Positions 1-64,000 of a DNA stretch of 64,000 bases are shown here, piece after piece. The stretch is taken from the NCBI RefSeq assembly GCF_002160985.1, contig NZ_NFLQ01000002.1, positions 124,001 through 188,000 of the forward strand, given 5' to 3'. Numbering within the stretch: the first letter of the stretch is position 1; every line of letters starts with the position of its first letter. Both the position numbers and the translations under genes were made by a program. Under the pieces are notes generated by a model. It was not told where the DNA came from. It did no database searches and was given only the letters and a program-made list of their open reading frames with translations. This DNA comes from Lachnoclostridium sp. An118 (GTDB taxonomy: Bacteria; Bacillota; Clostridia; Lachnospirales; Lachnospiraceae).

Positions 1-2160
1 GTCATCGACGAGATCAAGGGGATATTCCGGGATGTGAACGCCCTGGAGGAGCCGGTGCCGGTGCACCTGGCCCAGGCCAAATGCTACGCTTTTATCTACG
101 GGGACCAGCATGAGCAGGAGAGGATGGGCGTGCAGATGACCTACTGTCATCTGGAGACAGAGGAGATACGCCGGTTCCGGCAGGAGTACACCACAGAGGA
201 GCTGAGAGAGTGGTTTTACGGCATCACGGACGCCTACGAAAAGTGGGCTCTCTTCCAGGTGGAGTGGAAGGAGAAGCGGAACGCTTCCATAAAAAAGGTG
301 GAATTTCCCTACCAGTACCGGGACGGGCAGAAGAAGCTGGCGGCCGCTGTCTACAGGACCATTGAGAGACAGAAAAAGCTGTTCATCCAGGCTCCCACAG
401 GGGTGGGAAAAACTATGGCCACTGTCTTTCCGGCTGTGAAGGCAGTGGGGGAGGGACTGGTGGACAAGCTCTTCTACCTGACCGCCAAGACCATCACCAG
501 GACTGTGGCCCAGCAGGCCTTTGACATACTGAAGCAGCCCGGCCCGGATGGGCCCGCCGCAGTGGGGCCCGCTGCAGTGGAGGAGGGGGATACGGCTCTC
601 CGGTACAAGGTCATCACCCTGACGGCAAAGGAGAAGATATGCTTCTGCGAGAAGCCGGAGTGCAATCCGGACTACTGTCCTTACGCCAAGGGACATTTTG
701 ACCGTATCAACGATGCGGTCTATGACATGATCACCACCTCTGACGACATGAGCCGTCAGGCGGTGGAGGAGCAGGCGAAGAAATGGCAGGTGTGCCCCTT
801 CGAGCTGGGTCTGGACCTGTCCCTGTGGGCGGACGCAGTCATCTGCGACTACAACTATGTCTTTGACCCCAACGCGAAGCTGAAGCGGTTTTTCGGCGAG
901 GGGGTGAAGGGGGACTACATCTTCCTCATTGACGAGGCCCACAACCTGGTGGAGCGGGGACGGGAGATGTTCAGCGCCAGCCTCTGCAAGGAGGACGTGA
1001 TGAAGGTCCGCCGCCTTGTGAAGACGAGGGACGTCCGGCTTGCCCGGCAGCTGGAGGACTGCAACCGCCAGATGCTGGCCCTGAAACGGGAGTGCGACGG
1101 CTGCCAGGTGCTGGAGAGCGCCGGGGGCATCTACCTGAAGCTTCTGTCTGTCATGGCTGAGATGGAGCGGTATCTGGAGGAGTGCAAGGAGGAGGACGTC
1201 CGGGAGGAGGTGCTGAGCCTCTACTTTGAAGTGCGGATGTTTGAGACCATCTATGAAAAGCTGGACGAGAACTACATGATCTATTCCGAAATTGACGGGG
1301 AGGGAAAATTCTTTGTCCGCCTGTTCTGCGTCAACCCGGCGGTCAATCTGAACGAAGCTCTGGAAAAAGGGGTGAGCACCATCTTTTTCTCCGCCACCCT
1401 CCTTCCCATCCGCTATTACAGACAGCTCCTCAGCACAAAGACGGACGACTACGCGGTCTACGCCCAGTCCACCTTTGCCAGGGAGAACCGGCTCCTTCTC
1501 CTTGGAAATGACGTGAGCACCCGGTACACTGCGAGAGGGGAGGCCACCTACCGGAAATACGCCTCCTATCTGCTGGAGATGGTGCAGGGGAAAAAGGGAA
1601 ACTACATGGCCTTTTTTCCCTCCTACAAGTTCATGGAGGAGGTCTACGACCAGTTCCTCCTCCTGGCTGAAAAGGAGGATAGCAGCGCCCAGTGCATGAT
1701 CCAGGCCCCCTACATGTCGGAGGAGGCAAGAGAGATCTTTCTGGAGGAATTCGAGGAGGAGCGGGAGGAGAGCCTCCTTGGCTTCTGCGTCATGGGGGGC
1801 ATCTTCTCCGAGGGCATCGACCTGTCCAGAGACCGGCTCATCGGCGCCGCCGTGGTGGGCACCGGACTGCCCCAGGTGTGCCGGGAGAGAGAGCTCCTTA
1901 GGGAGTACTTTGACAAAAAGGGACTCCGGGGCTTTGACTACGCCTACGTCTACCCGGGCATGAACAAGGTCCTCCAGTCCGCGGGCCGGGTCATCCGCAC
2001 GGAGGAGGACAGAGGCGTGATCCTCCTTCTGGACGACCGCTTCCGGGAGGGCAGATACAAAGAGACCTTCCCGCGGGAGTGGGAAGGTCTGGAAATCTGC
2101 AATGTGAAAAACGCCGGCGAAAAGATGCGGGCTTTCTGGGATCAGACCTCCTCGAAGTAG
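1..2160 (+). CDS. DinG/XPD-family ATP-dependent DNA helicase, 5'-truncated by the window edge
   Basis: The frame is open from base 1, so the true start lies upstream; about 719 residues are visible. It is a superfamily 2 helicase of the DinG/Rad3/XPD group, which unwinds DNA 5' to 3' using ATP and an iron-sulfur cluster. Walker A APTGVGKT is at nt 391-414, a cysteine cluster (CFCEKPEC and CPYAKG) suited to an Fe-S site at about nt 640-690, the DEAH box at about nt 931-942, and motif VI QSAGRVIR near nt 1975-1998. The first codons read VIDEIKG. By inference this may be the E-x-K strand of a PD-(D/E)XK nuclease domain, as some clostridial DinG-like proteins carry such a domain upstream. The 3' end overlaps the convergent LysR gene by 19 bp. 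The family call is firm; the cellular role (repair or R-loop removal) is inferred. Confidence 0.9.
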   Translation, partial: VIDEIKGIFRDVNALEEPVPVHLAQAKCYAFIYGDQHEQERMGVQMTYCHLETEEIRRFRQEYTTEELREWFYGITDAYEKWALFQVEWKEKRNASIKKVEFPYQYRDGQKKLAAAVYRTIERQKKLFIQAPTGVGKTMATVFPAVKAVGEGLVDKLFYLTAKTITRTVAQQAFDILKQPGPDGPAAVGPAAVEEGDTALRYKVITLTAKEKICFCEKPECNPDYCPYAKGHFDRINDAVYDMITTSDDMSRQAVEEQAKKWQVCPFELGLDLSLWADAVICDYNYVFDPNAKLKRFFGEGVKGDYIFLIDEAHNLVERGREMFSASLCKEDVMKVRRLVKTRDVRLARQLEDCNRQMLALKRECDGCQVLESAGGIYLKLLSVMAEMERYLEECKEEDVREEVLSLYFEVRMFETIYEKLDENYMIYSEIDGEGKFFVRLFCVNPAVNLNEALEKGVSTIFFSATLLPIRYYRQLLSTKTDDYAVYAQSTFARENRLLLLGNDVSTRYTARGEATYRKYASYLLEMVQGKKGNYMAFFPSYKFMEEVYDQFLLLAEKEDSSAQCMIQAPYMSEEAREIFLEEFEEEREESLLGFCVMGGIFSEGIDLSRDRLIGAAVVGTGLPQVCRERELLREYFDKKGLRGFDYAYVYPGMNKVLQSAGRVIRTEEDRGVILLLDDRFREGRYKETFPREWEGLEICNVKNAGEKMRAFWDQTSSK

Positions 2161-3023
2161 TCGAGGAAGGCGGCCGCAGCCCTGGAGAGGGGGATGCGGG
2201 TGCCCCGGACAGCCAGCAGCTCCCTCGGAGGCAGCTCTTCCTCTGTCTGTACGATGAAGAGATTGTCGTCCTCCCGGGGAATGCAGTAGTCCGGAAGAAA
2301 GGCGATGCCAAGGCCGATCCTGGCCAGGTCGATGAGCAGGTCGTTGCTGCTAAGCTCCACCTCCGGCACCAGGTCCAGGTGGTGCTGCTGGAACTGGCTG
2401 TGGAGAAACTCGCTTGTGGTGCTCTTCTTGTCCAGCATCAGGATGGGGTACTCCAAAAGCTCCGCAAAGGAGAGCCGGCGCCCCTTCAGGTCAGCGAAAT
2501 CCCGGTTGGCCAGAAAGACGTCCTGGAACAGCTTGATCCGCTTTACAGTGGCGGCGCTTCCCAGGTAGGCGTTGGGGGAGTTGACCACGATAAAGTCCAC
2601 CTGCCCTGATTTCAGGAGCTCCACGCTCTGGATGGAGGTGGCGTTGGTCACCTTGATGTGGGCCCCGGGAAATGCCTCGTGGAACCGCTTGATGTAGGGC
2701 ACGAGAAAATACCGGCAGATGGTGTCGCTGGCGCCGATGCGTATCTGTCCCCCGGTAGAGGCGGACTCCATGAGCTGGGCCTCCCCCCGCTGTATCAGGT
2801 TCATGGCCGGCTCCACGTGGCGCAGCAGGATCTCTCCCTCCGGCGTCAGCTGGACCCTCTTTGTGCTCCGGATGAAGAGGACCTGGTCCAGCTTTCTCTC
2901 CAGCGTCTTGATGGACTGGCTCACCGCTGACTGGGAGATGAAGAGCTGCTTGGAGGCCTCGGAAAAGCTCAGGGTCGAGGCCACATAGTAAAACACCTTA
3001 TATAATTCATAGTTAATATCCAT
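2142..3023 (-). CDS. LysR-family transcriptional regulator
   Basis: A 293-residue protein of normal LysR length. Residues 1-60 form the winged helix-turn-helix (SFSEASKQLFISQSAVSQSI is the recognition region), followed by the linker helix and a periplasmic-binding-like effector domain from about residue 90. The start is well placed: AGGAGGACT lies just upstream of the ATG on the minus strand, and a TTGTAA/TATAAT promoter sits before it. The gene is divergent from the DUF1461-type membrane protein, with about 94 bp between them, so that gene is a natural candidate target, but no clear T-N11-A operator was identified. Effector and regulon cannot be read from the sequence. The 3' end overlaps the helicase gene. 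Confidence 0.93.
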   Translation of the reverse strand: MDINYELYKVFYYVASTLSFSEASKQLFISQSAVSQSIKTLERKLDQVLFIRSTKRVQLTPEGEILLRHVEPAMNLIQRGEAQLMESASTGGQIRIGASDTICRYFLVPYIKRFHEAFPGAHIKVTNATSIQSVELLKSGQVDFIVVNSPNAYLGSAATVKRIKLFQDVFLANRDFADLKGRRLSFAELLEYPILMLDKKSTTSEFLHSQFQQHHLDLVPEVELSSNDLLIDLARIGLGIAFLPDYCIPREDDNLFIVQTEEELPPRELLAVRGTRIPLSRAAAAFLDYFEEV

Positions 3024-3052
3024 GATAAGTCCTCCTAATAAAAATCATTTGT

Positions 3053-3081
3053 ATTATAAGGGAAGATCAGGGAAATTACAA
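3053..3081 (-). promoter_or_regulatory. Promoter for the LysR regulator
   Basis: On the minus strand TTGTAA is followed after 17 bp by a perfect TATAAT, about 30 bp upstream of the start codon. Confidence 0.55.
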
Positions 3082-3117
3082 TCACAAAAATGAGACAACA
3101 GAAAGAAGGATTGCTTT

Positions 3118-3840
3118 ATGAAAAAACTGCATCATGTACTGGCCGTGGCAGCTATGCTCCTGCTTGTCCTGGCTCTTCTGCTCACCAGCTTCCAGCTGGC
3201 CATATACGGTGACCCGGACTACAGGTTTTACGAGAGGGAATATGCGAAGTACAATGTCACGGAAAGTCTCGATATGGAGATGGAGGACGTCATGGATGTG
3301 ACGGAGAAAATGATGGATTACCTCATCGGGAGGAGGCCGGAGCTCTCTGTCATCACGGATGTGGACGGACAGACCCAGGATTTCTTTAACGAGCAGGACC
3401 GCCTCCACATGGCGGACGTAAAGAACCTGTTCCTGGGCGGGCTGACCCTGCGCTGGGTACTCCTTGCCGCCGCGGCTGTGCTCATCGCCCTGCTCGTACT
3501 CCTGAAGGGGGACTGGAGGCGCATCATCCCCAGGGCCTACTTTATCGCCCTTGGCATCTTCCTGGCGGTGACGGTCCTGCTTGGAGCTCTCTTTGCCTCG
3601 GATTTTACAAAATATTTCACCATCTTTCACGAAATCTTTTTCACCAACGACCTGTGGCTCTTTGACCCGGCTACAGACTACATGATCCGGATGCTGCCGG
3701 AGGGATTTTTCTACGACATGGTGATGCGCATCGGAGGATGTTTCCTCGGCTCCCTTGCGGTCCTTCTGGTCATCTTCCTTGTGTGGCGCCATTTTCTCGG
3801 CAAAGGACACAGGCAGACAAAAAATGAAAAATACAAATAA
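3118..3840 (+). CDS. TIGR01906/DUF1461-type integral membrane protein
   Basis: A 240-residue membrane protein with an N-terminal hydrophobic segment (residues 8-30), an external-looking region with the family-like stretch FNEQDRLHMADVK around residues 91-103, then three more hydrophobic segments at about 110-130, 138-160 and 205-230 and a basic C-terminus. This matches the small Firmicutes family known as TIGR01906 or DUF1461, whose function is unknown. AAAGAAGGA lies about 9 bp upstream of the ATG. It is transcribed away from the LysR gene and could be its target. No enzymatic motif is visible. Confidence 0.75.
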   Translation: MKKLHHVLAVAAMLLLVLALLLTSFQLAIYGDPDYRFYEREYAKYNVTESLDMEMEDVMDVTEKMMDYLIGRRPELSVITDVDGQTQDFFNEQDRLHMADVKNLFLGGLTLRWVLLAAAAVLIALLVLLKGDWRRIIPRAYFIALGIFLAVTVLLGALFASDFTKYFTIFHEIFFTNDLWLFDPATDYMIRMLPEGFFYDMVMRIGGCFLGSLAVLLVIFLVWRHFLGKGHRQTKNEKYK

Positions 3841-3873
3841 GAAATACTTATAAAAATATTTAATTTTATTAAC

Positions 3874-3902
3874 TTTACTAATAAGAAACCCCATGTTATG
3901 AT
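3874..3902 (+). promoter_or_regulatory. Candidate purL promoter
   Basis: TTTACT (3874-3879) and TATGAT (3897-3902) are separated by 17 bp, about 45 bp before the purL start. Each hexamer differs from consensus at two positions or fewer, so this is plausible but not certain. Confidence 0.4.
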
Positions 3903-3947
3903 AAAACCAGCGTATCATAAAATCACATATAAAATGGAGGAAATTTT

Positions 3948-6900
3948 ATGGGCAATGTAAAACGAGTGTATGTGGAGAAAAAACCGGAGTATGCGGTCCA
4001 GGCAAAGGACCTCTTCCACGAGATCAGGAGCTATCTGGGCATAAGCGCCCTCACAGGTGTGCGGGTGCTCATCCGCTACGATGTGGAGAACATCTCGGAG
4101 GAGACCTTTGAGAAGGCTTGCAGGGGCGTCTTCGCGGAGCCTCCGGTTGACGTTTTGTATAAAGAGACATTTCCGGCGGCAGAGGGGGCCAGGGTCTTTT
4201 CTGTGGAGTTCCTTCCCGGCCAGTTTGACCAGAGGGCGGACTCTGCCGTGCAGTGCGTGCAGTTTATAAAGGAGGACGAGAAGCCGGTCATCCGCACCGC
4301 CACCACCTACGTGATAGAGGGAGAGCTGACGGACGAGCAGTTTGAGGCTGTGAAGCACCACTGCATCAACCCTGTGGACTCAAGGGAGACAGGCATGGAG
4401 AAGCCGGAGACGCTGGTGACAAAGTTTGACGAGCCGGCGGACGTCATCATCTTCGACGGCTTTAAGGACCTGGAGGAGGAGAAGCTGCGGGAGCTCTACG
4501 ACTCTCTCGGGCTTGCCATGACCTTCAAGGATTTCCAGCATATCCAGAATTATTTCAGGGGAGAGGAGGACAGGGACCCGTCCATGACGGAGATCCGGGT
4601 GCTGGACACCTACTGGTCCGACCACTGCCGCCACACCACCTTCTCCACAGAGCTGAAAGACATTACCTTTGGAGAGGGAGATTACAGAAAGCCCATCGAG
4701 GACACCTACTGCCAGTATGCGGCGGACCACAGGGAGATATTCAAGGGCAGGGACGACAAGTTCATCTGTCTGATGGACCTGGCTCTCATGGCCATGCGCA
4801 AGCTGAAGAAGGAAGGGAAGCTTGCGGACCAGGAGGAGTCCGACGAGATCAACGCCTGCAGCATCGTCGTGCCGGTGACCGTGGATGGCGTGGAGGAGGA
4901 GTGGCTCGTGAACTTCAAGAATGAGACTCACAACCACCCTACAGAGATCGAGCCCTTCGGAGGAGCTGCCACCTGTCTTGGCGGCGCTATCAGAGATCCC
5001 CTCTCAGGCCGTACCTACGTGTACCAGGCTATGCGCGTCACGGGAGCGGCGGACCCCACTGTCTCCGTGAAGGACACCATGAAAGGAAAGCTTCCCCAGA
5101 AGAAGCTTGTCCGTGAGGCGGCCCACGGCTACAGCTCCTACGGCAACCAGATCGGCCTTGCCACCGGTGCGGTAAAGGAGATCTACCACCCCGGCTACGT
5201 GGCCAAGAGAATGGAGATCGGGGCTGTCATGGGAGCGGCGCCCAGGCGCGCAGTGATCCGTGAGACCTCCGACCCGGGAGACATCATCATCCTCCTTGGC
5301 GGGCGCACCGGCCGTGACGGCTGCGGCGGCGCCACAGGCTCCTCCAAGGTGCACACAGAGGAGTCCATCGAGACCTGCGGCGCGGAGGTGCAGAAGGGAA
5401 ATCCCCCCACAGAGAGGAAGATCCAGCGCCTCTTCCGCAGGGAGGAGGTGAGCCGTCTCATCAAGAAGTGCAACGACTTTGGCGCAGGCGGCGTGTCCGT
5501 GGCCATTGGAGAGCTGGCAGACGGACTCAGGGTGGACCTTGACAAGGTGCCCAAGAAATACGCGGGACTGGACGGGACAGAGATCGCCATCTCCGAGTCC
5601 CAGGAGCGCATGGCTGTGGTCCTTGACCCGGCCGATGTGGAGACCTTTATGGGCTACGCCAAAGAGGAGAACCTGGAGGCCGTGCAGGTGGCTGTGGTGA
5701 CAGAGGAGCCGAGGCTTGTCCTTGTGTGGAGAGGTAAGGAGATCGTGAACATCTCCAGAGCTTTCCTTGACACAAACGGCGCCCACCAGGAGACAAGCGT
5801 GGCCGTGGACATCCCGGACCGCGCAGGCAAGGTGCTGACGGATAAAGTGGAAGTGACAGATGTGAAAGCGAAATGGCTGGAGACACTGGCAGACCTGAAC
5901 GTATGCTCCCAGAAGGGGCTTGTGGAGATGTTTGACGGTTCCATCGGAGCAGGATCTGTGTTCATGCCTCACGGCGGAAAATATCAGATGACAGAGACCC
6001 AAGCCATGGTGGCGAAGCTCCCTGTGCTGAAAGGGAACTGCGACACAGTGACCATGATGAGCTACGGCTTTGATCCCTACCTGTCAAGCTGGAGCCCCTA
6101 CCACGGAGCGGTCTACGCTGTGACAGAGTCTGTGGCCAAGATCGTGGCAGCAGGCGGCGACTACCGGAAGATCCGCTTTACTTTCCAGGAGTACTTCCGT
6201 CGCATGACGGAGGACCCCCACCGCTGGAGCCAGCCCTTTGCCGCTCTCCTTGGAGCCTATGCGGCCCAGCTTGGATTCGGTCTTCCTTCCATCGGAGGCA
6301 AAGACAGTATGTCCGGTACTTTCGAGGACATCGATGTGCCGCCTACTCTTGTTTCCTTTGCCGTGGATGTGGCAAAAGAAAAAGATATCATCACGCCGGA
6401 GCTGAAGAAAGCGGGAAGCAAGCTTGTGTGGCTGCGCATCCCGAAGGATGAGTACGATCTGCCGGTATATGAGAAAGTGATGGAGCAGTACGGAAAATTT
6501 GCGGAGGATATCAAGGCCGGAAGGATTATCTCCGCCTACGTGCCGGACCGCCACGGCGTCATCGCCGCTGTCAGCAAGATGGCCTTTGGAAACGGCATGG
6601 GCGTGAAGATCGAGCACAGCATGGATGAAAGAGAACTCTTTGCCCCCGCCTTCGGAGACCTGGTAGCTGAGGTGCCGGAGGGCAAAGTGGGAGAGCTGCA
6701 GATCACCTACACGGTCATCGGCGAGGTGACAGGCGACAAGGCTTTCTCCTACGGCGATGCAGTCATCGGACTTGACGAGGCGGAAGAGGCCTGGACAGGC
6801 ACTCTGGAGAAAGTGTTCGCCACACGGTCCGGCGCCCAGGACGGCCCTACAAGCTGGTTCATCAGATCAGAGAAGAAAGAGGACGGAGAGCTTAAGGAAG

Positions 6901-7748
6901 ATGGCTGCTTCCACGCATCAAAAGTCCACATCTGCAGCCACAAGATCGCCCAGCCCACGGTGTTCATTCCTGTGTTCCCGGGCACCAACTGCGAGTACGA
7001 CAGTGCGAAGGCCTTTGAGAGAGCAGGGGCCAGGGTCATCACGAAGGTGTTCAGGAACATGGACGCGGCGGACATCGTGGACTCTGTGGACGTGTTTGAA
7101 AAAGCCATCAGCCAGTCCCAGATCATCATGTTCCCAGGCGGATTCAGCGCAGGCGATGAGCCCGACGGATCAGCCAAGTTCTTTGCCACTGCTTTCCAGA
7201 ACGCGAAGCTGAAAGAGGCGGTGGAGAACCTCTTAAATGAGAGAGACGGCCTTGCACTTGGTATCTGCAACGGCTTCCAGGCCCTCATCAAGCTGGGTCT
7301 TGTGCCAAATGGAAAGATCACAGGGCAGACAGAGAATGCACCGACGCTGACCTACAACACCATCGGACGGCATATCTCCAAGATGGTGTACACAAAGGTG
7401 GTGACAGACAAGTCCCCATGGCTTGCAAAAGCCGATCTTGGCGGCGTCTATGTCACTCCTGCTTCACACGGAGAGGGACGTTTTGTGGCTCCTGCCGAGA
7501 CCATTGCACAGCTCTTTGCAAACGGACAGGTGGCTACACGGTACTGTGACCCGGAAGGAAACATCTCAAATGACGAGGAGTGGAATGTGAACGGCTCCTA
7601 CTTTGCCATCGAGGGCATCACGAGCCCGGATGGAAGGGTGCTGGGCAAGATGGCCCATGTGGAGCGCCGGGGGCGGAGCGTGGCCATGAACATCTACGGA
7701 GAGCAGGATCTGAAGATCTTTGAGTCCGGCGTGGAGTATTTTAAATAA
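3948..7748 (+). CDS. purL: Phosphoribosylformylglycinamidine synthase, single-chain
   Basis: This 1,266-residue enzyme catalyses the fourth step of purine synthesis, converting FGAR, ATP and glutamine to FGAM. It is the one-polypeptide form: a PurS-like N-terminus, two AIR-synthase-type ATP-binding halves (for example NFKNETHNHPTEIEPFGGAA at about residues 322-341), and a C-terminal class I glutamine amidotransferase domain with PGTNCEYD and FPGGFSAGDEPDG, then the nucleophile cysteine in LGICNGFQ. The N-terminal part is shorter than in the E. coli enzyme, as is usual for the clostridial/streptococcal clade. GGAGG lies 9 bp before the ATG. No other pur gene is adjacent; purA, purF and purB are 19-43 kb downstream. 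Confidence 0.97.
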   Translation: MGNVKRVYVEKKPEYAVQAKDLFHEIRSYLGISALTGVRVLIRYDVENISEETFEKACRGVFAEPPVDVLYKETFPAAEGARVFSVEFLPGQFDQRADSAVQCVQFIKEDEKPVIRTATTYVIEGELTDEQFEAVKHHCINPVDSRETGMEKPETLVTKFDEPADVIIFDGFKDLEEEKLRELYDSLGLAMTFKDFQHIQNYFRGEEDRDPSMTEIRVLDTYWSDHCRHTTFSTELKDITFGEGDYRKPIEDTYCQYAADHREIFKGRDDKFICLMDLALMAMRKLKKEGKLADQEESDEINACSIVVPVTVDGVEEEWLVNFKNETHNHPTEIEPFGGAATCLGGAIRDPLSGRTYVYQAMRVTGAADPTVSVKDTMKGKLPQKKLVREAAHGYSSYGNQIGLATGAVKEIYHPGYVAKRMEIGAVMGAAPRRAVIRETSDPGDIIILLGGRTGRDGCGGATGSSKVHTEESIETCGAEVQKGNPPTERKIQRLFRREEVSRLIKKCNDFGAGGVSVAIGELADGLRVDLDKVPKKYAGLDGTEIAISESQERMAVVLDPADVETFMGYAKEENLEAVQVAVVTEEPRLVLVWRGKEIVNISRAFLDTNGAHQETSVAVDIPDRAGKVLTDKVEVTDVKAKWLETLADLNVCSQKGLVEMFDGSIGAGSVFMPHGGKYQMTETQAMVAKLPVLKGNCDTVTMMSYGFDPYLSSWSPYHGAVYAVTESVAKIVAAGGDYRKIRFTFQEYFRRMTEDPHRWSQPFAALLGAYAAQLGFGLPSIGGKDSMSGTFEDIDVPPTLVSFAVDVAKEKDIITPELKKAGSKLVWLRIPKDEYDLPVYEKVMEQYGKFAEDIKAGRIISAYVPDRHGVIAAVSKMAFGNGMGVKIEHSMDERELFAPAFGDLVAEVPEGKVGELQITYTVIGEVTGDKAFSYGDAVIGLDEAEEAWTGTLEKVFATRSGAQDGPTSWFIRSEKKEDGELKEDGCFHASKVHICSHKIAQPTVFIPVFPGTNCEYDSAKAFERAGARVITKVFRNMDAADIVDSVDVFEKAISQSQIIMFPGGFSAGDEPDGSAKFFATAFQNAKLKEAVENLLNERDGLALGICNGFQALIKLGLVPNGKITGQTENAPTLTYNTIGRHISKMVYTKVVTDKSPWLAKADLGGVYVTPASHGEGRFVAPAETIAQLFANGQVATRYCDPEGNISNDEEWNVNGSYFAIEGITSPDGRVLGKMAHVERRGRSVAMNIYGEQDLKIFESGVEYFK

Positions 7749-7766
7749 AGCAGCTGGATAAAAATG

Positions 7767-9338
<1,572 letters not shown>

Positions 9339-9390
9339 GATTTTCCTGGAGATGCACAGCCCGGGCTTTGTCAGGGCATGTATATAAACA

Positions 9391-9416
9391 AAAAACGGCG
9401 CACTGCGCCGTTTTTT
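9391..9416 (+). terminator. gdhA rho-independent terminator
   Basis: ACGGCGC, loop ACT, GCGCCGT, preceded by an A run and followed by six T residues, so it could work on both strands. Confidence 0.85.
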
Positions 9417-9480
9417 GCTGTACAGACAAAGCTTTCTCATTGCCCATGGAGAGTGAAGAAGGGAACGAAAGGAGACGGCT

Positions 9481-10089
9481 ATGGGATTTTTCTTTCAGGG
9501 ACTGTCCATAGGACTTGCCTACGTGGCGCCCATAGGGCTGCAAAATCTTTTTGTCATCAACGGGGCTCTGATCCACACGCGCCGCCGCGCCCTGGCGACA
9601 GCGCTTATTGTCATCTTCTTTGATGTGACGCTGGCGCTGGCCTGCTTTTTCGGCATCGGCGCGGTGATGCAGCGGTGGAGATGGCTGCAGATGGTCGTTC
9701 TGCTGGCGGGGAGCATTGTCGTCATTTTCATAGGGGCAGGCCTGCTGCGGGCAAAGACAGAGGATATAGACCGCTCCGGGGAGACTGTGTCCCTTAGGAA
9801 AACAGTCTATTCCGCCTGTGTTGTGACCTGGTTCAATCCCCAGGCCATCGTGGACGGGACCATGATGCTGGGAGCCTTCCGGGTGACGCTGCCTGCGTCC
9901 CAGTCCATCCCCTTTATCTGCGGTGTGGGGACGGCCTCCTGCCTGTGGTTTACAGGACTGACCCTTGTGATCTCCATGTTCAGCAGAAGGTTTAATGTCA
10001 GGGTGCTGCGGGTCATCAATGTCATCTGCGGCGTCATCATTCTCTTTTACGGGTGCAGGCTGCTCATCAGTTTCTTTCAGCTTATCTGA
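9481..10089 (+). CDS. LysE-family amino acid exporter
   Basis: A 202-residue membrane protein of LysE/ArgO type, which exports basic amino acids by proton antiport. Five to six hydrophobic segments are visible. The N-terminal family signature APIGLQNLFVINGAL is at about residues 17-31 and the FNPQAIVDG motif at about 119-127. AAAGGAG lies 6-7 bp before the ATG. It sits between gdhA and an acetyltransferase without operon linkage to either. Substrate (lysine, arginine or other) is not determined by the sequence. It may relieve excess amino acid in an organism that ferments amino acids or peptides; that is inference. Confidence 0.9.
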   Translation: MGFFFQGLSIGLAYVAPIGLQNLFVINGALIHTRRRALATALIVIFFDVTLALACFFGIGAVMQRWRWLQMVVLLAGSIVVIFIGAGLLRAKTEDIDRSGETVSLRKTVYSACVVTWFNPQAIVDGTMMLGAFRVTLPASQSIPFICGVGTASCLWFTGLTLVISMFSRRFNVRVLRVINVICGVIILFYGCRLLISFFQLI

Positions 10090-10117
10090 CATATGGGTCG
10101 TCCTCGGTTGTTTTTTC

Positions 10118-10126
10118 TGCTATAAT
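10118..10126 (+). promoter_or_regulatory. Extended -10 promoter for the O-acetyltransferase gene
   Basis: TGCTATAAT combines a TGN extension with a perfect TATAAT about 40 bp before the start codon; no good -35 element is present, as is usual for extended -10 promoters. Confidence 0.5.
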
Positions 10127-10164
10127 GGTCATATTATGAAAATTCGCGAGTGGAGGAACAGGAT

Positions 10165-10782
10165 ATGGACAGGGAAACAGCAGAGAAAATGCACGGGGGC
10201 GGGCTCTATCTGCCCACAGACGGGGACCTTCTGGAGGAGCAGGCGGTCTGCCTGGATCTTCTCTATGACTATAACCATCTGAAACCTTCCAGGGGAGAGG
10301 AGAAGAGGGCACTGCTGGAGAAAATGTTTGCAGAGATAGGGGAGGGGTGTTATATTGAAACACCGTTCTATGCCAACTGGGGCGGGAAGCACGTTCATTT
10401 TGGCAGCCACATCTATGCCAACTTCAATCTGACGATGGTGGACGACACACATATTTACGTGGGTGACCACACGATGATAGGGCCGAATGTCATCATTGCC
10501 ACGGGAGGCCATCCTGTGCTCCCCTCCCTCAGGGAGCAGGAGTATCAGTTCAATATGCCGGTCCGTGTGGGAAGGAACTGCTGGATCGGCGCGGGGGCTA
10601 TCCTCCTGCCCGGCGTGTCTGTTGGGGACAACACAGTGATAGGAGCCGGCAGCGTGGTGACAAAGGACATACCGGCGGACGTGGTGGCGGCCGGAAATCC
10701 CTGCCGGGTGATGCGGCCCATCGGAGAGAGAGACGGGGAATTTTATTTCCGGGACCGCCGGATCGACCCGGAGCTGCTCTGA
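10165..10782 (+). CDS. Maltose/galactoside-type O-acetyltransferase, left-handed beta-helix
   Basis: A 205-residue protein that transfers acetyl from acetyl-CoA to sugar hydroxyls. An N-terminal helical domain (residues 1-55) is followed by hexapeptide repeats from about residue 60 (for example VGDHTMIGPNVIIATGGHPV and GAGSVVTKDIPADVVAAGNP). The catalytic histidine is the one in GGHP. The ATG at 10165 is preferred over the in-frame GTG at 10150 because GGAGG (10152-10156) lies 8 bp upstream of the ATG and would fall inside the coding region of the longer form. Length and architecture match Maa/LacA proteins. The physiological acceptor is unknown. Confidence 0.9.
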   Translation: MDRETAEKMHGGGLYLPTDGDLLEEQAVCLDLLYDYNHLKPSRGEEKRALLEKMFAEIGEGCYIETPFYANWGGKHVHFGSHIYANFNLTMVDDTHIYVGDHTMIGPNVIIATGGHPVLPSLREQEYQFNMPVRVGRNCWIGAGAILLPGVSVGDNTVIGAGSVVTKDIPADVVAAGNPCRVMRPIGERDGEFYFRDRRIDPELL

Positions 10783-10857
10783 TGGAGGCCGGAAAATGCC
10801 GGGAAAACAGGCTTTGAGAGGCCTCTGAAAAAAATGAGAAAAAATGTAAAAAAAGTG

Positions 10858-10887
10858 TTGACATTTGCTCGAATTCAATAGTATAAT
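10858..10887 (+). promoter_or_regulatory. Promoter of the tRNA-Val/tRNA-Met operon
   Basis: Perfect TTGACA and perfect TATAAT are separated by 18 bp, about 45 bp before tRNA-Val. Confidence 0.85.
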
Positions 10888-10932
10888 AGCAAAGCGGGTT
10901 GCGGGAGAGCAGCCCGCAAGACCAGAAAATAT

Positions 10933-11005
10933 GGGGTCTTAGCTCAGCTGGGAGAGCATCTGCCTTACAAGCAGAGGGTCATAGGTTCGAGCCCTATAGG
11001 CCCCA
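10933..11005 (+). tRNA. tRNA-Val (anticodon TAC)
   Basis: A full cloverleaf with acceptor GGGGTCT/AGGCCCC (one G-U pair), D arm AGCTCAGCTGGGAGAGC, anticodon loop CTTACAA with anticodon TAC, and T arm ATAGG-TTCGAGC-CCTAT. Discriminator base A; CCA is not encoded. Confidence 0.95.
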
Positions 11006-11013
11006 TATCCTAT

Positions 11014-11087
11014 GGCGGGATAGCTCAGTTGGCTAGAGCATACGGTTCATACCCGTAGTGTCGCTGGTTCGAATCCAGTTCCCGCTA
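11014..11087 (+). tRNA. tRNA-Met, elongator (anticodon CAT)
   Basis: Cloverleaf with acceptor GGCGGGA/TCCCGCT, including the G1-U72 wobble found in Bacillus elongator tRNA-Met, anticodon stem ACGGG-type with loop TTCATAC and anticodon CAT. It lacks the three consecutive G-C pairs of the initiator anticodon stem. It is 8 bp after tRNA-Val, in the same transcript. Confidence 0.9.
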
Positions 11088-11097
11088 CTCCCGTAAG

Positions 11098-11134
11098 ATA
11101 CGGTATCGGAGATCATCCGGTGCCGTATTTTTTT
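11098..11134 (+). terminator. tRNA operon terminator
   Basis: ATACGGTATCGG pairs with CCGGTGCCGTAT across a 7-base loop (two G-U wobbles), then a T run. Confidence 0.85.
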
Positions 11135-11154
11135 GTCTGCCGGGGCCCCTCTCA

Positions 11155-11184
11155 TTGACAACGCCCCGGTGAAAATTATATACT
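11155..11184 (+). promoter_or_regulatory. Promoter for the small membrane protein-ispF-GNAT operon
   Basis: Perfect TTGACA and TATACT with 18-bp spacing, about 33 bp before the first start codon and right after the tRNA terminator. Confidence 0.75.
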
Positions 11185-11216
11185 TGTACATATGAAAAAA
11201 TGGAGGAGCGCATACT

Positions 11217-11537
11217 ATGAATGGAAAGACAAGAGACTGGATCTGGATCATCGTGGGAGGATATCTCGCCTACACAGGCGTACAGCTCGTCATGGACGTC
11301 ATGGACCAGAAGCCGGAGGGATATATAGGATTTGTGGTGGCAGGTGTGCTGTTTGCCGTGTTCGGCATCGGGCTGATCGTCTACGCCATCCGGAATATGA
11401 CAAAGCCGGTGGAGGAAGAGCCGGAAGAGAATGAGCCGGAGGAGATTGAGACCTCTGCCGGGGAGGGTGAACAGCCGGAGACGAGCGCGCCCGACAATGC
11501 GGAGACCGAAGAGGACCAGGAGGAAAGCGGGGAATAG
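11217..11537 (+). CDS. Small two-TM membrane protein with acidic tail
   Basis: A 106-residue protein not assigned to a named family. Two hydrophobic segments lie at about residues 8-25 and 37-58, joined by a short loop; residues 63-106 are very rich in Glu (for example EEEPEENEPEEIE) and likely cytoplasmic and disordered. GGAGGAG lies 8 bp before the ATG. It is first in an operon with ispF, whose start is 3 bp after its stop, suggesting translational coupling. Function unknown. Confidence 0.7.
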   Translation: MNGKTRDWIWIIVGGYLAYTGVQLVMDVMDQKPEGYIGFVVAGVLFAVFGIGLIVYAIRNMTKPVEEEPEENEPEEIETSAGEGEQPETSAPDNAETEEDQEESGE

Positions 11538-11540
11538 AAG

Positions 11541-12110
11541 ATGAGGATCGGAACAGGCTACGACGTACACAGACTGACAGAGGACAGGAAGCTGATACTG
11601 GGAGGCGTGGAGATTCCCTACGAGAAGGGACTTCTGGGGCACTCTGACGCGGACGTGCTCCTCCACGCTATCATGGACGCCCTTCTGGGAGCCGCTGCCC
11701 TGGGAGATATCGGGCGGCATTTCCCCGACACGGACGAGGCCTATAAGGGCGCTTCCAGCATGAAGCTCCTTGAGCGGGTAGGAGAGCTGGTGGCCCGGGA
11801 GCTCTACGTCATCAGCAACATTGACGCCACTGTCATCGCCCAGCGCCCGAAGCTGGCTCCCTACATCGAAGAGATGCGGGACAATGTGGCAGGGGCCCTG
11901 GGCATCCGGAAGGACCAGGTCAATATCAAGGCCACCACAGAGGAGGGACTTGGCTTTACAGGCAGCGGCCAGGGGATCGCGGCCCAGGCGGCGGCCTGCC
12001 TGGAGACCATCGCCAACTACAGCTATGAGCCACGGCTTGAGCAGGAGAGAGAAAGCGGGGGGCCGGGCTGCGCCTCCTGCAGCGGCTGCCCCAGGCAGTC
12101 CGGACAGTAG
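11541..12110 (+). CDS. ispF: 2-C-methyl-D-erythritol 2,4-cyclodiphosphate synthase with Cys-rich C-terminal extension
   Basis: IspF closes the cyclodiphosphate ring in the MEP isoprenoid pathway. The core (residues 1-157) carries GTGYDVHRL with metal ligands D8 and H10, H42 in [10 protein letters not shown], and the CDP-binding [15 protein letters not shown]. IspF is normally about 157-160 residues; here the chain runs to 189, and the extra tail ends in three cysteines at 177, 180 and 183 (CASCSGC). The tail is unlike the core and has no known role in the family. The next gene, a GNAT, starts 62 bp downstream with no terminator between. Confidence 0.95.
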
Positions 12111-12172
12111 GAGGACGGATACCAGATACAAATGCAGATACGGAAGGACATGTAGAGGACAGGTGAGGAAGG

Positions 12173-13168
12173 ATGCAGATCAGAAAGCTGGAGGACGAAG
12201 AGAAGGGCAGGACCCGGAGACTGTATGAGGAGGTATTCTCTGAGGACAGCCCCTCCTTTGTGGATTATTACTATACAGAAAAGACAAAGGACAACACCAT
12301 CTATGTAGTGGAGGAGGGCGGCCTGCGGGCCATGCTCCACCTCAACCCCTACACCCTGATGGTAAACGGAAAGGAGGAGCCCTCCCACTATATCGTGGCT
12401 GTGGCCACGGAGGAGGCCTGCCGGAAGAGGGGCTACATGGCGGCCCTCTTAAAGACGGCCCTCCGGGATATGTACCAGGCCGGGGAGCCCTTTGCCTTCC
12501 TCATGCCGGCGGCGGAGGCGATCTATCTGCCCCATGGCTTTTCCACAGTGTATGAGCAGGAGCAGAGATATTTCCGGGGAAAGGCGGACCTTCCTGACGG
12601 CTGGACCGCAAGAAAGGCCCGTCTGGAGGATGCGGCGGACATTGCGGATGCGGCTGAGAAGGCCCTGAAGGGACGCTGTAAGGTCTATGCAAGGCGGGAT
12701 AAGGCCTACTATGAGCGGCTCATCCGGGAGTATGAAAGTGACGGGGGCTGTCTGATGGTCTGTGAGAGGGAGGGCCATATCGTGGACTGCCTGCCCGCGG
12801 TGGAGGAGATACCGGAGGAGAGGCCGAAGATCATGGTGCGCCCGGTGAATGTGAAAAGGCTGCTCCTCCTTCTGGAGCTGGACTATCTGACTGCCGTGTG
12901 CTTTCAGGTGACAGACCCCATCATCCCTGAGAACAACCAGGTGTTCATGCTGACAGGGACAGAGTTTTCCGGTGTCATGCTGATGGAGGGAAAGCCGGAG
13001 AACAGCGAGGGCACGCTGACTGTGGAGGCCCTCACAAAGCTTGTCTTTGGCAGGATCTCACCGGACGACATTGAGAAGGAAGAGGGAGTCACGGCGACGG
13101 AGAGGATGAAGGAGGAGCTGAAAAAGATCGTTCCTCTGTCTCCTGTTTATCTGAATGAGGTAGTGTGA
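12173..13168 (+). CDS. Eis-like GNAT family N-acetyltransferase
   Basis: A 331-residue protein with an N-terminal GNAT fold. The acetyl-CoA motif A region is VAVATEEACRKRGYMAALL at about residues 72-90, followed by PHGFSTVYEQEQRYF. A second GNAT-like part and a C-terminal SCP2-like part extend to residue 331, as in Eis-type enhanced intracellular survival acetyltransferases (about 390-410 residues in their larger members, so this is a short one). GAGGAAGG directly precedes the ATG. Substrate unknown; Eis relatives acetylate amines including aminoglycosides, but nothing here shows resistance function. Confidence 0.8.
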   Translation: MQIRKLEDEEKGRTRRLYEEVFSEDSPSFVDYYYTEKTKDNTIYVVEEGGLRAMLHLNPYTLMVNGKEEPSHYIVAVATEEACRKRGYMAALLKTALRDMYQAGEPFAFLMPAAEAIYLPHGFSTVYEQEQRYFRGKADLPDGWTARKARLEDAADIADAAEKALKGRCKVYARRDKAYYERLIREYESDGGCLMVCEREGHIVDCLPAVEEIPEERPKIMVRPVNVKRLLLLLELDYLTAVCFQVTDPIIPENNQVFMLTGTEFSGVMLMEGKPENSEGTLTVEALTKLVFGRISPDDIEKEEGVTATERMKEELKKIVPLSPVYLNEVV

Positions 13169-13201
13169 CCGGGAAAAGAGAAAAACTCTGCCCGGCGGAG
13201 G

Positions 13202-13230
13202 TTGACAAATCCCGGCTTTTCACATACTAT
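13202..13230 (+). promoter_or_regulatory. Promoter of the cysE operon leader
   Basis: Perfect TTGACA and TACTAT, 17-bp spacing, immediately before the T-box leader. Confidence 0.75.
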
Positions 13231-13236
13231 AGTATC

Positions 13237-13531
13237 TATAGCGGAAAAAACGGAGAACGGAAAGAGTAATATGGAAGGGAGTCATCAGAGAGGAGCTGTC
13301 ACCGGCTGAAAGCAGCTCCGGGCGAAATCCATGTGAAGTGCATCCGGGAGTTGATCCGGCGAAAGGAGGGCGGCCAGAGGAGGGCGCGCCGATTAGCCGG
13401 GTACGCGGTGGCGGGCGTTATCAGCCGGAAAGCGGGGAGCAGCTGCGTGTCTGAGGCAGGCAGGTGCTTTCAACAGGAGTGGAACCACGGATAAGAATTC
13501 GTCTCTTACATTTATTGTAAGAGACTTTTTA
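13237..13531 (+). ncRNA. T-box leader, cysteine-specific
   Basis: A tRNA-sensing leader upstream of cysE-cysS. The conserved T-box sequence GGAGTGGAACCACG is at 13476-13489. Its TGGA can pair with the 3' UCCA of uncharged tRNA-Cys, which has a U discriminator. A candidate specifier codon TGC (Cys) lies at 13339-13341 in the stem I region. The leader ends in a strong hairpin terminator. By the known mechanism, uncharged tRNA-Cys stabilises the antiterminator and switches on transcription when cysteine is scarce. The specificity is supported both by the specifier and by the downstream genes. Confidence 0.92.
13501..13530 (+). terminator. T-box leader terminator
   Basis: A perfect 10-bp stem, GTCTCTTACA and TGTAAGAGAC around loop TTTAT, followed by a T run. 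The 5' arm directly follows the T-box, as expected for mutually exclusive terminator and antiterminator. The 90 bp from here to cysE hold no other signal. Confidence 0.92.
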
Positions 13532-13623
13532 TTTGACCTGGAAACTCCGTCCCTGTGAAATAAAAACGCTCCGCGGCATGACGGCCACCCTTGCGCGGGC
13601 AGACCAGGAAAGGAAGGAAAGCT

Positions 13624-14334
13624 ATGGGACTTGTAAAATATATTCGGGAAGAGATACAGGTGATCCGGGAGAGAGACCCGGCCATCAAGTCCAACTGGGA
13701 AGTGTTTCTCTATCCCAGCTTTAAAGTGATATTGAGCTACCGGGTGGCCCACAGGCTGTACCGGAAGAAGCATTATTTTCTGGCCAGATGGGTGTCCCAG
13801 CGGGCAGCCAGGAAGACGGGCATTGAGATCCATCCCGGCGCCAGGATCGGCAGGGGACTCTTTATCGACCACGGGACCGGCGTTATCATCGGCGAGACCA
13901 CCATCATAGGAAACAACGTGACCCTCTATCAGGGAGTGACCCTGGGAGGCACCGGCAAGGAGAAGGGGAAGAGACACCCCACCCTGAAGGACAATGTGAT
14001 GGTCAGTGCCGGGGCCAAGATACTGGGATCCTTCACCATCGGGGAGAACTCCAAGATCGGCGCCGGGGCGGTGGTGCTCAAGGAGGTGCCGCCCAACTGT
14101 ACGGTGGTGGGAGTTCCGGGCCGCATCGTGAAGATGGGAGACCAGAAGATCCCCAGGGAGGATATGGACCAGGTGCATCTGCCTGACCCGGTGAGCAACG
14201 ACATCCGTGAGCTCCAGAAGGACAACATCCGCCTGAAGAAGGAGTTAAGAGAGCTGGAAAAGCACATGAAATGCATGAAAGACAATACCATAGAGATGGA
14301 AGATGACAAGGAGGAACAACATGAAGCTGTTTAA
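13624..14334 (+). CDS. cysE: Serine O-acetyltransferase
   Basis: CysE makes O-acetylserine from serine and acetyl-CoA, the first committed step of cysteine synthesis. The 236-residue protein has a short N-terminal helical part and a hexapeptide beta-helix from about residue 65, with the family signatures [19 protein letters not shown] and [14 protein letters not shown]. The tail (about residues 195-236) is a charged helix, probably coiled coil, longer than usual. The ATG at 13624 has a purine-rich ribosome site (GGAAAGGAAGG) and avoids a longer, atypical N-terminus. It is under the Cys T-box and overlaps cysS by 14 bp. Confidence 0.95.
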
Positions 14335-15727
14335 CACAATGACAAGGAAGAAGGAAGAGTTCGTGCCCCTGGAGGAGGGCAAGGTCAGGATGTACGTCTG
14401 CGGCCCCACGGTGTACAATCTGATACACATCGGAAACGCCAGACCTATGATCGTGTTTGACACGGTCAGGAGATATTTTGAGTACAAGGGGTACGATGTG
14501 AATTTTGTGTCCAATTTCACGGACGTGGACGACAAGATCATCAAGAAGGCCATCGAGGAGGGCGTGTCCGCGGACGAGATTTCCAAGAGATACATCGCCG
14601 AGTGCAAAAAGGACATGGAGGGCATGAACATTGAGCCCGCCACAAAAAATCCTCTCGCCACAGAGGAAATCTGCGGCATGGTGGAGATGATCCAGCAGCT
14701 CATCGACAAGGGGTACGCCTATGAGAAGAACGGCACGGTCTATTTCCGCACAAGACAGTTCAAGGAATACGGCAAGCTGTCCCACAAAAACCTGGATGAC
14801 CTGCGCTCCGGCAACAGGACCCTGCTGGTGAGCGGCGAGGACGAGAAGGAGGACCCGCTGGATTTCGTGCTCTGGAAGCCCAAGAAGGAGGGGGAGCCGG
14901 CCTGGGAGTCGCCCTGGAGCGACGGCCGCCCGGGATGGCACATTGAGTGCTCAGTCATGTCCAAGAAATACCTTGGAGAGCAGATTGACATCCACGCGGG
15001 AGGGGAGGACCTTGTGTTCCCCCACCACGAGAACGAGATCGCCCAGAGCGAGGCGGCAAACGGAAAGCCCTTCGCAAAATACTGGATGCACAATGCGTTC
15101 CTGAATATCGACAACCACAAGATGAGCAAGTCTCTTGGCAATTTCCGCACCGTCCGGGAGATCAGCGAGCAGTACGACCTGCAGGTGCTCCGGTTCTTCA
15201 TGCTCAGCGCCCACTACAGGAGCCCGCTGAACTTCAGCGCGGACCTGATGGAGGCCTCCAGGAACGGCCTGGAGAGGATCGTGAACGCGGCAGAAAATCT
15301 GAAGTATCTGAGCGGGAACGCAAAGACTGCCGACATGTCCCGGGAGGAGACGGAGGCGCTGGCAAAGACAGAGGAGTATGTAAAGGCCTTTGAGGCTGCC
15401 ATGGACGATGACTTCAACACGGCGGACGCCATCGCTTCGGTCTTTGACCTTGTAAAATACTGCAACACCACCGCCGGCGAGGACAGCTCCGCCGCCTACG
15501 CGAAAGGACTGCTGGAGGTGCTGGAGAGGCTCTGCAATGTGCTGGGGCTGATCGTGGTGAAGGAGACAGAGATGCTGGACGAGGACATCGAGGCCCTCAT
15601 CGAGGAGAGACAGGCGGCGAGAAAGGCAAAGAATTTCGCCCGGGCGGACGAGATTCGGGATGAGCTGGCGGCCAGGGGCATTATCCTTGAGGACACACGT
15701 GAAGGAGTAAAATGGAAAAGAGCGTAG
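14321..15727 (+). CDS. cysS: Cysteinyl-tRNA synthetase
   Basis: A 468-residue class I synthetase that charges tRNA-Cys. Visible features: zinc ligand C27 in [14 protein letters not shown] motif at residues 36-39, further zinc-site residues C210 and H235 (WHIECS and FPHHENEIA), and KMSKS at 267-271. The ATG at 14321 has AAGGAGGA upstream and lies inside the end of cysE, so the two are translationally coupled. The gene is controlled by the T-box that senses its own substrate tRNA. It overlaps mrnC by 16 bp. Confidence 0.97.
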
Positions 15728-16242
15728 AACAGAAGATACAGTGGCAGTTTGAGGACTATATGCGGGAAATCTTCCAGATGGAGGAGGCGGATATCCGGGA
15801 GTATTCGCCGCTCACCCTGGCCTACATCGGCGACAGCATCTATGACCTTGTCATCAAGACGCTGGTGGTCAGCAGGGGGAACCGCCCCGTGAACCAGCTC
15901 CACAGGATGACCAGCTCCCTTGTGCAGGCCTCTGCCCAGTCCCGGATGATGCGTACCCTCCAGGGGCTCCTGACAGAGGAGGAGCACGGAGTCTATAAGA
16001 GGGGGAGGAACGCCAAGAGTGTGTCCCCCGCCAAGAACCAGTCTGTGACAGATTACAGGCGTGCCACCGGGTTTGAGGCCCTCATGGGGTATCTCTACCT
16101 GAAAAGGGACTGGGAGAGGATGCTCACCCTGATCCGCACCGGGCTTGACAGCCTGGAGGCCGGGGATACGGGGGAGGGAGCCGGCGAAGACGGGCCGGAT
16201 GGAGGTAAAGCCTATGAAGAACGCAAAGAGGATAAAATATGA
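15712..16242 (+). CDS. mrnC: Mini-ribonuclease III
   Basis: A 176-residue RNase III-like nuclease lacking the double-stranded RNA-binding domain. In Bacillus, MrnC matures 23S rRNA. The catalytic signature [11 protein letters not shown] lies at about residues 37-47; a conserved basic stretch [14 protein letters not shown] is at about 97-110. The C-terminal 30 residues are Gly- and Glu-rich and probably disordered. It starts inside cysS and ends overlapping rlmB by ATGA, so the four genes cysE to rlmB form one tightly coupled unit. Confidence 0.93.
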
Positions 16243-16994
16243 GTGAGAGAGAGACAGAAAAAAACAGTACGGTGATCGAGGGGCGCAACGCCGTCCTGGA
16301 GGCCTTCCGTTCCGGGAAGACCATTGACAAGCTGTTTGTCCAGGACGGCTGCAAGGACGGACCTGTGCAGACCATCCTGCGGGAGGCAAGAAAGCACGAC
16401 ACCATTGTCCAGTTCGTCTCAAAGGAGAGGCTGAGCCAGCTCTCCGGGACGGGACATCACCAGGGAGTGATCGCCCACGCCGCTGCCTGGGAGTACGCCA
16501 GTGTGGAGGATATGCTGGAGCTGGCCAGGAGCAGGGGGGAGGCGCCATTCCTCTTCCTCCTGGACAATGTGGAGGACCCTCACAACCTGGGGGCCATCAT
16601 CCGGACAGCCAACCTGGCAGGAGCCCACGGGGTCATCATCCCGAAGCGCCGGGCGGTGGGTCTGACGGCCACGGTAGCCCGCACCTCCGCCGGTGCGCTG
16701 AGTTACACGCCGGTGGCCAGGGTCACCAACCTGGTCCGCACCATGGAGGAGCTGAAGGAGGAAGGACTCTGGTTCGTGTGCGCCGACATGGGTGGGGCGC
16801 TCATGTATGACCTGGACCTGAAGGGGCCCATCGGCCTTGTCATCGGAAACGAGGGGGAGGGCGTGGGACGCCTTGTGAAGGAGAAGTGCGATTTCACGGC
16901 AGCCATCCCCATGAAGGGGGATATCGACTCCCTGAACGCCTCGGTGGCGGCGGGAGTACTGGCCTACGAGATCGTGCGCCAGAGGATGAGCTAG
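16239..16994 (+). CDS. rlmB: 23S rRNA (guanosine-2'-O)-methyltransferase, RlmB/TrmH type
   Basis: A 251-residue SPOUT methyltransferase. The N-terminal substrate-binding domain (residues 1-75) contains VIEGRNAVLEAFRSG; the SPOUT domain has the three motifs LDNVEDPHNLGAIIRTA, GLVIGNEGEGVGRLV and SLNASVAAGVLAYE. Relatives methylate G2251 of 23S rRNA in E. coli. The start codon overlaps the mrnC stop (ATGA). In Bacillus the next gene is yacP/rae1; here that gene is absent and sigH follows after about 45 bp. Confidence 0.94.
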   Translation: MSERETEKNSTVIEGRNAVLEAFRSGKTIDKLFVQDGCKDGPVQTILREARKHDTIVQFVSKERLSQLSGTGHHQGVIAHAAAWEYASVEDMLELARSRGEAPFLFLLDNVEDPHNLGAIIRTANLAGAHGVIIPKRRAVGLTATVARTSAGALSYTPVARVTNLVRTMEELKEEGLWFVCADMGGALMYDLDLKGPIGLVIGNEGEGVGRLVKEKCDFTAAIPMKGDIDSLNASVAAGVLAYEIVRQRMS

Positions 16995-17040
16995 GACCGG
17001 AGGCGCCCCGTGCTTTTGCGGGATTGGAAAGGAAGACAGT

Positions 17041-17667
17041 ATGCCCCAGTATGAACAGATGACAGATGAGCAGCTGATATGCAGGCTCCGGGAGGGAGAC
17101 CGGGCGATCACAGACTACCTGATGGAAAAATATAAGGGACTGGTCAAAAAGGAGGCCAAGGCCATGTATCTTCTGGGAGGAGAGAACGACGACCTCATCC
17201 AGGAGGGGATGATCGGCCTGTTCAAGGCGGTCCAGGATTATGACGCGGCCCAGGAGGCCTCCTTTTACAGCTTTGCCAGGCTCTGCGTCAGGAGGCAGCT
17301 CTACAGCGCCATAGAGGCGTCCAGGAGAAAGAAGCACAGTCCCCTGAATTCCTATATCTCCTTCTACGAGAAGGAGGACCCGGAGGAAGGGGAGGGAGCC
17401 AAGCTGATGGATACCATCCAGGCCGGCACGGAGAGCGACCCGGAGCAGGCCTTCCTCGGAAAGGACAACGCAAGGAGGATCGAGGAGGAGCTGGAGGGAG
17501 CCCTGAGCGATCTGGAGAGGAGGGTCCTCTATCTCCACCTTCTGGGGACAGACTACCGGACAATAGCAAGGCTGCTGGACAAAAGCCCCAAGACTGTGGA
17601 CAATGCCATCCAGAGGATCAAGGCAAAGACGCAGAAGATCCTGCGCAGTGAGGAGGGGGAAGATTGA
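17041..17667 (+). CDS. sigH: RNA polymerase sigma-H factor
   Basis: A 208-residue sigma-70 family factor of the SigH/Spo0H type, which in Bacillus and Clostridia drives the switch to stationary phase and sporulation. Region 2 includes DLIQEGMIGLFKAVQDYD and SFARLCVRRQLYSAIEASRR; region 4 has a helix-turn-helix with DYRTIARLLDKSPKTVDNAI. GGAAAGGAAG precedes the ATG. Its position after cysE-cysS-mrnC-rlmB matches the Firmicutes order. The last codons overlap a good promoter for the next short unit. Confidence 0.95.
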   Translation: MPQYEQMTDEQLICRLREGDRAITDYLMEKYKGLVKKEAKAMYLLGGENDDLIQEGMIGLFKAVQDYDAAQEASFYSFARLCVRRQLYSAIEASRRKKHSPLNSYISFYEKEDPEEGEGAKLMDTIQAGTESDPEQAFLGKDNARRIEEELEGALSDLERRVLYLHLLGTDYRTIARLLDKSPKTVDNAIQRIKAKTQKILRSEEGED

Positions 17668-17692
17668 CAGACGGCCGGAAGTGTGATATTTT
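17664..17692 (+). promoter_or_regulatory. Promoter overlapping the sigH stop codon
   Basis: Perfect TTGACA (17664-17669) and TATTTT (17687-17692) with 17-bp spacing. It would start a transcript near 17700 that ends at the strong terminator at 17872-17929. Confidence 0.55.
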
Positions 17693-17760
17693 ATTTATCA
17701 ATCCGGTATAAATCTGATAAATGCCGGGAGAATGCAGCAAAGAAAGGTGTGATTACATAC

Positions 17761-17871
17761 ATGGACGATGACAGTGACACTGAGAGCTGTACATGCTTTC
17801 AGATGACAGTGTGTGCGGCAGCATTGTGTGCACAGGTAGAGAATGATCCATGTGATATCATGAATAGATAA
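17761..17871 (+). CDS. Possible 36-residue Cys-rich peptide
   Basis: ATG at 17761, preceded by AAAGAAAGGTG, encodes 36 residues with five cysteines (10, 12, 18, 23 and 32), including a CTC pair, after an acidic start MDDDSDTES. The stop TAA abuts the terminator. No family is recognised. The ribosome site is imperfect, so the short transcript may instead be a non-coding RNA; the whole 312-bp gap between sigH and the next gene holds only this promoter, mini-ORF and terminator. Confidence 0.35.
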   Translation: MDDDSDTESCTCFQMTVCAAALCAQVENDPCDIMNR

Positions 17872-17929
17872 GGGTATGATCTGCAGGCGCGCGCCGGAAC
17901 GGAGCGGGGCCTGCAGGTCATACCCTTTT
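17872..17929 (+). terminator. Very strong terminator hairpin
   Basis: GGGTATGATCTGCAGGC pairs with GCCTGCAGGTCATACCC (17 bp with one G-U wobble) around a 20-base GC-rich loop, followed by TTTT. Confidence 0.85.
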
Positions 17930-17979
17930 GCGATATTACTGTATGATTTCAATGATCGATCGGGAGGATTAAGAAAGAA

Positions 17980-19302
17980 ATGGTTGGACCATTAATATTG
18001 CAGGTTGTGCTGATAGCGCTCAACGCTATCTTCGCAAGCGCGGAGATCGCCGTGATCTCCATGAATGAGACAAAACTGAAAAAAATGGCGGAGGACGGGG
18101 ACCGGCGGGCCCGCCATCTGTACACGCTGACAGAGCAGCCCGCCAAATTCCTGTCCACCATCCAGGTGGCCATCACCCTGGCCGGACAGCTGGGAAGCGC
18201 CTTCGCGGCGGACAGCTTTTCAGGCCCTCTCTCAGACTGGATCATCAGCATGGGAGTGGATGTGCCGGAGCGGGTGGTGAGGACGGTGGCCCTTGTTGTC
18301 ATCACAGTCATACTGGCCTACTTCAGCCTTGTGTTCGGCGAGCTAGTGCCAAAGCGTATCGCCATGAAGAAGTCGGAGCAGCTCTCCCTCTTGCTGTCCG
18401 GTCTCCTGTACGGGGTGTCCAAGGCGTTCGCCCCCCTTGTGTTCCTGTTGACCAAATCCACCAACGGGGTGCTGCGTCTCCTGCACATCAACCCGGAGGA
18501 AGAGGAGGAGCAGGTGACGGAGGAGGAGATCCGCATGCTCCTTATGGAGGGCAACGCCCAGGGAAATATCGACAGCGAGGAGAGCGAGATGATCCGCAAT
18601 GTATTCGAGTTTGATGATATTTCCGTGGAACAGATATGTACCCACAGGGTGGATATGGACTGCCTGTATCTGGACGAGGATATGAAGGAGTGGGAGACGC
18701 TCATCCACTCCACCAGACACACCCACTATCCGGTCTGCAACGAGAACCAGGAGGACATTGTGGGCGTGCTCGACACAAAGGACTATTTCCGCCTGGAGGA
18801 CAAGGGCAGGGAGAAGGTCATGGCAAATGCAGTGGAGAAGGCCTGGTTTGTGCCGGAGACCATGAAGGCAAACAACCTGTTCCAGAATATGAAGAAGAAG
18901 CGCGTCTACTTCGCCGTGCTTGTGGATGAGTACGGCGGCGTCAGCGGCATCATCACCCTCCACGACCTGATGGAATCCCTTGTGGGAGACCTCTACGAGC
19001 CGGACGAGGAGGAGGAGCCGGAGGATATCGTGAAGATCGCCGACAGCCAGTGGCGCATCCAGGGCGGCGCAGACGTGGAGGACGTGTCGGAGGAGCTGAA
19101 GGTGGACCTTCCCGCCCAGGATTACGACACCTTTGGAGGCTATATCTGCGGCGTCATAGACCGGATCCCGGAGAACGGAGAGACCTTTGTGTGCAGCACG
19201 GACGACCTGGAGATACGGGTCCTGGCTGTGGAGAACCACCGGATCAAGGAAGCGGTCGTGTGGAAGAAGGAAAAAGCGGAGGAGGAGCCGGAGAAAAGAT
19301 AA
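17980..19302 (+). CDS. HlyC/CorC-family (CNNM-type) membrane protein
   Basis: A 440-residue protein with an N-terminal DUF21/CNNM transmembrane domain (about residues 1-190, three to four membrane segments, NAIFASAEIAVISMNE near the start), a pair of CBS domains (about 205-335, including TRHTHYPVCNENQEDIVG and FAVLVDEYGGVSGIITLHD), and a C-terminal CorC/HlyC domain (about 350-425). Relatives export or sense magnesium and cobalt; the hemolysin name is historical. GGGAGG lies about 13 bp before the ATG. It stands alone after the strong terminator. Confidence 0.92.
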   Translation: MVGPLILQVVLIALNAIFASAEIAVISMNETKLKKMAEDGDRRARHLYTLTEQPAKFLSTIQVAITLAGQLGSAFAADSFSGPLSDWIISMGVDVPERVVRTVALVVITVILAYFSLVFGELVPKRIAMKKSEQLSLLLSGLLYGVSKAFAPLVFLLTKSTNGVLRLLHINPEEEEEQVTEEEIRMLLMEGNAQGNIDSEESEMIRNVFEFDDISVEQICTHRVDMDCLYLDEDMKEWETLIHSTRHTHYPVCNENQEDIVGVLDTKDYFRLEDKGREKVMANAVEKAWFVPETMKANNLFQNMKKKRVYFAVLVDEYGGVSGIITLHDLMESLVGDLYEPDEEEEPEDIVKIADSQWRIQGGADVEDVSEELKVDLPAQDYDTFGGYICGVIDRIPENGETFVCSTDDLEIRVLAVENHRIKEAVVWKKEKAEEEPEKR

Positions 19303-19392
19303 AAACAGGGGCAGGGGAGCAGATGCTGGACTGCGGATGCTCCCCCGGGCCTGAAGCAAAAGGAGCAGAAGGAGAGATTTTCAAAAAAGTCA

Positions 19393-19421
19393 TTGACAAG
19401 TACGGCGTAATATTGTATATT
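19393..19421 (+). promoter_or_regulatory. Promoter of tRNA-Thr/tRNA-Ala
   Basis: Perfect TTGACA and TATATT with 17-bp spacing, 25 bp before tRNA-Thr. Confidence 0.8.
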
Positions 19422-19445
19422 GTTCATGTTGCTTACAGAATATAT

Positions 19446-19518
19446 GCTGCCTTGGCTCAGTAGGTAGAGCGTCGCCTTGGTAAGGCGGAGGTCGGCGGTT
19501 CAAGTCCGCTAGGCAGCT
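19446..19518 (+). tRNA. tRNA-Thr (anticodon GGT)
   Basis: Acceptor GCTGCCT/AGGCAGC, D arm GGCTCAGTAGGTAGAGC, anticodon loop TTGGTAA (anticodon GGT), T arm CGGCGG-type with TTCAAGT loop. CCA not encoded. Confidence 0.94.
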
Positions 19519-19550
19519 TTTCCATCTATATGGAATTCATATTGTTGAAT

Positions 19551-19623
19551 GGGGCATTAGCGCAGTTGGGAGCGCGCCACACTGGCAGTGTGGAGGTCAC
19601 GGGTTCAAATCCCGTATGCTCCA
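19551..19623 (+). tRNA. tRNA-Ala (anticodon GGC)
   Basis: Acceptor GGGGCAT/ATGCTCC contains the G3-U70 pair that marks alanine tRNAs; anticodon loop CTGGCAG gives anticodon GGC. It follows tRNA-Thr by 32 bp in the same transcript, and a run of eight T residues follows the tRNA. Confidence 0.92.
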
Positions 19624-19757
19624 TTTTTTTTGTGCGAAAATTTAAGAATTTCTTTACATTTCTTAAGTATTCTTTGCTCCTCTTGTGGTTCCTGTCGGAT
19701 CAGGCTATACTCTGTCGAAGATAAAGTAAAGTATGCTGGGGAGGATGAGCAGGGCCG

Positions 19758-21257
19758 ATGAACAGAAAGAGGAGCAGCGTTGGGACAGGGGCGAAAAGGC
19801 GGATACATGGAAGCGAAAGAGAAAGAGGGCGGATACACAGGAGGAGACGGAGGAGTCTTGCGGTCAGGCTGCTGGTGGCCGCGGCCATCCTGTTCACCTG
19901 TGCCGGAGCCGCGGGTGCTGTCTTTGCCCTGTCCGGCTTCGGGCGGCGTGCCAGGATACAGATTTCGGCGTCGGACCGGGAGGTCTATGTGGGAGAGGGG
20001 CAGCCGCCCCTGCTCGCGGAGGTCACCTCGGACACGGAAAGGTACAATAAGAGGATACGCCTGGACAAAAAGAAGAAGCTCACGGCAGAGGAGCTGGTGC
20101 GCCGGCTGGAGAAAGGGGAGGGGATCTCCCTTGTGTGCGACGCGGACCTGTCCATGGAGGGGACCTATCCTGTGCGGATCGAGCTGGACAGAGAGCTGAA
20201 GGAAAAGCTGGGAAAGGACTGGAGAAAGAAAGTGCAGCTCCAGGTGCGGGAAGGCACGCTGACAGTCAAGAACCCGGTGGGCAGGTGGAAGGATGAAAGA
20301 TTTCAGCGCTACGACGGTTCCTGGGTCACGGACGGATTTGTCACCTGGCAGAAAAAGAGCTACTATTTTGACTCCGCCGGGAAGAAAGCGGTTGGCTGGC
20401 GGGAAATTGCCGGGGCCAGGTACTTCTTTGACGACAGCGGCGCCATGGAGGCCGGCCAGTGGAAGGACGGGGAGGACGGCAGATATTACCTGGGAGCGGA
20501 CGGCCGCGCGCTCACCGGCTGGCAGGAAATAGACGGGAACAGATATTACTTCGGACAGGATGGAAGGATGGCCGTGGGGGATGTCTCCATGGGCCTCTCC
20601 CTCTATTCCTTTGGCGGGGACGGGAAATTCCTCTCCGTGAAAGAGAGTCGGGTGGATCCCTCCCGGCCCATGGTGGCGCTCACCTTTGACGACGGTCCGG
20701 GAAAGCGGACGGGGGAGATACTGGATCAGCTGAAAAAGTACGGCGCCCACGCCACCTTTTTCATGCTTGGGGAGAAGGTCCCCTCCTATCCGGAGCTGGT
20801 AAAGCGGATGAAGGACACGGGGTGCGAGCTGGGGAACCACTCCTATGACCACGCGGACCTGACTAAGCTGGACGCGGGGGCCGTGTCCTCCCAGATCCAG
20901 AGGACGAACGACAGGATACGGGAGGCGGCCGGGACCTCCGCCACAGTCATGCGCCCGCCCTACGGGGCCATCAACAGCACCGTGTCCGGGAATGTGGGCA
21001 TGCCCATGATCCTGTGGAACATCGACACGCTGGACTGGAAGACAAGGGATGCCAAAAAGACGGTGGACACGGTCATGAGCTCTGTGGACGACGGCGACAT
21101 CATCCTCATGCACGATATACATACAGAGTCTGTGGATGCGGCCCTGGAGCTCATACCAAAGCTCCAGGAGGCGGGCTATCAGCTTGTGACGGTGTCAGAG
21201 CTGGCGGCGGCAAAGAGCGCTGCCCTCGTCAACGGAAAGAGCTATACGGACTTCTAG
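19758..21257 (+). CDS. Polysaccharide deacetylase with cell-wall-binding repeats
   Basis: A 499-residue surface enzyme that removes acetyl groups from a cell-wall or other polysaccharide (PgdA-like). A very basic N-terminus (residues 1-33) leads into one membrane anchor (about 34-57). Residues 60-170 are of unknown fold. Three to four aromatic repeats of choline/cell-wall-binding type follow at about 185-285 (such as GWREIAGARYFFDDSGAM and GWQEIDGNRYYFGQDGRM). The NodB domain (about 305-485) has LTFDDGP, the metal-binding NHSYDH, RPPYG, and LMHDIH. Monocistronic between the tRNAs and glnS. The start at 19758 lacks a close ribosome site, so it is less certain. Confidence 0.92.
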   Translation: MNRKRSSVGTGAKRRIHGSERERGRIHRRRRRSLAVRLLVAAAILFTCAGAAGAVFALSGFGRRARIQISASDREVYVGEGQPPLLAEVTSDTERYNKRIRLDKKKKLTAEELVRRLEKGEGISLVCDADLSMEGTYPVRIELDRELKEKLGKDWRKKVQLQVREGTLTVKNPVGRWKDERFQRYDGSWVTDGFVTWQKKSYYFDSAGKKAVGWREIAGARYFFDDSGAMEAGQWKDGEDGRYYLGADGRALTGWQEIDGNRYYFGQDGRMAVGDVSMGLSLYSFGGDGKFLSVKESRVDPSRPMVALTFDDGPGKRTGEILDQLKKYGAHATFFMLGEKVPSYPELVKRMKDTGCELGNHSYDHADLTKLDAGAVSSQIQRTNDRIREAAGTSATVMRPPYGAINSTVSGNVGMPMILWNIDTLDWKTRDAKKTVDTVMSSVDDGDIILMHDIHTESVDAALELIPKLQEAGYQLVTVSELAAAKSAALVNGKSYTDF

Positions 21258-21380
21258 CGGGGGTGACGGCGGCCCGGCGCCTTTTCCCGGCAGACCTTCT
21301 GTCTTGTGCTTGTGGATTGACGGGAAGTATGGTAAGATATTCTTCATGACCAGAGCAATTATTGTTATCAGGAGGTTGAC

Positions 21381-23048
21381 ATGGGAGAAGAAGTGGTTTC
21401 TAAAAATTTTATTGAGCAGGAGATCGACAAAGATCTCAGAGAGGGAGTGTACGACAATGTGTGCACCCGATTCCCGCCGGAGCCGAACGGGTATCTCCAC
21501 ATCGGACATGCCAAGTCCATCCTTTTAAATTACGGGCTGGCGCAGAAGTACGGCGGAAAATTCCACCTGCGCTTTGACGACACAAACCCCATGAAAGAAG
21601 ATATGGAGTTTGTGGAGTCCATCAAGGCAGATGTGCAGTGGCTGGGTGCAGAGTATGGGGAACATCTGTACTTTGCCTCTGATTATTTTGACATCATGTA
21701 CGAGTGCGCGGTGAAGCTGATCAAAAAGGGGAAGGCCTATGTCTGTGACCTGAGCCCGGAGGAGATCAGGCAGTACAGAGGGACTCTCACAGAGCCCGGA
21801 AAGAACAGCCCCTACAGGGACCGCTCGGTGGAGGAGAACCTGGCCCTGTTTGAGGCTATGAAGAACGGGGAGTACAAAGATGGGGAGAAAGTGCTGCGCG
21901 CCAAGATCGACATGGCGTCGCCCAACATCAACATGCGCGACCCCATTATCTACCGAGTAGCCCATATGACCCACCACAATACGGGGGACAAGTGGTGCAT
22001 CTACCCCATGTATGATTTCGCTCACCCGATCGAGGACGCAGTGGAGAAGATCACCCACTCTATCTGTACGCTGGAATTTGAGGATCACAGACCGCTCTAC
22101 GACTGGGTGGTAAGAGAGTGTGAGTTTGACCCGGCGCCCCGCCAGATCGAGTTTGCCAAGCTCTACCTGACCAACGTGGTGACTGGCAAGCGCTACATCA
22201 AGAAGCTGGTGCAGGAGGGCATTGTGGACGGATGGGACGACCCCCGCCTTGTGTCGATCGCGGCGCTGCGAAGGAGAGGATTTACGCCGGAGTCCATCAA
22301 GATGTTCGTGGAGATGTGCGGTGTGTCCAAGAGCCAGAGTTCTGTGGACTATGCGATGCTGGAGTACTGCATCAGGGAGGACCTGAAGATGAAGCGGCCC
22401 CGCATGATGGCCGTGCTGGACCCCATCAGGCTGGTGATCGACAACTATCCGGAGGGAGAAAGAGAGTACCTGGATGTAGCCAATAACCTGGAGAACGAAG
22501 AACTGGGAATGCGCCAGCTTCCTTTTGAGCGGGAGCTGTACATCGAGCGGGAGGATTTCATGATCGAGCCTCCGAAAAAATATTTCCGCCTCTTCCCGGG
22601 CAATGAGGTGCGCCTGATGCACGCCTATTTCGTGAAGTGCGTGGGCTACGAGACCGACGAGGAGGGCAATGTGACTGTGGTCCATGCCACCTACGACCCG
22701 GAGACAAAGGCCGGATCCGGCTTTACGGGAAGAAAGGTCAAAGGCACCATTCACTGGGTACCGGCCTCCTGCGCGCAGAAGGCGGAAGTGCGTCTCTATG
22801 AAAACCTGATCGACGAGGAGAAGGGTGTGTACAACAAGGAGGATGGTTCCCTGAATCTGAATCCGCACTCCCTGGAAATCCGGAAAAACTGCTATGTGGA
22901 GCCCAGCTTCCAGGATGCGAAGGCCTACGACAGCTTCCAGTTTGTGAGAAACGGCTACTTCTGTATCGACGCCAGGGATTCAGAGCCGGATGCTCTCGTG
23001 TTCAACCGTATCGTATCCCTGAAGAGCTCCTTCAAGCTGCCTAAATAA
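21381..23048 (+). CDS. glnS: Glutaminyl-tRNA synthetase
   Basis: A 555-residue class I synthetase. HIGH motif in [18 protein letters not shown] at about residues 30-47, then FDDTNPMKE, and [18 protein letters not shown] in the catalytic core, and two beta-barrel anticodon-binding domains in the C-terminal half. The usual MSKRK (KMSKS) loop is replaced by TGKRY, keeping the K-R pair. AGGAGG lies 6 bp before the ATG. A bacterial GlnRS is normal in some Clostridia and lets the cell charge tRNA-Gln directly. gltX occurs separately at 59.2 kb. The MocR gene begins 4 bp after the stop. Confidence 0.96.
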
Positions 23049-23052
23049 GAAT

Positions 23053-24453
23053 ATGAACGAGCTTACGATCCATCTGCAGCCACACAGCGGCGTGCCGCTG
23101 TATGAGCAGATTTACAGCTATATAAAAGAAAATATACGGACAGGCAGGATCTCCTGCGGGGAGAAGCTGCCGTCCACCCGGGCCCTGTGCAGCCATCTGG
23201 AGGTCAGCAGGAGCACGGTGGAGATGGCCTACGAGCAGCTCCTGTCAGAGGGATATGTCGAGGCAGCCCCGTACAGGGGATATTTTGTGGCGGAGGTGGA
23301 GGACCTGTGGCATCTGGAGCAGGCTCCGGCCAGGGACGAGCAGGAGCGGGAGACTGAGAAAGTCTCCGGGTACCGCTTTGACTTTACGCCAAACGGAGTG
23401 GATCTGAACAGCTTTCCCTACAACGTCTGGCGGAAGCTGTCCAGGGAAGTGCTGATGGATGACCGGACAGAGCTCTTCCGGCTGGGAGAACCCCAGGGAG
23501 AGTACGAGTTCCGCAGAGCCATCTGCAGCTACCTTTACCAGGCCAGAGGGGTGAACTGCTCGCCGGGCCAGGTGATCGTGGGCGCCGGCAGCGACTATCT
23601 CCTCATGCTCCTGGCCTCGCTGCTCGGGCGGGACCATGTCATTGCCGTGGAGAATCCCACCTACATGCAGGCCTACCGGCTGTTTCGGAGCCAGTCCTAC
23701 AGGGTCTGCCCTATCCGGATGGACAAGAGAGGGATGGACACCCGTCTTTTGGAGGAGTCGGGGGCGGACATCGCCTATGTGACTCCCTCACACCAGTATC
23801 CCACCGGGATCGTCATGCCCATCCGCCGGCGGATGGAGCTGCTGGCCTGGGCGGAGGCGGAGAGCGGCAGGTACATTGTGGAGGACGACTATGACAGTGA
23901 ATTCCGGTACAAGGGTAAGCCCATCCCGGCACTGCAGGGATTTGACGCCAGGGAGAAGGTCATATACCTGGGAACCTTTTCCAAGTCCATCGCCCCGGCC
24001 ATCCGTTTGAGCTACATGGTCCTTCCGGAGCCTCTGTGCAGGGAGTACGGGAGGAAGCTGGGGTTCATCAACTCCACTGTGTCCAAGGTGGACCAGCTCA
24101 TCATGTGCCGTTTCCTGGAGGGCGGATACTATGAGCGCCATCTCAACAAGACCCGGGCCCTGTACCGGGGCAGGCACGACCAGCTCATAGCGGGGCTGAA
24201 GCCCCTGGCAGCGACCTGCCGGATATCCGGCGAGAACGCGGGGGTCCACCTCCTTCTCCACTTCGATGACGGGAGGACGGAAAAAGAGCTGATCGAGAAG
24301 GCTGCGGCCTGTGATATAAGGGTGTACGGCATGTCGGACTATATCGTGGGAGAGCCCGGCAGGGAGGCGGTCATCCTCCTTGGCTATGCGAACATGCCTG
24401 AGGGGCAGATCAGGGAGGCGTGCGGGATACTTTGCGGGATATGGAAAAAATAG
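23053..24453 (+). CDS. MocR/PdxR-type regulator (GntR HTH plus aminotransferase domain)
   Basis: A 466-residue fusion regulator. Residues 1-75 are a GntR-type winged helix (PLYEQIYSYIKENIRTGRI and STRALCSHLEVSRSTVEMAY). Residues 100-466 are a fold type I aminotransferase-like domain with a PLP lysine in GTFSKSIAPAIR and VEDDYDSEFRY. Relatives such as PdxR and GabR bind PLP and control vitamin B6 or amino acid genes. It starts 4 bp after glnS without its own ribosome site, implying translational coupling. No pdx genes are present in the window, so its target is unknown. Confidence 0.92.
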   Translation: MNELTIHLQPHSGVPLYEQIYSYIKENIRTGRISCGEKLPSTRALCSHLEVSRSTVEMAYEQLLSEGYVEAAPYRGYFVAEVEDLWHLEQAPARDEQERETEKVSGYRFDFTPNGVDLNSFPYNVWRKLSREVLMDDRTELFRLGEPQGEYEFRRAICSYLYQARGVNCSPGQVIVGAGSDYLLMLLASLLGRDHVIAVENPTYMQAYRLFRSQSYRVCPIRMDKRGMDTRLLEESGADIAYVTPSHQYPTGIVMPIRRRMELLAWAEAESGRYIVEDDYDSEFRYKGKPIPALQGFDAREKVIYLGTFSKSIAPAIRLSYMVLPEPLCREYGRKLGFINSTVSKVDQLIMCRFLEGGYYERHLNKTRALYRGRHDQLIAGLKPLAATCRISGENAGVHLLLHFDDGRTEKELIEKAAACDIRVYGMSDYIVGEPGREAVILLGYANMPEGQIREACGILCGIWKK

Positions 24454-24480
24454 CTGCGGGCAGAAATGAAGGGATAGAAA

Positions 24481-24525
24481 GGGAGCCCTCCCGGTGATCT
24501 GTGCAGATCATCCGGAAGGGCTCCC
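24481..24525. terminator. Long hairpin between convergent genes
   Basis: GGGAGCCCT pairs with AGGGCTCCC and the inner TGATCT with AGATCA. It ends the glnS-MocR unit and may also serve the minus-strand gene, but neither side has a good T run. Confidence 0.55.
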
Positions 24526-24548
24526 GGTCTGTGTGTCCTTTGCGCCTC

Positions 24549-24848
24549 TTATGCGTCCTCGTTATCCTCGCTGCCGGATTCCGCCCGGGGAGCCTCCTCC
24601 TTGCTGTCCTCCTCCGGCTCGCTGTCCATTTTTGCTTCTCCGCTCTCCTTTGCGGGAGTGTTGAGCGGAACGTACTCCCGGTCCCCGACGGGCTTCAGAT
24701 CGTTGTCAAGGTCAAAATCCTCATCCTCAAACTCATCCATATCTTCCTCTTTGTTATCTGAAGAAGCTTTTTTCAGATAAAAATAAAGTCCGGCAGCGGC
24801 GCTTCCCACGGCGGCCAGACCAAGCACGCGTTTTATCCATTTAGACAT
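24549..24848 (-). CDS. Small single-TM protein with acidic tail
   Basis: A 99-residue protein beginning MSKWIKRVLGLAAVGSAAAG: a short basic start and one hydrophobic segment (about residues 4-25), then a strongly acidic, probably disordered tail (EEDMDEFEDEDFDLDND). The second of two closely spaced ATGs is used because AAAGGAG is 8 bp before it and only 2 bp before the first. No named family; resembles YtxH-like envelope proteins only in layout. Divergent from cls. Confidence 0.65.
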   Translation of the reverse strand: MSKWIKRVLGLAAVGSAAAGLYFYLKKASSDNKEEDMDEFEDEDFDLDNDLKPVGDREYVPLNTPAKESGEAKMDSEPEEDSKEEAPRAESGSEDNEDA

Positions 24849-24963
24849 ACTCATGACTCCTTTCTGCAAACTGCGTGTATGTTATGATACATTGTAATAC
24901 TTTTGAACAAAAAAAGAAAGGGGAAACATACAAATACTGGCGAAATTCCGGGCATGGGTCCGG

Positions 24964-24992
24964 TTGTGGCGGCCGGGAAAGTGTGTTACACT
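24964..24992 (+). promoter_or_regulatory. Candidate cls promoter
   Basis: TTGTGG and TACACT with 17-bp spacing, about 32 bp before the start codon. Moderate match only. Confidence 0.35.
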
Positions 24993-25023
24993 ATATTCCG
25001 TCAGACAAGATAAGGAGGACTTT

Positions 25024-26583
25024 ATGGGAAAGAACGAACCGGGAAAGGCAAAGTCAGGGCTTTCCAGGATCATATTCAGCCGTACAGGATTTATTCTTCT
25101 TCTGATCCTGATACAGCTTGGACTTTTTATAGTGACAACCAATCTGCTACAGTCATACGCACTGTTTATCAACGGTACGCTCAGGGTAGTAGGAGTCGTG
25201 GTGCTGATCTACATCATCAACGCAGAGGGCAACCCCGCGTTCAAGATGACGTGGATGCTCTGCGTCATGGCTTTTCCTGCAGTGGGCACATTGTTTTATA
25301 TATATGTGAAGACTCAGGTGGGAGTCCGGTGGATGGGGAAGAGGCTGGCCACCCTGAAGATAGAGACAGATCCCTATATGATGCAGGACATGGACGTGGT
25401 GGACGCTCTGCGTGCCAGCAAGCCGGCCAATGCCAACCTGGCCTACTATCTGGCCCACCACATGGGATTTCCCACATACCGCAACACGGAGGTGACCTAC
25501 TTTCCGCTGGGCGAGGACAAATTCGAGGCCCTTGTCCCGGAGCTGAAGAAGGCCAGGAAGTATATTTTTATGGAATACTTTATCGTGGAGAAGGGCTACA
25601 TGTGGGACACTATCCTGAAGATCCTCGTGCAGAAGGCGAGGGAGGGGGTAGAGGTGCGCTTCATGTACGACGGTACCTGCGCCATCTCCAACCTGCCCTA
25701 TGAATACCCGCAGGAGCTGGAGCGAAAGGGGATCCGCTGCAAGATGATGAACCCCATCAAGCCCTTCCTGTCCACGGTGCAGAACAACAGGGACCACCGC
25801 AAGATATGCGTCATTGACGGCCGGGTGGGCTTCACGGGAGGCATCAATCTGGGGGACGAGTACATCAACCGGAAGGAGAGGTTCGGCCACTGGAAGGACA
25901 CGGCTGTCATGCTGAGGGGGGACGCGGTCCAGAGCCTGACCATGCTCTTCCTGCAGATGTGGAACGTGGACGAGAGGGAGGAGGAGCACTACGGGAGATA
26001 CCTCACGCCCAGACGCCAGGGCCTCCGCAGGGAGCTGGGGTATGTGCTCCCCTACGGGGACAGCCCCTTTGACGATGAGAATGTGGGTGAGGAGGTGTAC
26101 TTCCATATCCTGAACCATGCGAAGAAGTATGTGCACATCATGACCCCATACCTCATACTGGACAATGAGATGATCACCACCCTGACAAGGGCCGCCAAGA
26201 GCGGTATCGAGGTCATCATCATCATGCCCCACATTCCGGACAAATGGTATGCCTTTGTGGTGGCCAAGACCTACTACAGGGAGCTCATCCGGGCGGGAGT
26301 CCAGATCTACGAGTACAAGCCGGGATTTGTCCACGCCAAGGTGTTCGTGTCAGACGATGACACGGCCACGGTTGGGACCATCAACCTGGACTACAGGAGC
26401 CTCTACCTGCATTTTGAGTGCGGCGTGTTCATATACAACAATTCTGTGGTGGACCGGGTGGAGAGGGATTTCCAGGAGACTCTCATGAAATGCCACAAGG
26501 TGAGCCTTGTGGAGCTGCGGGGCCGGAGCCTGTTCTCCAAGATAGCGGGGCAGGTGCTCAGGCTGTTTGCTCCTCTCATGTAG
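25024..26583 (+). CDS. cls: Cardiolipin synthase
   Basis: A 519-residue membrane enzyme of the phospholipase D superfamily that joins two phosphatidylglycerol molecules into cardiolipin. Two N-terminal membrane segments (about residues 20-45 and 52-75, with another hydrophobic stretch at 80-100) precede two HKD motifs: HRKICVIDGRVGFTGG and HAKVFVSDDDTATVG. The ATG at 25024 was chosen because AAGGAGG lies 6 bp upstream; the frame is open further up but without a ribosome site. Length and layout match Firmicutes Cls. Monocistronic. Confidence 0.94.
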   Translation: MGKNEPGKAKSGLSRIIFSRTGFILLLILIQLGLFIVTTNLLQSYALFINGTLRVVGVVVLIYIINAEGNPAFKMTWMLCVMAFPAVGTLFYIYVKTQVGVRWMGKRLATLKIETDPYMMQDMDVVDALRASKPANANLAYYLAHHMGFPTYRNTEVTYFPLGEDKFEALVPELKKARKYIFMEYFIVEKGYMWDTILKILVQKAREGVEVRFMYDGTCAISNLPYEYPQELERKGIRCKMMNPIKPFLSTVQNNRDHRKICVIDGRVGFTGGINLGDEYINRKERFGHWKDTAVMLRGDAVQSLTMLFLQMWNVDEREEEHYGRYLTPRRQGLRRELGYVLPYGDSPFDDENVGEEVYFHILNHAKKYVHIMTPYLILDNEMITTLTRAAKSGIEVIIIMPHIPDKWYAFVVAKTYYRELIRAGVQIYEYKPGFVHAKVFVSDDDTATVGTINLDYRSLYLHFECGVFIYNNSVVDRVERDFQETLMKCHKVSLVELRGRSLFSKIAGQVLRLFAPLM

Positions 26584-26616
26584 AAGGCCCTTGCAGGAGG
26601 CTTCGGGAAATAAAGG

Positions 26617-26646
26617 TTGTACAACAGAGGGAAAATATAGTATAAT
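26617..26646 (+). promoter_or_regulatory. Promoter of purA
   Basis: TTGTAC and perfect TATAAT with 18-bp spacing, 55 bp before purA. Confidence 0.65.
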
Positions 26647-26700
26647 GCTTATGGCTGTTTGTGAGCCACTAATGTAAATGATACACAGGAGGAATGGATA

Positions 26701-27981
26701 ATGGTAAAAGCAGTAGTAGGTGCGAACTGGGGCGATGAAGGTAAGGGCAAGATTACCGACATGCTGGGGGAGAACGCGGATATAATCGTCCGTTTCCAGG
26801 GCGGCGCCAACGCAGGACACACCATCATAAATGATTACGGTAAATTTGCGCTCCACACACTGCCTTCCGGTGTGTTTTACAGTCACACCACAAGCATCAT
26901 CGGCAACGGGGTCGCACTGGATATCCCCAGGCTTTTCGGAGAGATCCAGTCCATCATCGAGAAGGGAGTCCCCATGCCGAAGATCCTCGTGTCAGACAGA
27001 GCGCAGATCGTGATGTCCTACCACAAGGATTTTGACGCCTACGAGGAGGAGAGACTTGGAGGCAAGTCCTTCGGGTCCACGAAATCCGGTATCGCGCCCT
27101 TCTACTCAGACAAATACGCAAAGATCGGATTCCAGGTGAGCGAGCTCTTTGATGATGAGCTGCTCAAGGAGAAGACCGTCCGGGTGGCAGAGCAGAAGAA
27201 CGTGCTGCTTGAGCATCTGTACCATAAACCATTGATCGATCCTGCTGACCTTTATAGAGAACTGAAAGAGTACAAAGAGATGGTCGAGCCCTATGTGTGC
27301 AATGTATCACTCTACCTTTACAACGCACTCAGGGAGGGAAAGGAAATCCTGCTGGAGGGACAGCTCGGCTCCCTGAAGGACCCGGACCACGGCATCTACC
27401 CCATGGTCACATCCTCCTCCACCCTGGCAGGCTACGGCGCCATCGGAGCCGGCATCCCGCCCTATGAGATCAAACAGATCATCACCGTGTGCAAGGCCTA
27501 CTCCAGCGCTGTCGGCGCCGGCGCCTTCGTGAGTGAGATATTCGGCGAGGAGGCGGACGAGCTGAGACGCCGTGGAGGAGACGGCGGAGAGTTCGGAGCC
27601 ACAACGGGACGCCCGAGGCGCATGGGCTGGTTCGACTGCGTGGCCTCCAAGTACGGCTGCAGGCTCCAGGGGACCACGGACGTGGCCTTCACGGTGCTGG
27701 ACGTGCTGGGCTATCTGGATGAGATACCGGTCTGTGTTGGCTATGAGATCGACGGGGAAGTGACAACAGAGTTCCCCACCACTCATCTTTTGGAGAAGGC
27801 AAAGCCTGTCCTGAAAAAGCTTCCCGGATGGAAGTGCGATATCCGGGGCATCAAGAAGTATGAGGACCTGCCGGAGAACTGCAGGGGCTACATCGAGTTC
27901 ATCGAGAAGGAGATCGGATACCCCATCACCATGATATCCAACGGACCGGGAAGAGGCGACATTATCTACAGAAACAGATAG
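26701..27981 (+). CDS. purA: Adenylosuccinate synthetase
   Basis: A 426-residue enzyme joining IMP and aspartate with GTP, the first step to AMP. Visible: the GTP-binding N-terminus GANWGDEGKGKITDMLG at about residues 7-23, QGGANAGHT, STKSGIAPFYSDK around 127-139, and RRRGGDGGEFGATTGRPRR in the IMP/C-terminal region. AGGAGG lies about 9 bp before the ATG. It has its own promoter and terminator; purB, the next step of the pathway, is about 19 kb away. Confidence 0.97.
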   Translation: MVKAVVGANWGDEGKGKITDMLGENADIIVRFQGGANAGHTIINDYGKFALHTLPSGVFYSHTTSIIGNGVALDIPRLFGEIQSIIEKGVPMPKILVSDRAQIVMSYHKDFDAYEEERLGGKSFGSTKSGIAPFYSDKYAKIGFQVSELFDDELLKEKTVRVAEQKNVLLEHLYHKPLIDPADLYRELKEYKEMVEPYVCNVSLYLYNALREGKEILLEGQLGSLKDPDHGIYPMVTSSSTLAGYGAIGAGIPPYEIKQIITVCKAYSSAVGAGAFVSEIFGEEADELRRRGGDGGEFGATTGRPRRMGWFDCVASKYGCRLQGTTDVAFTVLDVLGYLDEIPVCVGYEIDGEVTTEFPTTHLLEKAKPVLKKLPGWKCDIRGIKKYEDLPENCRGYIEFIEKEIGYPITMISNGPGRGDIIYRNR

Positions 27982-28018
27982 CAGCACGGATCTGTTTATA
28001 TGGTTGAAAAAATATTTT

Positions 28019-28051
28019 GCCCACACAGCTGACAGCCTGTGTGGGCTTTTT
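28019..28051 (+). terminator. purA terminator
   Basis: GCCCACACAG and CTGTGTGGGC form a perfect 10-bp stem with an 8-base loop, then TTTTT. Confidence 0.92.
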
Positions 28052-28093
28052 AAATGAGCGGCTTCATGCGTTTTGCTGTCAGACATTTTTGTG

Positions 28094-28123
28094 TTGACAG
28101 GACCGCCCGGGCTATGGTATTCT
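28094..28123 (+). promoter_or_regulatory. Promoter of the sodium/solute symporter gene
   Basis: Perfect TTGACA and TATTCT with 18-bp spacing. The leader contains two GTTTAAAG/CTTTAAAG-like copies (28142-28168) that could be an operator. Confidence 0.65.
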
Positions 28124-28205
28124 TTTAGAGAAATAATTTAGTGCTTTAAAGCGTTGCGGTTTAAAGTGCCGCAGACAAACAGAAGTGAAGCGAGGAGGAG
28201 ACAAA

Positions 28206-29735
28206 ATGATCATCAAGCTTGTGATCCTGCTGTTGTTTTTTATCGTCATGGTGGCAGTGGGGATCTGCGCCAGGAGACATGCGGGCAGTGTAGACGGATT
28301 TGTGCTGGGAGGGCGGTCGGTGGGGCCGTGGCTGACGGCATTCGCCTACGGGACCTCCTATTTCTCAGCGGTCGTGTTTGTGGGATACGCAGGCCAGTTC
28401 GGATGGAAATACGGTCTTGCCTCCACCTGGATCGGGATAGGGAACGCGGTCATCGGAAGCCTTCTCGCCTGGGTCATCCTGGGAAGGAGGACCCGCGTCA
28501 TGAGCCAGCACCTGAGATCCAGGACCATGCCGGATTTCTTCGGAGAGAGGTACGGGAGCCGGCGGCTGAAGATAGCGGCCTCGGCCATCGTGTTCATCTT
28601 CCTCGTGCCCTACACGGCATCTATCTACAACGGCCTGTCCCGGCTCTTCGGGATGGCCTTCAGCATTCCCTACGAGTGGTGTGTTATCCTCATGGCGGTG
28701 ATCACGGCCGTGTACGTGATCCTGGGGGGATACATGGCCACAGCCATCAATGACTTCATCCAGGGGATCATCATGCTGGCAGGCATCGTGGCGGTCATAG
28801 CGGCTGTGCTCTCCGGCCAGGGCGGCTTCATGGAGGCGGTGGGAAGGATGGCGCAGATCCCCAGCGATGTGGAGGCGACAATGGGCCAGCCTGGCGCCTT
28901 CACTTCCTTCTTTGGACCGGACCCCCTAAACCTGCTGGGAGTGATCGTGCTGACCTCCCTGGGGACCTGGGGACTTCCCCAGATGATCCACAAGTTTTAC
29001 ACCATCCGGGACGAGAAGTCGGTCCAGACAGGGACCATCATCTCCACGGTGTTTGCCATTGTGGTGTCCGGCGGATGCTACTTCCTGGGCGGCTTCGGAC
29101 GTCTCTTTGACTCCCCGGATATCTACGGGGCGGACGGCTCTGTCGTGTACGACAGCATCATTCCCTTTATGCTGTCGGGACTGCCGGACATCCTGGTGGG
29201 CATTGTAGTGATCCTGGTGCTGTCGGCCTCCATGTCAACCCTGTCCTCCCTTGTCCTCACATCCAGCTCCACCCTGACCCTGGATTTCCTGAAGGATACG
29301 GTGATGAAAAAGATGGGAGAGAAAAAGCAGATCGTGGTCATGCAGCTTTTGATCGTGTTCTTTATCCTTCTGTCCGTTGTGCTGGCTCTGGACCCGCCGG
29401 CCTTCATCGCACAGCTCATGGGGATTTCCTGGGGCGCTCTGGCAGGTGCCTTCCTGGCTCCCTTCCTCTACGGCCTGTACTGGAAGAGGACCACAAAGGC
29501 AGCCGTGTGGGCCAGCTTTATCGCGGGCGTGGGGATCACCGTGTCCAATATGGTCATAGGATATATCGAGTCCCCCATCAACGCGGGAGCGCTGGCCATG
29601 GTGGCGGGCATGGTCATCGTGCCGGTCTTCAGCCTTCTGACGCCTGCGCCGGACAGGGAGCATGTTGAGAAGATATTTGCCTGTTACGATGAGACGGTGG
29701 TGATCAGGAAAAAGCATTCCCTGGAGGAAAAGTGA
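28206..29735 (+). CDS. Sodium:solute symporter (SSS family)
   Basis: A 509-residue transporter with about 13 membrane segments, the length usual for the family. GGRSVGPWLTAFAYGTSYFS near residues 35-54 is the typical N-terminal sodium-symporter stretch, and TMPDFFGERYGSRRLKI near residues 103-119 is family-like. The ATG at 28206 has GAGGAGG upstream and removes seven non-family residues. Relatives carry proline, pantothenate, acetate or sugars; the substrate cannot be told here. No partner genes. Confidence 0.9.
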   Translation: MIIKLVILLLFFIVMVAVGICARRHAGSVDGFVLGGRSVGPWLTAFAYGTSYFSAVVFVGYAGQFGWKYGLASTWIGIGNAVIGSLLAWVILGRRTRVMSQHLRSRTMPDFFGERYGSRRLKIAASAIVFIFLVPYTASIYNGLSRLFGMAFSIPYEWCVILMAVITAVYVILGGYMATAINDFIQGIIMLAGIVAVIAAVLSGQGGFMEAVGRMAQIPSDVEATMGQPGAFTSFFGPDPLNLLGVIVLTSLGTWGLPQMIHKFYTIRDEKSVQTGTIISTVFAIVVSGGCYFLGGFGRLFDSPDIYGADGSVVYDSIIPFMLSGLPDILVGIVVILVLSASMSTLSSLVLTSSSTLTLDFLKDTVMKKMGEKKQIVVMQLLIVFFILLSVVLALDPPAFIAQLMGISWGALAGAFLAPFLYGLYWKRTTKAAVWASFIAGVGITVSNMVIGYIESPINAGALAMVAGMVIVPVFSLLTPAPDREHVEKIFACYDETVVIRKKHSLEEK

Positions 29736-29915
29736 CAATACTTTTTTAAGAAATTCCTTACTTTTATTTTAGGTTCTCTCCATACAGAAGACACATTTGT
29801 GAAGTATAGTACCAGCATAGAAAAAAAGTCATAAAAACACAATGCCGGCAATATAATAATAGAGCCGGGAAATCGGAGTATGGAGTATAGATAAGTAGAA
29901 GTGGAGGTATGCGTC

Positions 29916-30071
29916 ATGAGAAACAGCGAGAGAAAAGACATCAGCCAGGAAGCGATTTCCATGGAAGAATACTTGAGCAAGAGACAGAAGATAAAGGAGG
30001 CACAGCAGAGAGGAAGAGGCCGCAAGAAAGAAACAAGCCCGGCCTGGATGTGGGCCGGACTTTACGTCTGA
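29916..30071 (+). CDS. Small basic hypothetical protein, 51 residues
   Basis: ATG at 29916 with GGAGG 9 bp upstream encodes a charged, probably helical peptide (SMEEYLSKRQKIKEAQQRGR) ending in a hydrophobic tip AWMWAGLYV. Its 3' end overlaps the convergent membrane-protein gene by 10 bp. A TATAAT at 29852-29857 lies upstream without a clear -35. No family recognised. Confidence 0.45.
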   Translation: MRNSERKDISQEAISMEEYLSKRQKIKEAQQRGRGRKKETSPAWMWAGLYV

Positions 30072-30340
30072 TCCTGACCGGGGTCAGCTGCTTCTGCCTC
30101 TTTTCCCTCCTTTTTGGGGCGGTTCTCCTCATCGAGGGGAGGACGCCCGGACTGAAGGGTCCGGTACACCAGCGTGTAGGCGTACAGGAGAACGGGGATG
30201 ACAAAGGTGCAGACGATGGAGGCCTTCAGAAGGCCCATGGTCTGTGAATGGTCGGTGACCGCGAAGAACAGGGTGCTGCCGTACATGACAACGAGGAGAA
30301 CGGCCCCGCAGGCCGCCAGGATCCGTCTGATCTTTTCCAT
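30062..30340 (-). CDS. Small two-TM membrane protein
   Basis: A 92-residue protein; residues 6-27 and 38-62 are hydrophobic, followed by a charged tail (EENRPKKEGKEAEAADPG). The ATG at 30340 has AAAGGAG about 9 bp upstream; the longer open frame is not family-like and has no ribosome site. Function unknown. Confidence 0.6.
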   Translation of the reverse strand: MEKIRRILAACGAVLLVVMYGSTLFFAVTDHSQTMGLLKASIVCTFVIPVLLYAYTLVYRTLQSGRPPLDEENRPKKEGKEAEAADPGQDQT

Positions 30341-30477
30341 TGTGAAGGGCTCCTTTCTGAAACGATGCTGGGACAAAAACCGAGGCTGCGATGCCCGGGG
30401 ATTGCTCCGTGCAGCGCACTCCCGCAATCCTGGCATCATTATATCGGGAAACCGTTAAAAAATCAAATCCATCCTCT

Positions 30478-30505
30478 TTGAAAATCGGGGAAAATAGTAT
30501 ATAAT
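30478..30505 (+). promoter_or_regulatory. Promoter of the SEC-C/ydcF operon
   Basis: TTGAAA and perfect TATAAT with 16-bp spacing, about 54 bp before the start codon. Confidence 0.6.
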
Positions 30506-30558
30506 AGGGCTTGCACAGAAAAAAACCTGCTCGGGCAGGCGCACAAAGGAGTATAAAA

Positions 30559-31062
30559 ATGAGTACATTACTGGAACAGTGGCGGGCTACCGCTTACAAT
30601 GAGAAGGCAGACAGAGGCCAGCTTCAGAAGTTCTGGGCTTCCTATTTTCAGATCGAAAAGGAAATCTATGAGAAGCTGCTCTCCAACCCGGACGAGGAGG
30701 TACATGGCACAGTCAAGGAGCTGGCGGAGAGATTCGGCCACAGCGTCATGACCATGGTGGGCTTTCTGGATGGCATTGACGAGAGCCTGAAGGTGCCAAA
30801 CCCCATTGAGACCATGGATGAAGACACGCAGGTGAACCTTGTGTATGACAAAGCCCTGTTATATAAGAACATGGTCGCCGCCAAGGCGGACTGGCTTTAC
30901 GAGCTACCCCAGTGGGATGATATTTTCACGGAGGAGGAGAGAAGGGCACTCTACAAGGAGCAGAAGGAGTCGGGCACGGTCCGCAAGCCGAAGAAGATAG
31001 GGCGCAATGATCCCTGCCCCTGCGGAAGCGGAAAGAAATATAAGCACTGCTGCGGAAGATAA
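30559..31062 (+). CDS. SEC-C metal-binding domain protein
   Basis: A 167-residue protein with a mostly helical N-terminal domain and a C-terminal SEC-C zinc motif [13 protein letters not shown], the same motif that ends SecA and many other proteins. The start at 30559 has AAAGGAG 7 bp upstream. It begins an operon with the YdcF-like gene (start 1 bp after its stop), the aldo/keto reductase and the thioesterase. Biological role unknown; the zinc motif often mediates protein or ribosome contacts. Confidence 0.85.
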
Positions 31063-31063
31063 G

Positions 31064-31777
31064 ATGATACTGACAGCGGCGGTTTTCTGTCTGGCATATT
31101 ATCTGATCATCTGTAAGGCGATGGGAAAGTGGAATTCTACCTTTGCCGGGTTCTGGCCCGGGGCCGGGGCCGTGTGCCTTCTCGGGCACGGGGCCGTCCT
31201 TGCCGGCCCCCGCTGGCTGGCGCTGGCAGTGGAGAGTTCCTTTTCCATTGCCCTTTTTGTATTTGTGCTGGTGGAGCTGCGCATCCTTCTGGGGATGCGC
31301 CCGGACCGGGAGGCGGACTGCCCCTTCATCATCGTCCTGGGCGCCCAGATCCAGGGGACAAGGGTCACTCTCTCCCTGCGCCGGCGCCTGGACGCAGCTG
31401 TTTCCTACCTGGAGGAGCATCCGGATGCGGTGGCGGTCCTGTCCGGCGGACAGGGGAAGGGGGAGGCGGTCAGTGAGGCAGGAGCCATGGGAGAGTATAT
31501 GCGGGCAAGAGGGATCAGCCCGGACAGGCTGCTCCTGGAAGAGAAGTCCACATCCACCAGGGAAAATTTCGCCTTTTCCCGTTCCCTCATACCGGACAGG
31601 TCAGCGCCGGTGGGAGTCGTGACAAACAATTTCCACATGTACAGGGCAAAGGAGTATGCCAGGAGGACAGGCTACGAAGATCCCCGGGCTATCCCGGCGC
31701 CCAGCAGTCCGGTGCTGTTTTTGAACTACGTGACAAGAGAATTTTTTGCGGTCTGGAAGATGTGGATCTGCAGATAA
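31064..31777 (+). CDS. YdcF/DUF218-family membrane protein
   Basis: A 237-residue protein with two to three hydrophobic N-terminal segments and a DUF218 domain from about residue 80: FIIVLGAQI, VAVLSGGQGKGE, LLLEEKSTSTRENFAFS and VGVVTNNFHMYRAK. The family includes SanA and ElyC, linked to envelope permeability and peptidoglycan lipid carrier handling; the reaction is not established. The start lies 1 bp after the SEC-C stop, in a coupled operon. Confidence 0.88.
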   Translation: MILTAAVFCLAYYLIICKAMGKWNSTFAGFWPGAGAVCLLGHGAVLAGPRWLALAVESSFSIALFVFVLVELRILLGMRPDREADCPFIIVLGAQIQGTRVTLSLRRRLDAAVSYLEEHPDAVAVLSGGQGKGEAVSEAGAMGEYMRARGISPDRLLLEEKSTSTRENFAFSRSLIPDRSAPVGVVTNNFHMYRAKEYARRTGYEDPRAIPAPSSPVLFLNYVTREFFAVWKMWICR

Positions 31778-31788
31778 AGGAGAAGAAT

Positions 31789-32652
31789 ATGAAAAATATG
31801 TACGACTGCTACACTTTGAACAACGGAGTGGAGAATCCCTGTCTTGGCTACGGCACCTACAAGGCGGCGGACGGAAAGAGCGCGGATATCATAGAGATGG
31901 CTATTGAGGCCGGGTACCGGTATTTTGACACCGCCTCCTTCTACGGGACCGAGGAGTATCTGGCGGAGGCCATACGCAGGAGCGGCATCCCGAGGAAAGA
32001 GTTTTTTATCGCGTCCAAGGCCTGGAAGACCCAGATGGGGTACGAAAAGGTAAAGGAGGCCTTCCGGCAGTCACTGGAGGCTCTGGAGACCGATTACCTG
32101 GACCTCTACCTGATCCACTGGCCGCTGCCGGAGGAGGGATACAGGGACTGGAAACGGCTGGATAAAGAGACCTGGAGAGGGCTGGAGGAGCTGTACGAGG
32201 AGGGAAAAGTCAGGGCGATCGGCGTGAGCAACTTCCTCCCCCATCACATTGAGAACCTGCTGGAGGACTGCCGCGTCCGACCGGCGGTGGACCAGATCGA
32301 GTTCCACCCCGGCTACACCCAGGAGATGACGGTCCGGTACTGCCAGGAGAAGGGGATCCTGGTGCAGGCCTGGAGCCCCATTGGAAGGAGAGCCCTGCTG
32401 GACAATGAGATGCTGCAGGAGATGGCCGCACAGTACGGCGTCTCTGTGGCCCAGCTGTGTATCCGCTACGCCATCCAGAGAGGTGTTGTGCCCCTGCCCA
32501 AGTCCTCCGCCATGGAGCGGATGGAGCAGAACCAGGATGTGTTCGGGTTTGAGATCAAAGAGGAGGATATGTACAGACTGGGGACCATGCCCCAGACCGG
32601 CTGGTCGGGACAGCATCCGGACGCCGGTTCCATACGAGGGAGTGAGAGATAA
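31789..32652 (+). CDS. Aldo/keto reductase
   Basis: A 287-residue NADPH-dependent reductase of the AKR superfamily. The catalytic set is present: D and Y in YFDTASFYG, K in ASKAWK, and H in LIHWPLP; GVSNF lies further on, and the NADPH-binding PLPKSSA is near residue 240. AAAGGAG lies 6 bp before the ATG at 31789, which overlaps no earlier gene; an ATG 9 bp later is possible. Substrate unknown. The stop and the thioesterase start share one base (TAATG). Confidence 0.92.
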   Translation: MKNMYDCYTLNNGVENPCLGYGTYKAADGKSADIIEMAIEAGYRYFDTASFYGTEEYLAEAIRRSGIPRKEFFIASKAWKTQMGYEKVKEAFRQSLEALETDYLDLYLIHWPLPEEGYRDWKRLDKETWRGLEELYEEGKVRAIGVSNFLPHHIENLLEDCRVRPAVDQIEFHPGYTQEMTVRYCQEKGILVQAWSPIGRRALLDNEMLQEMAAQYGVSVAQLCIRYAIQRGVVPLPKSSAMERMEQNQDVFGFEIKEEDMYRLGTMPQTGWSGQHPDAGSIRGSER

Positions 32653-33080
32653 TGAGAGAGATACGGGAATACAGACATAAGGTGCAGTATTACGAGACGG
32701 ACCAGATGAGAGTCGTCCATCATTCCAACTATATCCGCTGGTTCGAGGAGGCCAGGGTCGATCTTATGGAGCAGATGGGCATGGGCTACGACAGGATGGA
32801 GGAGCTGGGGATAGCCAGCCCGGTCCTGGGCGTGGAGGCGGATTATCTGCGGATGGTCCACTTTGGGGATACTGTGTCCATCCGGACCAGGATGAAGGAG
32901 TACAATGGCATCAAGCTGACCCTGGAGTACGAGGTGACAGATGAGGAGACCGGTATGGTCCACTGCCGGGGGCTGACAAAGCACTGCTTTTTAAATGAAA
33001 AGGGGCGCCCCGTGTCCCTGAAAAAGGATCACCCGGATATCCACGCTCTTTTTCTCGAGGTGGCAGGACAGGAAAAGTAA
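32652..33080 (+). CDS. Acyl-CoA thioesterase, YbgC/4-hydroxybenzoyl-CoA type
   Basis: A 142-residue hot-dog-fold protein. The family signature YYETDQMRVVHHSNYIRWFE is at about residues 13-32, with the catalytic aspartate (D17) in it. It hydrolyses acyl-CoA; the acyl group is unknown. Start overlaps the aldo/keto reductase stop by one base, so it is the last gene of the SEC-C to thioesterase unit. Confidence 0.92.
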   Translation: MREIREYRHKVQYYETDQMRVVHHSNYIRWFEEARVDLMEQMGMGYDRMEELGIASPVLGVEADYLRMVHFGDTVSIRTRMKEYNGIKLTLEYEVTDEETGMVHCRGLTKHCFLNEKGRPVSLKKDHPDIHALFLEVAGQEK

Positions 33081-33148
33081 AAGACAGAATATTTTTCGAA
33101 AATAGTGCAGATACTAGCTCTGATAAACAGATAAAGGAGGTAGTATCA

Positions 33149-33517
33149 ATGCCAGAATTAAAATGCACCGTGCAGACCTGCATGCACAATCAGGATTACT
33201 ACTGCACCCTGGACAAGATCCAGGTGGGAGGAAATTCCGCCAAAAAGGCTGAGGAGACAAGCTGCGACAGCTTCCAGGAAAGAGGGGCATCCCGGATCGA
33301 TTCCGCTGCCGGCTCCTACAGCAATTCCTACAGCGGCGCCGCCGGAACGGGGGCGGGAAAGAGTATGGGAAGCGCTTCAGCCTGCAGCTGTGTGGACTGT
33401 CAGGCAGTCCAGTGCAAGTACAATGACAGCTGCCAGTGCCATGCCGGAAAGATCAGCGTGGAGGGCGGAAACGCCAGTCAGAGCAGTCAGACAGCGTGCG
33501 CTACATTTGCCTGCTGA
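33149..33517 (+). CDS. DUF1540 protein with two Cys-rich units
   Basis: A 122-residue protein with two copies of the DUF1540 pattern: CTVQTCMHNQDYYCTLDKI (about residues 5-23) ending CDSF, and CVDCQAVQCKYNDSCQCHAG (about 78-97) ending CATF, joined by a Ser/Gly/Tyr-rich linker. Fifteen or so cysteines suggest metal binding or oxidation-stable structure. DUF1540 proteins are common in spore-forming Clostridia and of unknown function. AAAGGAGG lies 8 bp before the ATG. Confidence 0.88.
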   Translation: MPELKCTVQTCMHNQDYYCTLDKIQVGGNSAKKAEETSCDSFQERGASRIDSAAGSYSNSYSGAAGTGAGKSMGSASACSCVDCQAVQCKYNDSCQCHAGKISVEGGNASQSSQTACATFAC

Positions 33518-33566
33518 GACTAAAGCCTTCAGCAGGAGCGCGCTGGATAAACAGAGAAAGGGCAAG

Positions 33567-33590
33567 GGAAGGGCTTCGGCCCTTCCTTTC
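33567..33590 (+). terminator. Terminator after the DUF1540 gene
   Basis: GGAAGGGC, TTCG tetraloop, GCCCTTCC, then TTTCTTCG. The next promoter's -35 lies just beyond. Confidence 0.8.
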
Positions 33591-33594
33591 TTCG

Positions 33595-33623
33595 TTGCTT
33601 TTTCGGAGGCGGATCGCTATAAT
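33595..33623 (+). promoter_or_regulatory. Promoter of the AI-2E transporter-metA unit
   Basis: TTGCTT and perfect TATAAT with 17-bp spacing, 36 bp before the start codon. Confidence 0.65.
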
Positions 33624-33658
33624 AATTTGTAAGTGCGGTATGAGAAAGAAGGGAATCC

Positions 33659-35104
33659 ATGAGTAAGATGAAGAAGGAAACGGAAAAGAAAACTGCAGAG
33701 TCCAGAGTCCCGGGGACAGGGCCAGGTGGAGGCGGGACAGAGGAGAAGCGGGAAAGGGGCAGTGCCGGCGGACACTATGCGGACAGGCTGCGCATAGGGA
33801 CCAGGGGCGCTTCCTGGCTCCGGCAGCAGTTCGGAAAGGGCATAACCTATTTCCTTGTCGTGGCGGCCAGCATCATATTCTACTTTGCCCTGCTCCGTGC
33901 CACCAACCTGACAGACGTCCTCTGGAGGATCGTGGATGTGCTCAAACCGGTCCTGTACGGACTGATCATCGCCTATCTTTTGGACCCCATCGTGGAGAAG
34001 GTGGACGAGCGCCTTGCCCCGGTGCTCAGAGCCAGGTTTGAGAGACCGGAAAAGGGAGAAAAGCTGTCGCGGTCCGTGGGCATCACTCTGGCAGTCATCT
34101 TTCTGGTCCTCATGGTGGCGGCCCTGTTTAATCTCCTTATACCGGAGCTGTATAAGAGCATCAGGGACCTGGTGATCGCCCTCCCCGGGCAGATGAATGA
34201 CCTGGTATCCCACATGAACCGCCTGTACTCGCACGACTCCACTGTGGGCGAGGTGTTCAAGGCGGCGGTGCAGGAGGGGACATCCATGGTCCAGTCCTGG
34301 CTCCGCACGGACCTGCTGGGCCGTGTCAATGAGATCATGTATAGCCTGACGGAGGGTGTGATCAATGTAGTCAGTGAGCTGTTCAACATACTCGTGGGCG
34401 TGATCGTCTCTGTGTACATACTCTTCAGCAAGGAAAAATTCCTCCGGCAGGGTAAGAAGACCGTGTACGCCCTCCTGCCTGCCCACTATGCGAACAGCCT
34501 GCTCCATCTGGCGGGAAAGACGAATGAGATATTTGGAGCGTTCATCATAGGGAAGATCATCGATGCCGCGCTGGTGGGCGTGCTGTGCTTTGTCGGTATC
34601 TCCCTGCTGAACATTCCCTATGCGGTACTGGTGAGCGTGGTGGTGGGAGTGACGAACATCATTCCTTTCTTTGGCCCCTATATCGGCGGGGTCCCCAGCG
34701 CCGTGCTGATCCTGCTGGCCGACCCGGTGAAGGGGATCTCCTTCATTATATTCATTATCATACTGCAGCAGGTGGACGGCAATTTCATTGAGCCGAAGAT
34801 CCTGGGGAACACTACGGGACTGTCGGCGTTCTGGGTGATCTTCGCTATCTTCCTTGGAGGCGGACTGTTTGGATTTGTGGGAATGCTGATCGGAGTGCCT
34901 CTCTTTGGAGTGGTCTACTACATCATACAGATGTTCATCAACAGCCGTCTGGAGAAGAAGCAGCTCCCCAGCCACTCGGATTACTATGACGAGATGAGCT
35001 ATGTAGATGACAACGGAACCTATGTCCGCTCTCAGGAGCCCTCTCCGGGAAAGGAGAGCGGCAGGAGAGGGGAAGAAGGAAAGAAAACTGACAAAGGAGA
35101 GTAA
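33659..35104 (+). CDS. AI-2E family transporter-type permease
   Basis: A 481-residue membrane protein of the AI-2E/UPF0118 family (PerM, TqsA), with about eight hydrophobic segments and the family-like stretch IPFFGPYIGGVPSAVLIL in the C-terminal third. The first 55 residues are charged and disordered, longer than typical. Members export signalling molecules, sodium or other substrates; the name does not prove quorum-sensing transport. metA starts 3 bp after its stop, so both share a transcript. Confidence 0.9.
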   Translation: MSKMKKETEKKTAESRVPGTGPGGGGTEEKRERGSAGGHYADRLRIGTRGASWLRQQFGKGITYFLVVAASIIFYFALLRATNLTDVLWRIVDVLKPVLYGLIIAYLLDPIVEKVDERLAPVLRARFERPEKGEKLSRSVGITLAVIFLVLMVAALFNLLIPELYKSIRDLVIALPGQMNDLVSHMNRLYSHDSTVGEVFKAAVQEGTSMVQSWLRTDLLGRVNEIMYSLTEGVINVVSELFNILVGVIVSVYILFSKEKFLRQGKKTVYALLPAHYANSLLHLAGKTNEIFGAFIIGKIIDAALVGVLCFVGISLLNIPYAVLVSVVVGVTNIIPFFGPYIGGVPSAVLILLADPVKGISFIIFIIILQQVDGNFIEPKILGNTTGLSAFWVIFAIFLGGGLFGFVGMLIGVPLFGVVYYIIQMFINSRLEKKQLPSHSDYYDEMSYVDDNGTYVRSQEPSPGKESGRRGEEGKKTDKGE

Positions 35105-35107
35105 TAT

Positions 35108-36028
35108 ATGCCAATTCGAGTACAGAATGATCTTCCGGTAAAAGAGATACTGGAGCAGGAGAATATCTTTGTGATGGACGAGCACCGGGCTACCCACCAG
35201 GACATCCGGCCCATCCGCATCGGGCTTCTGAACCTGATGCCGCTGAAGGAGGACACGGAGCTCCAGATCCTGCGCTCTATGTCCAACACGCCCCTTCAGA
35301 TAGATGTGGTGTTCATCAACGTGTCCAGCCACCAGTCCAAGAACACGTCCACCAGCCATCTGAACAAGTTCTATCTGCCTTTTCGGGATGTCAGGGACCA
35401 GAAGTTTGACGGTTTTATCATCACCGGGGCCCCGGTGGAGCAGATGCCCTTTGAGGAGGTGGACTACTGGGAGGAGCTGACGGAGATCATGGAGTGGACA
35501 AAGACCCATGTGACCTCCACCCTCCACCTGTGCTGGGGAGCCCAGGCGGCCCTCTACTACCACTACGGGATAGACAAGGTGCCCCTGGAGAAGAAGCTGT
35601 TCGGCGTCTTCAGACACAGGGTGCTGAACCGCAAGATCCCTCTCGTGAGGGGATTTGACGATGTGTTCCTCGCACCTCACTCCAGGCACACGGATGTGCC
35701 GGCGGACAGGATACGCGCGGACGGCAGGATCACCATCCTGGCTGAGTCGGAGAAGGCGGGAGCTTTCCTCTCCATGGCTCAGGACGGGCGCCAGATCTTT
35801 GTCATGGGCCACCCGGAGTACGACAGGGTCACCCTGGACGGGGAGTACAAGAGGGACCTGGCCAAGGGACTTCCCATTGAGATGCCGGAGAACTACTACC
35901 CGGATGACGATCCCCAGAACAAGCCCCTCCTGACCTGGCGAGCCCACGGCAACAACCTGTACACCAACTGGCTGAATTACTACGTGTACCAGGTGACGCC
36001 CTACAATATGATCGGGACGCCGTTTTAG
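35108..36028 (+). CDS. metA: Homoserine O-acetyltransferase (MetA/MetAS family)
   Basis: A 306-residue enzyme that activates homoserine for methionine synthesis. The nucleophile is C142 in LCWGAQA; the catalytic histidine and glutamate lie in MGHPEYDR. Residue 111 is glutamate (GAPVEQMPFEE). In this family Glu111 gives acetyl-CoA use and Gly111, as in E. coli, gives succinyl-CoA use, so acetyl transfer is predicted. AAAGGAGAG precedes the ATG. The neighbour is the AI-2E-type permease, with no apparent functional link, and no methionine riboswitch was seen. Confidence 0.95.
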   Translation: MPIRVQNDLPVKEILEQENIFVMDEHRATHQDIRPIRIGLLNLMPLKEDTELQILRSMSNTPLQIDVVFINVSSHQSKNTSTSHLNKFYLPFRDVRDQKFDGFIITGAPVEQMPFEEVDYWEELTEIMEWTKTHVTSTLHLCWGAQAALYYHYGIDKVPLEKKLFGVFRHRVLNRKIPLVRGFDDVFLAPHSRHTDVPADRIRADGRITILAESEKAGAFLSMAQDGRQIFVMGHPEYDRVTLDGEYKRDLAKGLPIEMPENYYPDDDPQNKPLLTWRAHGNNLYTNWLNYYVYQVTPYNMIGTPF

Positions 36029-36035
36029 AGCTCGT

Positions 36036-37136
36036 TCATGCAAGCAGCTCGGCCAGGCAAGCCATCAGCCGGTCGTTGTCCTCCGGCAGCATGACGCAGA
36101 AGCGGATGTACTCGCCCTCCAGGCTCTCAAAGGAGGAGCAGTCCCGTATCATCATGCCCCGCCGGATGGCTGCCTCGAAGACCTGGAAGGAGGAGAGCCC
36201 CTCCTTTAAGATACGCACCAGGATGAAGTTGGCGTAAGGGGTGTAGATCCGGGCGTGGCTAAAGCCGGAGAGGATGCCCGTGAGGCGCTCCCTCTCGGAG
36301 CCGATGAGCCGCCGGGTCTTCCCGATGTAGGGGGCGTCCCTCAGCATCAGCTCCCCCGCCAGGGCGGCGATGCTGCTGACGCTCCAGGGGTTCTGGTGGA
36401 TCGCCAGGGACGCAAGGAAGGCCTTGTTCCCGGTGATCCCGTAGCCAAGGCGCAGGCCCGGGGCGGCGAAGAATTTGGACACGCCCCGTATCACCATCAG
36501 GTTGTCAAAGTCCCGGGTGAGAGGGACGGCGGTGATCAGGCCGGGATTGGGGGCGAACTCCACGTAGGTCTCATCCACCATGACGAAGATGCCCCGCGCC
36601 CGGCAGGCGCCCGCCAGGGCCCTGAGCCTCTCCTGGGTGACGGCGGAGGAGGTGGGATTGTTGGGGTTGCACAGGATGACCAGGTCCGCGTCCTCCGGGA
36701 GAAACGCAAGGAGGTCCGGGATGTCCAGCTCAAATCGGTCCTCCTCCTTCAGGTCATAGGCGGTGATCTGGCCACCGGTCAGCTCAAGCTCCCGCTGGTA
36801 CTCCGAGTAGGTGGGGCCGATGACCACCGCGTGGCGGGCCCTGCGCTGGCTGATGAGGAGAGAGATGAGCTCCGTGGAGCCGTTTCCCACAGCAACAAAC
36901 GAGGTGGGAATCTGGCAGTAGTCCGAGATAGCGGCCTTCAGGGAGGCGTAGCCCCGGTCGGGATAGCGGCTGATGACGTCCAGGTTTTCTGCCAGGGCTG
37001 CTTTTACAGAGGGGGACAGGCCCAGGGGATTGACATTTGCCCCGAAGCCGGTGATCTCCTCCTTTTTGATGTGGTAATATTTTTCAATCTGCTCCAGGTC
37101 GCTGCCGTGGAAGGCAGGGCGTTCTGTGTTTTTCAT
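36036..37136 (-). CDS. PLP-dependent class II aminotransferase (HisC/CobD-like)
   Basis: A 366-residue fold type I PLP enzyme. NPNNPTSSAV and the phosphate-site VDETYVEFAP are present, the PLP lysine is in RGVSKFFAAPGLRLGYG at about residues 217-233, and the C-terminal arginine lies in YIRFCVMLP. The N-terminus FHGSDLEQIEKYY with GFGANVNPLG resembles threonine-phosphate decarboxylase CobD more than typical HisC. No cobalamin or histidine genes are nearby, so the exact reaction is open. AGGAGG precedes the ATG. It converges on metA with 7 bp between. Confidence 0.88.
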   Translation of the reverse strand: MKNTERPAFHGSDLEQIEKYYHIKKEEITGFGANVNPLGLSPSVKAALAENLDVISRYPDRGYASLKAAISDYCQIPTSFVAVGNGSTELISLLISQRRARHAVVIGPTYSEYQRELELTGGQITAYDLKEEDRFELDIPDLLAFLPEDADLVILCNPNNPTSSAVTQERLRALAGACRARGIFVMVDETYVEFAPNPGLITAVPLTRDFDNLMVIRGVSKFFAAPGLRLGYGITGNKAFLASLAIHQNPWSVSSIAALAGELMLRDAPYIGKTRRLIGSERERLTGILSGFSHARIYTPYANFILVRILKEGLSSFQVFEAAIRRGMMIRDCSSFESLEGEYIRFCVMLPEDNDRLMACLAELLA

Positions 37137-37208
37137 GTATATTCCTCCTGTTTTCTCCTGGATTTTTCTTTATTCCCTTATATTCTTCCAGATTTTCAGA
37201 TTACAGCA

Positions 37209-37238
37209 TTGCTATTATGAACACAGTAATGATATAAT
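37209..37238 (+). promoter_or_regulatory. Promoter of the three-gene unknown operon
   Basis: TTGCTA and perfect TATAAT with 18-bp spacing, about 47 bp before the start of the first gene. Confidence 0.65.
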
Positions 37239-37285
37239 CTATTATAGTATGTCTAATAAAGGCGATGCAAGAAGAGGTGGAAGGC

Positions 37286-40200
37286 TTGAAGAATAAAATT
37301 AAGAAATTTTCAAAGGGTGACTTTCAGACAGCAGGCCCGGAGATCGTGTTCGATGAGACCTGTCTGATCCTTACCATCGGTGAGGGGGAAGTGTACCGTG
37401 GAAGTTTTACAATCAGAAGCCAGACAGACGGGTCGATCCGGGGGATCGTGTATCCGTCTTCTTTTCGTATGCGCTGTGTGGAACAGGGCTTTGAGGGGAA
37501 TCCCGTCACGGTGAGGTTTGAGTACGATGGGAGGAATCTGCGCCCCGGACATGTGGAGCAGGGCAAATTCTCGGTTGTCTGCAACGGAGGGGAATACGAG
37601 GTGTCCTTCACCGCCATCATCGAGAAGCCCTACGTCATGACCGCCTACGGGAAGGTCCAGAGCACGGATGATTTCAAGAGGCTGGCTATCAAGGATTTCT
37701 CCGAGGCCCAGCGGCTGTTTCGGTCCCGGGAGTTCTACGAGGTGCTCAAGTACGAGAATCCCAGAATCTTCCATCTCTATGACAATATGCGCAAGTGGGC
37801 TCTGGACGAGCAGGCCATGGAGGAGTTCCTCGTGGGGATCAAGCAGAAGGAGTGTATCTTCCTCACCCTCCAGGGGGAGGGGATGCTCTTTGAGGACCTG
37901 AAGGAGGCCACCAAGGGCAGCTTTACCGTCATCAAGAACACCTGGGGCTTTATGCCTGTGCATATAAGGACAGAGGGGGGCTTTATCACCGTGCCCCGGC
38001 CGGAGATCACCACGGATGACTTCGTGGGAAATGTCTATGAGCTTGAGTTTGTGGTGAACACGGACCACCTCCACGCGGGCCGGAACTTCGGCAAGATCCA
38101 CCTTGTCACCCCCTATGAGACCCTCACATACGATGTGGAGGTACTGCAGAACGGGGAGTACGACGAGAATCGCCGGGAGATCGAGTTCCTGGCAGCCCAG
38201 ATACTGAAGGAGCACATTGCCTGCGAGGCGGGGCGGATCGACCTGAACACATGGACCAACAGCGCTGTGGAGAAGTCCAAGAGGATGCGCCAGTACGCGC
38301 CTCTGGATGACGGACTGCAGCTCTTCCAGGCGCATATATACATAAGAGGGGAGCGGATCGAGGAGGCCAAGTGGATACTGGAAAATTATAACTACAACCG
38401 GTTTGCCATCGGAAAGGACCCGGTCACCAACGCCTACTATCTGTACCTGACCGCCCTTATCAGAAAGAACGGGAACCATGCGGAGAGAGTGCTGGATGAG
38501 ATCGGGAAGACCTACCTGCGGCACCAGGATTCCTGGGAGCTGCTCCTCATGCTGCTGACCCTGGACCCCCAGTACCGGGATCCCTACCGCAGGCTGCGGG
38601 TGCTGGAGCAGCAGTTCTACGGGTATGAGACCAACCAGGTGCTCTTCTACCAGATTGCCTACCAGTGCTTTATGGAGAGGACCAATCTCCTGAAGAAGCT
38701 GGGGAAATTTGAGCTCCATGTGCTGAATTTCGCGGTGAAATACCGGCTTTTGACAAAGGAGCTGGCCCTCTACGCGGCCAACCTGGCCAGTCAGCAGAAG
38801 AGCTATGACGACCTTCTGTTCCACATACTGGAGCAGATCTATGACATGTACAAGGAGCCTATGATCCTGAACACCATCTGCACACTCCTCATCAAGGGAA
38901 ATAAGATGCAGCAGAGATATTTTGTCTGGTATCAGAGGGCGGTGGACGCTGAGCTGAAGATCGCCCAGCTCTACGAGTACTATATGGAGACCATCGAGGA
39001 GGACAAGGTGCGGGAGGCGCTGCCCAGGTCCATTTTCCTGTACTTTATGCACGGAAACAATCTGGACTACAAGAAGGCGGCCCTTCTCTACGCCAACCTG
39101 ATCACCTACGAGCAGTACGCCAGCGACCTGTACATCAGCTACCGGGAGCAGATGGTGGAGTTTGCCTGGGACCAGCTCGTGAAGAGGCATATCAACGAGT
39201 CCCTGAAGATCATCTATAAGAGGTTCTGCACCGAGGAGGAGATGACCGGGGAGAGACTGGAGGCCATGCGGGATATCTGCTACGCCTACGAGGTGACCAC
39301 AAAGGTCAGAGGCCTCAAGTGTGTGCTTGTCATCGAGAAGGACGGCTCCATCAAGCAGAGAGTGCCCTACCGGGAGGAGGGGGCTGTCGTTTACCTGTAC
39401 GACAAGGAAGCCAGGATCATCTGGGAGGGGATGGACGGACGCCATTACACGGATTCCATTGCCTTCGAGACAAGGCGGATGTTCTACGAACCCAGATATC
39501 TGGAAATGTGCAAAAAGTACATGTCCCACATGAACAGCTGGGGCGGTGACGGCGCAAAAGAGGAAGTGACATTCGACAATCTTCATATAAAGGACATCGA
39601 TGAATTCGATGAGAAGGAAGTGTTCCAGCTGTGCAGCAGGAGGATCCGGGAGGACAACTACGAGGAGGATGACTTCCTGCTCTACCTGTGTTTTGAGATG
39701 TTCAAGCGGCAGCAGTACGACAGGGTGACACTGACCTACCTGGCGGGCTTCTACTGCGGCGCCACAAAGGATATGAAGCAGCTGTGGAAGACGGCCAAAG
39801 AATATGGCGTCCAGACCGGGAAGCTGGGGGAGCGGATCATCACCCAGATGCTGTTCTCGGAGGATATGTTTGACGAAGAGGAGATCTTTATCGAGTACTA
39901 TCTGGGAGGAAACGCTTACTTCCGGCTGAAGCAGGCTTATCTGGCCTACGTCTCCAGAGAGTACATGGTGAGAGGGCGCAGGACGGGCCATACCATTTTT
40001 GAGATCATCGTCAACGAGCGCCGCCAGGAGGAGGATCTGGCAGACATATGCAAGATTGCCCTGCTGCGGTACTACTCCGACAGGGAGTACGGCCGCGAGG
40101 TGGAGGGAGTGCTCCACAGTGTGCTTGGAGAGCTCTGCGAGAAGCAGATCATCTTCCCCTTCTACCTGAAGTATCCGGAGAGCTGGCTGCGGGAGGCCCA

Positions 40201-40579
40201 GCTCTACGACAGGACCATGGTGGAGTACCGTGCCTCCAGGGGAGGGAAGGTGCGCATTGTCTATAAGATGCGCCAGGGCGGTGTGGACGACCTGGGCTAT
40301 CAGAGTGAGAGCCTGACTCCCATGTATGAAAATATCTATGTGAAGGATTTTATCCTCTACAAGGGAGACCTGGTACGCTACTATTTCCAGGAGTCCCAGG
40401 GGAAGAGGACCATCAGCCAGGAGGAGCACATCCTGGAGCAGACGAGGGATGTGCCTCCCATCGGCCGGTACGGGAGGCTGAACGCCATGTCATCCATGGG
40501 GCCGGAGGAGAGGAAGGCGGCCATGGAGGAGTATCAGCGGGAGATATATCTGGCTGAGCAGATCTTTGAGGAGTATTAA
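37286..40579 (+). CDS. Very large protein of unknown function (DUF5717-like), beta-rich N-terminus and helical body
   Basis: About 1,097 residues from a TTG start at 37286, preferred over the ATG at 37265 because AGGTGG lies just upstream and the protein then begins MKNKIKKFSKGDF. Residues about 20-300 are beta-rich, like stacked Ig-type sheets, including SFTAIIEKPYVMTAYGKV. From about residue 330 it is strongly helical with aromatic-rich repeats, probably TPR-like. No signal peptide or membrane segment, so likely cytoplasmic. From memory it matches the Lachnospiraceae family DUF5717, not checked. It heads an operon with an actin/Hsp70-like gene (14 bp gap) and a TPR-like gene. Confidence 0.75.
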   Translation: MKNKIKKFSKGDFQTAGPEIVFDETCLILTIGEGEVYRGSFTIRSQTDGSIRGIVYPSSFRMRCVEQGFEGNPVTVRFEYDGRNLRPGHVEQGKFSVVCNGGEYEVSFTAIIEKPYVMTAYGKVQSTDDFKRLAIKDFSEAQRLFRSREFYEVLKYENPRIFHLYDNMRKWALDEQAMEEFLVGIKQKECIFLTLQGEGMLFEDLKEATKGSFTVIKNTWGFMPVHIRTEGGFITVPRPEITTDDFVGNVYELEFVVNTDHLHAGRNFGKIHLVTPYETLTYDVEVLQNGEYDENRREIEFLAAQILKEHIACEAGRIDLNTWTNSAVEKSKRMRQYAPLDDGLQLFQAHIYIRGERIEEAKWILENYNYNRFAIGKDPVTNAYYLYLTALIRKNGNHAERVLDEIGKTYLRHQDSWELLLMLLTLDPQYRDPYRRLRVLEQQFYGYETNQVLFYQIAYQCFMERTNLLKKLGKFELHVLNFAVKYRLLTKELALYAANLASQQKSYDDLLFHILEQIYDMYKEPMILNTICTLLIKGNKMQQRYFVWYQRAVDAELKIAQLYEYYMETIEEDKVREALPRSIFLYFMHGNNLDYKKAALLYANLITYEQYASDLYISYREQMVEFAWDQLVKRHINESLKIIYKRFCTEEEMTGERLEAMRDICYAYEVTTKVRGLKCVLVIEKDGSIKQRVPYREEGAVVYLYDKEARIIWEGMDGRHYTDSIAFETRRMFYEPRYLEMCKKYMSHMNSWGGDGAKEEVTFDNLHIKDIDEFDEKEVFQLCSRRIREDNYEEDDFLLYLCFEMFKRQQYDRVTLTYLAGFYCGATKDMKQLWKTAKEYGVQTGKLGERIITQMLFSEDMFDEEEIFIEYYLGGNAYFRLKQAYLAYVSREYMVRGRRTGHTIFEIIVNERRQEEDLADICKIALLRYYSDREYGREVEGVLHSVLGELCEKQIIFPFYLKYPESWLREAQLYDRTMVEYRASRGGKVRIVYKMRQGGVDDLGYQSESLTPMYENIYVKDFILYKGDLVRYYFQESQGKRTISQEEHILEQTRDVPPIGRYGRLNAMSSMGPEERKAAMEEYQREIYLAEQIFEEY

Positions 40580-40593
40580 GGAGGAATTTTGCT

Positions 40594-41877
40594 GTGAGAG
40601 GCGGAAGCATATTAGGAATCGAACTGAATGACCAGTACTGCCAGATCAGCTTTTACGACGAGGAGAAGAATGAGCCGGAGACGCTGGAGACGGCAGTGGA
40701 CAATTATCAGATCCCGCTGATCCTGGGCTACTACAGAGAACAGTGGGTGTACGGCAGAGAGGCGAAGCGGCTGGCCACGGTGAACGAGGGATGTACGGTG
40801 ACGGACCTGTTTGAGCGGGCCAAGCGCCAGGAAAAGGTGCGGGTGGGAGCCAAGAACCACGATGCGGTGTGGCTGCTGGCCAAATTCTTCCAGCTGGCCC
40901 TGGCCCAGTTCCGGCATATCGAGTATCTGACCTTCTCCGTCCCCTACACGGATATAGACATCAGCAAGATGCTCAAGGGGGTGGGACAGTTCGTGGGCGT
41001 GCCCAAGGAGTCTGTCTACGTGCAGGACTACAAGGAGAGCTTCTGCCACTACATGTTCTACCAGCCCAAGGAGCTGTGGCAGTACGAGGCGGCCCTCTTT
41101 TACTGCGACAGGAATGAGATCCGGGCCTACATGCTGCGGCGCCTGCGGAAGCTGCGGGGCAGGGGAGACGAGCTCTTTGTGGCGGTGGACGAGGTGGCCA
41201 ACGCCCATATGAAGGAGCTGGCGGCGGTCTACCCCGTGCTGAACGTGGACAAGGCGAAGGACGCGGACGAGAGGTTCAAGTCCTTTATCCAGAGCGTGTT
41301 TGACAAGAAGGTGGTCTCCTCTGTCTACCTGACAGGGGAAGGGTTTGAGAACAACTGGTACCCCGCCTCCCTGAAGGTGCTCTGCAATGGCCGCAGGGCT
41401 TTCCTTGGGAACAACCTGTACAGCCGGGGCGCCTGCTACACGGCCTACAGGAAATGCAGGGATTACGAGGACAGCCCCATCTATCTGGACAACACAAAGA
41501 TGACAGACCAGATCTGCCTGCGCATGCGAGTGGGCGGGAAAGAAGGCTGGTATCCCATCGTCCAGTGGGGGTCCCACTGGTATGAGGCGGACGGACAGTG
41601 GGATGTGCTTCTGGAGGACACTTCTGATATCGAGATACATATCGAGTCCCTGGGGAGCGGCGAACTCCAGGCAGAGACGGTCTCTCTGGCCGGCCTTCCG
41701 GAGAGGAAGGACTATGCCCTGCGGCTCACCATAGAGGTCATGTTCCTGGACGAGTATACCTGCAGGATCAGCTTCAGGGACGCGGGCTTCGGGGAGTTTT
41801 TCCCGGCCACGGATTTCCACGTAGAAAAGACGATTCACTTAGGAGGAAGCAATGGGCAGTTTAATTCTCTGTCATAA
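40594..41877 (+). CDS. Actin/Hsp70-fold-like protein of unknown function (DUF5716-like)
   Basis: A 427-residue protein with a GTG start and AAGGAGG 9 bp upstream. The N-terminus ILGIELNDQYCQISFY (residues 6-21) resembles the phosphate-1 loop of Hsp70/actin ATPases, though the usual D-x-G-T is degenerate. VSSVYLTGEGFENNW (about residues 243-257) resembles the adenosine-binding strand, and LGNNLYSRGACYTAY follows like the terminal Gly-Ala helix. A C-terminal extra domain (from about 300) is beta-rich. From memory it matches DUF5716, not checked. It lies between the large protein and the TPR-like gene, overlapping the latter by 26 bp, so a joint complex is likely. Confidence 0.75.
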   Translation: MRGGSILGIELNDQYCQISFYDEEKNEPETLETAVDNYQIPLILGYYREQWVYGREAKRLATVNEGCTVTDLFERAKRQEKVRVGAKNHDAVWLLAKFFQLALAQFRHIEYLTFSVPYTDIDISKMLKGVGQFVGVPKESVYVQDYKESFCHYMFYQPKELWQYEAALFYCDRNEIRAYMLRRLRKLRGRGDELFVAVDEVANAHMKELAAVYPVLNVDKAKDADERFKSFIQSVFDKKVVSSVYLTGEGFENNWYPASLKVLCNGRRAFLGNNLYSRGACYTAYRKCRDYEDSPIYLDNTKMTDQICLRMRVGGKEGWYPIVQWGSHWYEADGQWDVLLEDTSDIEIHIESLGSGELQAETVSLAGLPERKDYALRLTIEVMFLDEYTCRISFRDAGFGEFFPATDFHVEKTIHLGGSNGQFNSLS

Positions 41878-42619
41878 GAAGAAGGCAAAGCATCCATACG
41901 AGATATCCAGGATCCATATGCGGATCTACACCATAGAGGAGCTGTGCTATTATTTCTGCAACAACCTTTATCTTGTGGATTACACCATCATCAACAGGCA
42001 GCTCTGTGATTGGCTGGAGGAGGAGCTGGAGCTCTACGACCTGGCGGACGAGCTGAGGGGCATCCTGGACCAGAACGGGCCGGTGGAGCAGTTCCTGCTG
42101 GCGGTGCTGAGCCACGCCTCCATCTACTCCTCCTCGGAGATCACCCGGATCCACAATGTGCTGGAGCACTTAAAGAACCAGAACGAGGTGGAGCGGGAGA
42201 AGTACAAGGCGGACAATCTTCTGAAGGCGGGGGAGGTAGCTTCGGCAATCCTTGTGTATCAGTCTATCGTGGGCAAGGAGTGGGATGACTCGGTGGGCAG
42301 GGAGTTCTACGGGCAGGTGTACGGATGCCTGGGGTCTGCCTACGGCAGGCTCCTCCTCTACGAGGAGGCGGCCGCCATGTACGAGAAGGGCTTTGGTGTG
42401 TGCCAGGACACAAAGATGCTGAAGGCCTACCTCTACTGCTGTTACAGGTATCTGCCCCAGGAGCAGTACGTGAAGATGCTCTCCAACGAGCCGGTCTACC
42501 TGAGCATCGGCTCCGTGCTGAAGGAGGAAATCCGCAAAGCAGCCGAGAATGTGAAGGTGGACGCCACAGATGAGCAGCTTGGCAGATGGAAAAAGGAATA
42601 CCAGAGAGGAAATATCTGA
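41852..42619 (+). CDS. TPR-like helical-repeat protein, third gene of the unknown operon
   Basis: A 255-residue helical protein starting inside the end of the DUF5716-like gene, with AGGAGGA upstream. Residues about 20-110 hold a conserved-looking start (YTIEELCYYFCNNLYLVDYT). From about 115 two or three TPR-like repeats are visible: ADNLLKAGEVASAILVYQS and GSAYGRLLLYEEAAAMYEKG. TPR proteins often bind chaperones, which fits its ATPase-like partner. Cytoplasmic by lack of signal. Function unknown; the operon ends here. Confidence 0.72.
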   Translation: MGSLILCHKKKAKHPYEISRIHMRIYTIEELCYYFCNNLYLVDYTIINRQLCDWLEEELELYDLADELRGILDQNGPVEQFLLAVLSHASIYSSSEITRIHNVLEHLKNQNEVEREKYKADNLLKAGEVASAILVYQSIVGKEWDDSVGREFYGQVYGCLGSAYGRLLLYEEAAAMYEKGFGVCQDTKMLKAYLYCCYRYLPQEQYVKMLSNEPVYLSIGSVLKEEIRKAAENVKVDATDEQLGRWKKEYQRGNI

Positions 42620-42751
42620 CAGACGGGACACTTATCCATGGTTGACAGGCTGTGGATAAGTGTGTTATTATAACTAGGCAATTTAGTGTGGTAGAGTAAT
42701 CAATTGATAAATTGCTAATATAATAAAGCTGTATACGGGAGGAAATGAGAG

Positions 42752-43594
42752 ATGAAGAAGAGATTGGCACTTATGATGGCACTGACGGTGACAGCGGCAT
42801 CCCTGCTGGCTGGCTGCGGCGGCAGCTCTGACGGGTCCTCGGATGCGGGATCAGACAGCCAGGACACATCCACGGCAGAATTTACGGAAAAGGCAGAGGG
42901 AGATACGTTTACCGTCGGATTTGACCAGGATTTCCCGCCTATGGGATTTGTGGGCGAGGACGGAGAGTACACAGGGTTTGACCTGGAGCTTGCCCAGGCC
43001 GTCTGCGACAAGATGGGATGGGAGTTTGTCCCGGAACCGATCGCCTGGGACGCAAAGGACGCCATGCTTGAGTCCGGAGCCATCGACTGTATCTGGAATG
43101 GATTTACCATCAACGGCAGGGAGGATGACTACACATGGTCCGACCCCTATCTGGACAACAGCCAGGTGTTTGTCGTGAGAGCAGACTCCGGCATTGAGTC
43201 CGCGGAGGACCTGGCCGGGAAGACGGTGGACGTGCAGACAGACTCCTCCGCCCAGGCCGCGCTGGAGGACAACCAGGAGCTTTCCAGCACCTTCGGCAAT
43301 CTCCAGGTGATCGCGGATTACAACACAGGATTCATGGAGCTTGAGTCCGGAGTCGTGGACGCTGTCGCCATGGATATCGTGGTGGCAAGCTACCAGATCG
43401 AGTCCAGGGATGCGGACTTTGTCATCCTGGACGATGTGATATCCACAGAGGAGTACGGTGTGGGCTTCGCAAAGGGCAACGAGGCGGTGAGAGACCAGGT
43501 GCAGACAGCCCTCGAGGAGCTGGCTGCGGACGGGACTATGGCTGAGATTTCCACAAAATGGTTCGGTGAGGACATCACGACCATAGGAAAGTAA
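42752..43594 (+). CDS. Amino acid ABC transporter substrate-binding lipoprotein
   Basis: A 280-residue lipoprotein: signal peptide MKKRLALMMALTVTAASLL, lipobox LLAGC with lipidated C21, an acidic Ser/Asp linker to about residue 50, then a type II periplasmic-binding fold with FTVGFDQDFPPMGFVGED near the start and IDCIWNGFTINGRED. It captures a polar amino acid outside the membrane; the family includes glutamine, arginine and cystine binders and the ligand is not told by sequence. GGGAGG lies 9 bp before the ATG. A TATAAT (42719-42724) upstream has no clear -35. First of a three-gene transporter operon. Confidence 0.94.
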   Translation: MKKRLALMMALTVTAASLLAGCGGSSDGSSDAGSDSQDTSTAEFTEKAEGDTFTVGFDQDFPPMGFVGEDGEYTGFDLELAQAVCDKMGWEFVPEPIAWDAKDAMLESGAIDCIWNGFTINGREDDYTWSDPYLDNSQVFVVRADSGIESAEDLAGKTVDVQTDSSAQAALEDNQELSSTFGNLQVIADYNTGFMELESGVVDAVAMDIVVASYQIESRDADFVILDDVISTEEYGVGFAKGNEAVRDQVQTALEELAADGTMAEISTKWFGEDITTIGK

Positions 43595-43618
43595 AAATGT
43601 AAGAAATATGTACAAAAA

Positions 43619-43645
43619 GGGCTGTCCTTTTGGGCAGCCCGTTTT
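43619..43645 (+). terminator. Partial terminator within the ABC transporter operon
   Basis: GGGCTGTCC, loop TTTT, GGGCAGCCC (9 bp, one G-U pair), then GTTTT. Its weak T run fits partial termination, giving more binding protein than membrane components. Confidence 0.6.
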
Positions 43646-43672
43646 GCCGGACCGGCAGAGAGGAGTTTTGAA

Positions 43673-44323
43673 ATGGAATTTTCGGTTATGCTGGAGCTTC
43701 TGATCCAAGGGACCGCGATGACGGTGGAGATCTTCTTCGTGACACTGGTGCTGTCGCTTCCTTTGGGAATGCTTGTGTGCTTTGGCAGGATGTCAAAGAA
43801 TATCGTCGTCCGCTCGTTTTTTAAATTTTACATATCTGTCATGAGGGGAACCCCCCTGATGCTGCAGCTCATGGTCTTTTATTTTGGCCCCTTCTACCTG
43901 TTTGGGATGCAGATCACGGAAACCTGGAAGCAGCTGGCCTGGATACTTGGCTTTTCCCTGAACTATGCGGCCTACTTTGCGGAGATATACAGAGGCGGGA
44001 TCGAGTCCATGCCCCAGGGGCAGTATGAGGCGGCCAAGATACTTGGGTACAGCAGGTCGCAGACCTTTATGAGGATCATCCTGCCCCAGGTCATCAAGCG
44101 GGTGATGCCCTCCATCACGAACGAGGCCATCACGCTTGTGAAGGACACTTCCCTTGCCTTCACCCTGTCTATCATGGAGCTGTTCAACCAGGCCAAGGCC
44201 CTTGCGGCCCGGGAGACCAACATGATCCCCTACGCCATAGCGGCCCTGATCTACTATGTGTTCTGCCTCCTGGTGGCCTTTGTCATGGAGCAGGCGGAGA
44301 AAAAGATGAATTATTACCGGTAG
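43673..44323 (+). CDS. Amino acid ABC transporter permease
   Basis: A 216-residue permease of the His/Glu/Gln/Arg family with about five membrane segments. The family signature GGIESMPQGQYEAAKILGYS, the EAA loop that docks the ATPase, is at about residues 108-127. GAGGAG lies 7 bp before the ATG. It follows the binding-protein gene with a partial terminator between and precedes the ATPase by 15 bp. Confidence 0.95.
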   Translation: MEFSVMLELLIQGTAMTVEIFFVTLVLSLPLGMLVCFGRMSKNIVVRSFFKFYISVMRGTPLMLQLMVFYFGPFYLFGMQITETWKQLAWILGFSLNYAAYFAEIYRGGIESMPQGQYEAAKILGYSRSQTFMRIILPQVIKRVMPSITNEAITLVKDTSLAFTLSIMELFNQAKALAARETNMIPYAIAALIYYVFCLLVAFVMEQAEKKMNYYR

Positions 44324-44338
44324 GAGAAGGAGGCAGTT

Positions 44339-45028
44339 ATGAGTCTGTTGGAAATTAACAATTTAAAGAAGAGCTTTGACGGGCTGGAGGTGCTGAAGGA
44401 TATATCCCTCCAGGTCAGGCAGGGGGAGGTGCTGGGCATCATCGGTCCCTCCGGGTCAGGAAAGTCCACTCTTTTGCGGTGCGCCACCGGCCTGGAGACG
44501 CCGGACGACGGCGAGATACACTACGAGGGGACCTTCGGGCTTGTCTTCCAGAACTTTAACCTCTTTCCCCACTATTCCGTTATAAAAAATATTACGGACG
44601 CTCCCATCAAGGTCCAGAAGAGGGATAAGGAGGAGGTCTTTGCGGAGGCCAGGGCCCTCCTTGCGAAGATGGGGCTCTCAGACAAGGAGAAAGCCTATCC
44701 CTACCAGCTCTCCGGCGGGCAGCAGCAGAGGATATCCATAGCCAGGGCCCTGGCCATGAACCCGGACATCCTCTTCTTTGACGAGCCCACATCGGCTCTG
44801 GACCCGGAGCTGACCGGGGAGATCCTGAAGGTTATCCGGGACCTGGCCGCGGAGCATATGACCATGGTCATTGTCACCCATGAGATGAATTTTGCCCGGA
44901 ATGTGGCGGACCAGATCATTTTCATGGACAAGGGGGTCATTGCCGAGCAGGGCACTCCGGAGGAGGTTTTTGGTTCTTCTAACGAAAGGATGCAGGAATT
45001 CCTGGGAAAATTAGGGAAAAACTTATAA
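44339..45028 (+). CDS. Amino acid ABC transporter ATP-binding protein
   Basis: A 229-residue ATPase. Walker A GPSGSGKST at about residues 35-43, Q-loop VFQNFNLFPHYS, signature LSGGQQQRISIARAL, Walker B ILFFDEPTSALDPE and the H-loop VIVTHEMNF. Between Walker A and the Q-loop the usual stretch of about 15-20 residues is absent (GEIHYEGTFGLVFQ), a compact form seen in some Clostridia by memory. AAGGAGG precedes the ATG. Last gene of the operon. Confidence 0.95.
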   Translation: MSLLEINNLKKSFDGLEVLKDISLQVRQGEVLGIIGPSGSGKSTLLRCATGLETPDDGEIHYEGTFGLVFQNFNLFPHYSVIKNITDAPIKVQKRDKEEVFAEARALLAKMGLSDKEKAYPYQLSGGQQQRISIARALAMNPDILFFDEPTSALDPELTGEILKVIRDLAAEHMTMVIVTHEMNFARNVADQIIFMDKGVIAEQGTPEEVFGSSNERMQEFLGKLGKNL

Positions 45029-45098
45029 ATCAGCCGATATTATTAAGAAATGCTAATAAATCGGGCGGGAAATAAATAATGAATGCCTGTCTTCTGCG

Positions 45099-45129
45099 GG
45101 CGGGGAGGAATGTTGCTTTTCTCCCCGCC
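45099..45129 (+). terminator. Terminator-like hairpin after the ABC transporter operon
   Basis: GGCGGGGAG and CTCCCCGCC make a perfect 9-bp stem with a 13-base loop. The T run is poor (TTGTATT), and the next promoter overlaps it. Confidence 0.55.
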
Positions 45130-45141
45130 TTGTATTATACT
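45113..45141 (+). promoter_or_regulatory. Candidate purF promoter
   Basis: TTGCTT and TATACT with 17-bp spacing, partly inside the terminator hairpin, 110 bp upstream of purF. No PurR box or purine riboswitch consensus was found in the leader. Confidence 0.5.
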
Positions 45142-45250
45142 TTTATGGGTAAATCAGCGGGATTTCCCGGAAACCTGACAATGTAAAACAACAGGCAGCG
45201 CCCGCCTGCGGTGCATGGCGCTGTGAGGATAAGGAGCGAGAGAAACATAC

Positions 45251-46678
45251 ATGGATAACTTTGAAAAAGTGACAACAGGTCTTGGAGAAGAATGTGGTGT
45301 TTTCGGTGCTTATGATATGGATGGGGGCGATGTAGCCCCCACTGTCTATTATGGGCTTTTTGCACTGCAGCACAGAGGACAGGAGAGCTGCGGCATCGCA
45401 GTGACAGACACCTGCGGAGAGCGGAAGATGCGGTCAAAGAAAGGGCTGGGGCTTGTCAATGAAGTGTTTGACGAGGAAGCCCTCCATGCCCTCCACGGCA
45501 ATCTGGGCGTGGGCCATGTCCGCTACTCCACAGCCGGGGGATCCAGGGCGGAGAACGCCATGCCTCTGGTCATCAACTATGTGAAGGGAGTCCTGGCCAT
45601 CGCCCACAACGGCAACCTGACCAACGCGGTGGAGCTGCGGCACGAGCTGGAGCACACCGGGGCCATCTTCCAGACCACCATCGACTCGGAGGTGATCGCC
45701 TACCACATCGCCAGAGAAAGGCTGCAGGCGCCCGACGTGGAGGGGGCGGTGAAGAATGCCATGAAGAAGATAAAGGGGGCCTACGCGCTGGCGGTCATCT
45801 CGCCCAGAAAGATGATCGGGGCACGAGACCCCTTTGGCCTGAAGCCCCTGTGCATCGGAAAGAGGGACAACACCTATATCCTGGCTTCCGAGAGCTGCGC
45901 CCTGGCTGCCGTTGACGCGGAGTTTGTACGGGACGTGGAGCCGGGCGAGATCGTGTCCATCACAAAGGACGGCATCTCCTCCGACAAGAGTATGGCCATC
46001 GATCCGGCCAGGCACGCCAGATGCATTTTCGAATATATTTATTTTGCCAGAATGGACAGCACCCTGGACGGTGTGAACGTGTACCATGCCAGGATCACAG
46101 CCGGCAGGGCGCTGGCCCAGTCCTACCCGGTGGAGGCGGACCTTGTGGTGGGTGTCCCCGACTCGGGGCTTGTGGCCGCAAGGGGCTACTCAGAGCAGTC
46201 CGGTATTCCGGTGGGGATGGCCTTCCACAAGAACAGCTACGTGGGGCGGACTTTTATCAAGCCAAAACAGAGCGAGCGGGAGTCCAGCGTGCGCATCAAG
46301 CTGAACGTGATCCCGGAAGTAGTACGCGGGAAAAGGATCGTCATGGTGGACGACTCCATCGTCCGGGGCACCACCTGCGCCAACATCATCCGCATGCTGA
46401 AAAAGGCGGGGGCTACGGAGGTGCATGTGAGGATCAGCTCACCCCCCTTCCTGTATCCCTGTTACTTTGGAACGGATGTGCCCTCCAATGAACAGCTGAT
46501 CGCGCACTCCCACACGACAGAGCAGATCCGGGAGATGATCGGAGCAGACTCCCTCGGCTACATGGAGATCGAAAAGCTGAAGGACATGGTGGGAGAGCTG
46601 GGATACTGTGATGCCTGCTTTACAGGAAATTATCCCATGGAAGTGCCCGGGCGGGATGTCTCCCTGGCATTTGAATAG
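45251..46678 (+). CDS. purF: Amidophosphoribosyltransferase
   Basis: A 475-residue enzyme, first committed step of purine synthesis, making phosphoribosylamine from PRPP and glutamine. A 14-residue propeptide precedes the catalytic C15 (GLGEECGVFGAYD), so it is the Bacillus-type self-processed form. The PRPP-binding motif RIVMVDDSIVRGTT and Fe-S type cysteines (C in RCIFEY, PCYFG, YCDACFTG) are in the C-terminal half. The start has GGAG and a purine-rich stretch 12-14 bp upstream. purB follows by 68 bp, likely co-transcribed. Confidence 0.97.
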   Translation: MDNFEKVTTGLGEECGVFGAYDMDGGDVAPTVYYGLFALQHRGQESCGIAVTDTCGERKMRSKKGLGLVNEVFDEEALHALHGNLGVGHVRYSTAGGSRAENAMPLVINYVKGVLAIAHNGNLTNAVELRHELEHTGAIFQTTIDSEVIAYHIARERLQAPDVEGAVKNAMKKIKGAYALAVISPRKMIGARDPFGLKPLCIGKRDNTYILASESCALAAVDAEFVRDVEPGEIVSITKDGISSDKSMAIDPARHARCIFEYIYFARMDSTLDGVNVYHARITAGRALAQSYPVEADLVVGVPDSGLVAARGYSEQSGIPVGMAFHKNSYVGRTFIKPKQSERESSVRIKLNVIPEVVRGKRIVMVDDSIVRGTTCANIIRMLKKAGATEVHVRISSPPFLYPCYFGTDVPSNEQLIAHSHTTEQIREMIGADSLGYMEIEKLKDMVGELGYCDACFTGNYPMEVPGRDVSLAFE

Positions 46679-46746
46679 AAGCTGTGCTAGAATGAGAGAA
46701 AGAGAACAGAAACTATTTTTATGAGCAGAGAAAGGAAAGAGAATCT

Positions 46747-48180
<1,434 letters not shown>

Positions 48181-48366
48181 AGGATAGGACAGGGAAAATG
48201 CGTGCGGACACGCAGGCAGATGCCTGGCAGAGAGGGCGGGGAGCAGAGGGCTTCCTGCCCTTTATACTCCCTGCCGCCAAAAAAGGGGAGTGATAAAAAA
48301 CTGACAAAATTTAACGTGAAAAATTGTGAAATATATACAAAAATAATCTTCTTGTTTCTGTGGGTA

Positions 48367-48395
48367 TTGCAAAAAAATCACAATTAGGGTAGTAT
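48367..48395 (+). promoter_or_regulatory. Promoter of the glycine reductase operon
   Basis: TTGCAA and TAGTAT with 17-bp spacing. It would start the transcript near 48402, about 65 nt before the riboswitch. Confidence 0.6.
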
Positions 48396-48464
48396 GAATG
48401 TGTCATTGAAGAGAACTATAAAATATATGATTTATAGATAAGGTAAATGAGACAGACAAGTGGA

Positions 48465-48580
48465 TACGGACGATCTCTTTCACGAGAGAGCTGACACCGA
48501 GCAGCCGCCGAAGAGGCAAGCCGGGGGACGATGAAGCTGGTCCTCAGGTGAAACTTTCAGGCAAAAGGATTGGAAGAGGG
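48465..48580 (+). ncRNA. Glycine riboswitch aptamer
   Basis: The glycine riboswitch hallmarks are present: GAGAGAG in the 5' strand (48484-48490), GCCGAAGAGGCAAGCC (48507-48522) and CTTTCAGGCAAAAGGATTGG (48554-48573). One clear aptamer is visible, followed by a stretch (48600-48625, GGGCCAGGAAACGGAAG) that may be a weak second half. It lies upstream of the terminator and grdX, in an operon that consumes glycine; glycine binding should favour read-through. Confidence 0.92.
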
Positions 48581-48652
48581 ACAAATTCTGAATATGATGT
48601 GGGGATGGGCCAGGAAACGGAAGCCTATGCACAGACAGAAATAGACAGAGCG

Positions 48653-48693
48653 GGACGGCAGACATAATGAAGTGTCTGTGACGTCCTTTTTTT
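48653..48693 (+). terminator. Riboswitch expression-platform terminator
   Basis: GGACG pairs with CGTCC and AGACA with TGTCT (small internal loop), then seven T residues, 44 bp before grdX. Confidence 0.82.
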
Positions 48694-48736
48694 ATTCCAC
48701 GGGAAAGTCCTCCGGACAGGTGAAAGGAGACAGAAG

Positions 48737-49117
48737 GTGGACAGCTACATCATCTTGACTAACAATCCGCTTGCAGCCCGCAAACTGGAGGGGCGCAGGA
48801 CGGTATGTTATATATCTGTTCCCTATGAGGAACTGCTCAGAGAGGCAGAAAAAAGGATCTGCCAGGGCCACAGGCTTTTGTCACACCCTCTCTCAGGGAG
48901 TGTAAAGCCAAAAGAGACACCATACAAATCGATCATGCTGAGCGGGAAGAAAGAGGAGGTGGACCCGCCATCCGTCAGGATGATCGAGGCGGCCATACAG
49001 ACCTGTGAGAAATTCACGGACCGGCAGAAGAGCTACAGGCAGGAAGTGTATGAGGATTTTCAGCTCATTGACTGGACACTGCTGGAGAGCGCGATGGAGT
49101 CGGCGGACGTATGGTAG
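48737..49117 (+). CDS. grdX: GrdX family protein
   Basis: A 126-residue protein that begins MDSYIILTNNPLAAR, as in other GrdX proteins, from a GTG start with AAAGGAG 7 bp upstream. GrdX is regularly first in grd operons; its biochemical role is unknown. The position directly after the glycine riboswitch and before grdE supports the call. No signal peptide or membrane segment. Confidence 0.9.
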   Translation: MDSYIILTNNPLAARKLEGRRTVCYISVPYEELLREAEKRICQGHRLLSHPLSGSVKPKETPYKSIMLSGKKEEVDPPSVRMIEAAIQTCEKFTDRQKSYRQEVYEDFQLIDWTLLESAMESADVW

Positions 49118-49189
49118 ACCGTCATTGAGAGGCAGAAAGAAGCTGCAGAGAAACACAGCATAAAAAGGATCGCAAGGAGGTAATGAGAC

Positions 49190-50470
49190 GTGAGATTAGA
49201 AATGGGCCACATTTACATCAAGGACATCCAGTTTGCCGATGAGAGCAAGATACAGGACGGTGTCCTTTATGTATCCAAGGAGGAGCTGGAGAAGAAAGCT
49301 CTTGAGGACGAGAAGATCAAGGGAGTGTCTTTTGACATTGCCCGTCCGGGCGAGTCTGTCCGCATCACACCTGTGAAGGACGTGATCGAGCCCAGAGTAA
49401 AGGTGGAAGGCAGAGGAGGCGTATTCCCGGGAGTGATCTCCAAGGTAGACACAGTGGGAAGCGGAAAGACATACGCTCTCAAAGGCATGGCTGTAGTGAC
49501 AGCGGGACGCATCGTCGGCTTCCAGGAAGGCATTATCGACATGACAGGGCCGGGAGCACAGTACACACCCTTCTCCCAGACACTCAACCTGGTGATGGTG
49601 TGCGAGCCGGTTGATGATATCAAACAGCATGACTATGAGAAGGCAGTCAGATTTGCCGGATTCAGAGTTGCGGCTTACATTGGGGAACTTGCCCGCAGCC
49701 TGACACCGGATGAGACAAAAGTATATGAGACATGCACCATCAAGGAGGGACTGGAGAAATATCCGGAGCTTCCCAGGGTTGCCTATGTGCAGATGCTGCA
49801 GAGCCAGGGGCTTCTCCACGACACCTACGTGTACGGCGTGGATGCAAAGAAGATCGTTCCTACCATCTTAAGCCCCACAGAGATCATGGACGGCGCTATC
49901 GTGTCCGGAAACTGTGTGTCCGCATGCGACAAGAATCCTACCTATGTACATCAGAACAACCCGGTCGTTCACGACCTGTTTGAAGAGCACGGAAAGACCC
50001 TGAATTTTGTGTGCCAGATCATCACCAACGAGAACGTGTACCTGGCAGACAAGCAGCGCTCCTCCGACTGGACGGCTAAGCTGTGCAAGATGCTGGATCT
50101 GGACGGCGTCATCGTATCCCAGGAGGGATTCGGAAACCCGGATACAGACCTGATCATGAACTGCAAGAAGATCGAGGCAGAGGGCGTGAAGACAGTCATC
50201 ATCACAGACGAGTACGCCGGACGGGACGGAAGGTCGCAGTCCCTGGCAGACGCGGACGCGGCTGCAGACGCCGTTGTCACAGGCGGAAACGCAAACCAGG
50301 TAGTGATCCTGCCCAAGCTTGACAAGGTGATCGGCACGCTGGACTATGTGACAAAGATCGCGGGAGCCAGCGAGGAGACGCTCCGGGAGGACGGCTCCCT
50401 TGAGGTGGAGCTCCAGGTCATCACAGGAGCTACCAACGAGACTGGATTTAACAAGCTGAGCGCAAGGTAG
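49190..50470 (+). CDS. grdE: Glycine reductase component B, alpha/beta precursor
   Basis: A 426-residue proprotein. It is cleaved before a conserved cysteine to give a pyruvoyl-containing subunit that forms a Schiff base with glycine; that cysteine is C242 in SGNCVSACDKN. The GTG start at 49190 with AAGGAGG 9 bp upstream gives MRLEMGHIYIKD, the family start. With GrdB it binds the substrate in the Stickland reduction of glycine to acetyl phosphate. It has the glycine-type context (glycine riboswitch, no sarcosine or betaine specific genes). Confidence 0.95.
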   Translation: MRLEMGHIYIKDIQFADESKIQDGVLYVSKEELEKKALEDEKIKGVSFDIARPGESVRITPVKDVIEPRVKVEGRGGVFPGVISKVDTVGSGKTYALKGMAVVTAGRIVGFQEGIIDMTGPGAQYTPFSQTLNLVMVCEPVDDIKQHDYEKAVRFAGFRVAAYIGELARSLTPDETKVYETCTIKEGLEKYPELPRVAYVQMLQSQGLLHDTYVYGVDAKKIVPTILSPTEIMDGAIVSGNCVSACDKNPTYVHQNNPVVHDLFEEHGKTLNFVCQIITNENVYLADKQRSSDWTAKLCKMLDLDGVIVSQEGFGNPDTDLIMNCKKIEAEGVKTVIITDEYAGRDGRSQSLADADAAADAVVTGGNANQVVILPKLDKVIGTLDYVTKIAGASEETLREDGSLEVELQVITGATNETGFNKLSAR

Positions 50471-50489
50471 AAGGGAGGACATACAGGAA

Positions 50490-51800
50490 ATGAGTAAGAT
50501 CAAAGTTGTACATTATATCAATCAGTTCTTCGCTAATATCGGCGGAGAGGAGAAGGCGGACTACCCGGCAGAGATCCGCGTGGGTGAGGCCGTTGGCCCC
50601 GGACTTGCGTTCAATATGAACTTTAAGGACGAGGCGGAGATCATTGCCACGATAGTGTGCGGTGACTCCTATTTCAATGAGAACCTGGAGAAGGCAAAGG
50701 CAGACATCCTGGCCATGGTAAAGGAGCAGGCTCCGGATGTGTTCATCGCAGGGCCGGCCTTCAATGCGGGGCGCTACGGCGTGGCCTGCGGCACCATCGC
50801 GGCAGCTGTCCAGGAGGAGCTTGGCATTCCTGCTGTGACAGGTATGTATGTGGAAAATCCGGGAGCGGACATGTTTAAAGACAAGGTCTACATGATCTCC
50901 ACAAAGAACAGTGCGGCCGGCATGAGAGCGGCCGTGGGCAAGATGGCTCCTCTGGCCCTGAAGCTGGCCAAAGGGGAAGCGATCGGCGCCTCCTGCGAGG
51001 AAGGGTATATGCCGAACGGCGTGAGGGTCAACTTCTTCGAGAAGGAGAGAGGTTCAAAGCGCGCTGTGAACATGCTCCTTAAGAAGCTGGCGGACAAGCC
51101 TTTCGAGACAGAGTATCCCATGCCCAGCTTTGACAAGGTGGCTCCCAATCCGGCAGTGAAGGATCTGGCCCACGCAAAGATCGCCCTTGTCACATCCGGC
51201 GGTATTGTTCCCAAGGGAAATCCGGACCACATTGAGAGTTCCAGCGCTTCCCACTACGGTGAGTACGATATAGCAGGCGTCATGGACCTGACAGCCGAGA
51301 CGTACGAGACAGCTCACGGCGGATACGATCCGGTCTATGCCAATGAGGACGCAGACAGGGTGCTTCCTGTGGACGTGCTCAGAGACATGGAGAAGGAAGG
51401 AAAGATCGGCGAGCTTCATCATCTCTTCTATACAACAACAGGAAACGGTACAGCCGTTGCATCTGCCAAGGCTTTTGCGGACGAGTTTTCACAGAAACTG
51501 AAGGCGGACGGCGTGGACGCAGTTATCCTGACCTCCACATGAGGCACCTGTACTCGTTGCGGTGCAACGATGGTGAAAGAAATTGAGAGGGCTGGCATTC
51601 CGGTAGTACACATCTGTACAGTAACACCGATCTCCATGACCGTAGGAGCCAACAGGATCGTTCCGGCTATCGCGATCCCCCATCCCCTTGGAAATCCGGC
51701 CTTAAGCCACGAGGAGGAGAAAGAACTCCGCCGCCATATCGTGGAGAAAGCCCTGACAGCTCTCACAACAGAGGTGGACGGTCAGACCATTTTCGATTAA
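50490..51800 (+). CDS. grdB: Glycine reductase component B gamma subunit, selenoprotein (in-frame UGA)
   Basis: A 436-residue selenoprotein read through one UGA (51540-51542, codon 351) as selenocysteine. The frame is LTST-U-GTCTRCGATMV, the U-x-x-C-x-x-C pattern of GrdB, and coding continues to VDGQTIFD at 51800. The UGA must not be called a stop: both halves are homologous to GrdB and the downstream part lacks a start. A hairpin follows the UGA. With GrdE it forms the substrate-binding component B; the selenol attacks the glycine carbon to make a Se-carboxymethyl intermediate passed to GrdA. Confidence 0.95.
51540..51569 (+). promoter_or_regulatory. Candidate bacterial SECIS hairpin of grdB
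   Basis: After UGA at 51540-51542, CGTTGC (51555-51560), loop GGT, GCAACG (51564-51569) form a 6-bp stem whose loop lies 19-21 bases downstream of UGA, as expected for a bacterial Sec insertion element. Confidence 0.6.
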
Positions 51801-51832
51801 AATGAAAACAAAAAGAAAAGGAGATGTTACCG

Positions 51833-52777
51833 ATGAGCAAAGTTTATGACGTGATCATCCTGGGCGCAGGCCCCGGTGGTCTGGCGGCAGGACTGTACGC
51901 AGGAAGAAGCCGCCTTTCCACACTGGTCATCGAGAAGGGCCAGGACGGAGGACAGATCGCCATCACGGATGACATTGAGAACTATCCCGGTCAGATGGTG
52001 GAAGGAGAGTCAGGACCTTCCCTGATCGCAAGAATGACACAGCAGGTGGAGAAGTTCGGCGCAGAGCGTGTTGCCGACACCATCAACGCGGTGGATTTCA
52101 GCGGTGAGATCAAGATCCTGAAGAGCGCAAAAAATGAGTACCAGGCAAAAAATGTGATCATTGCCACCGGCGCTTACGCACGCCCCATCGGATGCAAGGG
52201 CGAGGCTGAGTTCAGAGGAAAAGGCGTATCCTACTGCGCTACCTGCGATGCCAACTTCTTTGAGGATCTGGAAGTGTTTGTCGTAGGAGGAGGCGACTCC
52301 GCAGTGGAGGAGGCCATGTATCTGACAAAATTCGCCAGAAAGGTTACCATCATCCACAGAAGAGACGAGCTGCGCGCAGCCAAATCCATCCAGGAGAAGG
52401 CCTTTGCGAACCCGAAGATCGAGTTCTTCTGGGACAGCGTTGTGGAGGAGTTAGGAGGAGACGACATCCTCCAGTGGATGAAGGTGAAGAATGTCAAGAC
52501 CGGCGAAGTGAGGACTGTGGAGGCGGACGAGGAAGACGGCATGTTCGGCGTGTTCGGCTTTATCGGGACCGTTCCCAACTCCAAGCTGTTTGAGGGCATC
52601 CTGGATATGGACGAGAGAGGCTATATCCGCACCGATGAGGACATGCACACAAATATCCCTAACGTCTATGCGGTAGGCGATGTCCGCATCAAGAGCCTCC
52701 GTCAGGTAGTGACGGCAGCTGCGGATGGAGCCATCGCTGCTGTACAGGTGGAGAGAAGCCTGTCCGATTATTTTTAG
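51833..52777 (+). CDS. trxB: Thioredoxin reductase of the glycine reductase operon
   Basis: A 314-residue flavoprotein, delivering electrons from NAD(P)H to thioredoxin. FAD-binding GAGPGGLAAGLYAG is at residues 11-24, active-site CATC at 135-138, NAD(P)-site GGGDSAVEEAMYL at about 155-170, and YAVGDVRI near the end. The ATG at 51833 has AAAAGGAG 8 bp upstream; an upstream in-frame ATG overlaps that site. In grd operons it reduces the dedicated Trx. Confidence 0.96.
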   Translation: MSKVYDVIILGAGPGGLAAGLYAGRSRLSTLVIEKGQDGGQIAITDDIENYPGQMVEGESGPSLIARMTQQVEKFGAERVADTINAVDFSGEIKILKSAKNEYQAKNVIIATGAYARPIGCKGEAEFRGKGVSYCATCDANFFEDLEVFVVGGGDSAVEEAMYLTKFARKVTIIHRRDELRAAKSIQEKAFANPKIEFFWDSVVEELGGDDILQWMKVKNVKTGEVRTVEADEEDGMFGVFGFIGTVPNSKLFEGILDMDERGYIRTDEDMHTNIPNVYAVGDVRIKSLRQVVTAAADGAIAAVQVERSLSDYF

Positions 52778-52820
52778 AGACCAGGAAAAACATCTGGAAA
52801 GAAAAGGAGAGCAGAGAACA

Positions 52821-53138
52821 ATGATCGATGTAGATAAGACCACATTTGAAGAAGAAGTGCTGAAAGCTGACGGATATGTATTCGTTGATTTCTATGGAGA
52901 CGGCTGTGTGCCCTGCCAGGCTCTTATGCCGAAGGTACATGAGTTTGCAGACACATACGGGGACAAGATCAAATTCACATCCCTGAACACCACAAAGGCG
53001 CGCCGCCTTGCCATTTCCCAGAAAGTTCTGGGACTTCCGGTAATGGCCATCTACAAGGATGGAGAGAAAGTCGAGGAGCTTGTAAAAGACGACTGCACAC
53101 CGGAGAGCATTGAAGCGATGATTAAGAAATATCTTTAA
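52821..53138 (+). CDS. trxA: Thioredoxin with GCVPC active site
   Basis: A 105-residue thioredoxin. The active site is G-C-V-P-C (residues 28-32, C29 and C32) instead of W-C-G-P-C. The cis-proline loop is GLPVM near residue 76. This variant is known from glycine-reducing anaerobes such as Eubacterium acidaminophilum. It reduces the seleno-disulfide of GrdA or GrdB. The ATG at 52821 has AAAAGGAG upstream. Confidence 0.93.
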   Translation: MIDVDKTTFEEEVLKADGYVFVDFYGDGCVPCQALMPKVHEFADTYGDKIKFTSLNTTKARRLAISQKVLGLPVMAIYKDGEKVEELVKDDCTPESIEAMIKKYL

Positions 53139-53191
53139 TCATAAAATTCTAAAGCAGCAAAAAACAACATAAGAAAGGAGAACGCATAATT

Positions 53192-53662
53192 ATGGCTATT
53201 TTGGAAAACAAAAAAGTGATAGTTATCGGAGACCGTGACGGAATCCCGGGACCTGCCATCGCCGAGTGTGTAAAGACGGCCGGCGGGGAAGTGGTATTCG
53301 CGTCCACGGAATGCTTCGTCTGAACGAGCGCAGGCGCAATGGATCTGGAAAACCAGAAGAGAGTAAAGGAGTTCGCTGACGAGTACGGCCCGGAGAACCT
53401 TGTTGTAGTTCTCGGAGCCGCAGAGGGCGAGGCTGCAGGTCTTGCAGCTGAGACTGTTACAGCGGGAGATCCTACTTTCGCAGGTCCATTGACAGGAGTC
53501 CAGCTTGGACTTCAGGTTTATCACGTATGCGAGCCGGAGATGAAGGAAGAATTTGACGAGGCTGTCTATGATGAGCAGATCAGCATGATGGAGATGGTCC
53601 TCGATGTAGATGACATCATTTCCGAGATGACAGCTATCAGAGAGCAATATTGTAAATTCTAG
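53192..53662 (+). CDS. grdA: Glycine reductase selenoprotein A (in-frame UGA)
   Basis: A 156-residue selenoprotein. The frame starts at ATG 53192, preceded by AAAGGAG, and is read through UGA at 53321-53323 (codon 44) as selenocysteine: [14 protein letters not shown]41 and Sec44 form the redox pair. The part after UGA (from AMDLENQK) continues to the stop at 53660-53662. GrdA carries the carboxymethyl group from component B to C as a Se-ether and releases acetyl phosphate via GrdC/D. Length (about 157) and Sec position match the family. Confidence 0.95.
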
Positions 53663-53730
53663 GAGGGCGGGGCGGTGTCACCCCGCCGCCCTGCTTATTA
53701 TGGATAAAAAAGAAGAAAGGGGAAAAACCC

Positions 53731-55269
53731 ATGAACAGTGTGATCAAAGGGGCAAGCTATATTTTAGTACATACACCGGATATGGTTTTGTATAACGGAA
53801 CAACACAGACGACAGAGCGCATCGTCAATCCTGAGTCGGAGTATCTGAAGGAAGTGCCGGAAAAACTCCGCTCATATGAGGAGGCGGTATCCTACTGGCC
53901 AAACCAGACCTATATCGGCAACGTCCATCCGGAGGAGCTGGCGGAAGTGGAATTCCCCTGGTACGACAAGAAGATGGAAGGGGCGGACCGCTACGGAAAA
54001 TTTGGCGAGATCATGCCTGAGGAAGAGTTCCTCCTCCTTGTGCAGGCCAGCGACATGTTCGAGGTGGTAAGGCTGGAGAAGGGATTTGTCGCAGCCCATA
54101 AGGAAGCGCTGGCAAAAGATCCGGTGATCACAGAAGAGATCCTGGAAAGAGTGCACGAGGGTGTGGAGCTTTCCGAGATCGAGCAGTTTGTAAATGAAGA
54201 GCATGCAGAAGGACTGTATTTCGATGGAAAACTGGTGGGCTGTGTGAAGGCCGCCCACGACATTGACCAGAACCTGTCTGCCCACGTGATGCACGAGAAC
54301 CTGATGAGCAAGGCGTCCAGCGTGCTGGCGCTCCTCTACGCGGTCCGCAACGCGGGCATCAAAAAGGAGGACGTGGAGTACGTCATCGACTGTGCGGAGG
54401 AGGCCTGCGGCGATATGAACCAGAGAGGCGGCGGCAACTTCGCAAAGGCGGCAGCAGAGGTGGCAGGACTTGTGAACGCCACAGGCTCTGACGCCAGAGG
54501 CTTCTGTGCGGCGCCTACCCATGCTGTCATTGAGGCGGCGGCTCTGGTGAAATCCGGCGCATACAAGACTGTTGTCGTGACCAGCGGCGGCTGCACGGCC
54601 AAGCTTGGCATGAACGGCAAGGACCATGTGAAAAAGGGCCTCCCCATCCTGGAGGACTGCCTGGGCGGATTTGCCGTTGTCATCACAGAGAACGACGGCG
54701 TAAGCCCGGAAATCGACCTGGATATGCTGGGACGCCACACAGTGGGAACAGGCTCTGCTCCCCAGGCTGTCATCGGCAGTCTTGTAGCTGACCCTCTGGA
54801 CAGGGCGGGCATGAAGATACCGGATATCGACAAGTATTCACCGGAGATGCAGAACCCGGATATCACCAAGCCGGCGGGCGCAGGAGATGTGCCTCTGGCC
54901 AACTACAAGATGATTGGCGCTCTGGCTGTGAAGAGAGGAGAGCTGGACCGCAAGGAGCTGGCAGACTTTACAAAGAAGCACGGACTGACCGGCTGGGCGC
55001 CCACCCAGGGACATATCCCCTCCGGCGTGCCTTACATCGGCGTTGCCAGGGAGGATATCCTGGAAGGAAAGATAAAGAATGCCATGATCATCGGAAAGGG
55101 AAGCCTTTTCCTTGGCCGTATGACCAATCTTTTTGACGGTGTGTCTTTTGTCATCCACGGCAATACGGCAGACCAGGAGAAGAAAGAGAGCGGCGTCTCC
55201 GAAGAGGAAGTAAAAGGGCTGATCGCAAAAGCCATGAAAGAGTTCGCGGCAGCGCTTCTGGCAGAGTAA
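53731..55269 (+). CDS. grdC: Glycine reductase component C beta subunit
   Basis: A 512-residue subunit of acetyl phosphate-forming component C. It has thiolase/FabH-like character with VVVTSGGCTAKLGMNGKDH around residues 280-300 and GSDARGFCAAPTHAVIEAAA before it. With GrdD it releases acetyl phosphate from the GrdA-bound thioester with phosphate. AAAGGGG lies 8 bp before the ATG. GrdD starts 13 bp after its stop. Confidence 0.95.
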   Translation: MNSVIKGASYILVHTPDMVLYNGTTQTTERIVNPESEYLKEVPEKLRSYEEAVSYWPNQTYIGNVHPEELAEVEFPWYDKKMEGADRYGKFGEIMPEEEFLLLVQASDMFEVVRLEKGFVAAHKEALAKDPVITEEILERVHEGVELSEIEQFVNEEHAEGLYFDGKLVGCVKAAHDIDQNLSAHVMHENLMSKASSVLALLYAVRNAGIKKEDVEYVIDCAEEACGDMNQRGGGNFAKAAAEVAGLVNATGSDARGFCAAPTHAVIEAAALVKSGAYKTVVVTSGGCTAKLGMNGKDHVKKGLPILEDCLGGFAVVITENDGVSPEIDLDMLGRHTVGTGSAPQAVIGSLVADPLDRAGMKIPDIDKYSPEMQNPDITKPAGAGDVPLANYKMIGALAVKRGELDRKELADFTKKHGLTGWAPTQGHIPSGVPYIGVAREDILEGKIKNAMIIGKGSLFLGRMTNLFDGVSFVIHGNTADQEKKESGVSEEEVKGLIAKAMKEFAAALLAE

Positions 55270-55282
55270 AGGAGGGTGGAAC

Positions 55283-56434
55283 ATGGCTGATCATATTGAG
55301 AAAATAATCGCCTCCACCTTTATGGAAATGGCAGAGGGACTGGAGAGCGGCCGGTTCGGGAAAAAGCCCAAGATCGCTCTCACCGGTATGGGAAGCGAAC
55401 ACGGCGAGGAGAACGCTATGGAGGCGGCTGTTGCGGCTGCCAGGGAAGGCATTGATGTGTATTACATTGGCACCCTTGAGGCGGAGGGCGTGACCACGGT
55501 GAAGGTGGCGGACGAGGATGAAGGACACAGGAAGATGGAGGAGCTCCTGAAGAACAAGGAAGTGGACGGGGCTGTCACCATGCATTTCCCGTTCCCCATC
55601 GGCGTCTCCACTGTGGGCCGGGCCGTCACCCCTGCCAGGGGAAGAGAGATGTTCGTGGCCACCACTACGGGTACCTCCAGCGCGGACCGCATTGAGGGCA
55701 TGATAAAAAATGCCATTTACGGGATCATCGCCGCAAAAGCCTGCGGAAAGGAGCATCCCACAGTCGGGATCCTGAACGTGGACGGGGCGCGTCAGACAGA
55801 GATCGCCCTGAAGCAGTTGAAGGAGAACGGGTACGATATCACATTTGCCGAGTCCGCCAGGGCGGACGGAGGCTGTGTCATGAGAGGAAACGATGTGCTC
55901 CAGGGGTCGGCGGATATTATGGTATGTGATTCGCTGTCCGGGAATATCCTGATCAAGATGCTCTCCTCCTTCACGACAGGAGGAAGCTATGAGGCGTCAG
56001 GATTTGGCTACGGCCCTGGTATTGGGGAAAATTATGAGCAGCTGGTGCTGATCATTTCCAGGGCTTCCGGCGCGCCTCTCATCAAGGGGGCGCTGAGCTA
56101 TGCGGCTGAGCTGTTGAGAGGTAAGGTGTTTGATATCGCGAAGGAGGAGTTCGCCGCAGCCAAGAAGGCGGGCCTGGCGGATATCCTGGCAGCGAGAAAG
56201 GCGTCTGCAAAGCCTGTGGAGCAGGAGGAAGTGAAGGCGCCGGCCAAGGAACCGGTGACATCACAGATCGCGGGGATCGAGATCATGGATCTGGAGGACG
56301 GCGTGCGGGCTCTCTGGAAGCTGGGGATTTATGCGGAGAGCGGCATGGGCTGTACAGGGCCTATCATCCTGGTGTCTGACGCCAACCTGGGCAGAGCCCA
56401 GGAGGAGCTGAAGAAGGCCGGATATATCAACTAA
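55283..56434 (+). CDS. grdD: Glycine reductase component C alpha subunit
   Basis: A 383-residue subunit related to PlsX/phosphate acyltransferases. The essential cysteine is in YAESGMGCTGPIILVSD (about C357). It transfers the acetyl group from the cysteine thioester to phosphate. GGAGG is 6-8 bp before the ATG. Last gene of the operon; a strong terminator follows. Confidence 0.95.
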   Translation: MADHIEKIIASTFMEMAEGLESGRFGKKPKIALTGMGSEHGEENAMEAAVAAAREGIDVYYIGTLEAEGVTTVKVADEDEGHRKMEELLKNKEVDGAVTMHFPFPIGVSTVGRAVTPARGREMFVATTTGTSSADRIEGMIKNAIYGIIAAKACGKEHPTVGILNVDGARQTEIALKQLKENGYDITFAESARADGGCVMRGNDVLQGSADIMVCDSLSGNILIKMLSSFTTGGSYEASGFGYGPGIGENYEQLVLIISRASGAPLIKGALSYAAELLRGKVFDIAKEEFAAAKKAGLADILAARKASAKPVEQEEVKAPAKEPVTSQIAGIEIMDLEDGVRALWKLGIYAESGMGCTGPIILVSDANLGRAQEELKKAGYIN

Positions 56435-56445
56435 AAGTATAAGGA

Positions 56446-56488
56446 GAGGAGGCAGCGTCTGGTATGCCGGGACGCCGCCTCCTCTTTT
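56446..56488 (+). terminator. Glycine reductase operon terminator
   Basis: GAGGAGGC pairs with GCCTCCTC, with an inner GCGTC/GACGC stem and a loop of about 11 bases, then TTTT. Confidence 0.88.
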
Positions 56489-56524
56489 GCTATTGTTTTT
56501 GTGTAAGAACAGTCCAAAATTCCT

Positions 56525-56554
56525 CTGTCATTTTTGAAAGGATGGTGTTATAAT
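56525..56554 (+). promoter_or_regulatory. Candidate promoter of the GNAT-ThrE unit
   Basis: CTGTCA and perfect TATAAT with 18-bp spacing, about 48 bp before the chosen start. Confidence 0.5.
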
Positions 56555-56602
56555 AGGCTGAACTTGTAAATGGAAACAGCGGATAGAGGGACGGAAAAAG
56601 GG

Positions 56603-57835
56603 ATGGAAATTCAACAGGTTACACTGCAGAAGACTGCATTTCTCGATTTACTGATGCTGGCAGATCCCCAGGAGGACATGATAGAGAAGTATCTGGACTC
56701 CGGGGATATGTTTGCGTTATACGATGACCAGGGGCAGGTGCAGTCTGTCTGTGTTGTCTGTCAGATTGGGAAAAGAAAATGTGAGCTGAAGAACCTGGCC
56801 ACCAGGGAGGAGGCTCAGGGCAGGGGGTATGGCACGGCCCTTGTCCACTATGTGTGCGAGAAATACAGCTATCAGTGCGACACCATGTATGTGGGGACCG
56901 GGAACACGGAGAAGACGATCCGCTTTTACCAGCACTGCGGCTTTGTCCACTCCCACATCGTGCCCGGTTTTTTTACGGCCAATTACAGGGAGCCCATCCG
57001 GGATGAGGGCGTGCTGCTGACGGACATGATCTACCTGAAAAAGGACCTGAAGACAGAGGCGGACCCAAAGAGGGTGCTGGACCTTGCCCTGGAGGCGGGG
57101 CGCATCCTTTTGAAGAACGGGGGCGAGATATTCCGCGTGGAGGAGACGATCAAGTACATATGCGGGCGCTTTCACGTGGAGGACGTGGATATATTTACTC
57201 TCAGCCACGCCATTATCGTCAGCATCAAGATCGGTGACGGGGATACGTACACCCGGGTAAAGCATATCCCGCTGTCCTCCTCCCACCTTGGGATCGTGGC
57301 GGAGGTGAATGCCCTCTCCAGGGAGATTTCCGCCGGCCTCGTGGGGATAGACGAGGCCTTTGAGCGCCTGAAGGAGATTGAAGAGATCCCGCCCACGAAG
57401 GGCTATCTGCAGATCCTTGCGGCAGGCATGGGAAGCGGATGCTTCGGGTTCCTTCTGGGGGCGGGCGTGATGGACAGCCTGGCTGCCTTTCTCATAGGCT
57501 GCTTCCTGTATGTGTGGGTCCTGGCCTCCAAAAGGCTCCGTATATCCAAGATCATCGTCAACATCGTGGGAGGCGTGCTCATCACCTTTCTGGCCCTCCT
57601 GTTCCGGCATTTCTTCCCGGCTGTCCTTCACCTGGACGGCATGATCATCAGCGGTATCATGCCTCTGGTGCCGGGAATGGCTTTTACCAATGCCATCCGG
57701 GACATTGCGGACAGCGACTTCCTGTCGGGGACTGTGCGTATGATAGACGCGCTCCTGGTCTTTGTCTATATTGCTATCGGCGTCGGCTTTACGCTGGGAG
57801 CCTACACGAACATCATGGGAGGAGTGGGTATATGA
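56603..57835 (+). CDS. Fusion of GNAT acetyltransferase and ThrE-type threonine/serine exporter
   Basis: A 410-residue protein in one open frame. Residues about 1-155 form a GNAT domain with the acetyl-CoA loop EAQGRGYGTALVHYVC and NTEKTIRFYQHCGFVHSH. From about 165 it becomes the DUF1212/ThrE N-domain (LEAGRILLKNGGEIFRVEET, DIFTLSHAIIVSI), then about five membrane segments. ThrE N-domain proteins are normally separate. The ATG at 56603 is preferred over 56570, which lies too near the -10 box; its ribosome site is weak. The paired small subunit starts inside the stop (ATGA), so the two form the split-type exporter. Substrate and the acetyl acceptor are unknown. Confidence 0.85.
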   Translation: MEIQQVTLQKTAFLDLLMLADPQEDMIEKYLDSGDMFALYDDQGQVQSVCVVCQIGKRKCELKNLATREEAQGRGYGTALVHYVCEKYSYQCDTMYVGTGNTEKTIRFYQHCGFVHSHIVPGFFTANYREPIRDEGVLLTDMIYLKKDLKTEADPKRVLDLALEAGRILLKNGGEIFRVEETIKYICGRFHVEDVDIFTLSHAIIVSIKIGDGDTYTRVKHIPLSSSHLGIVAEVNALSREISAGLVGIDEAFERLKEIEEIPPTKGYLQILAAGMGSGCFGFLLGAGVMDSLAAFLIGCFLYVWVLASKRLRISKIIVNIVGGVLITFLALLFRHFFPAVLHLDGMIISGIMPLVPGMAFTNAIRDIADSDFLSGTVRMIDALLVFVYIAIGVGFTLGAYTNIMGGVGI

Positions 57836-58317
57836 TGAGTGCTGTTCAGGATATACTGCTGAATTTTTTCTGCGCCTTTTTCGGGACCATAGGGTTCGCC
57901 GTCATGTTCAATGTGCCGAAGCGCTTCTATATCAGCTGCGGGACGACGGGAGCCATGGGCTGGATCGTCTACTGCCTGGCCGTGGAACACGCCTCGGCGG
58001 CGGTGTCCTCCTTCTTCGGGGCGCTGGTAGTGGTGCTCATCTCGCGGATGCTGACTGTGCGGCTGAAATGCCCTATCACGATCTTCATGATCTCGGGTAT
58101 TTTCCCCCTCGTGCCCGGGGCGGGCGTGTATTACACGGCCTACTACCTGGTGACAGGCCAGCTGGGAGAGGCGGCCCAGAGAGGGATCGGCGCGGTGAAG
58201 GTTGCCTTTGCCATCGTGCTCGGCATCGTGTTCATCGTGTCCATCCCCAGGGAATTTTTCCAGCCTCTGTACTGGAAAAAGAGGTGGAAACTCCGCAAAG
58301 CCTCCAAAGAGGCTTGA
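57832..58317 (+). CDS. ThrE-family exporter second subunit (DUF3815-like)
   Basis: A 161-residue membrane protein with four to five hydrophobic segments, matching the short partner of split threonine/serine exporters (FNVPKRFYISCGTTGAMGWI and PITIFMISGIFPLVPGAGVY). The start ATG at 57832 overlaps the stop of the fusion gene by 4 bases (ATGATG), so translation is coupled. GGAGGAG lies about 8 bp upstream. Together with the larger subunit it should form an amino acid exporter; the direction and substrate are by family analogy. Confidence 0.85.
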   Translation: MMSAVQDILLNFFCAFFGTIGFAVMFNVPKRFYISCGTTGAMGWIVYCLAVEHASAAVSSFFGALVVVLISRMLTVRLKCPITIFMISGIFPLVPGAGVYYTAYYLVTGQLGEAAQRGIGAVKVAFAIVLGIVFIVSIPREFFQPLYWKKRWKLRKASKEA

Positions 58318-58343
58318 TTGTCATAAATCAAGTGTGGTACAAT
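58314..58343 (+). promoter_or_regulatory. Promoter with overlapping inverted repeat before the sirtuin-gltX unit
   Basis: TTGATT and TACAAT with 18-bp spacing. CTTGATT and AATCAAG (58313-58332) form a perfect 7-bp inverted repeat that overlaps the -35 and the stop codon of the ThrE subunit, so it may be an operator. Confidence 0.45.
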
Positions 58344-58401
58344 AAAACTATATTAGGATCCTTTTGCGGTCCGGATACAGATATAGAAGGAGGCGGAGAA
58401 C

Positions 58402-59157
58402 ATGTCAGGTATTGCGGGAACGATTTACGAGATGCTGCGGGACAGCAGATACACAGTGGTGCTGAGCGGGCGGAGCATGCTGGAGGAGAGCGGCTATCCG
58501 GTGGTGAGGGACGGCGGAGAGTCCTATGCCATCGAGGAAAAGTACGGGTATTCCGCCGAGGAGATTTTTTCCAGCTCCTTTTTTTCTACCCGGAAGCAGC
58601 AGTTTTATGATTTTTACAGGAATGAGCTCCTTTCAGCGGTAGACATACCGCCCGGGAAGGGGTATTATGAGATGGCCAGGCTGGAGCAGGCCGGAATCTT
58701 TCAGACTATCATCACAAGAAGGCTGTTCCATCTCCCCGGAAGAGCGGGCTGCCGGAATGTCATTGAGCTCCACGGCAGCATTTTCAGGAACTACTGCCCT
58801 CACTGCGGCAGGGAATACCCGATAGAGTACATAAGGAACTCGGAGAAGATACCTCTGTGCGAGACCTGCGGGCAGGCGGTGCGGCCGGATGTCATCCTCT
58901 TCGGAGAGATGGTGGACAACCAGGTGATCACCAGGGCGGCCACCGAGATGCAGAAGGCGGATGTGCTCCTCGTTCTGGGGACGAACCTGAAATCCTTCCT
59001 GTGCAGCCAGCTTACCGGCTACTATGAGGGGAATAAGCTGATCGTCATAGACGGAGAAGACCACTTTTCCAATAAAGACGCGGACATCTTCTGGCAGAGC
59101 CGGGTGGATGACGCGCTGGGAGAAATAATCACAGAAATGGAGAAAGACAATGAGTAA
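58402..59157 (+). CDS. Sir2-like protein with degenerate NAD motifs
   Basis: A 251-residue sirtuin relative. The zinc site is intact (CPHC and CETC), and [14 protein letters not shown] keeps the catalytic histidine. However the usual GAGxS-GIPDFR stretch reads [17 protein letters not shown], and TQNID is replaced by [11 protein letters not shown]. Thus NAD binding and deacylation may be altered or lost. A clade of such proteins occurs in Clostridia by memory. GGAGG precedes the ATG. It overlaps gltX by 8 bp, so the two are coupled. Confidence 0.82.
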
Positions 59158-60610
59158 AGTAAGAACAAGATTTGCACCGAGTCCCACAGGCAGGATGCAT
59201 GTGGGCAACCTTAGGACCGCGCTGTACGCCTATCTGATCGCGAAGCATGCGGGAGGCGATTTCATCCTCCGCATCGAGGACACAGACCAGGAGCGGTTCA
59301 TGGAGGGTGCTCTGGATATCATATACCGGACGCTCGAAAAGACCGGGCTTGTCCACGATGAAGGGCCGGACAAGGACGGGGGAGTGGGCCCCTATGTACA
59401 GAGCGAGAGAAATGAGACCGGCGTCTACCTAAAGTACGCAAAACAGCTCATCGAGCAGGGGGACGCCTACTACTGCTTCTGCGACAAGGAGAGACTGGAG
59501 TCCCTGCGCAGCAAGGTGTCTGAGACGGGAACAGAGATCGTGGTCTACGACAAGCACTGCCTCCATCTGAGCAAAGAGGAGGTCGAGGCAAATCTGGCGG
59601 CAGGCAAGCCCTACGTGATCCGCATCAACATGCCGACAGAGGGGACTACCACTTTCCACGATGAGATCTACGGGGATATCACCGTGCCCAACGAGGAGCT
59701 GGATGACATGATCCTGATCAAGTCCGACGGATATCCCACCTACAACTTTGCCAACGTGGTGGACGACCACCTGATGGGGATCACCCATGTGGTCAGGGGA
59801 AATGAGTATCTGTCCTCCGCCCCCAAATACAACCGCATTTACGAGGCCTTTGGCTGGGATGTGCCGGTGTACGTGCACTGTCCCCTTATCACGGACGAGA
59901 ATCACAAGAAGCTGAGCAAAAGGTGCGGTCACTCCTCCTACGAGGATCTGCTGGACCAGGGCTTTGTGTCAGAGGCCATCGTCAACTATGTGGCTCTTCT
60001 TGGCTGGTGCCCGGAGGGGACGCAGGAGATCTTTTCCCTGGAGGAGCTGGTGGAGGCCTTTGACTACCGCCATATGAGCAAATCTCCGGCTGTATTCGAC
60101 ATTCAGAAGCTGAAATGGATGAACAGCGAGTACCTGAAGGCTATGGATTTTGACAGATTTTATGAGATGGCAGAGCCCTACATCAAAGAGGTCATCACAA
60201 AAGACATGGATCTTAAGAAGATTGCTTCTCTTGTGAAGACAAGGATCGAGATCTTCCCGGATATCAGGGAACACATTGATTTCTTTGAGGAGCTGCCGGA
60301 GTACGACACCTCCATGTACTGCCATAAGAAGATGAAGACCAATGAGGAGACATCTCTGGAAGTGCTGCGGGAGACGCTGCCGCTTCTTGAGAGCCAGGAG
60401 GATTACAGCAACGACGCGCTCTACAATACGCTGAAGTCCTACGTGGATGAGAAGGGCGTCAAGATCGGCTATGTGATGTGGCCGCTGCGGACAGCCGTGT
60501 CCGGCAAGCAGAGCACACCGGGAGGAGCCACGGAGATCATGGAAGTCCTGGGAAAAGAGGAGTCTCTGGCCCGCATCCGCAAAGGGATCGAAAAACTGGA
60601 AGAGAGGTAG
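59150..60610 (+). CDS. gltX: Glutamyl-tRNA synthetase
   Basis: A 486-residue class I synthetase. The HIGH motif appears as HVGN in [18 protein letters not shown], and the KMSKS loop as [11 protein letters not shown] at about residues 254-264. It charges tRNA-Glu. The genome also encodes GlnRS at 21.4 kb, so it need not misacylate tRNA-Gln. The start is inside the sirtuin gene with AATGGAG nearby. Confidence 0.96.
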
Positions 60611-60613
60611 GAG

Positions 60614-62476
60614 ATGCAGCTTAACAAAGCGCAGCAGGAGGCCGCCTGCCATAAGGAGGGACCCTGTATGGTCCTGGCAGGGCCAGGCTCCGGCAAGACA
60701 CTCACCATCGCGGCGAGGATCAGATATTTAATAGAGAAATGCAAAGTAAGGCCAGAAGAAATTCTGGTCATTACTTTTACCAGATATGCGGCCCGGCAGA
60801 TGAAAGAGAGGTTCGAGGGACTCATGGGCGCAGGCCGGTCTCCCGTCACCTTTGGAACCTTTCACGGCATCTACTACGGCATCCTGAAGTGGGCCTACGG
60901 GCTCACCTCCGCCAATATCATGGCGGAGGAGGAAAAGAGGGAGCTGCTGCGGCAGATACTCTCTCTGCCGCAGATGAGCCCGGACATGGAGATAGAAGAT
61001 GAGAAGGACTATCTGGAGCGGCTCCTGTCGGAGATGGGAAAGGTAAAAAACAGCGGGATCAGGCTCTCCCAGTACGAGTCCCAGGTCAGTCCCCGGCATT
61101 TCCAGGACATATGCAGGCTCTACGAGGAAAAAAAGAAGGAGATGAGGAAGATCGACTTTGACGATATGCTGCTCCTGTGCTGGAAGCTCTTTAAGACCCG
61201 GCCGGATGTGCTGGAGAGGTGGCAGAAAAAATTCCGCTATATCCTCGTGGATGAGTTCCAGGATGTGAACCGGGTCCAGTACGAGGTGCTCAGGATGCTG
61301 GCTCTTCCGGAGAACAACCTCTTTGTGGTGGGGGACGATGACCAGTCCATCTACCAGTTCCGGGGTGCCCGGCCGGGGATCATGCTGGGCTTCCCCAAGG
61401 ATTATCCGAGGGCAAAGAAGGTGCTCCTGGATGTGAACTACCGGTGTACGCCCTATATCCTGAAGGGGGCGGTCCGCGTCATCGGACACAACAAAAAGCG
61501 GTACCCGAAGAAGCTGCGCACGGTCAAGGACAAAGGCGCCCTGGTCCATGTCCAGGAGGTGAAGGACCCCACGGAGGAGGCCGGGTATATCATCTCGGCC
61601 ATACAGAAGCGCGCGGAGGAGGGGACGGCTCTGCAGGATATGGCGGTCCTCTTCCGGACGAACCTGGACGCGGGCATCCTGGCGGGCCAGATGATGGAGC
61701 GGCACATGCCCTTCTCCATGCGGGAGTATGTGCGCAACGTGTTCGAGCATTTTATCGGGAGGAATATACGCAGCTACATGGAGCTGGCCTGCGGCAGACG
61801 GGACAGGAAGTATTTCCTGGATATCGCCAACTGTCCCAAGCGGTATATCAGCCGGGAGAGCATGGAAAGGGGAGAGGTATCCTTTGAGGACCTGCGGAAA
61901 TTCTACTGCGACAAGGACTGGATGCAGGACCGTATCGACCAGCTTGAGTGGGATATCAGGATGATGGAGCACAAGACCCCCTTCGCCGCCATCCAGTACA
62001 TCCGAAAGAGGATCGGGTACGATGACTACCTGCGGGAGTGGGCCAGGGCCCGCCGCACAGGGGAGGAGGAGCTCTTTGAGATGCTGGAGCAGATCCAGGA
62101 GAGCGCGCAGGCGTTCCGGACTATGGAGGAGTGGTTCCGCTTCACAGATGAATACGGCAGAAATCTGCGGGAGCAGCAGAGGAGAAAAAGTGATGACAAC
62201 AGGGAAGGCATCTGCCTCATGACCATGCACAGCGCCAAAGGGCTGGAATTTGACACAGTCTTTATCCTGGGCGCCAACGAGGGCGTGACGCCCTACAAGA
62301 AGGCAAAGCTGGAGGAGGAGATAGAGGAGGAGAGACGGATGTTCTATGTGGCCATGACAAGGGCAAAGGAGAAGCTGGTCATCACCTACGTGAAAACAAA
62401 AAACGGAAAGGACGCGGAGCCTTCCCGGTTCGTGGAAGAGCTTCTTCTCCGGGGGAAAAAGAAGAAGGACGCCTAG
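60614..62476 (+). CDS. Compact UvrD/PcrA-like ATP-dependent helicase
   Basis: A 620-residue superfamily 1A helicase, shorter than PcrA/UvrD (about 720-740). Walker A is AGPGSGKT at about residues 22-29; motif II is VDEFQD; motif III is GDDDQSIYQFRGA; motif V is TMHSAKGLEFDTVFI; motif VI is VAMTRAKEKL. It starts 3 bp after gltX with GGTAGGAG upstream, so it is likely co-transcribed. The cell probably has a PcrA elsewhere, and this paralogue's role is unknown. It converges on the DUF1292 gene with a 4-bp overlap. Confidence 0.92.
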   Translation: MQLNKAQQEAACHKEGPCMVLAGPGSGKTLTIAARIRYLIEKCKVRPEEILVITFTRYAARQMKERFEGLMGAGRSPVTFGTFHGIYYGILKWAYGLTSANIMAEEEKRELLRQILSLPQMSPDMEIEDEKDYLERLLSEMGKVKNSGIRLSQYESQVSPRHFQDICRLYEEKKKEMRKIDFDDMLLLCWKLFKTRPDVLERWQKKFRYILVDEFQDVNRVQYEVLRMLALPENNLFVVGDDDQSIYQFRGARPGIMLGFPKDYPRAKKVLLDVNYRCTPYILKGAVRVIGHNKKRYPKKLRTVKDKGALVHVQEVKDPTEEAGYIISAIQKRAEEGTALQDMAVLFRTNLDAGILAGQMMERHMPFSMREYVRNVFEHFIGRNIRSYMELACGRRDRKYFLDIANCPKRYISRESMERGEVSFEDLRKFYCDKDWMQDRIDQLEWDIRMMEHKTPFAAIQYIRKRIGYDDYLREWARARRTGEEELFEMLEQIQESAQAFRTMEEWFRFTDEYGRNLREQQRRKSDDNREGICLMTMHSAKGLEFDTVFILGANEGVTPYKKAKLEEEIEEERRMFYVAMTRAKEKLVITYVKTKNGKDAEPSRFVEELLLRGKKKKDA

Positions 62477-62486
62477 AAGGCGTCCA
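62468..62486. repeat. Inverted repeat spanning two convergent stop codons
   Basis: GGACGCC, loop TAGAA, GGCGTCC: a 7-bp stem containing both stop codons. No T run follows, so termination is uncertain. Confidence 0.45.
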
Positions 62487-62772
62487 GATCTTCCTCGAAT
62501 TCCTGCTCGTCCAGCCACTCGTCAAAGGCGTCGGCTGCGATCTCGTATTCCTCATCATCCTCGATATTCTCCAGGTCCGGATTTTCCGGGTCTGTCTCGA
62601 TGTATCGGTAGATGTATACATCCCCCTCCTCTTCCCCGTTTTCATCCAGCGGAAGGAGAGCGATGTACTGACGGCCGCCTGCCTCGTAGATGGTGAGGAC
62701 GGCACACTCGAGCACTTCGTCGTTATCCAGTGTCAGTGTTACCGTGATCTCTTCATTCTGCTGATCTTTCAT
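62473..62772 (-). CDS. DUF1292 protein
   Basis: A 99-residue acidic protein with the DUF1292/YrzB-like pattern (VTLTLDNDEVLECAVL, GRQYIALLPLDENGEEEGDVY) and a very acidic tail. The ATG at 62772 has AAAGGAG 9 bp upstream; an upstream TTG is too close to that site. Function unknown; the family is common in Firmicutes and often near ruvX/alaS, not here. Convergent with the helicase. Confidence 0.88.
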   Translation of the reverse strand: MKDQQNEEITVTLTLDNDEVLECAVLTIYEAGGRQYIALLPLDENGEEEGDVYIYRYIETDPENPDLENIEDDEEYEIAADAFDEWLDEQEFEEDLDAF

Positions 62773-62889
62773 TATCAATTTCTCCTTTTTCTGTCATGTT
62801 TTCAGAGATTTCCTCTGCCTTTACTGTACCAGAGAGCGGCCGCAAAAGCAAGACATATCCGGAGCCAGCCCCTCGCATGGATACAGGAC

Positions 62890-62918
62890 TGGTCAAATGA
62901 TACAAAATGTTGTAAAAT
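62890..62918 (+). promoter_or_regulatory. Candidate promoter of the sugar-binding lipoprotein
   Basis: TGGTCA and TAAAAT with 17-bp spacing, about 47 bp before the start codon. Moderate match. Confidence 0.4.
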
Positions 62919-62965
62919 ACTAGATAAGTATGAGATAAAAGAGATGATATTAAGGAGGAGCATAT

Positions 62966-63994
62966 ATGAAAAACCGGAAGTTCATGGCTGTCCTTGCCAT
63001 GGTCCTTGTCTGTATCCTGTCAGCGGCAGGATGTAAAAAGAACGTGGGAAGCCCGGAGGACAATCCTGTACAGGAGGAAGAAGAGGAGGGAGAAGAGGAG
63101 GGAGAAGAGGACGGCCAGGCTGATGAGGAGGGATATACATTCGGCTTCAGCGCCATTGATATGGAAAACCCCTACTTCATTACTCTGGAGAACTCTATCC
63201 GGGAGTCGCTGACAGAGAACGGGGACAGGCTGATCACCATGGACCCGGGAACAGACGAGGATGTACAGGCATCCCAGATCCAGCAGATGATAGATGAAGG
63301 CATAGACGCTATTTTCCTCAGCCCGGTCAACTGGGAGAGCATCACTCCGTCCCTGGAGACTCTGCGGGAGGCCGGGGTGAGGATCATCAATGTGGATACC
63401 CAGGTGAAGGAGATGGACTATGTGGACGCCTATGTCGGGTCAGACAATCTGGAGGCGGGACGGATCTGCGGACAGGCTCTGCTGGAGCGATGCCCCGAGG
63501 GAGGGAAGGTGCTGATACTGGAGTGCCCGACCCAGAATTCCATCAATGACAGGATCACGGGCTTTGAGGAGGCTATCTCCGATGCGGACCCGGGCTTTGA
63601 GGTCGTGGCCAGAGAGAACACAGACGGAAAGTTTGAGAAATCCCTGGAGGTGGCCCAGGCAGCGCTGGAAGCGTACCCGGATGTGACTGCCATCATGTGC
63701 GGAAACGACCAGATTGCCGTGGGAGCCCAGACCGCGGTCAACCTCCTGGGGATGGACAATGTGATCATCTACGGAGTGGACGGGTCACCGGACATCAAGA
63801 AGGAGCTTCTCAAATCCGACACGCAGATTGCCGGGACTGCGGCCCAGTCGCCCATCAATATGGGGAAAGAGGCTGTGTCCGTGGCTCTGGCGGTCCTGGA
63901 CGGCGGAGAGTATGAGAAGGAGAACTATGTGGAGATCATTGACATGATCACAAAGGACAACGTGGAAATGTATGGAGCAGACGGCTGGCAGTAG
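62966..63994 (+). CDS. Sugar ABC transporter substrate-binding lipoprotein (type I binding fold)
   Basis: A 342-residue lipoprotein: signal peptide, lipobox LSAAGC with lipidated C23, an unusually long acidic Glu/Gly linker to about residue 55, then a ribose/galactose-type binding domain (FGFSAIDMENPYFITLENSI, DAIFLSPVNWESI, VDAYVGSDNLEAG). It would capture a sugar outside the membrane. AAGGAGGAG lies 7 bp before the ATG. The rest of an ABC transporter, if present, lies past the window end. Confidence 0.92.
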   Translation: MKNRKFMAVLAMVLVCILSAAGCKKNVGSPEDNPVQEEEEEGEEEGEEDGQADEEGYTFGFSAIDMENPYFITLENSIRESLTENGDRLITMDPGTDEDVQASQIQQMIDEGIDAIFLSPVNWESITPSLETLREAGVRIINVDTQVKEMDYVDAYVGSDNLEAGRICGQALLERCPEGGKVLILECPTQNSINDRITGFEEAISDADPGFEVVARENTDGKFEKSLEVAQAALEAYPDVTAIMCGNDQIAVGAQTAVNLLGMDNVIIYGVDGSPDIKKELLKSDTQIAGTAAQSPINMGKEAVSVALAVLDGGEYEKENYVEIIDMITKDNVEMYGADGWQ

Positions 63995-64000
63995 AGGCAG

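What the first reader, a model, noticed from the sequence alone, without database searches (positions are those of the whole stretch)
37209..42619. Undescribed three-gene module: giant beta/helical protein, actin/Hsp70-fold-like protein and TPR-like protein
One promoter and tight spacing (14-bp gap, then a 26-bp overlap) tie together an ~1,100-residue protein, an Hsp70/actin-like protein and a TPR-like protein. The combination resembles a chaperone with a co-chaperone and a large scaffold or client. No enzyme or named system was recognised; I recall only DUF5717 and DUF5716 labels for the first two. All three lack signal peptides, so the system is likely cytoplasmic. Seen: operon and motifs. 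Inference: shared complex.
Basis: partly seen in the sequence, partly recalled or inferred. Interest (0 to 1): 0.78.

Follow-up and report, generated by a model that had tools for sequence, protein, structure and literature searches.

The report
Hsp70 machine stripped of its motor
A three-gene unit in a gut bacterium looks like the leftover, energy-free core of a larger protein-folding machine; nearly all of its sampled relatives carry it, its job is not described in the papers I could search, and working it out would show whether such a machine can stay useful after losing its motor.

Summary
The three genes are real, in the stated order and spacing. They encode DUF5717 (Ig/helical-repeat scaffold), DUF5716 and a TPR-type protein. 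Nearly every genus sampled in the family (Lachnospiraceae, by the named loci) has them: both DUFs in 193 of 200 genomes, all three in 192. DUF5716 has the Hsp70 fold (AlphaFold pLDDT 86.5; best PDB match DnaK, E 6e-19). It is a pseudo-Hsp70: 0 of 36 sequences keep all seven ATPase residues, and the window's copy keeps none. In other families of the order the genes belong to a bigger cluster: DUF5717, lidless Hsp70, GrpE-domain protein, DUF5716, second Hsp70, Hsp70-vWA, TPR. The tree nests the three-gene form among seven-gene loci, so the family apparently lost the motors and exchange factor but kept the dead Hsp70, which also lost about 70 residues of its ATPase domain. I read it as an ATP-independent client-binding scaffold, or a helper of DnaK; the client is unknown. 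Searches found no description in print. A new variant of a known kind with an unusual reductive history.

The parts
37209..37238 (+). promoter-like site, TTGCTA - 18 - TATAAT with TG before the -10
   Evidence: 10 of 12 matches; TATAAT in 6 of 6 and TTGC in 5 of 6 near sequences
37286..40579 (+). DUF5717 scaffold protein, 1,097 aa from TTG (1,104 aa from ATG 37265): two Ig-like domains, two helical-repeat stretches, two further beta domains
   Evidence: Pfam; AlphaFold pLDDT 86.0, pTM 0.48; start codon; Foldseek
40594..41877 (+). DUF5716, pseudo-Hsp70, 427 aa: remnant of the nucleotide-binding domain (about residues 1-290) and substrate-binding beta sandwich (about 296-415), no helical lid
   Evidence: Pfam; AlphaFold pLDDT 86.5, pTM 0.86; Foldseek PDB; motif counts
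41852..42619 (+). short TPR-type protein, 255 aa, with the N-terminal domain shared by the longer (about 387 aa) TPR proteins of the seven-gene cluster
   Evidence: alignment A7; sub-threshold TPR_14
42628..42663 (+). terminator-like hairpin closing the unit
   Evidence: 16 pairs, 5 of them G-C, loop 4

Best explanation
The module is the non-catalytic core of a dedicated Hsp70-type chaperone machine. Shown by sequence and models: a seven-gene cluster elsewhere in the order has three Hsp70-family proteins with intact ATPase residues, a GrpE-domain protein, a TPR protein, the DUF5717 scaffold and a pseudo-Hsp70 (DUF5716) related to one of the intact Hsp70s; in Lachnospiraceae the intact Hsp70s and the GrpE-domain protein are gone from the operon, while the scaffold, the pseudo-Hsp70 and a shortened TPR protein remain under purifying selection. 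Inferred: the three proteins form one cytoplasmic complex in which the Ig/helical scaffold and the TPR protein position the lidless substrate-binding domain of DUF5716, which holds a client peptide or subunit with fast, ATP-independent exchange (as Ssz1 does in the yeast ribosome-associated complex) rather than folding it by ATP cycles. Relatives that carry a coiled-coil, apparently two-TM protein as the next gene hint that the client or site of action is at the membrane.
For: Hsp70 fold; 47 of the 50 PDB matches listed are named as Hsp70/Hsp110/BiP/RAC entries, including Ssz1. 57 of 57 cluster Hsp70s (19 Hsp70a, 21 Hsp70b, 17 Hsp70-vWA) keep seven of seven ATPase residues; 0 of 36 DUF5716 do, with K70 and T199 each 0 of 36. 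The stretch between the phosphate-2 and adenosine motifs is 61 residues (49-67) in 14 compact DUF5716, against 132 (121-141) in 22 expanded ones and 132 in DnaK. Tree: DUF5716 with Hsp70b (support 1.0), compact clade (0.998) among seven-gene loci. All seven genes colinear at 14 of 26 loci outside the family. GrpE-domain protein in 0 of the 22 DUF5716-positive family genomes of the order sample, strong in 64 of 67 DUF5716-positive genomes outside the family. The window genome has one GrpE match, beside its DnaK. All three genes in 192 of 200 family genomes, and the two genomes without either DUF have only weak TPR matches. pN 0.05-0.17 with pS 0.73-0.88 in nine pairs. Coiled-coil TM gene at 16 of 41 loci and in 53 of 120 family genomes.
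Against: No complex was modelled or measured; client binding is untested. DUF5716 could still bind a nucleotide or other ligand: the adenosine-motif glycine (G341 equivalent) is kept in 36 of 36, D8 in 33 and D194 in 30 of 36. Several family genomes have further Hsp70 frames elsewhere that I did not place in the tree, so a cluster-type Hsp70 may survive in some. The coiled-coil TM gene is absent from the window genome, so the membrane link is not general. Losing the ATPases could mean a change of function rather than a retained holding role.
Confidence: 0.5

Rival explanations
1. Co-chaperone of the housekeeping DnaK: the pseudo-Hsp70/TPR/scaffold complex recruits clients and hands them to DnaK and GrpE, which replaced the lost dedicated Hsp70s as the motor.
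For: 28 of 28 genomes tested have a full-scale Hsp70 match (best E 1e-195 or better). Non-hydrolysing Hsp70 relatives that assist an active Hsp70 are known: Ssz1 (passages of PMC7083937); Sse1/Hsp110 structures are among the Foldseek matches.
Against: No HPD (J-domain) tripeptide in the DUF5716, TPR, GrpE-domain or Hsp70a proteins. The compact form has lost the part of the ATPase domain where, from general knowledge, a GrpE-type factor binds. The module is about 60 kb from dnaK on the same contig, so not linked.
Confidence: 0.3
2. A structural, cytoskeleton-like assembly scaffold: an actin/Hsp70-superfamily remnant with Ig/helical scaffolding builds a cell-structure complex, with no chaperone role.
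For: The DUF5717 Ig pair is weakly like domains of ciliary central-pair proteins and the CEP192 SPD-2 domain; coiled-coil TM partner in relatives.
Against: DUF5716 groups with Hsp70 by sequence and structure and keeps the substrate-binding sandwich; its seven-gene relatives carry a GrpE domain.
Confidence: 0.12
3. A conflict (defence) system of the chaperone-centred type.
For: Kaur et al. 2020 describe Firmicute and actinobacterial clusters with HSP70, GrpE, a second HSP70-domain protein and FNIII proteins fused to DnaJ or TPR (passages). Two of the three intact cluster Hsp70s weakly match one PADLOC candidate model, PDC-M61B, over part of the Hsp70 domain.
Against: No PADLOC match for the window's three proteins. 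Present in 192 of 200 family genomes rather than patchy. No GTPase or GAP1 among ten neighbour proteins of expanded loci, two of which had no Pfam match at all.
Confidence: 0.06

Closest known systems
DnaK-GrpE (Hsp70 chaperone and exchange factor)
   Same: Hsp70 fold; the seven-gene cluster carries intact Hsp70s and a GrpE domain
   Different: Window module has no ATPase residues and no GrpE; no lid; no J-protein found; extra Ig/helical scaffold and TPR-type protein
Ssz1 of the yeast ribosome-associated complex (PMC7083937, passages read)
   Same: Lidless Hsp70 relative that does not hydrolyse ATP; Ssz1/RAC chains are among the Foldseek matches
   Different: Ssz1 binds ATP and works with a J-protein (Zuo1) and an active Hsp70 (Ssb); DUF5716 lost more of the ATPase domain, and the three-gene operon has neither partner
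GAP1-N2 GTPase systems, HSP70/GrpE theme (Kaur et al. 2020, PMC7159879, passages read)
   Same: HSP70 + GrpE + second HSP70-type protein + beta-domain/TPR protein in one cluster, in Firmicutes among others
   Different: No GTPase or GAP1 seen here; four Hsp70-type genes, one a pseudo-enzyme that keeps a substrate-binding domain; near-universal in one family
CnuD/CnuCD degenerate Hsp70 of CoCoNuT systems (PMC11090510, passages read)
   Same: Hsp70-like protein with degenerate motifs, helical repeats attached
   Different: CoCoNuTs have McrB-type GTPase and nuclease genes; none seen here
Pfam DUF5716_C (PF18980), DUF5717_N (PF18984), DUF5717 (PF18983)
   Same: Window proteins are clear members
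   Different: Pfam gives no function; the seven-gene context is not in the Pfam lines returned here

Membership tests
Pfam DUF5716_C / DUF5717 | score over the curated cut-off | tested here: met
   347.2 vs 34.7 bits; 693.7 and 329.2 vs 25 bits
Hsp70 superfamily (fold and descent) | nucleotide-binding domain plus substrate-binding beta sandwich; descent from Hsp70 | tested here: met
   (Foldseek E 6e-19 to DnaK, TM about 0.5; grouped with Hsp70b, support 1.0)
Hsp70 chaperone (functional, ATP-driven) | catalytic residues of the phosphate-1, K70, E171 and phosphate-2 motifs | tested here: not met
   0 of 36 DUF5716 keep all seven; window copy keeps none
Hsp70 chaperone (functional, ATP-driven) | helical lid (SBD-alpha) | tested here: not met
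   model ends after the beta sandwich but for one short helix, 420-426
Hsp70 chaperone (functional, ATP-driven) | ATP hydrolysis and client refolding | not testable with these tools
   needs purified protein
Ssz1-type atypical Hsp70 | lidless, non-hydrolysing, partner of a J-protein and an active Hsp70 | tested here: inconclusive
   lidless and without the ATPase residues; no HPD in DUF5716, TPR, GrpE-domain or Hsp70a proteins, but the tripeptide occurs in 7 of 22 Hsp70b, 1 of 19 Hsp70-vWA and 2 of 26 compact-type DUF5717 entries, with no DnaJ Pfam match in the proteins scanned; partners unknown
GAP1-N2 / DO-GTPase conflict systems | GTPase and GAP1 genes in the cluster | tested here: not met
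   none in the seven cluster proteins of L040 or in ten neighbours of expanded loci; whole genomes were not searched for them
TPR proteins | TPR repeats over the curated cut-off | tested here: inconclusive
   window protein sub-threshold; longer homologue strong, TPR_2 E 5e-26; alignable over the N-terminal domain and first repeats
actin-like filament proteins (MreB/ParM) | closest to actin-like rather than Hsp70 structures | tested here: not met
   47 of the 50 PDB matches listed are named Hsp70/Hsp110/BiP/RAC; the other three are two ciliary central-pair chains and a ClpB complex with a cut title; no actin, MreB or ParM entry among the 50 (267 matches had E up to 0.001)
anti-phage defence systems (PADLOC) | match to a PADLOC model | tested here: not met
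   none for the three window proteins at E up to 0.01

The most novel reading that the evidence does not exclude
A whole family of gut bacteria carries an ATP-free 'post-Hsp70' chaperone: a machine with several Hsp70s lost its motors and exchange factor, and its dead Hsp70, with the Ig/helical scaffold and TPR protein, took over a core, lineage-specific job (possibly membrane-linked assembly of one client).
Probability: 0.35. Interest if true: 0.85.

Novelty: new variant of a known kind. Interest (0 to 1): 0.68.

Why it matters
The module is in 192 of 200 sampled genera of a major gut family ('major' is recalled), was not convincingly found outside its order in the samples searched, and has no assigned function in Pfam or NCBIfam. 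Its seven-gene relative is an elaborate bacterial Hsp70 cluster: three Hsp70-type genes with intact ATPase residues, a pseudo-Hsp70, a GrpE-domain protein, a TPR protein and a scaffold. Comparing the two forms makes it testable whether an Hsp70 can keep a cellular role after losing ATP hydrolysis, its exchange factor and part of its ATPase domain.

Tried and rejected
Actin-like filament reading: the listed PDB matches are Hsp70-type. Defence reading: no PADLOC match for the window proteins; two of three intact cluster Hsp70s match part of one candidate model. Wider spread: the class search gave 11 of 291 (10 in the family, 1 weak); the phylum search gave 10 of 398 (5 in the family, 5 weak). 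Two of the five weak phylum loci (L176, L177) and the weak class locus (L178) were opened: none of their ORFs matches a cluster protein at E 0.01, and the long proteins of L176 and L177 look unrelated by eye; the other three weak phylum hits were not opened. Those samples held few genomes of the order's other families. Sequence search of the PDB with DUF5716: best E 0.55. NCBIfam: only one chance-level match (E 0.15). Literature: one irrelevant paper for the DUF names; the other searches gave analogues or nothing relevant; most subscription papers are not in that library. The single-query gene assignment was replaced by family HMMs. My greedy ORF picker replaced the DUF5716 gene of L036 by an antisense ORF, so L036 is missing from the motif counts and tree; the gene was found in that genome. 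A dN/dS ratio could be computed for only 1 of 9 pairs (0.05) because pS is saturated, so pN and pS are quoted. Organism names for the seven-gene genomes could not be obtained.

Full report
1. What is there. The three ORFs are present as described: 37265-40579, 40594-41877 (GTG) and 41852-42619, all on +, 14-bp gap and 26-bp overlap. Pfam puts the first in DUF5717_N/DUF5717 and the second in DUF5716_C with large margins; the third has only a sub-threshold TPR hit. A promoter-like site begins at 37209 and a terminator-like hairpin sits at 42628-42663; the scan finds hardly more sites than shuffles do (5 against 3.3, 6 against 4.1), but TATAAT is kept in 6 of 6 and the upstream TTGC in 5 of 6 near sequences (window and five relatives). 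The codon at 37286 is TTG in 51 and ATG in 2 of the 53 relatives (of 80) in which my pattern found it, with an AGGTG-type site upstream in the 11 printed, so the true start is probably TTG 37286; residues 1-7 of the longer reading have pLDDT below 50.

2. How widespread and how linked. The window genome is close to Claveliimonas monacensis (DUF5716 99% identical). In 80 named loci the three genes are in this order in 78; L094 and L153 run off their contigs. In 200 genomes of the family, one per genus, DUF5717 is in 196, DUF5716 in 195, both in 193. A TPR match better than 1e-25 is found in 193, and all three in 192. The TPR search returns at least a weak hit in all 200 genomes, hence that stricter limit, which I chose after seeing the table. 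G222 and G283 lack both DUFs and have only weak TPR matches. For the 19 best TPR rows the DUF5716 row lies on the same contig within about 110 bp; I did not check the rest row by row. Outside the order I found no convincing member: class sample 11 of 291, 10 of them in the family; phylum sample 10 of 398, 5 in the family and 5 weak; of the six weak loci three were opened and carry no recognisable cluster gene.

3. The bigger cluster. In the order sample, 67 genomes outside the family match PF18980, 55 of them at two or more places. The loci I read show why: a larger cluster of DUF5717, Hsp70a (about 558 aa), a GrpE-domain protein (about 560-645 aa where complete; in L040 GrpE E 3e-13 over residues 517-641), DUF5716 (about 513 aa), Hsp70b (about 546 aa), Hsp70 fused to a vWA domain (about 692 aa) and TPR (about 387 aa). 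All seven are colinear at 14 of 26 loci taken from outside the family (in L038 some ORFs are split). The other 12: four run off contig ends (L046, L053, L055, L056), L059 has no recognised TPR, L043 lacks the last two genes, five hold parts of scattered clusters (L045, L051, L060, L061, L062), and L054 keeps only DUF5717 and DUF5716. In 10 of the 26 DUF5717 appears as two ORFs, an Ig part and a helical part. Hsp70a and Hsp70b of L040 match the Hsp70 profile only to positions 493 and 477 of 599, so they seem to lack the helical lid.

4. DUF5716 is a dead Hsp70. AlphaFold with 36 aligned sequences gives pLDDT 86.5 and pTM 0.86. The best PDB match is DnaK (E 6e-19); 47 of the 50 matches listed are named Hsp70, Hsp110, BiP or RAC/Ssz1, the other three being two ciliary central-pair chains and a ClpB complex with a cut title (TM-scores about 0.4-0.5). 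Seven ATPase positions (D8, T11, K70, E171, D194, T199, D201; E. coli numbering from memory) are all intact in 57 of 57 cluster Hsp70s and in 0 of 36 DUF5716. K70 and T199 are each kept in 0 of 36; the window copy has none of the seven; D8 (33 of 36) and D194 (30 of 36) are mostly kept. The adenosine-motif glycine G341 is kept in 36 of 36, so binding of some ligand is not excluded. The 14 compact sequences (the window, 12 family loci and L068) have also lost about 70 residues between the phosphate-2 and adenosine motifs (61 against 132). From knowledge of Hsp70 this is the region of subdomain IIB, which GrpE contacts; I did not superpose the model on DnaK-GrpE.

5. Direction of change. In a tree of 94 Hsp70-type sequences rooted on the window genome's DnaK, DUF5716 groups with Hsp70b (support 1.0; DUF5716 monophyly 0.894). 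The compact clade (0.998) is drawn as sister to L038, a seven-gene locus, with further seven-gene loci outside that; supports were printed only for the named groups, not for the L038 node. This favours loss of Hsp70a, Hsp70b, Hsp70-vWA and the GrpE-domain protein in the family over later gain elsewhere. The GrpE-domain protein fits: 0 of the 22 DUF5716-positive family genomes in the order sample, strong (E below 1e-30) in 64 of the 67 DUF5716-positive genomes outside (exceptions G016, G167, G186); five more genomes (G006, G048, G069, G131, G141) have it without a PF18980 match. The window genome has only its dnaK-linked GrpE; its Hsp70-profile matches are one full DnaK, a 279-residue partial frame and a short match in a 334-residue frame of MreB size. 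Several other family genomes have additional Hsp70 frames of about 500-595 aa, one of 1,095; I did not place these in the tree, so a cluster-type Hsp70 may survive elsewhere in some of them. L054 (G016) looks like a second, independent reduction: Hsp70-profile matches in that genome are one DnaK, two frames of MreB size and DUF5716 itself. The TPR protein is also shorter in the compact form (median 276 against 387 aa).

6. Scaffold and partners. The DUF5717 model (pLDDT 86.0, pTM 0.48) has Ig-like domains at about 27-131 and 200-295, helical stretches at 301-672 and 743-977, beta domains at 674-738 and 984-1058. PDB matches are weak overall (TM 0.17 or less by query length) and fall mainly in two groups: Ig domains of ciliary central-pair proteins and the CEP192 SPD-2 domain, and helical-repeat chains of the Paf1 and Ski complexes and the spliceosome. 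A coiled-coil protein with two TM helices by eye follows the TPR gene at 15 of 41 loci and an unrecognised ORF in the TPR's place at one more (L059), in compact and expanded loci alike, and is at 7 of the 80 named loci. It is in 53 of 120 family genomes, one of them only weakly, but not in the window genome; four members have no Pfam match over the cut-off. Hsp70a has V-D-x-(L/M)-Y at its end or within the last eight residues in 19 of 19, a candidate TPR-docking tail by analogy with EEVD (recalled). The J-domain tripeptide HPD is absent from the DUF5716, TPR, GrpE-domain and Hsp70a proteins; it occurs in 7 of 22 Hsp70b, 1 of 19 Hsp70-vWA and 2 of 26 compact-type DUF5717 entries, and no DnaJ family matched the proteins scanned.

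7. Function. Purifying selection is strong (pN 0.05-0.17, pS 0.73-0.88 in nine pairs), so the module works. With the ATPase parts gone, an ATP-driven cycle is unlikely. The best model is client binding by the lidless DUF5716 beta domain, positioned by DUF5717 and the TPR protein, without ATP; Ssz1 is the nearest precedent (lidless, binds but does not hydrolyse ATP, low-affinity substrate binding; passages of PMC7083937). The main rival is a co-chaperone role for DnaK. Client, site and phenotype are unknown.

8. Known or new. The Pfam families are known as names only. My searches found no paper on them (one irrelevant hit) or on the cluster. The closest described composition is the HSP70/GrpE theme of GAP1-N2 GTPase systems (PMC7159879, passages); ten neighbour proteins of expanded loci showed no GTPase or GAP1, two of them having no Pfam match, so I do not file it there. 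I file it as a new variant of Hsp70-type systems.

Noticed in passing
window 37265-37286: The listed ATG start is probably wrong; TTG 37286 is the conserved start codon.
   Followed up: yes
L031:6937-8130, L042:4692-5852, L064:10150-11340 and 13 more loci: Unnamed coiled-coil protein with two TM helices by eye, after the TPR gene (in L059 after an unrecognised ORF); no Pfam match over the cut-off in four members; 53 of 120 family genomes.
   Followed up: partly
L054 (G016:C115): A second, apparently independent reduction to DUF5717 + DUF5716 in another family of the order, without a TPR gene alongside.
   Followed up: partly
L068 (G167:C40): The compact three-gene form in a genome assigned to another family of the order; its DUF5716 groups with L032 in the tree. 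Transfer, binning error or taxonomy issue.
   Followed up: no
C-terminus of Hsp70a in 19 loci: Conserved V-D-x-(L/M)-Y at or near the C-terminus, possible docking site for the TPR protein.
   Followed up: no
L039:14741-18596 and nine other loci: DUF5717 is often two ORFs (Ig part and helical part) and fused in others, e.g. L040.
   Followed up: no
G006, G048, G069, G131, G141: Genomes of the order with the GrpE-domain protein but no PF18980 match; a diverged or missing DUF5716.
   Followed up: no
window 35108-37136 and 42752-45028: Flanks are ordinary: homoserine O-succinyltransferase (PF04204), a class I/II aminotransferase on the other strand, and an ABC transporter starting with a family-3 solute-binding protein (for the Pfam names; permease and ATPase by eye).
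   Followed up: no
G000:C55:76496-77317: Frame of 279 residues matching only the C-terminal part of Hsp70; partial gene or remnant.
   Followed up: no
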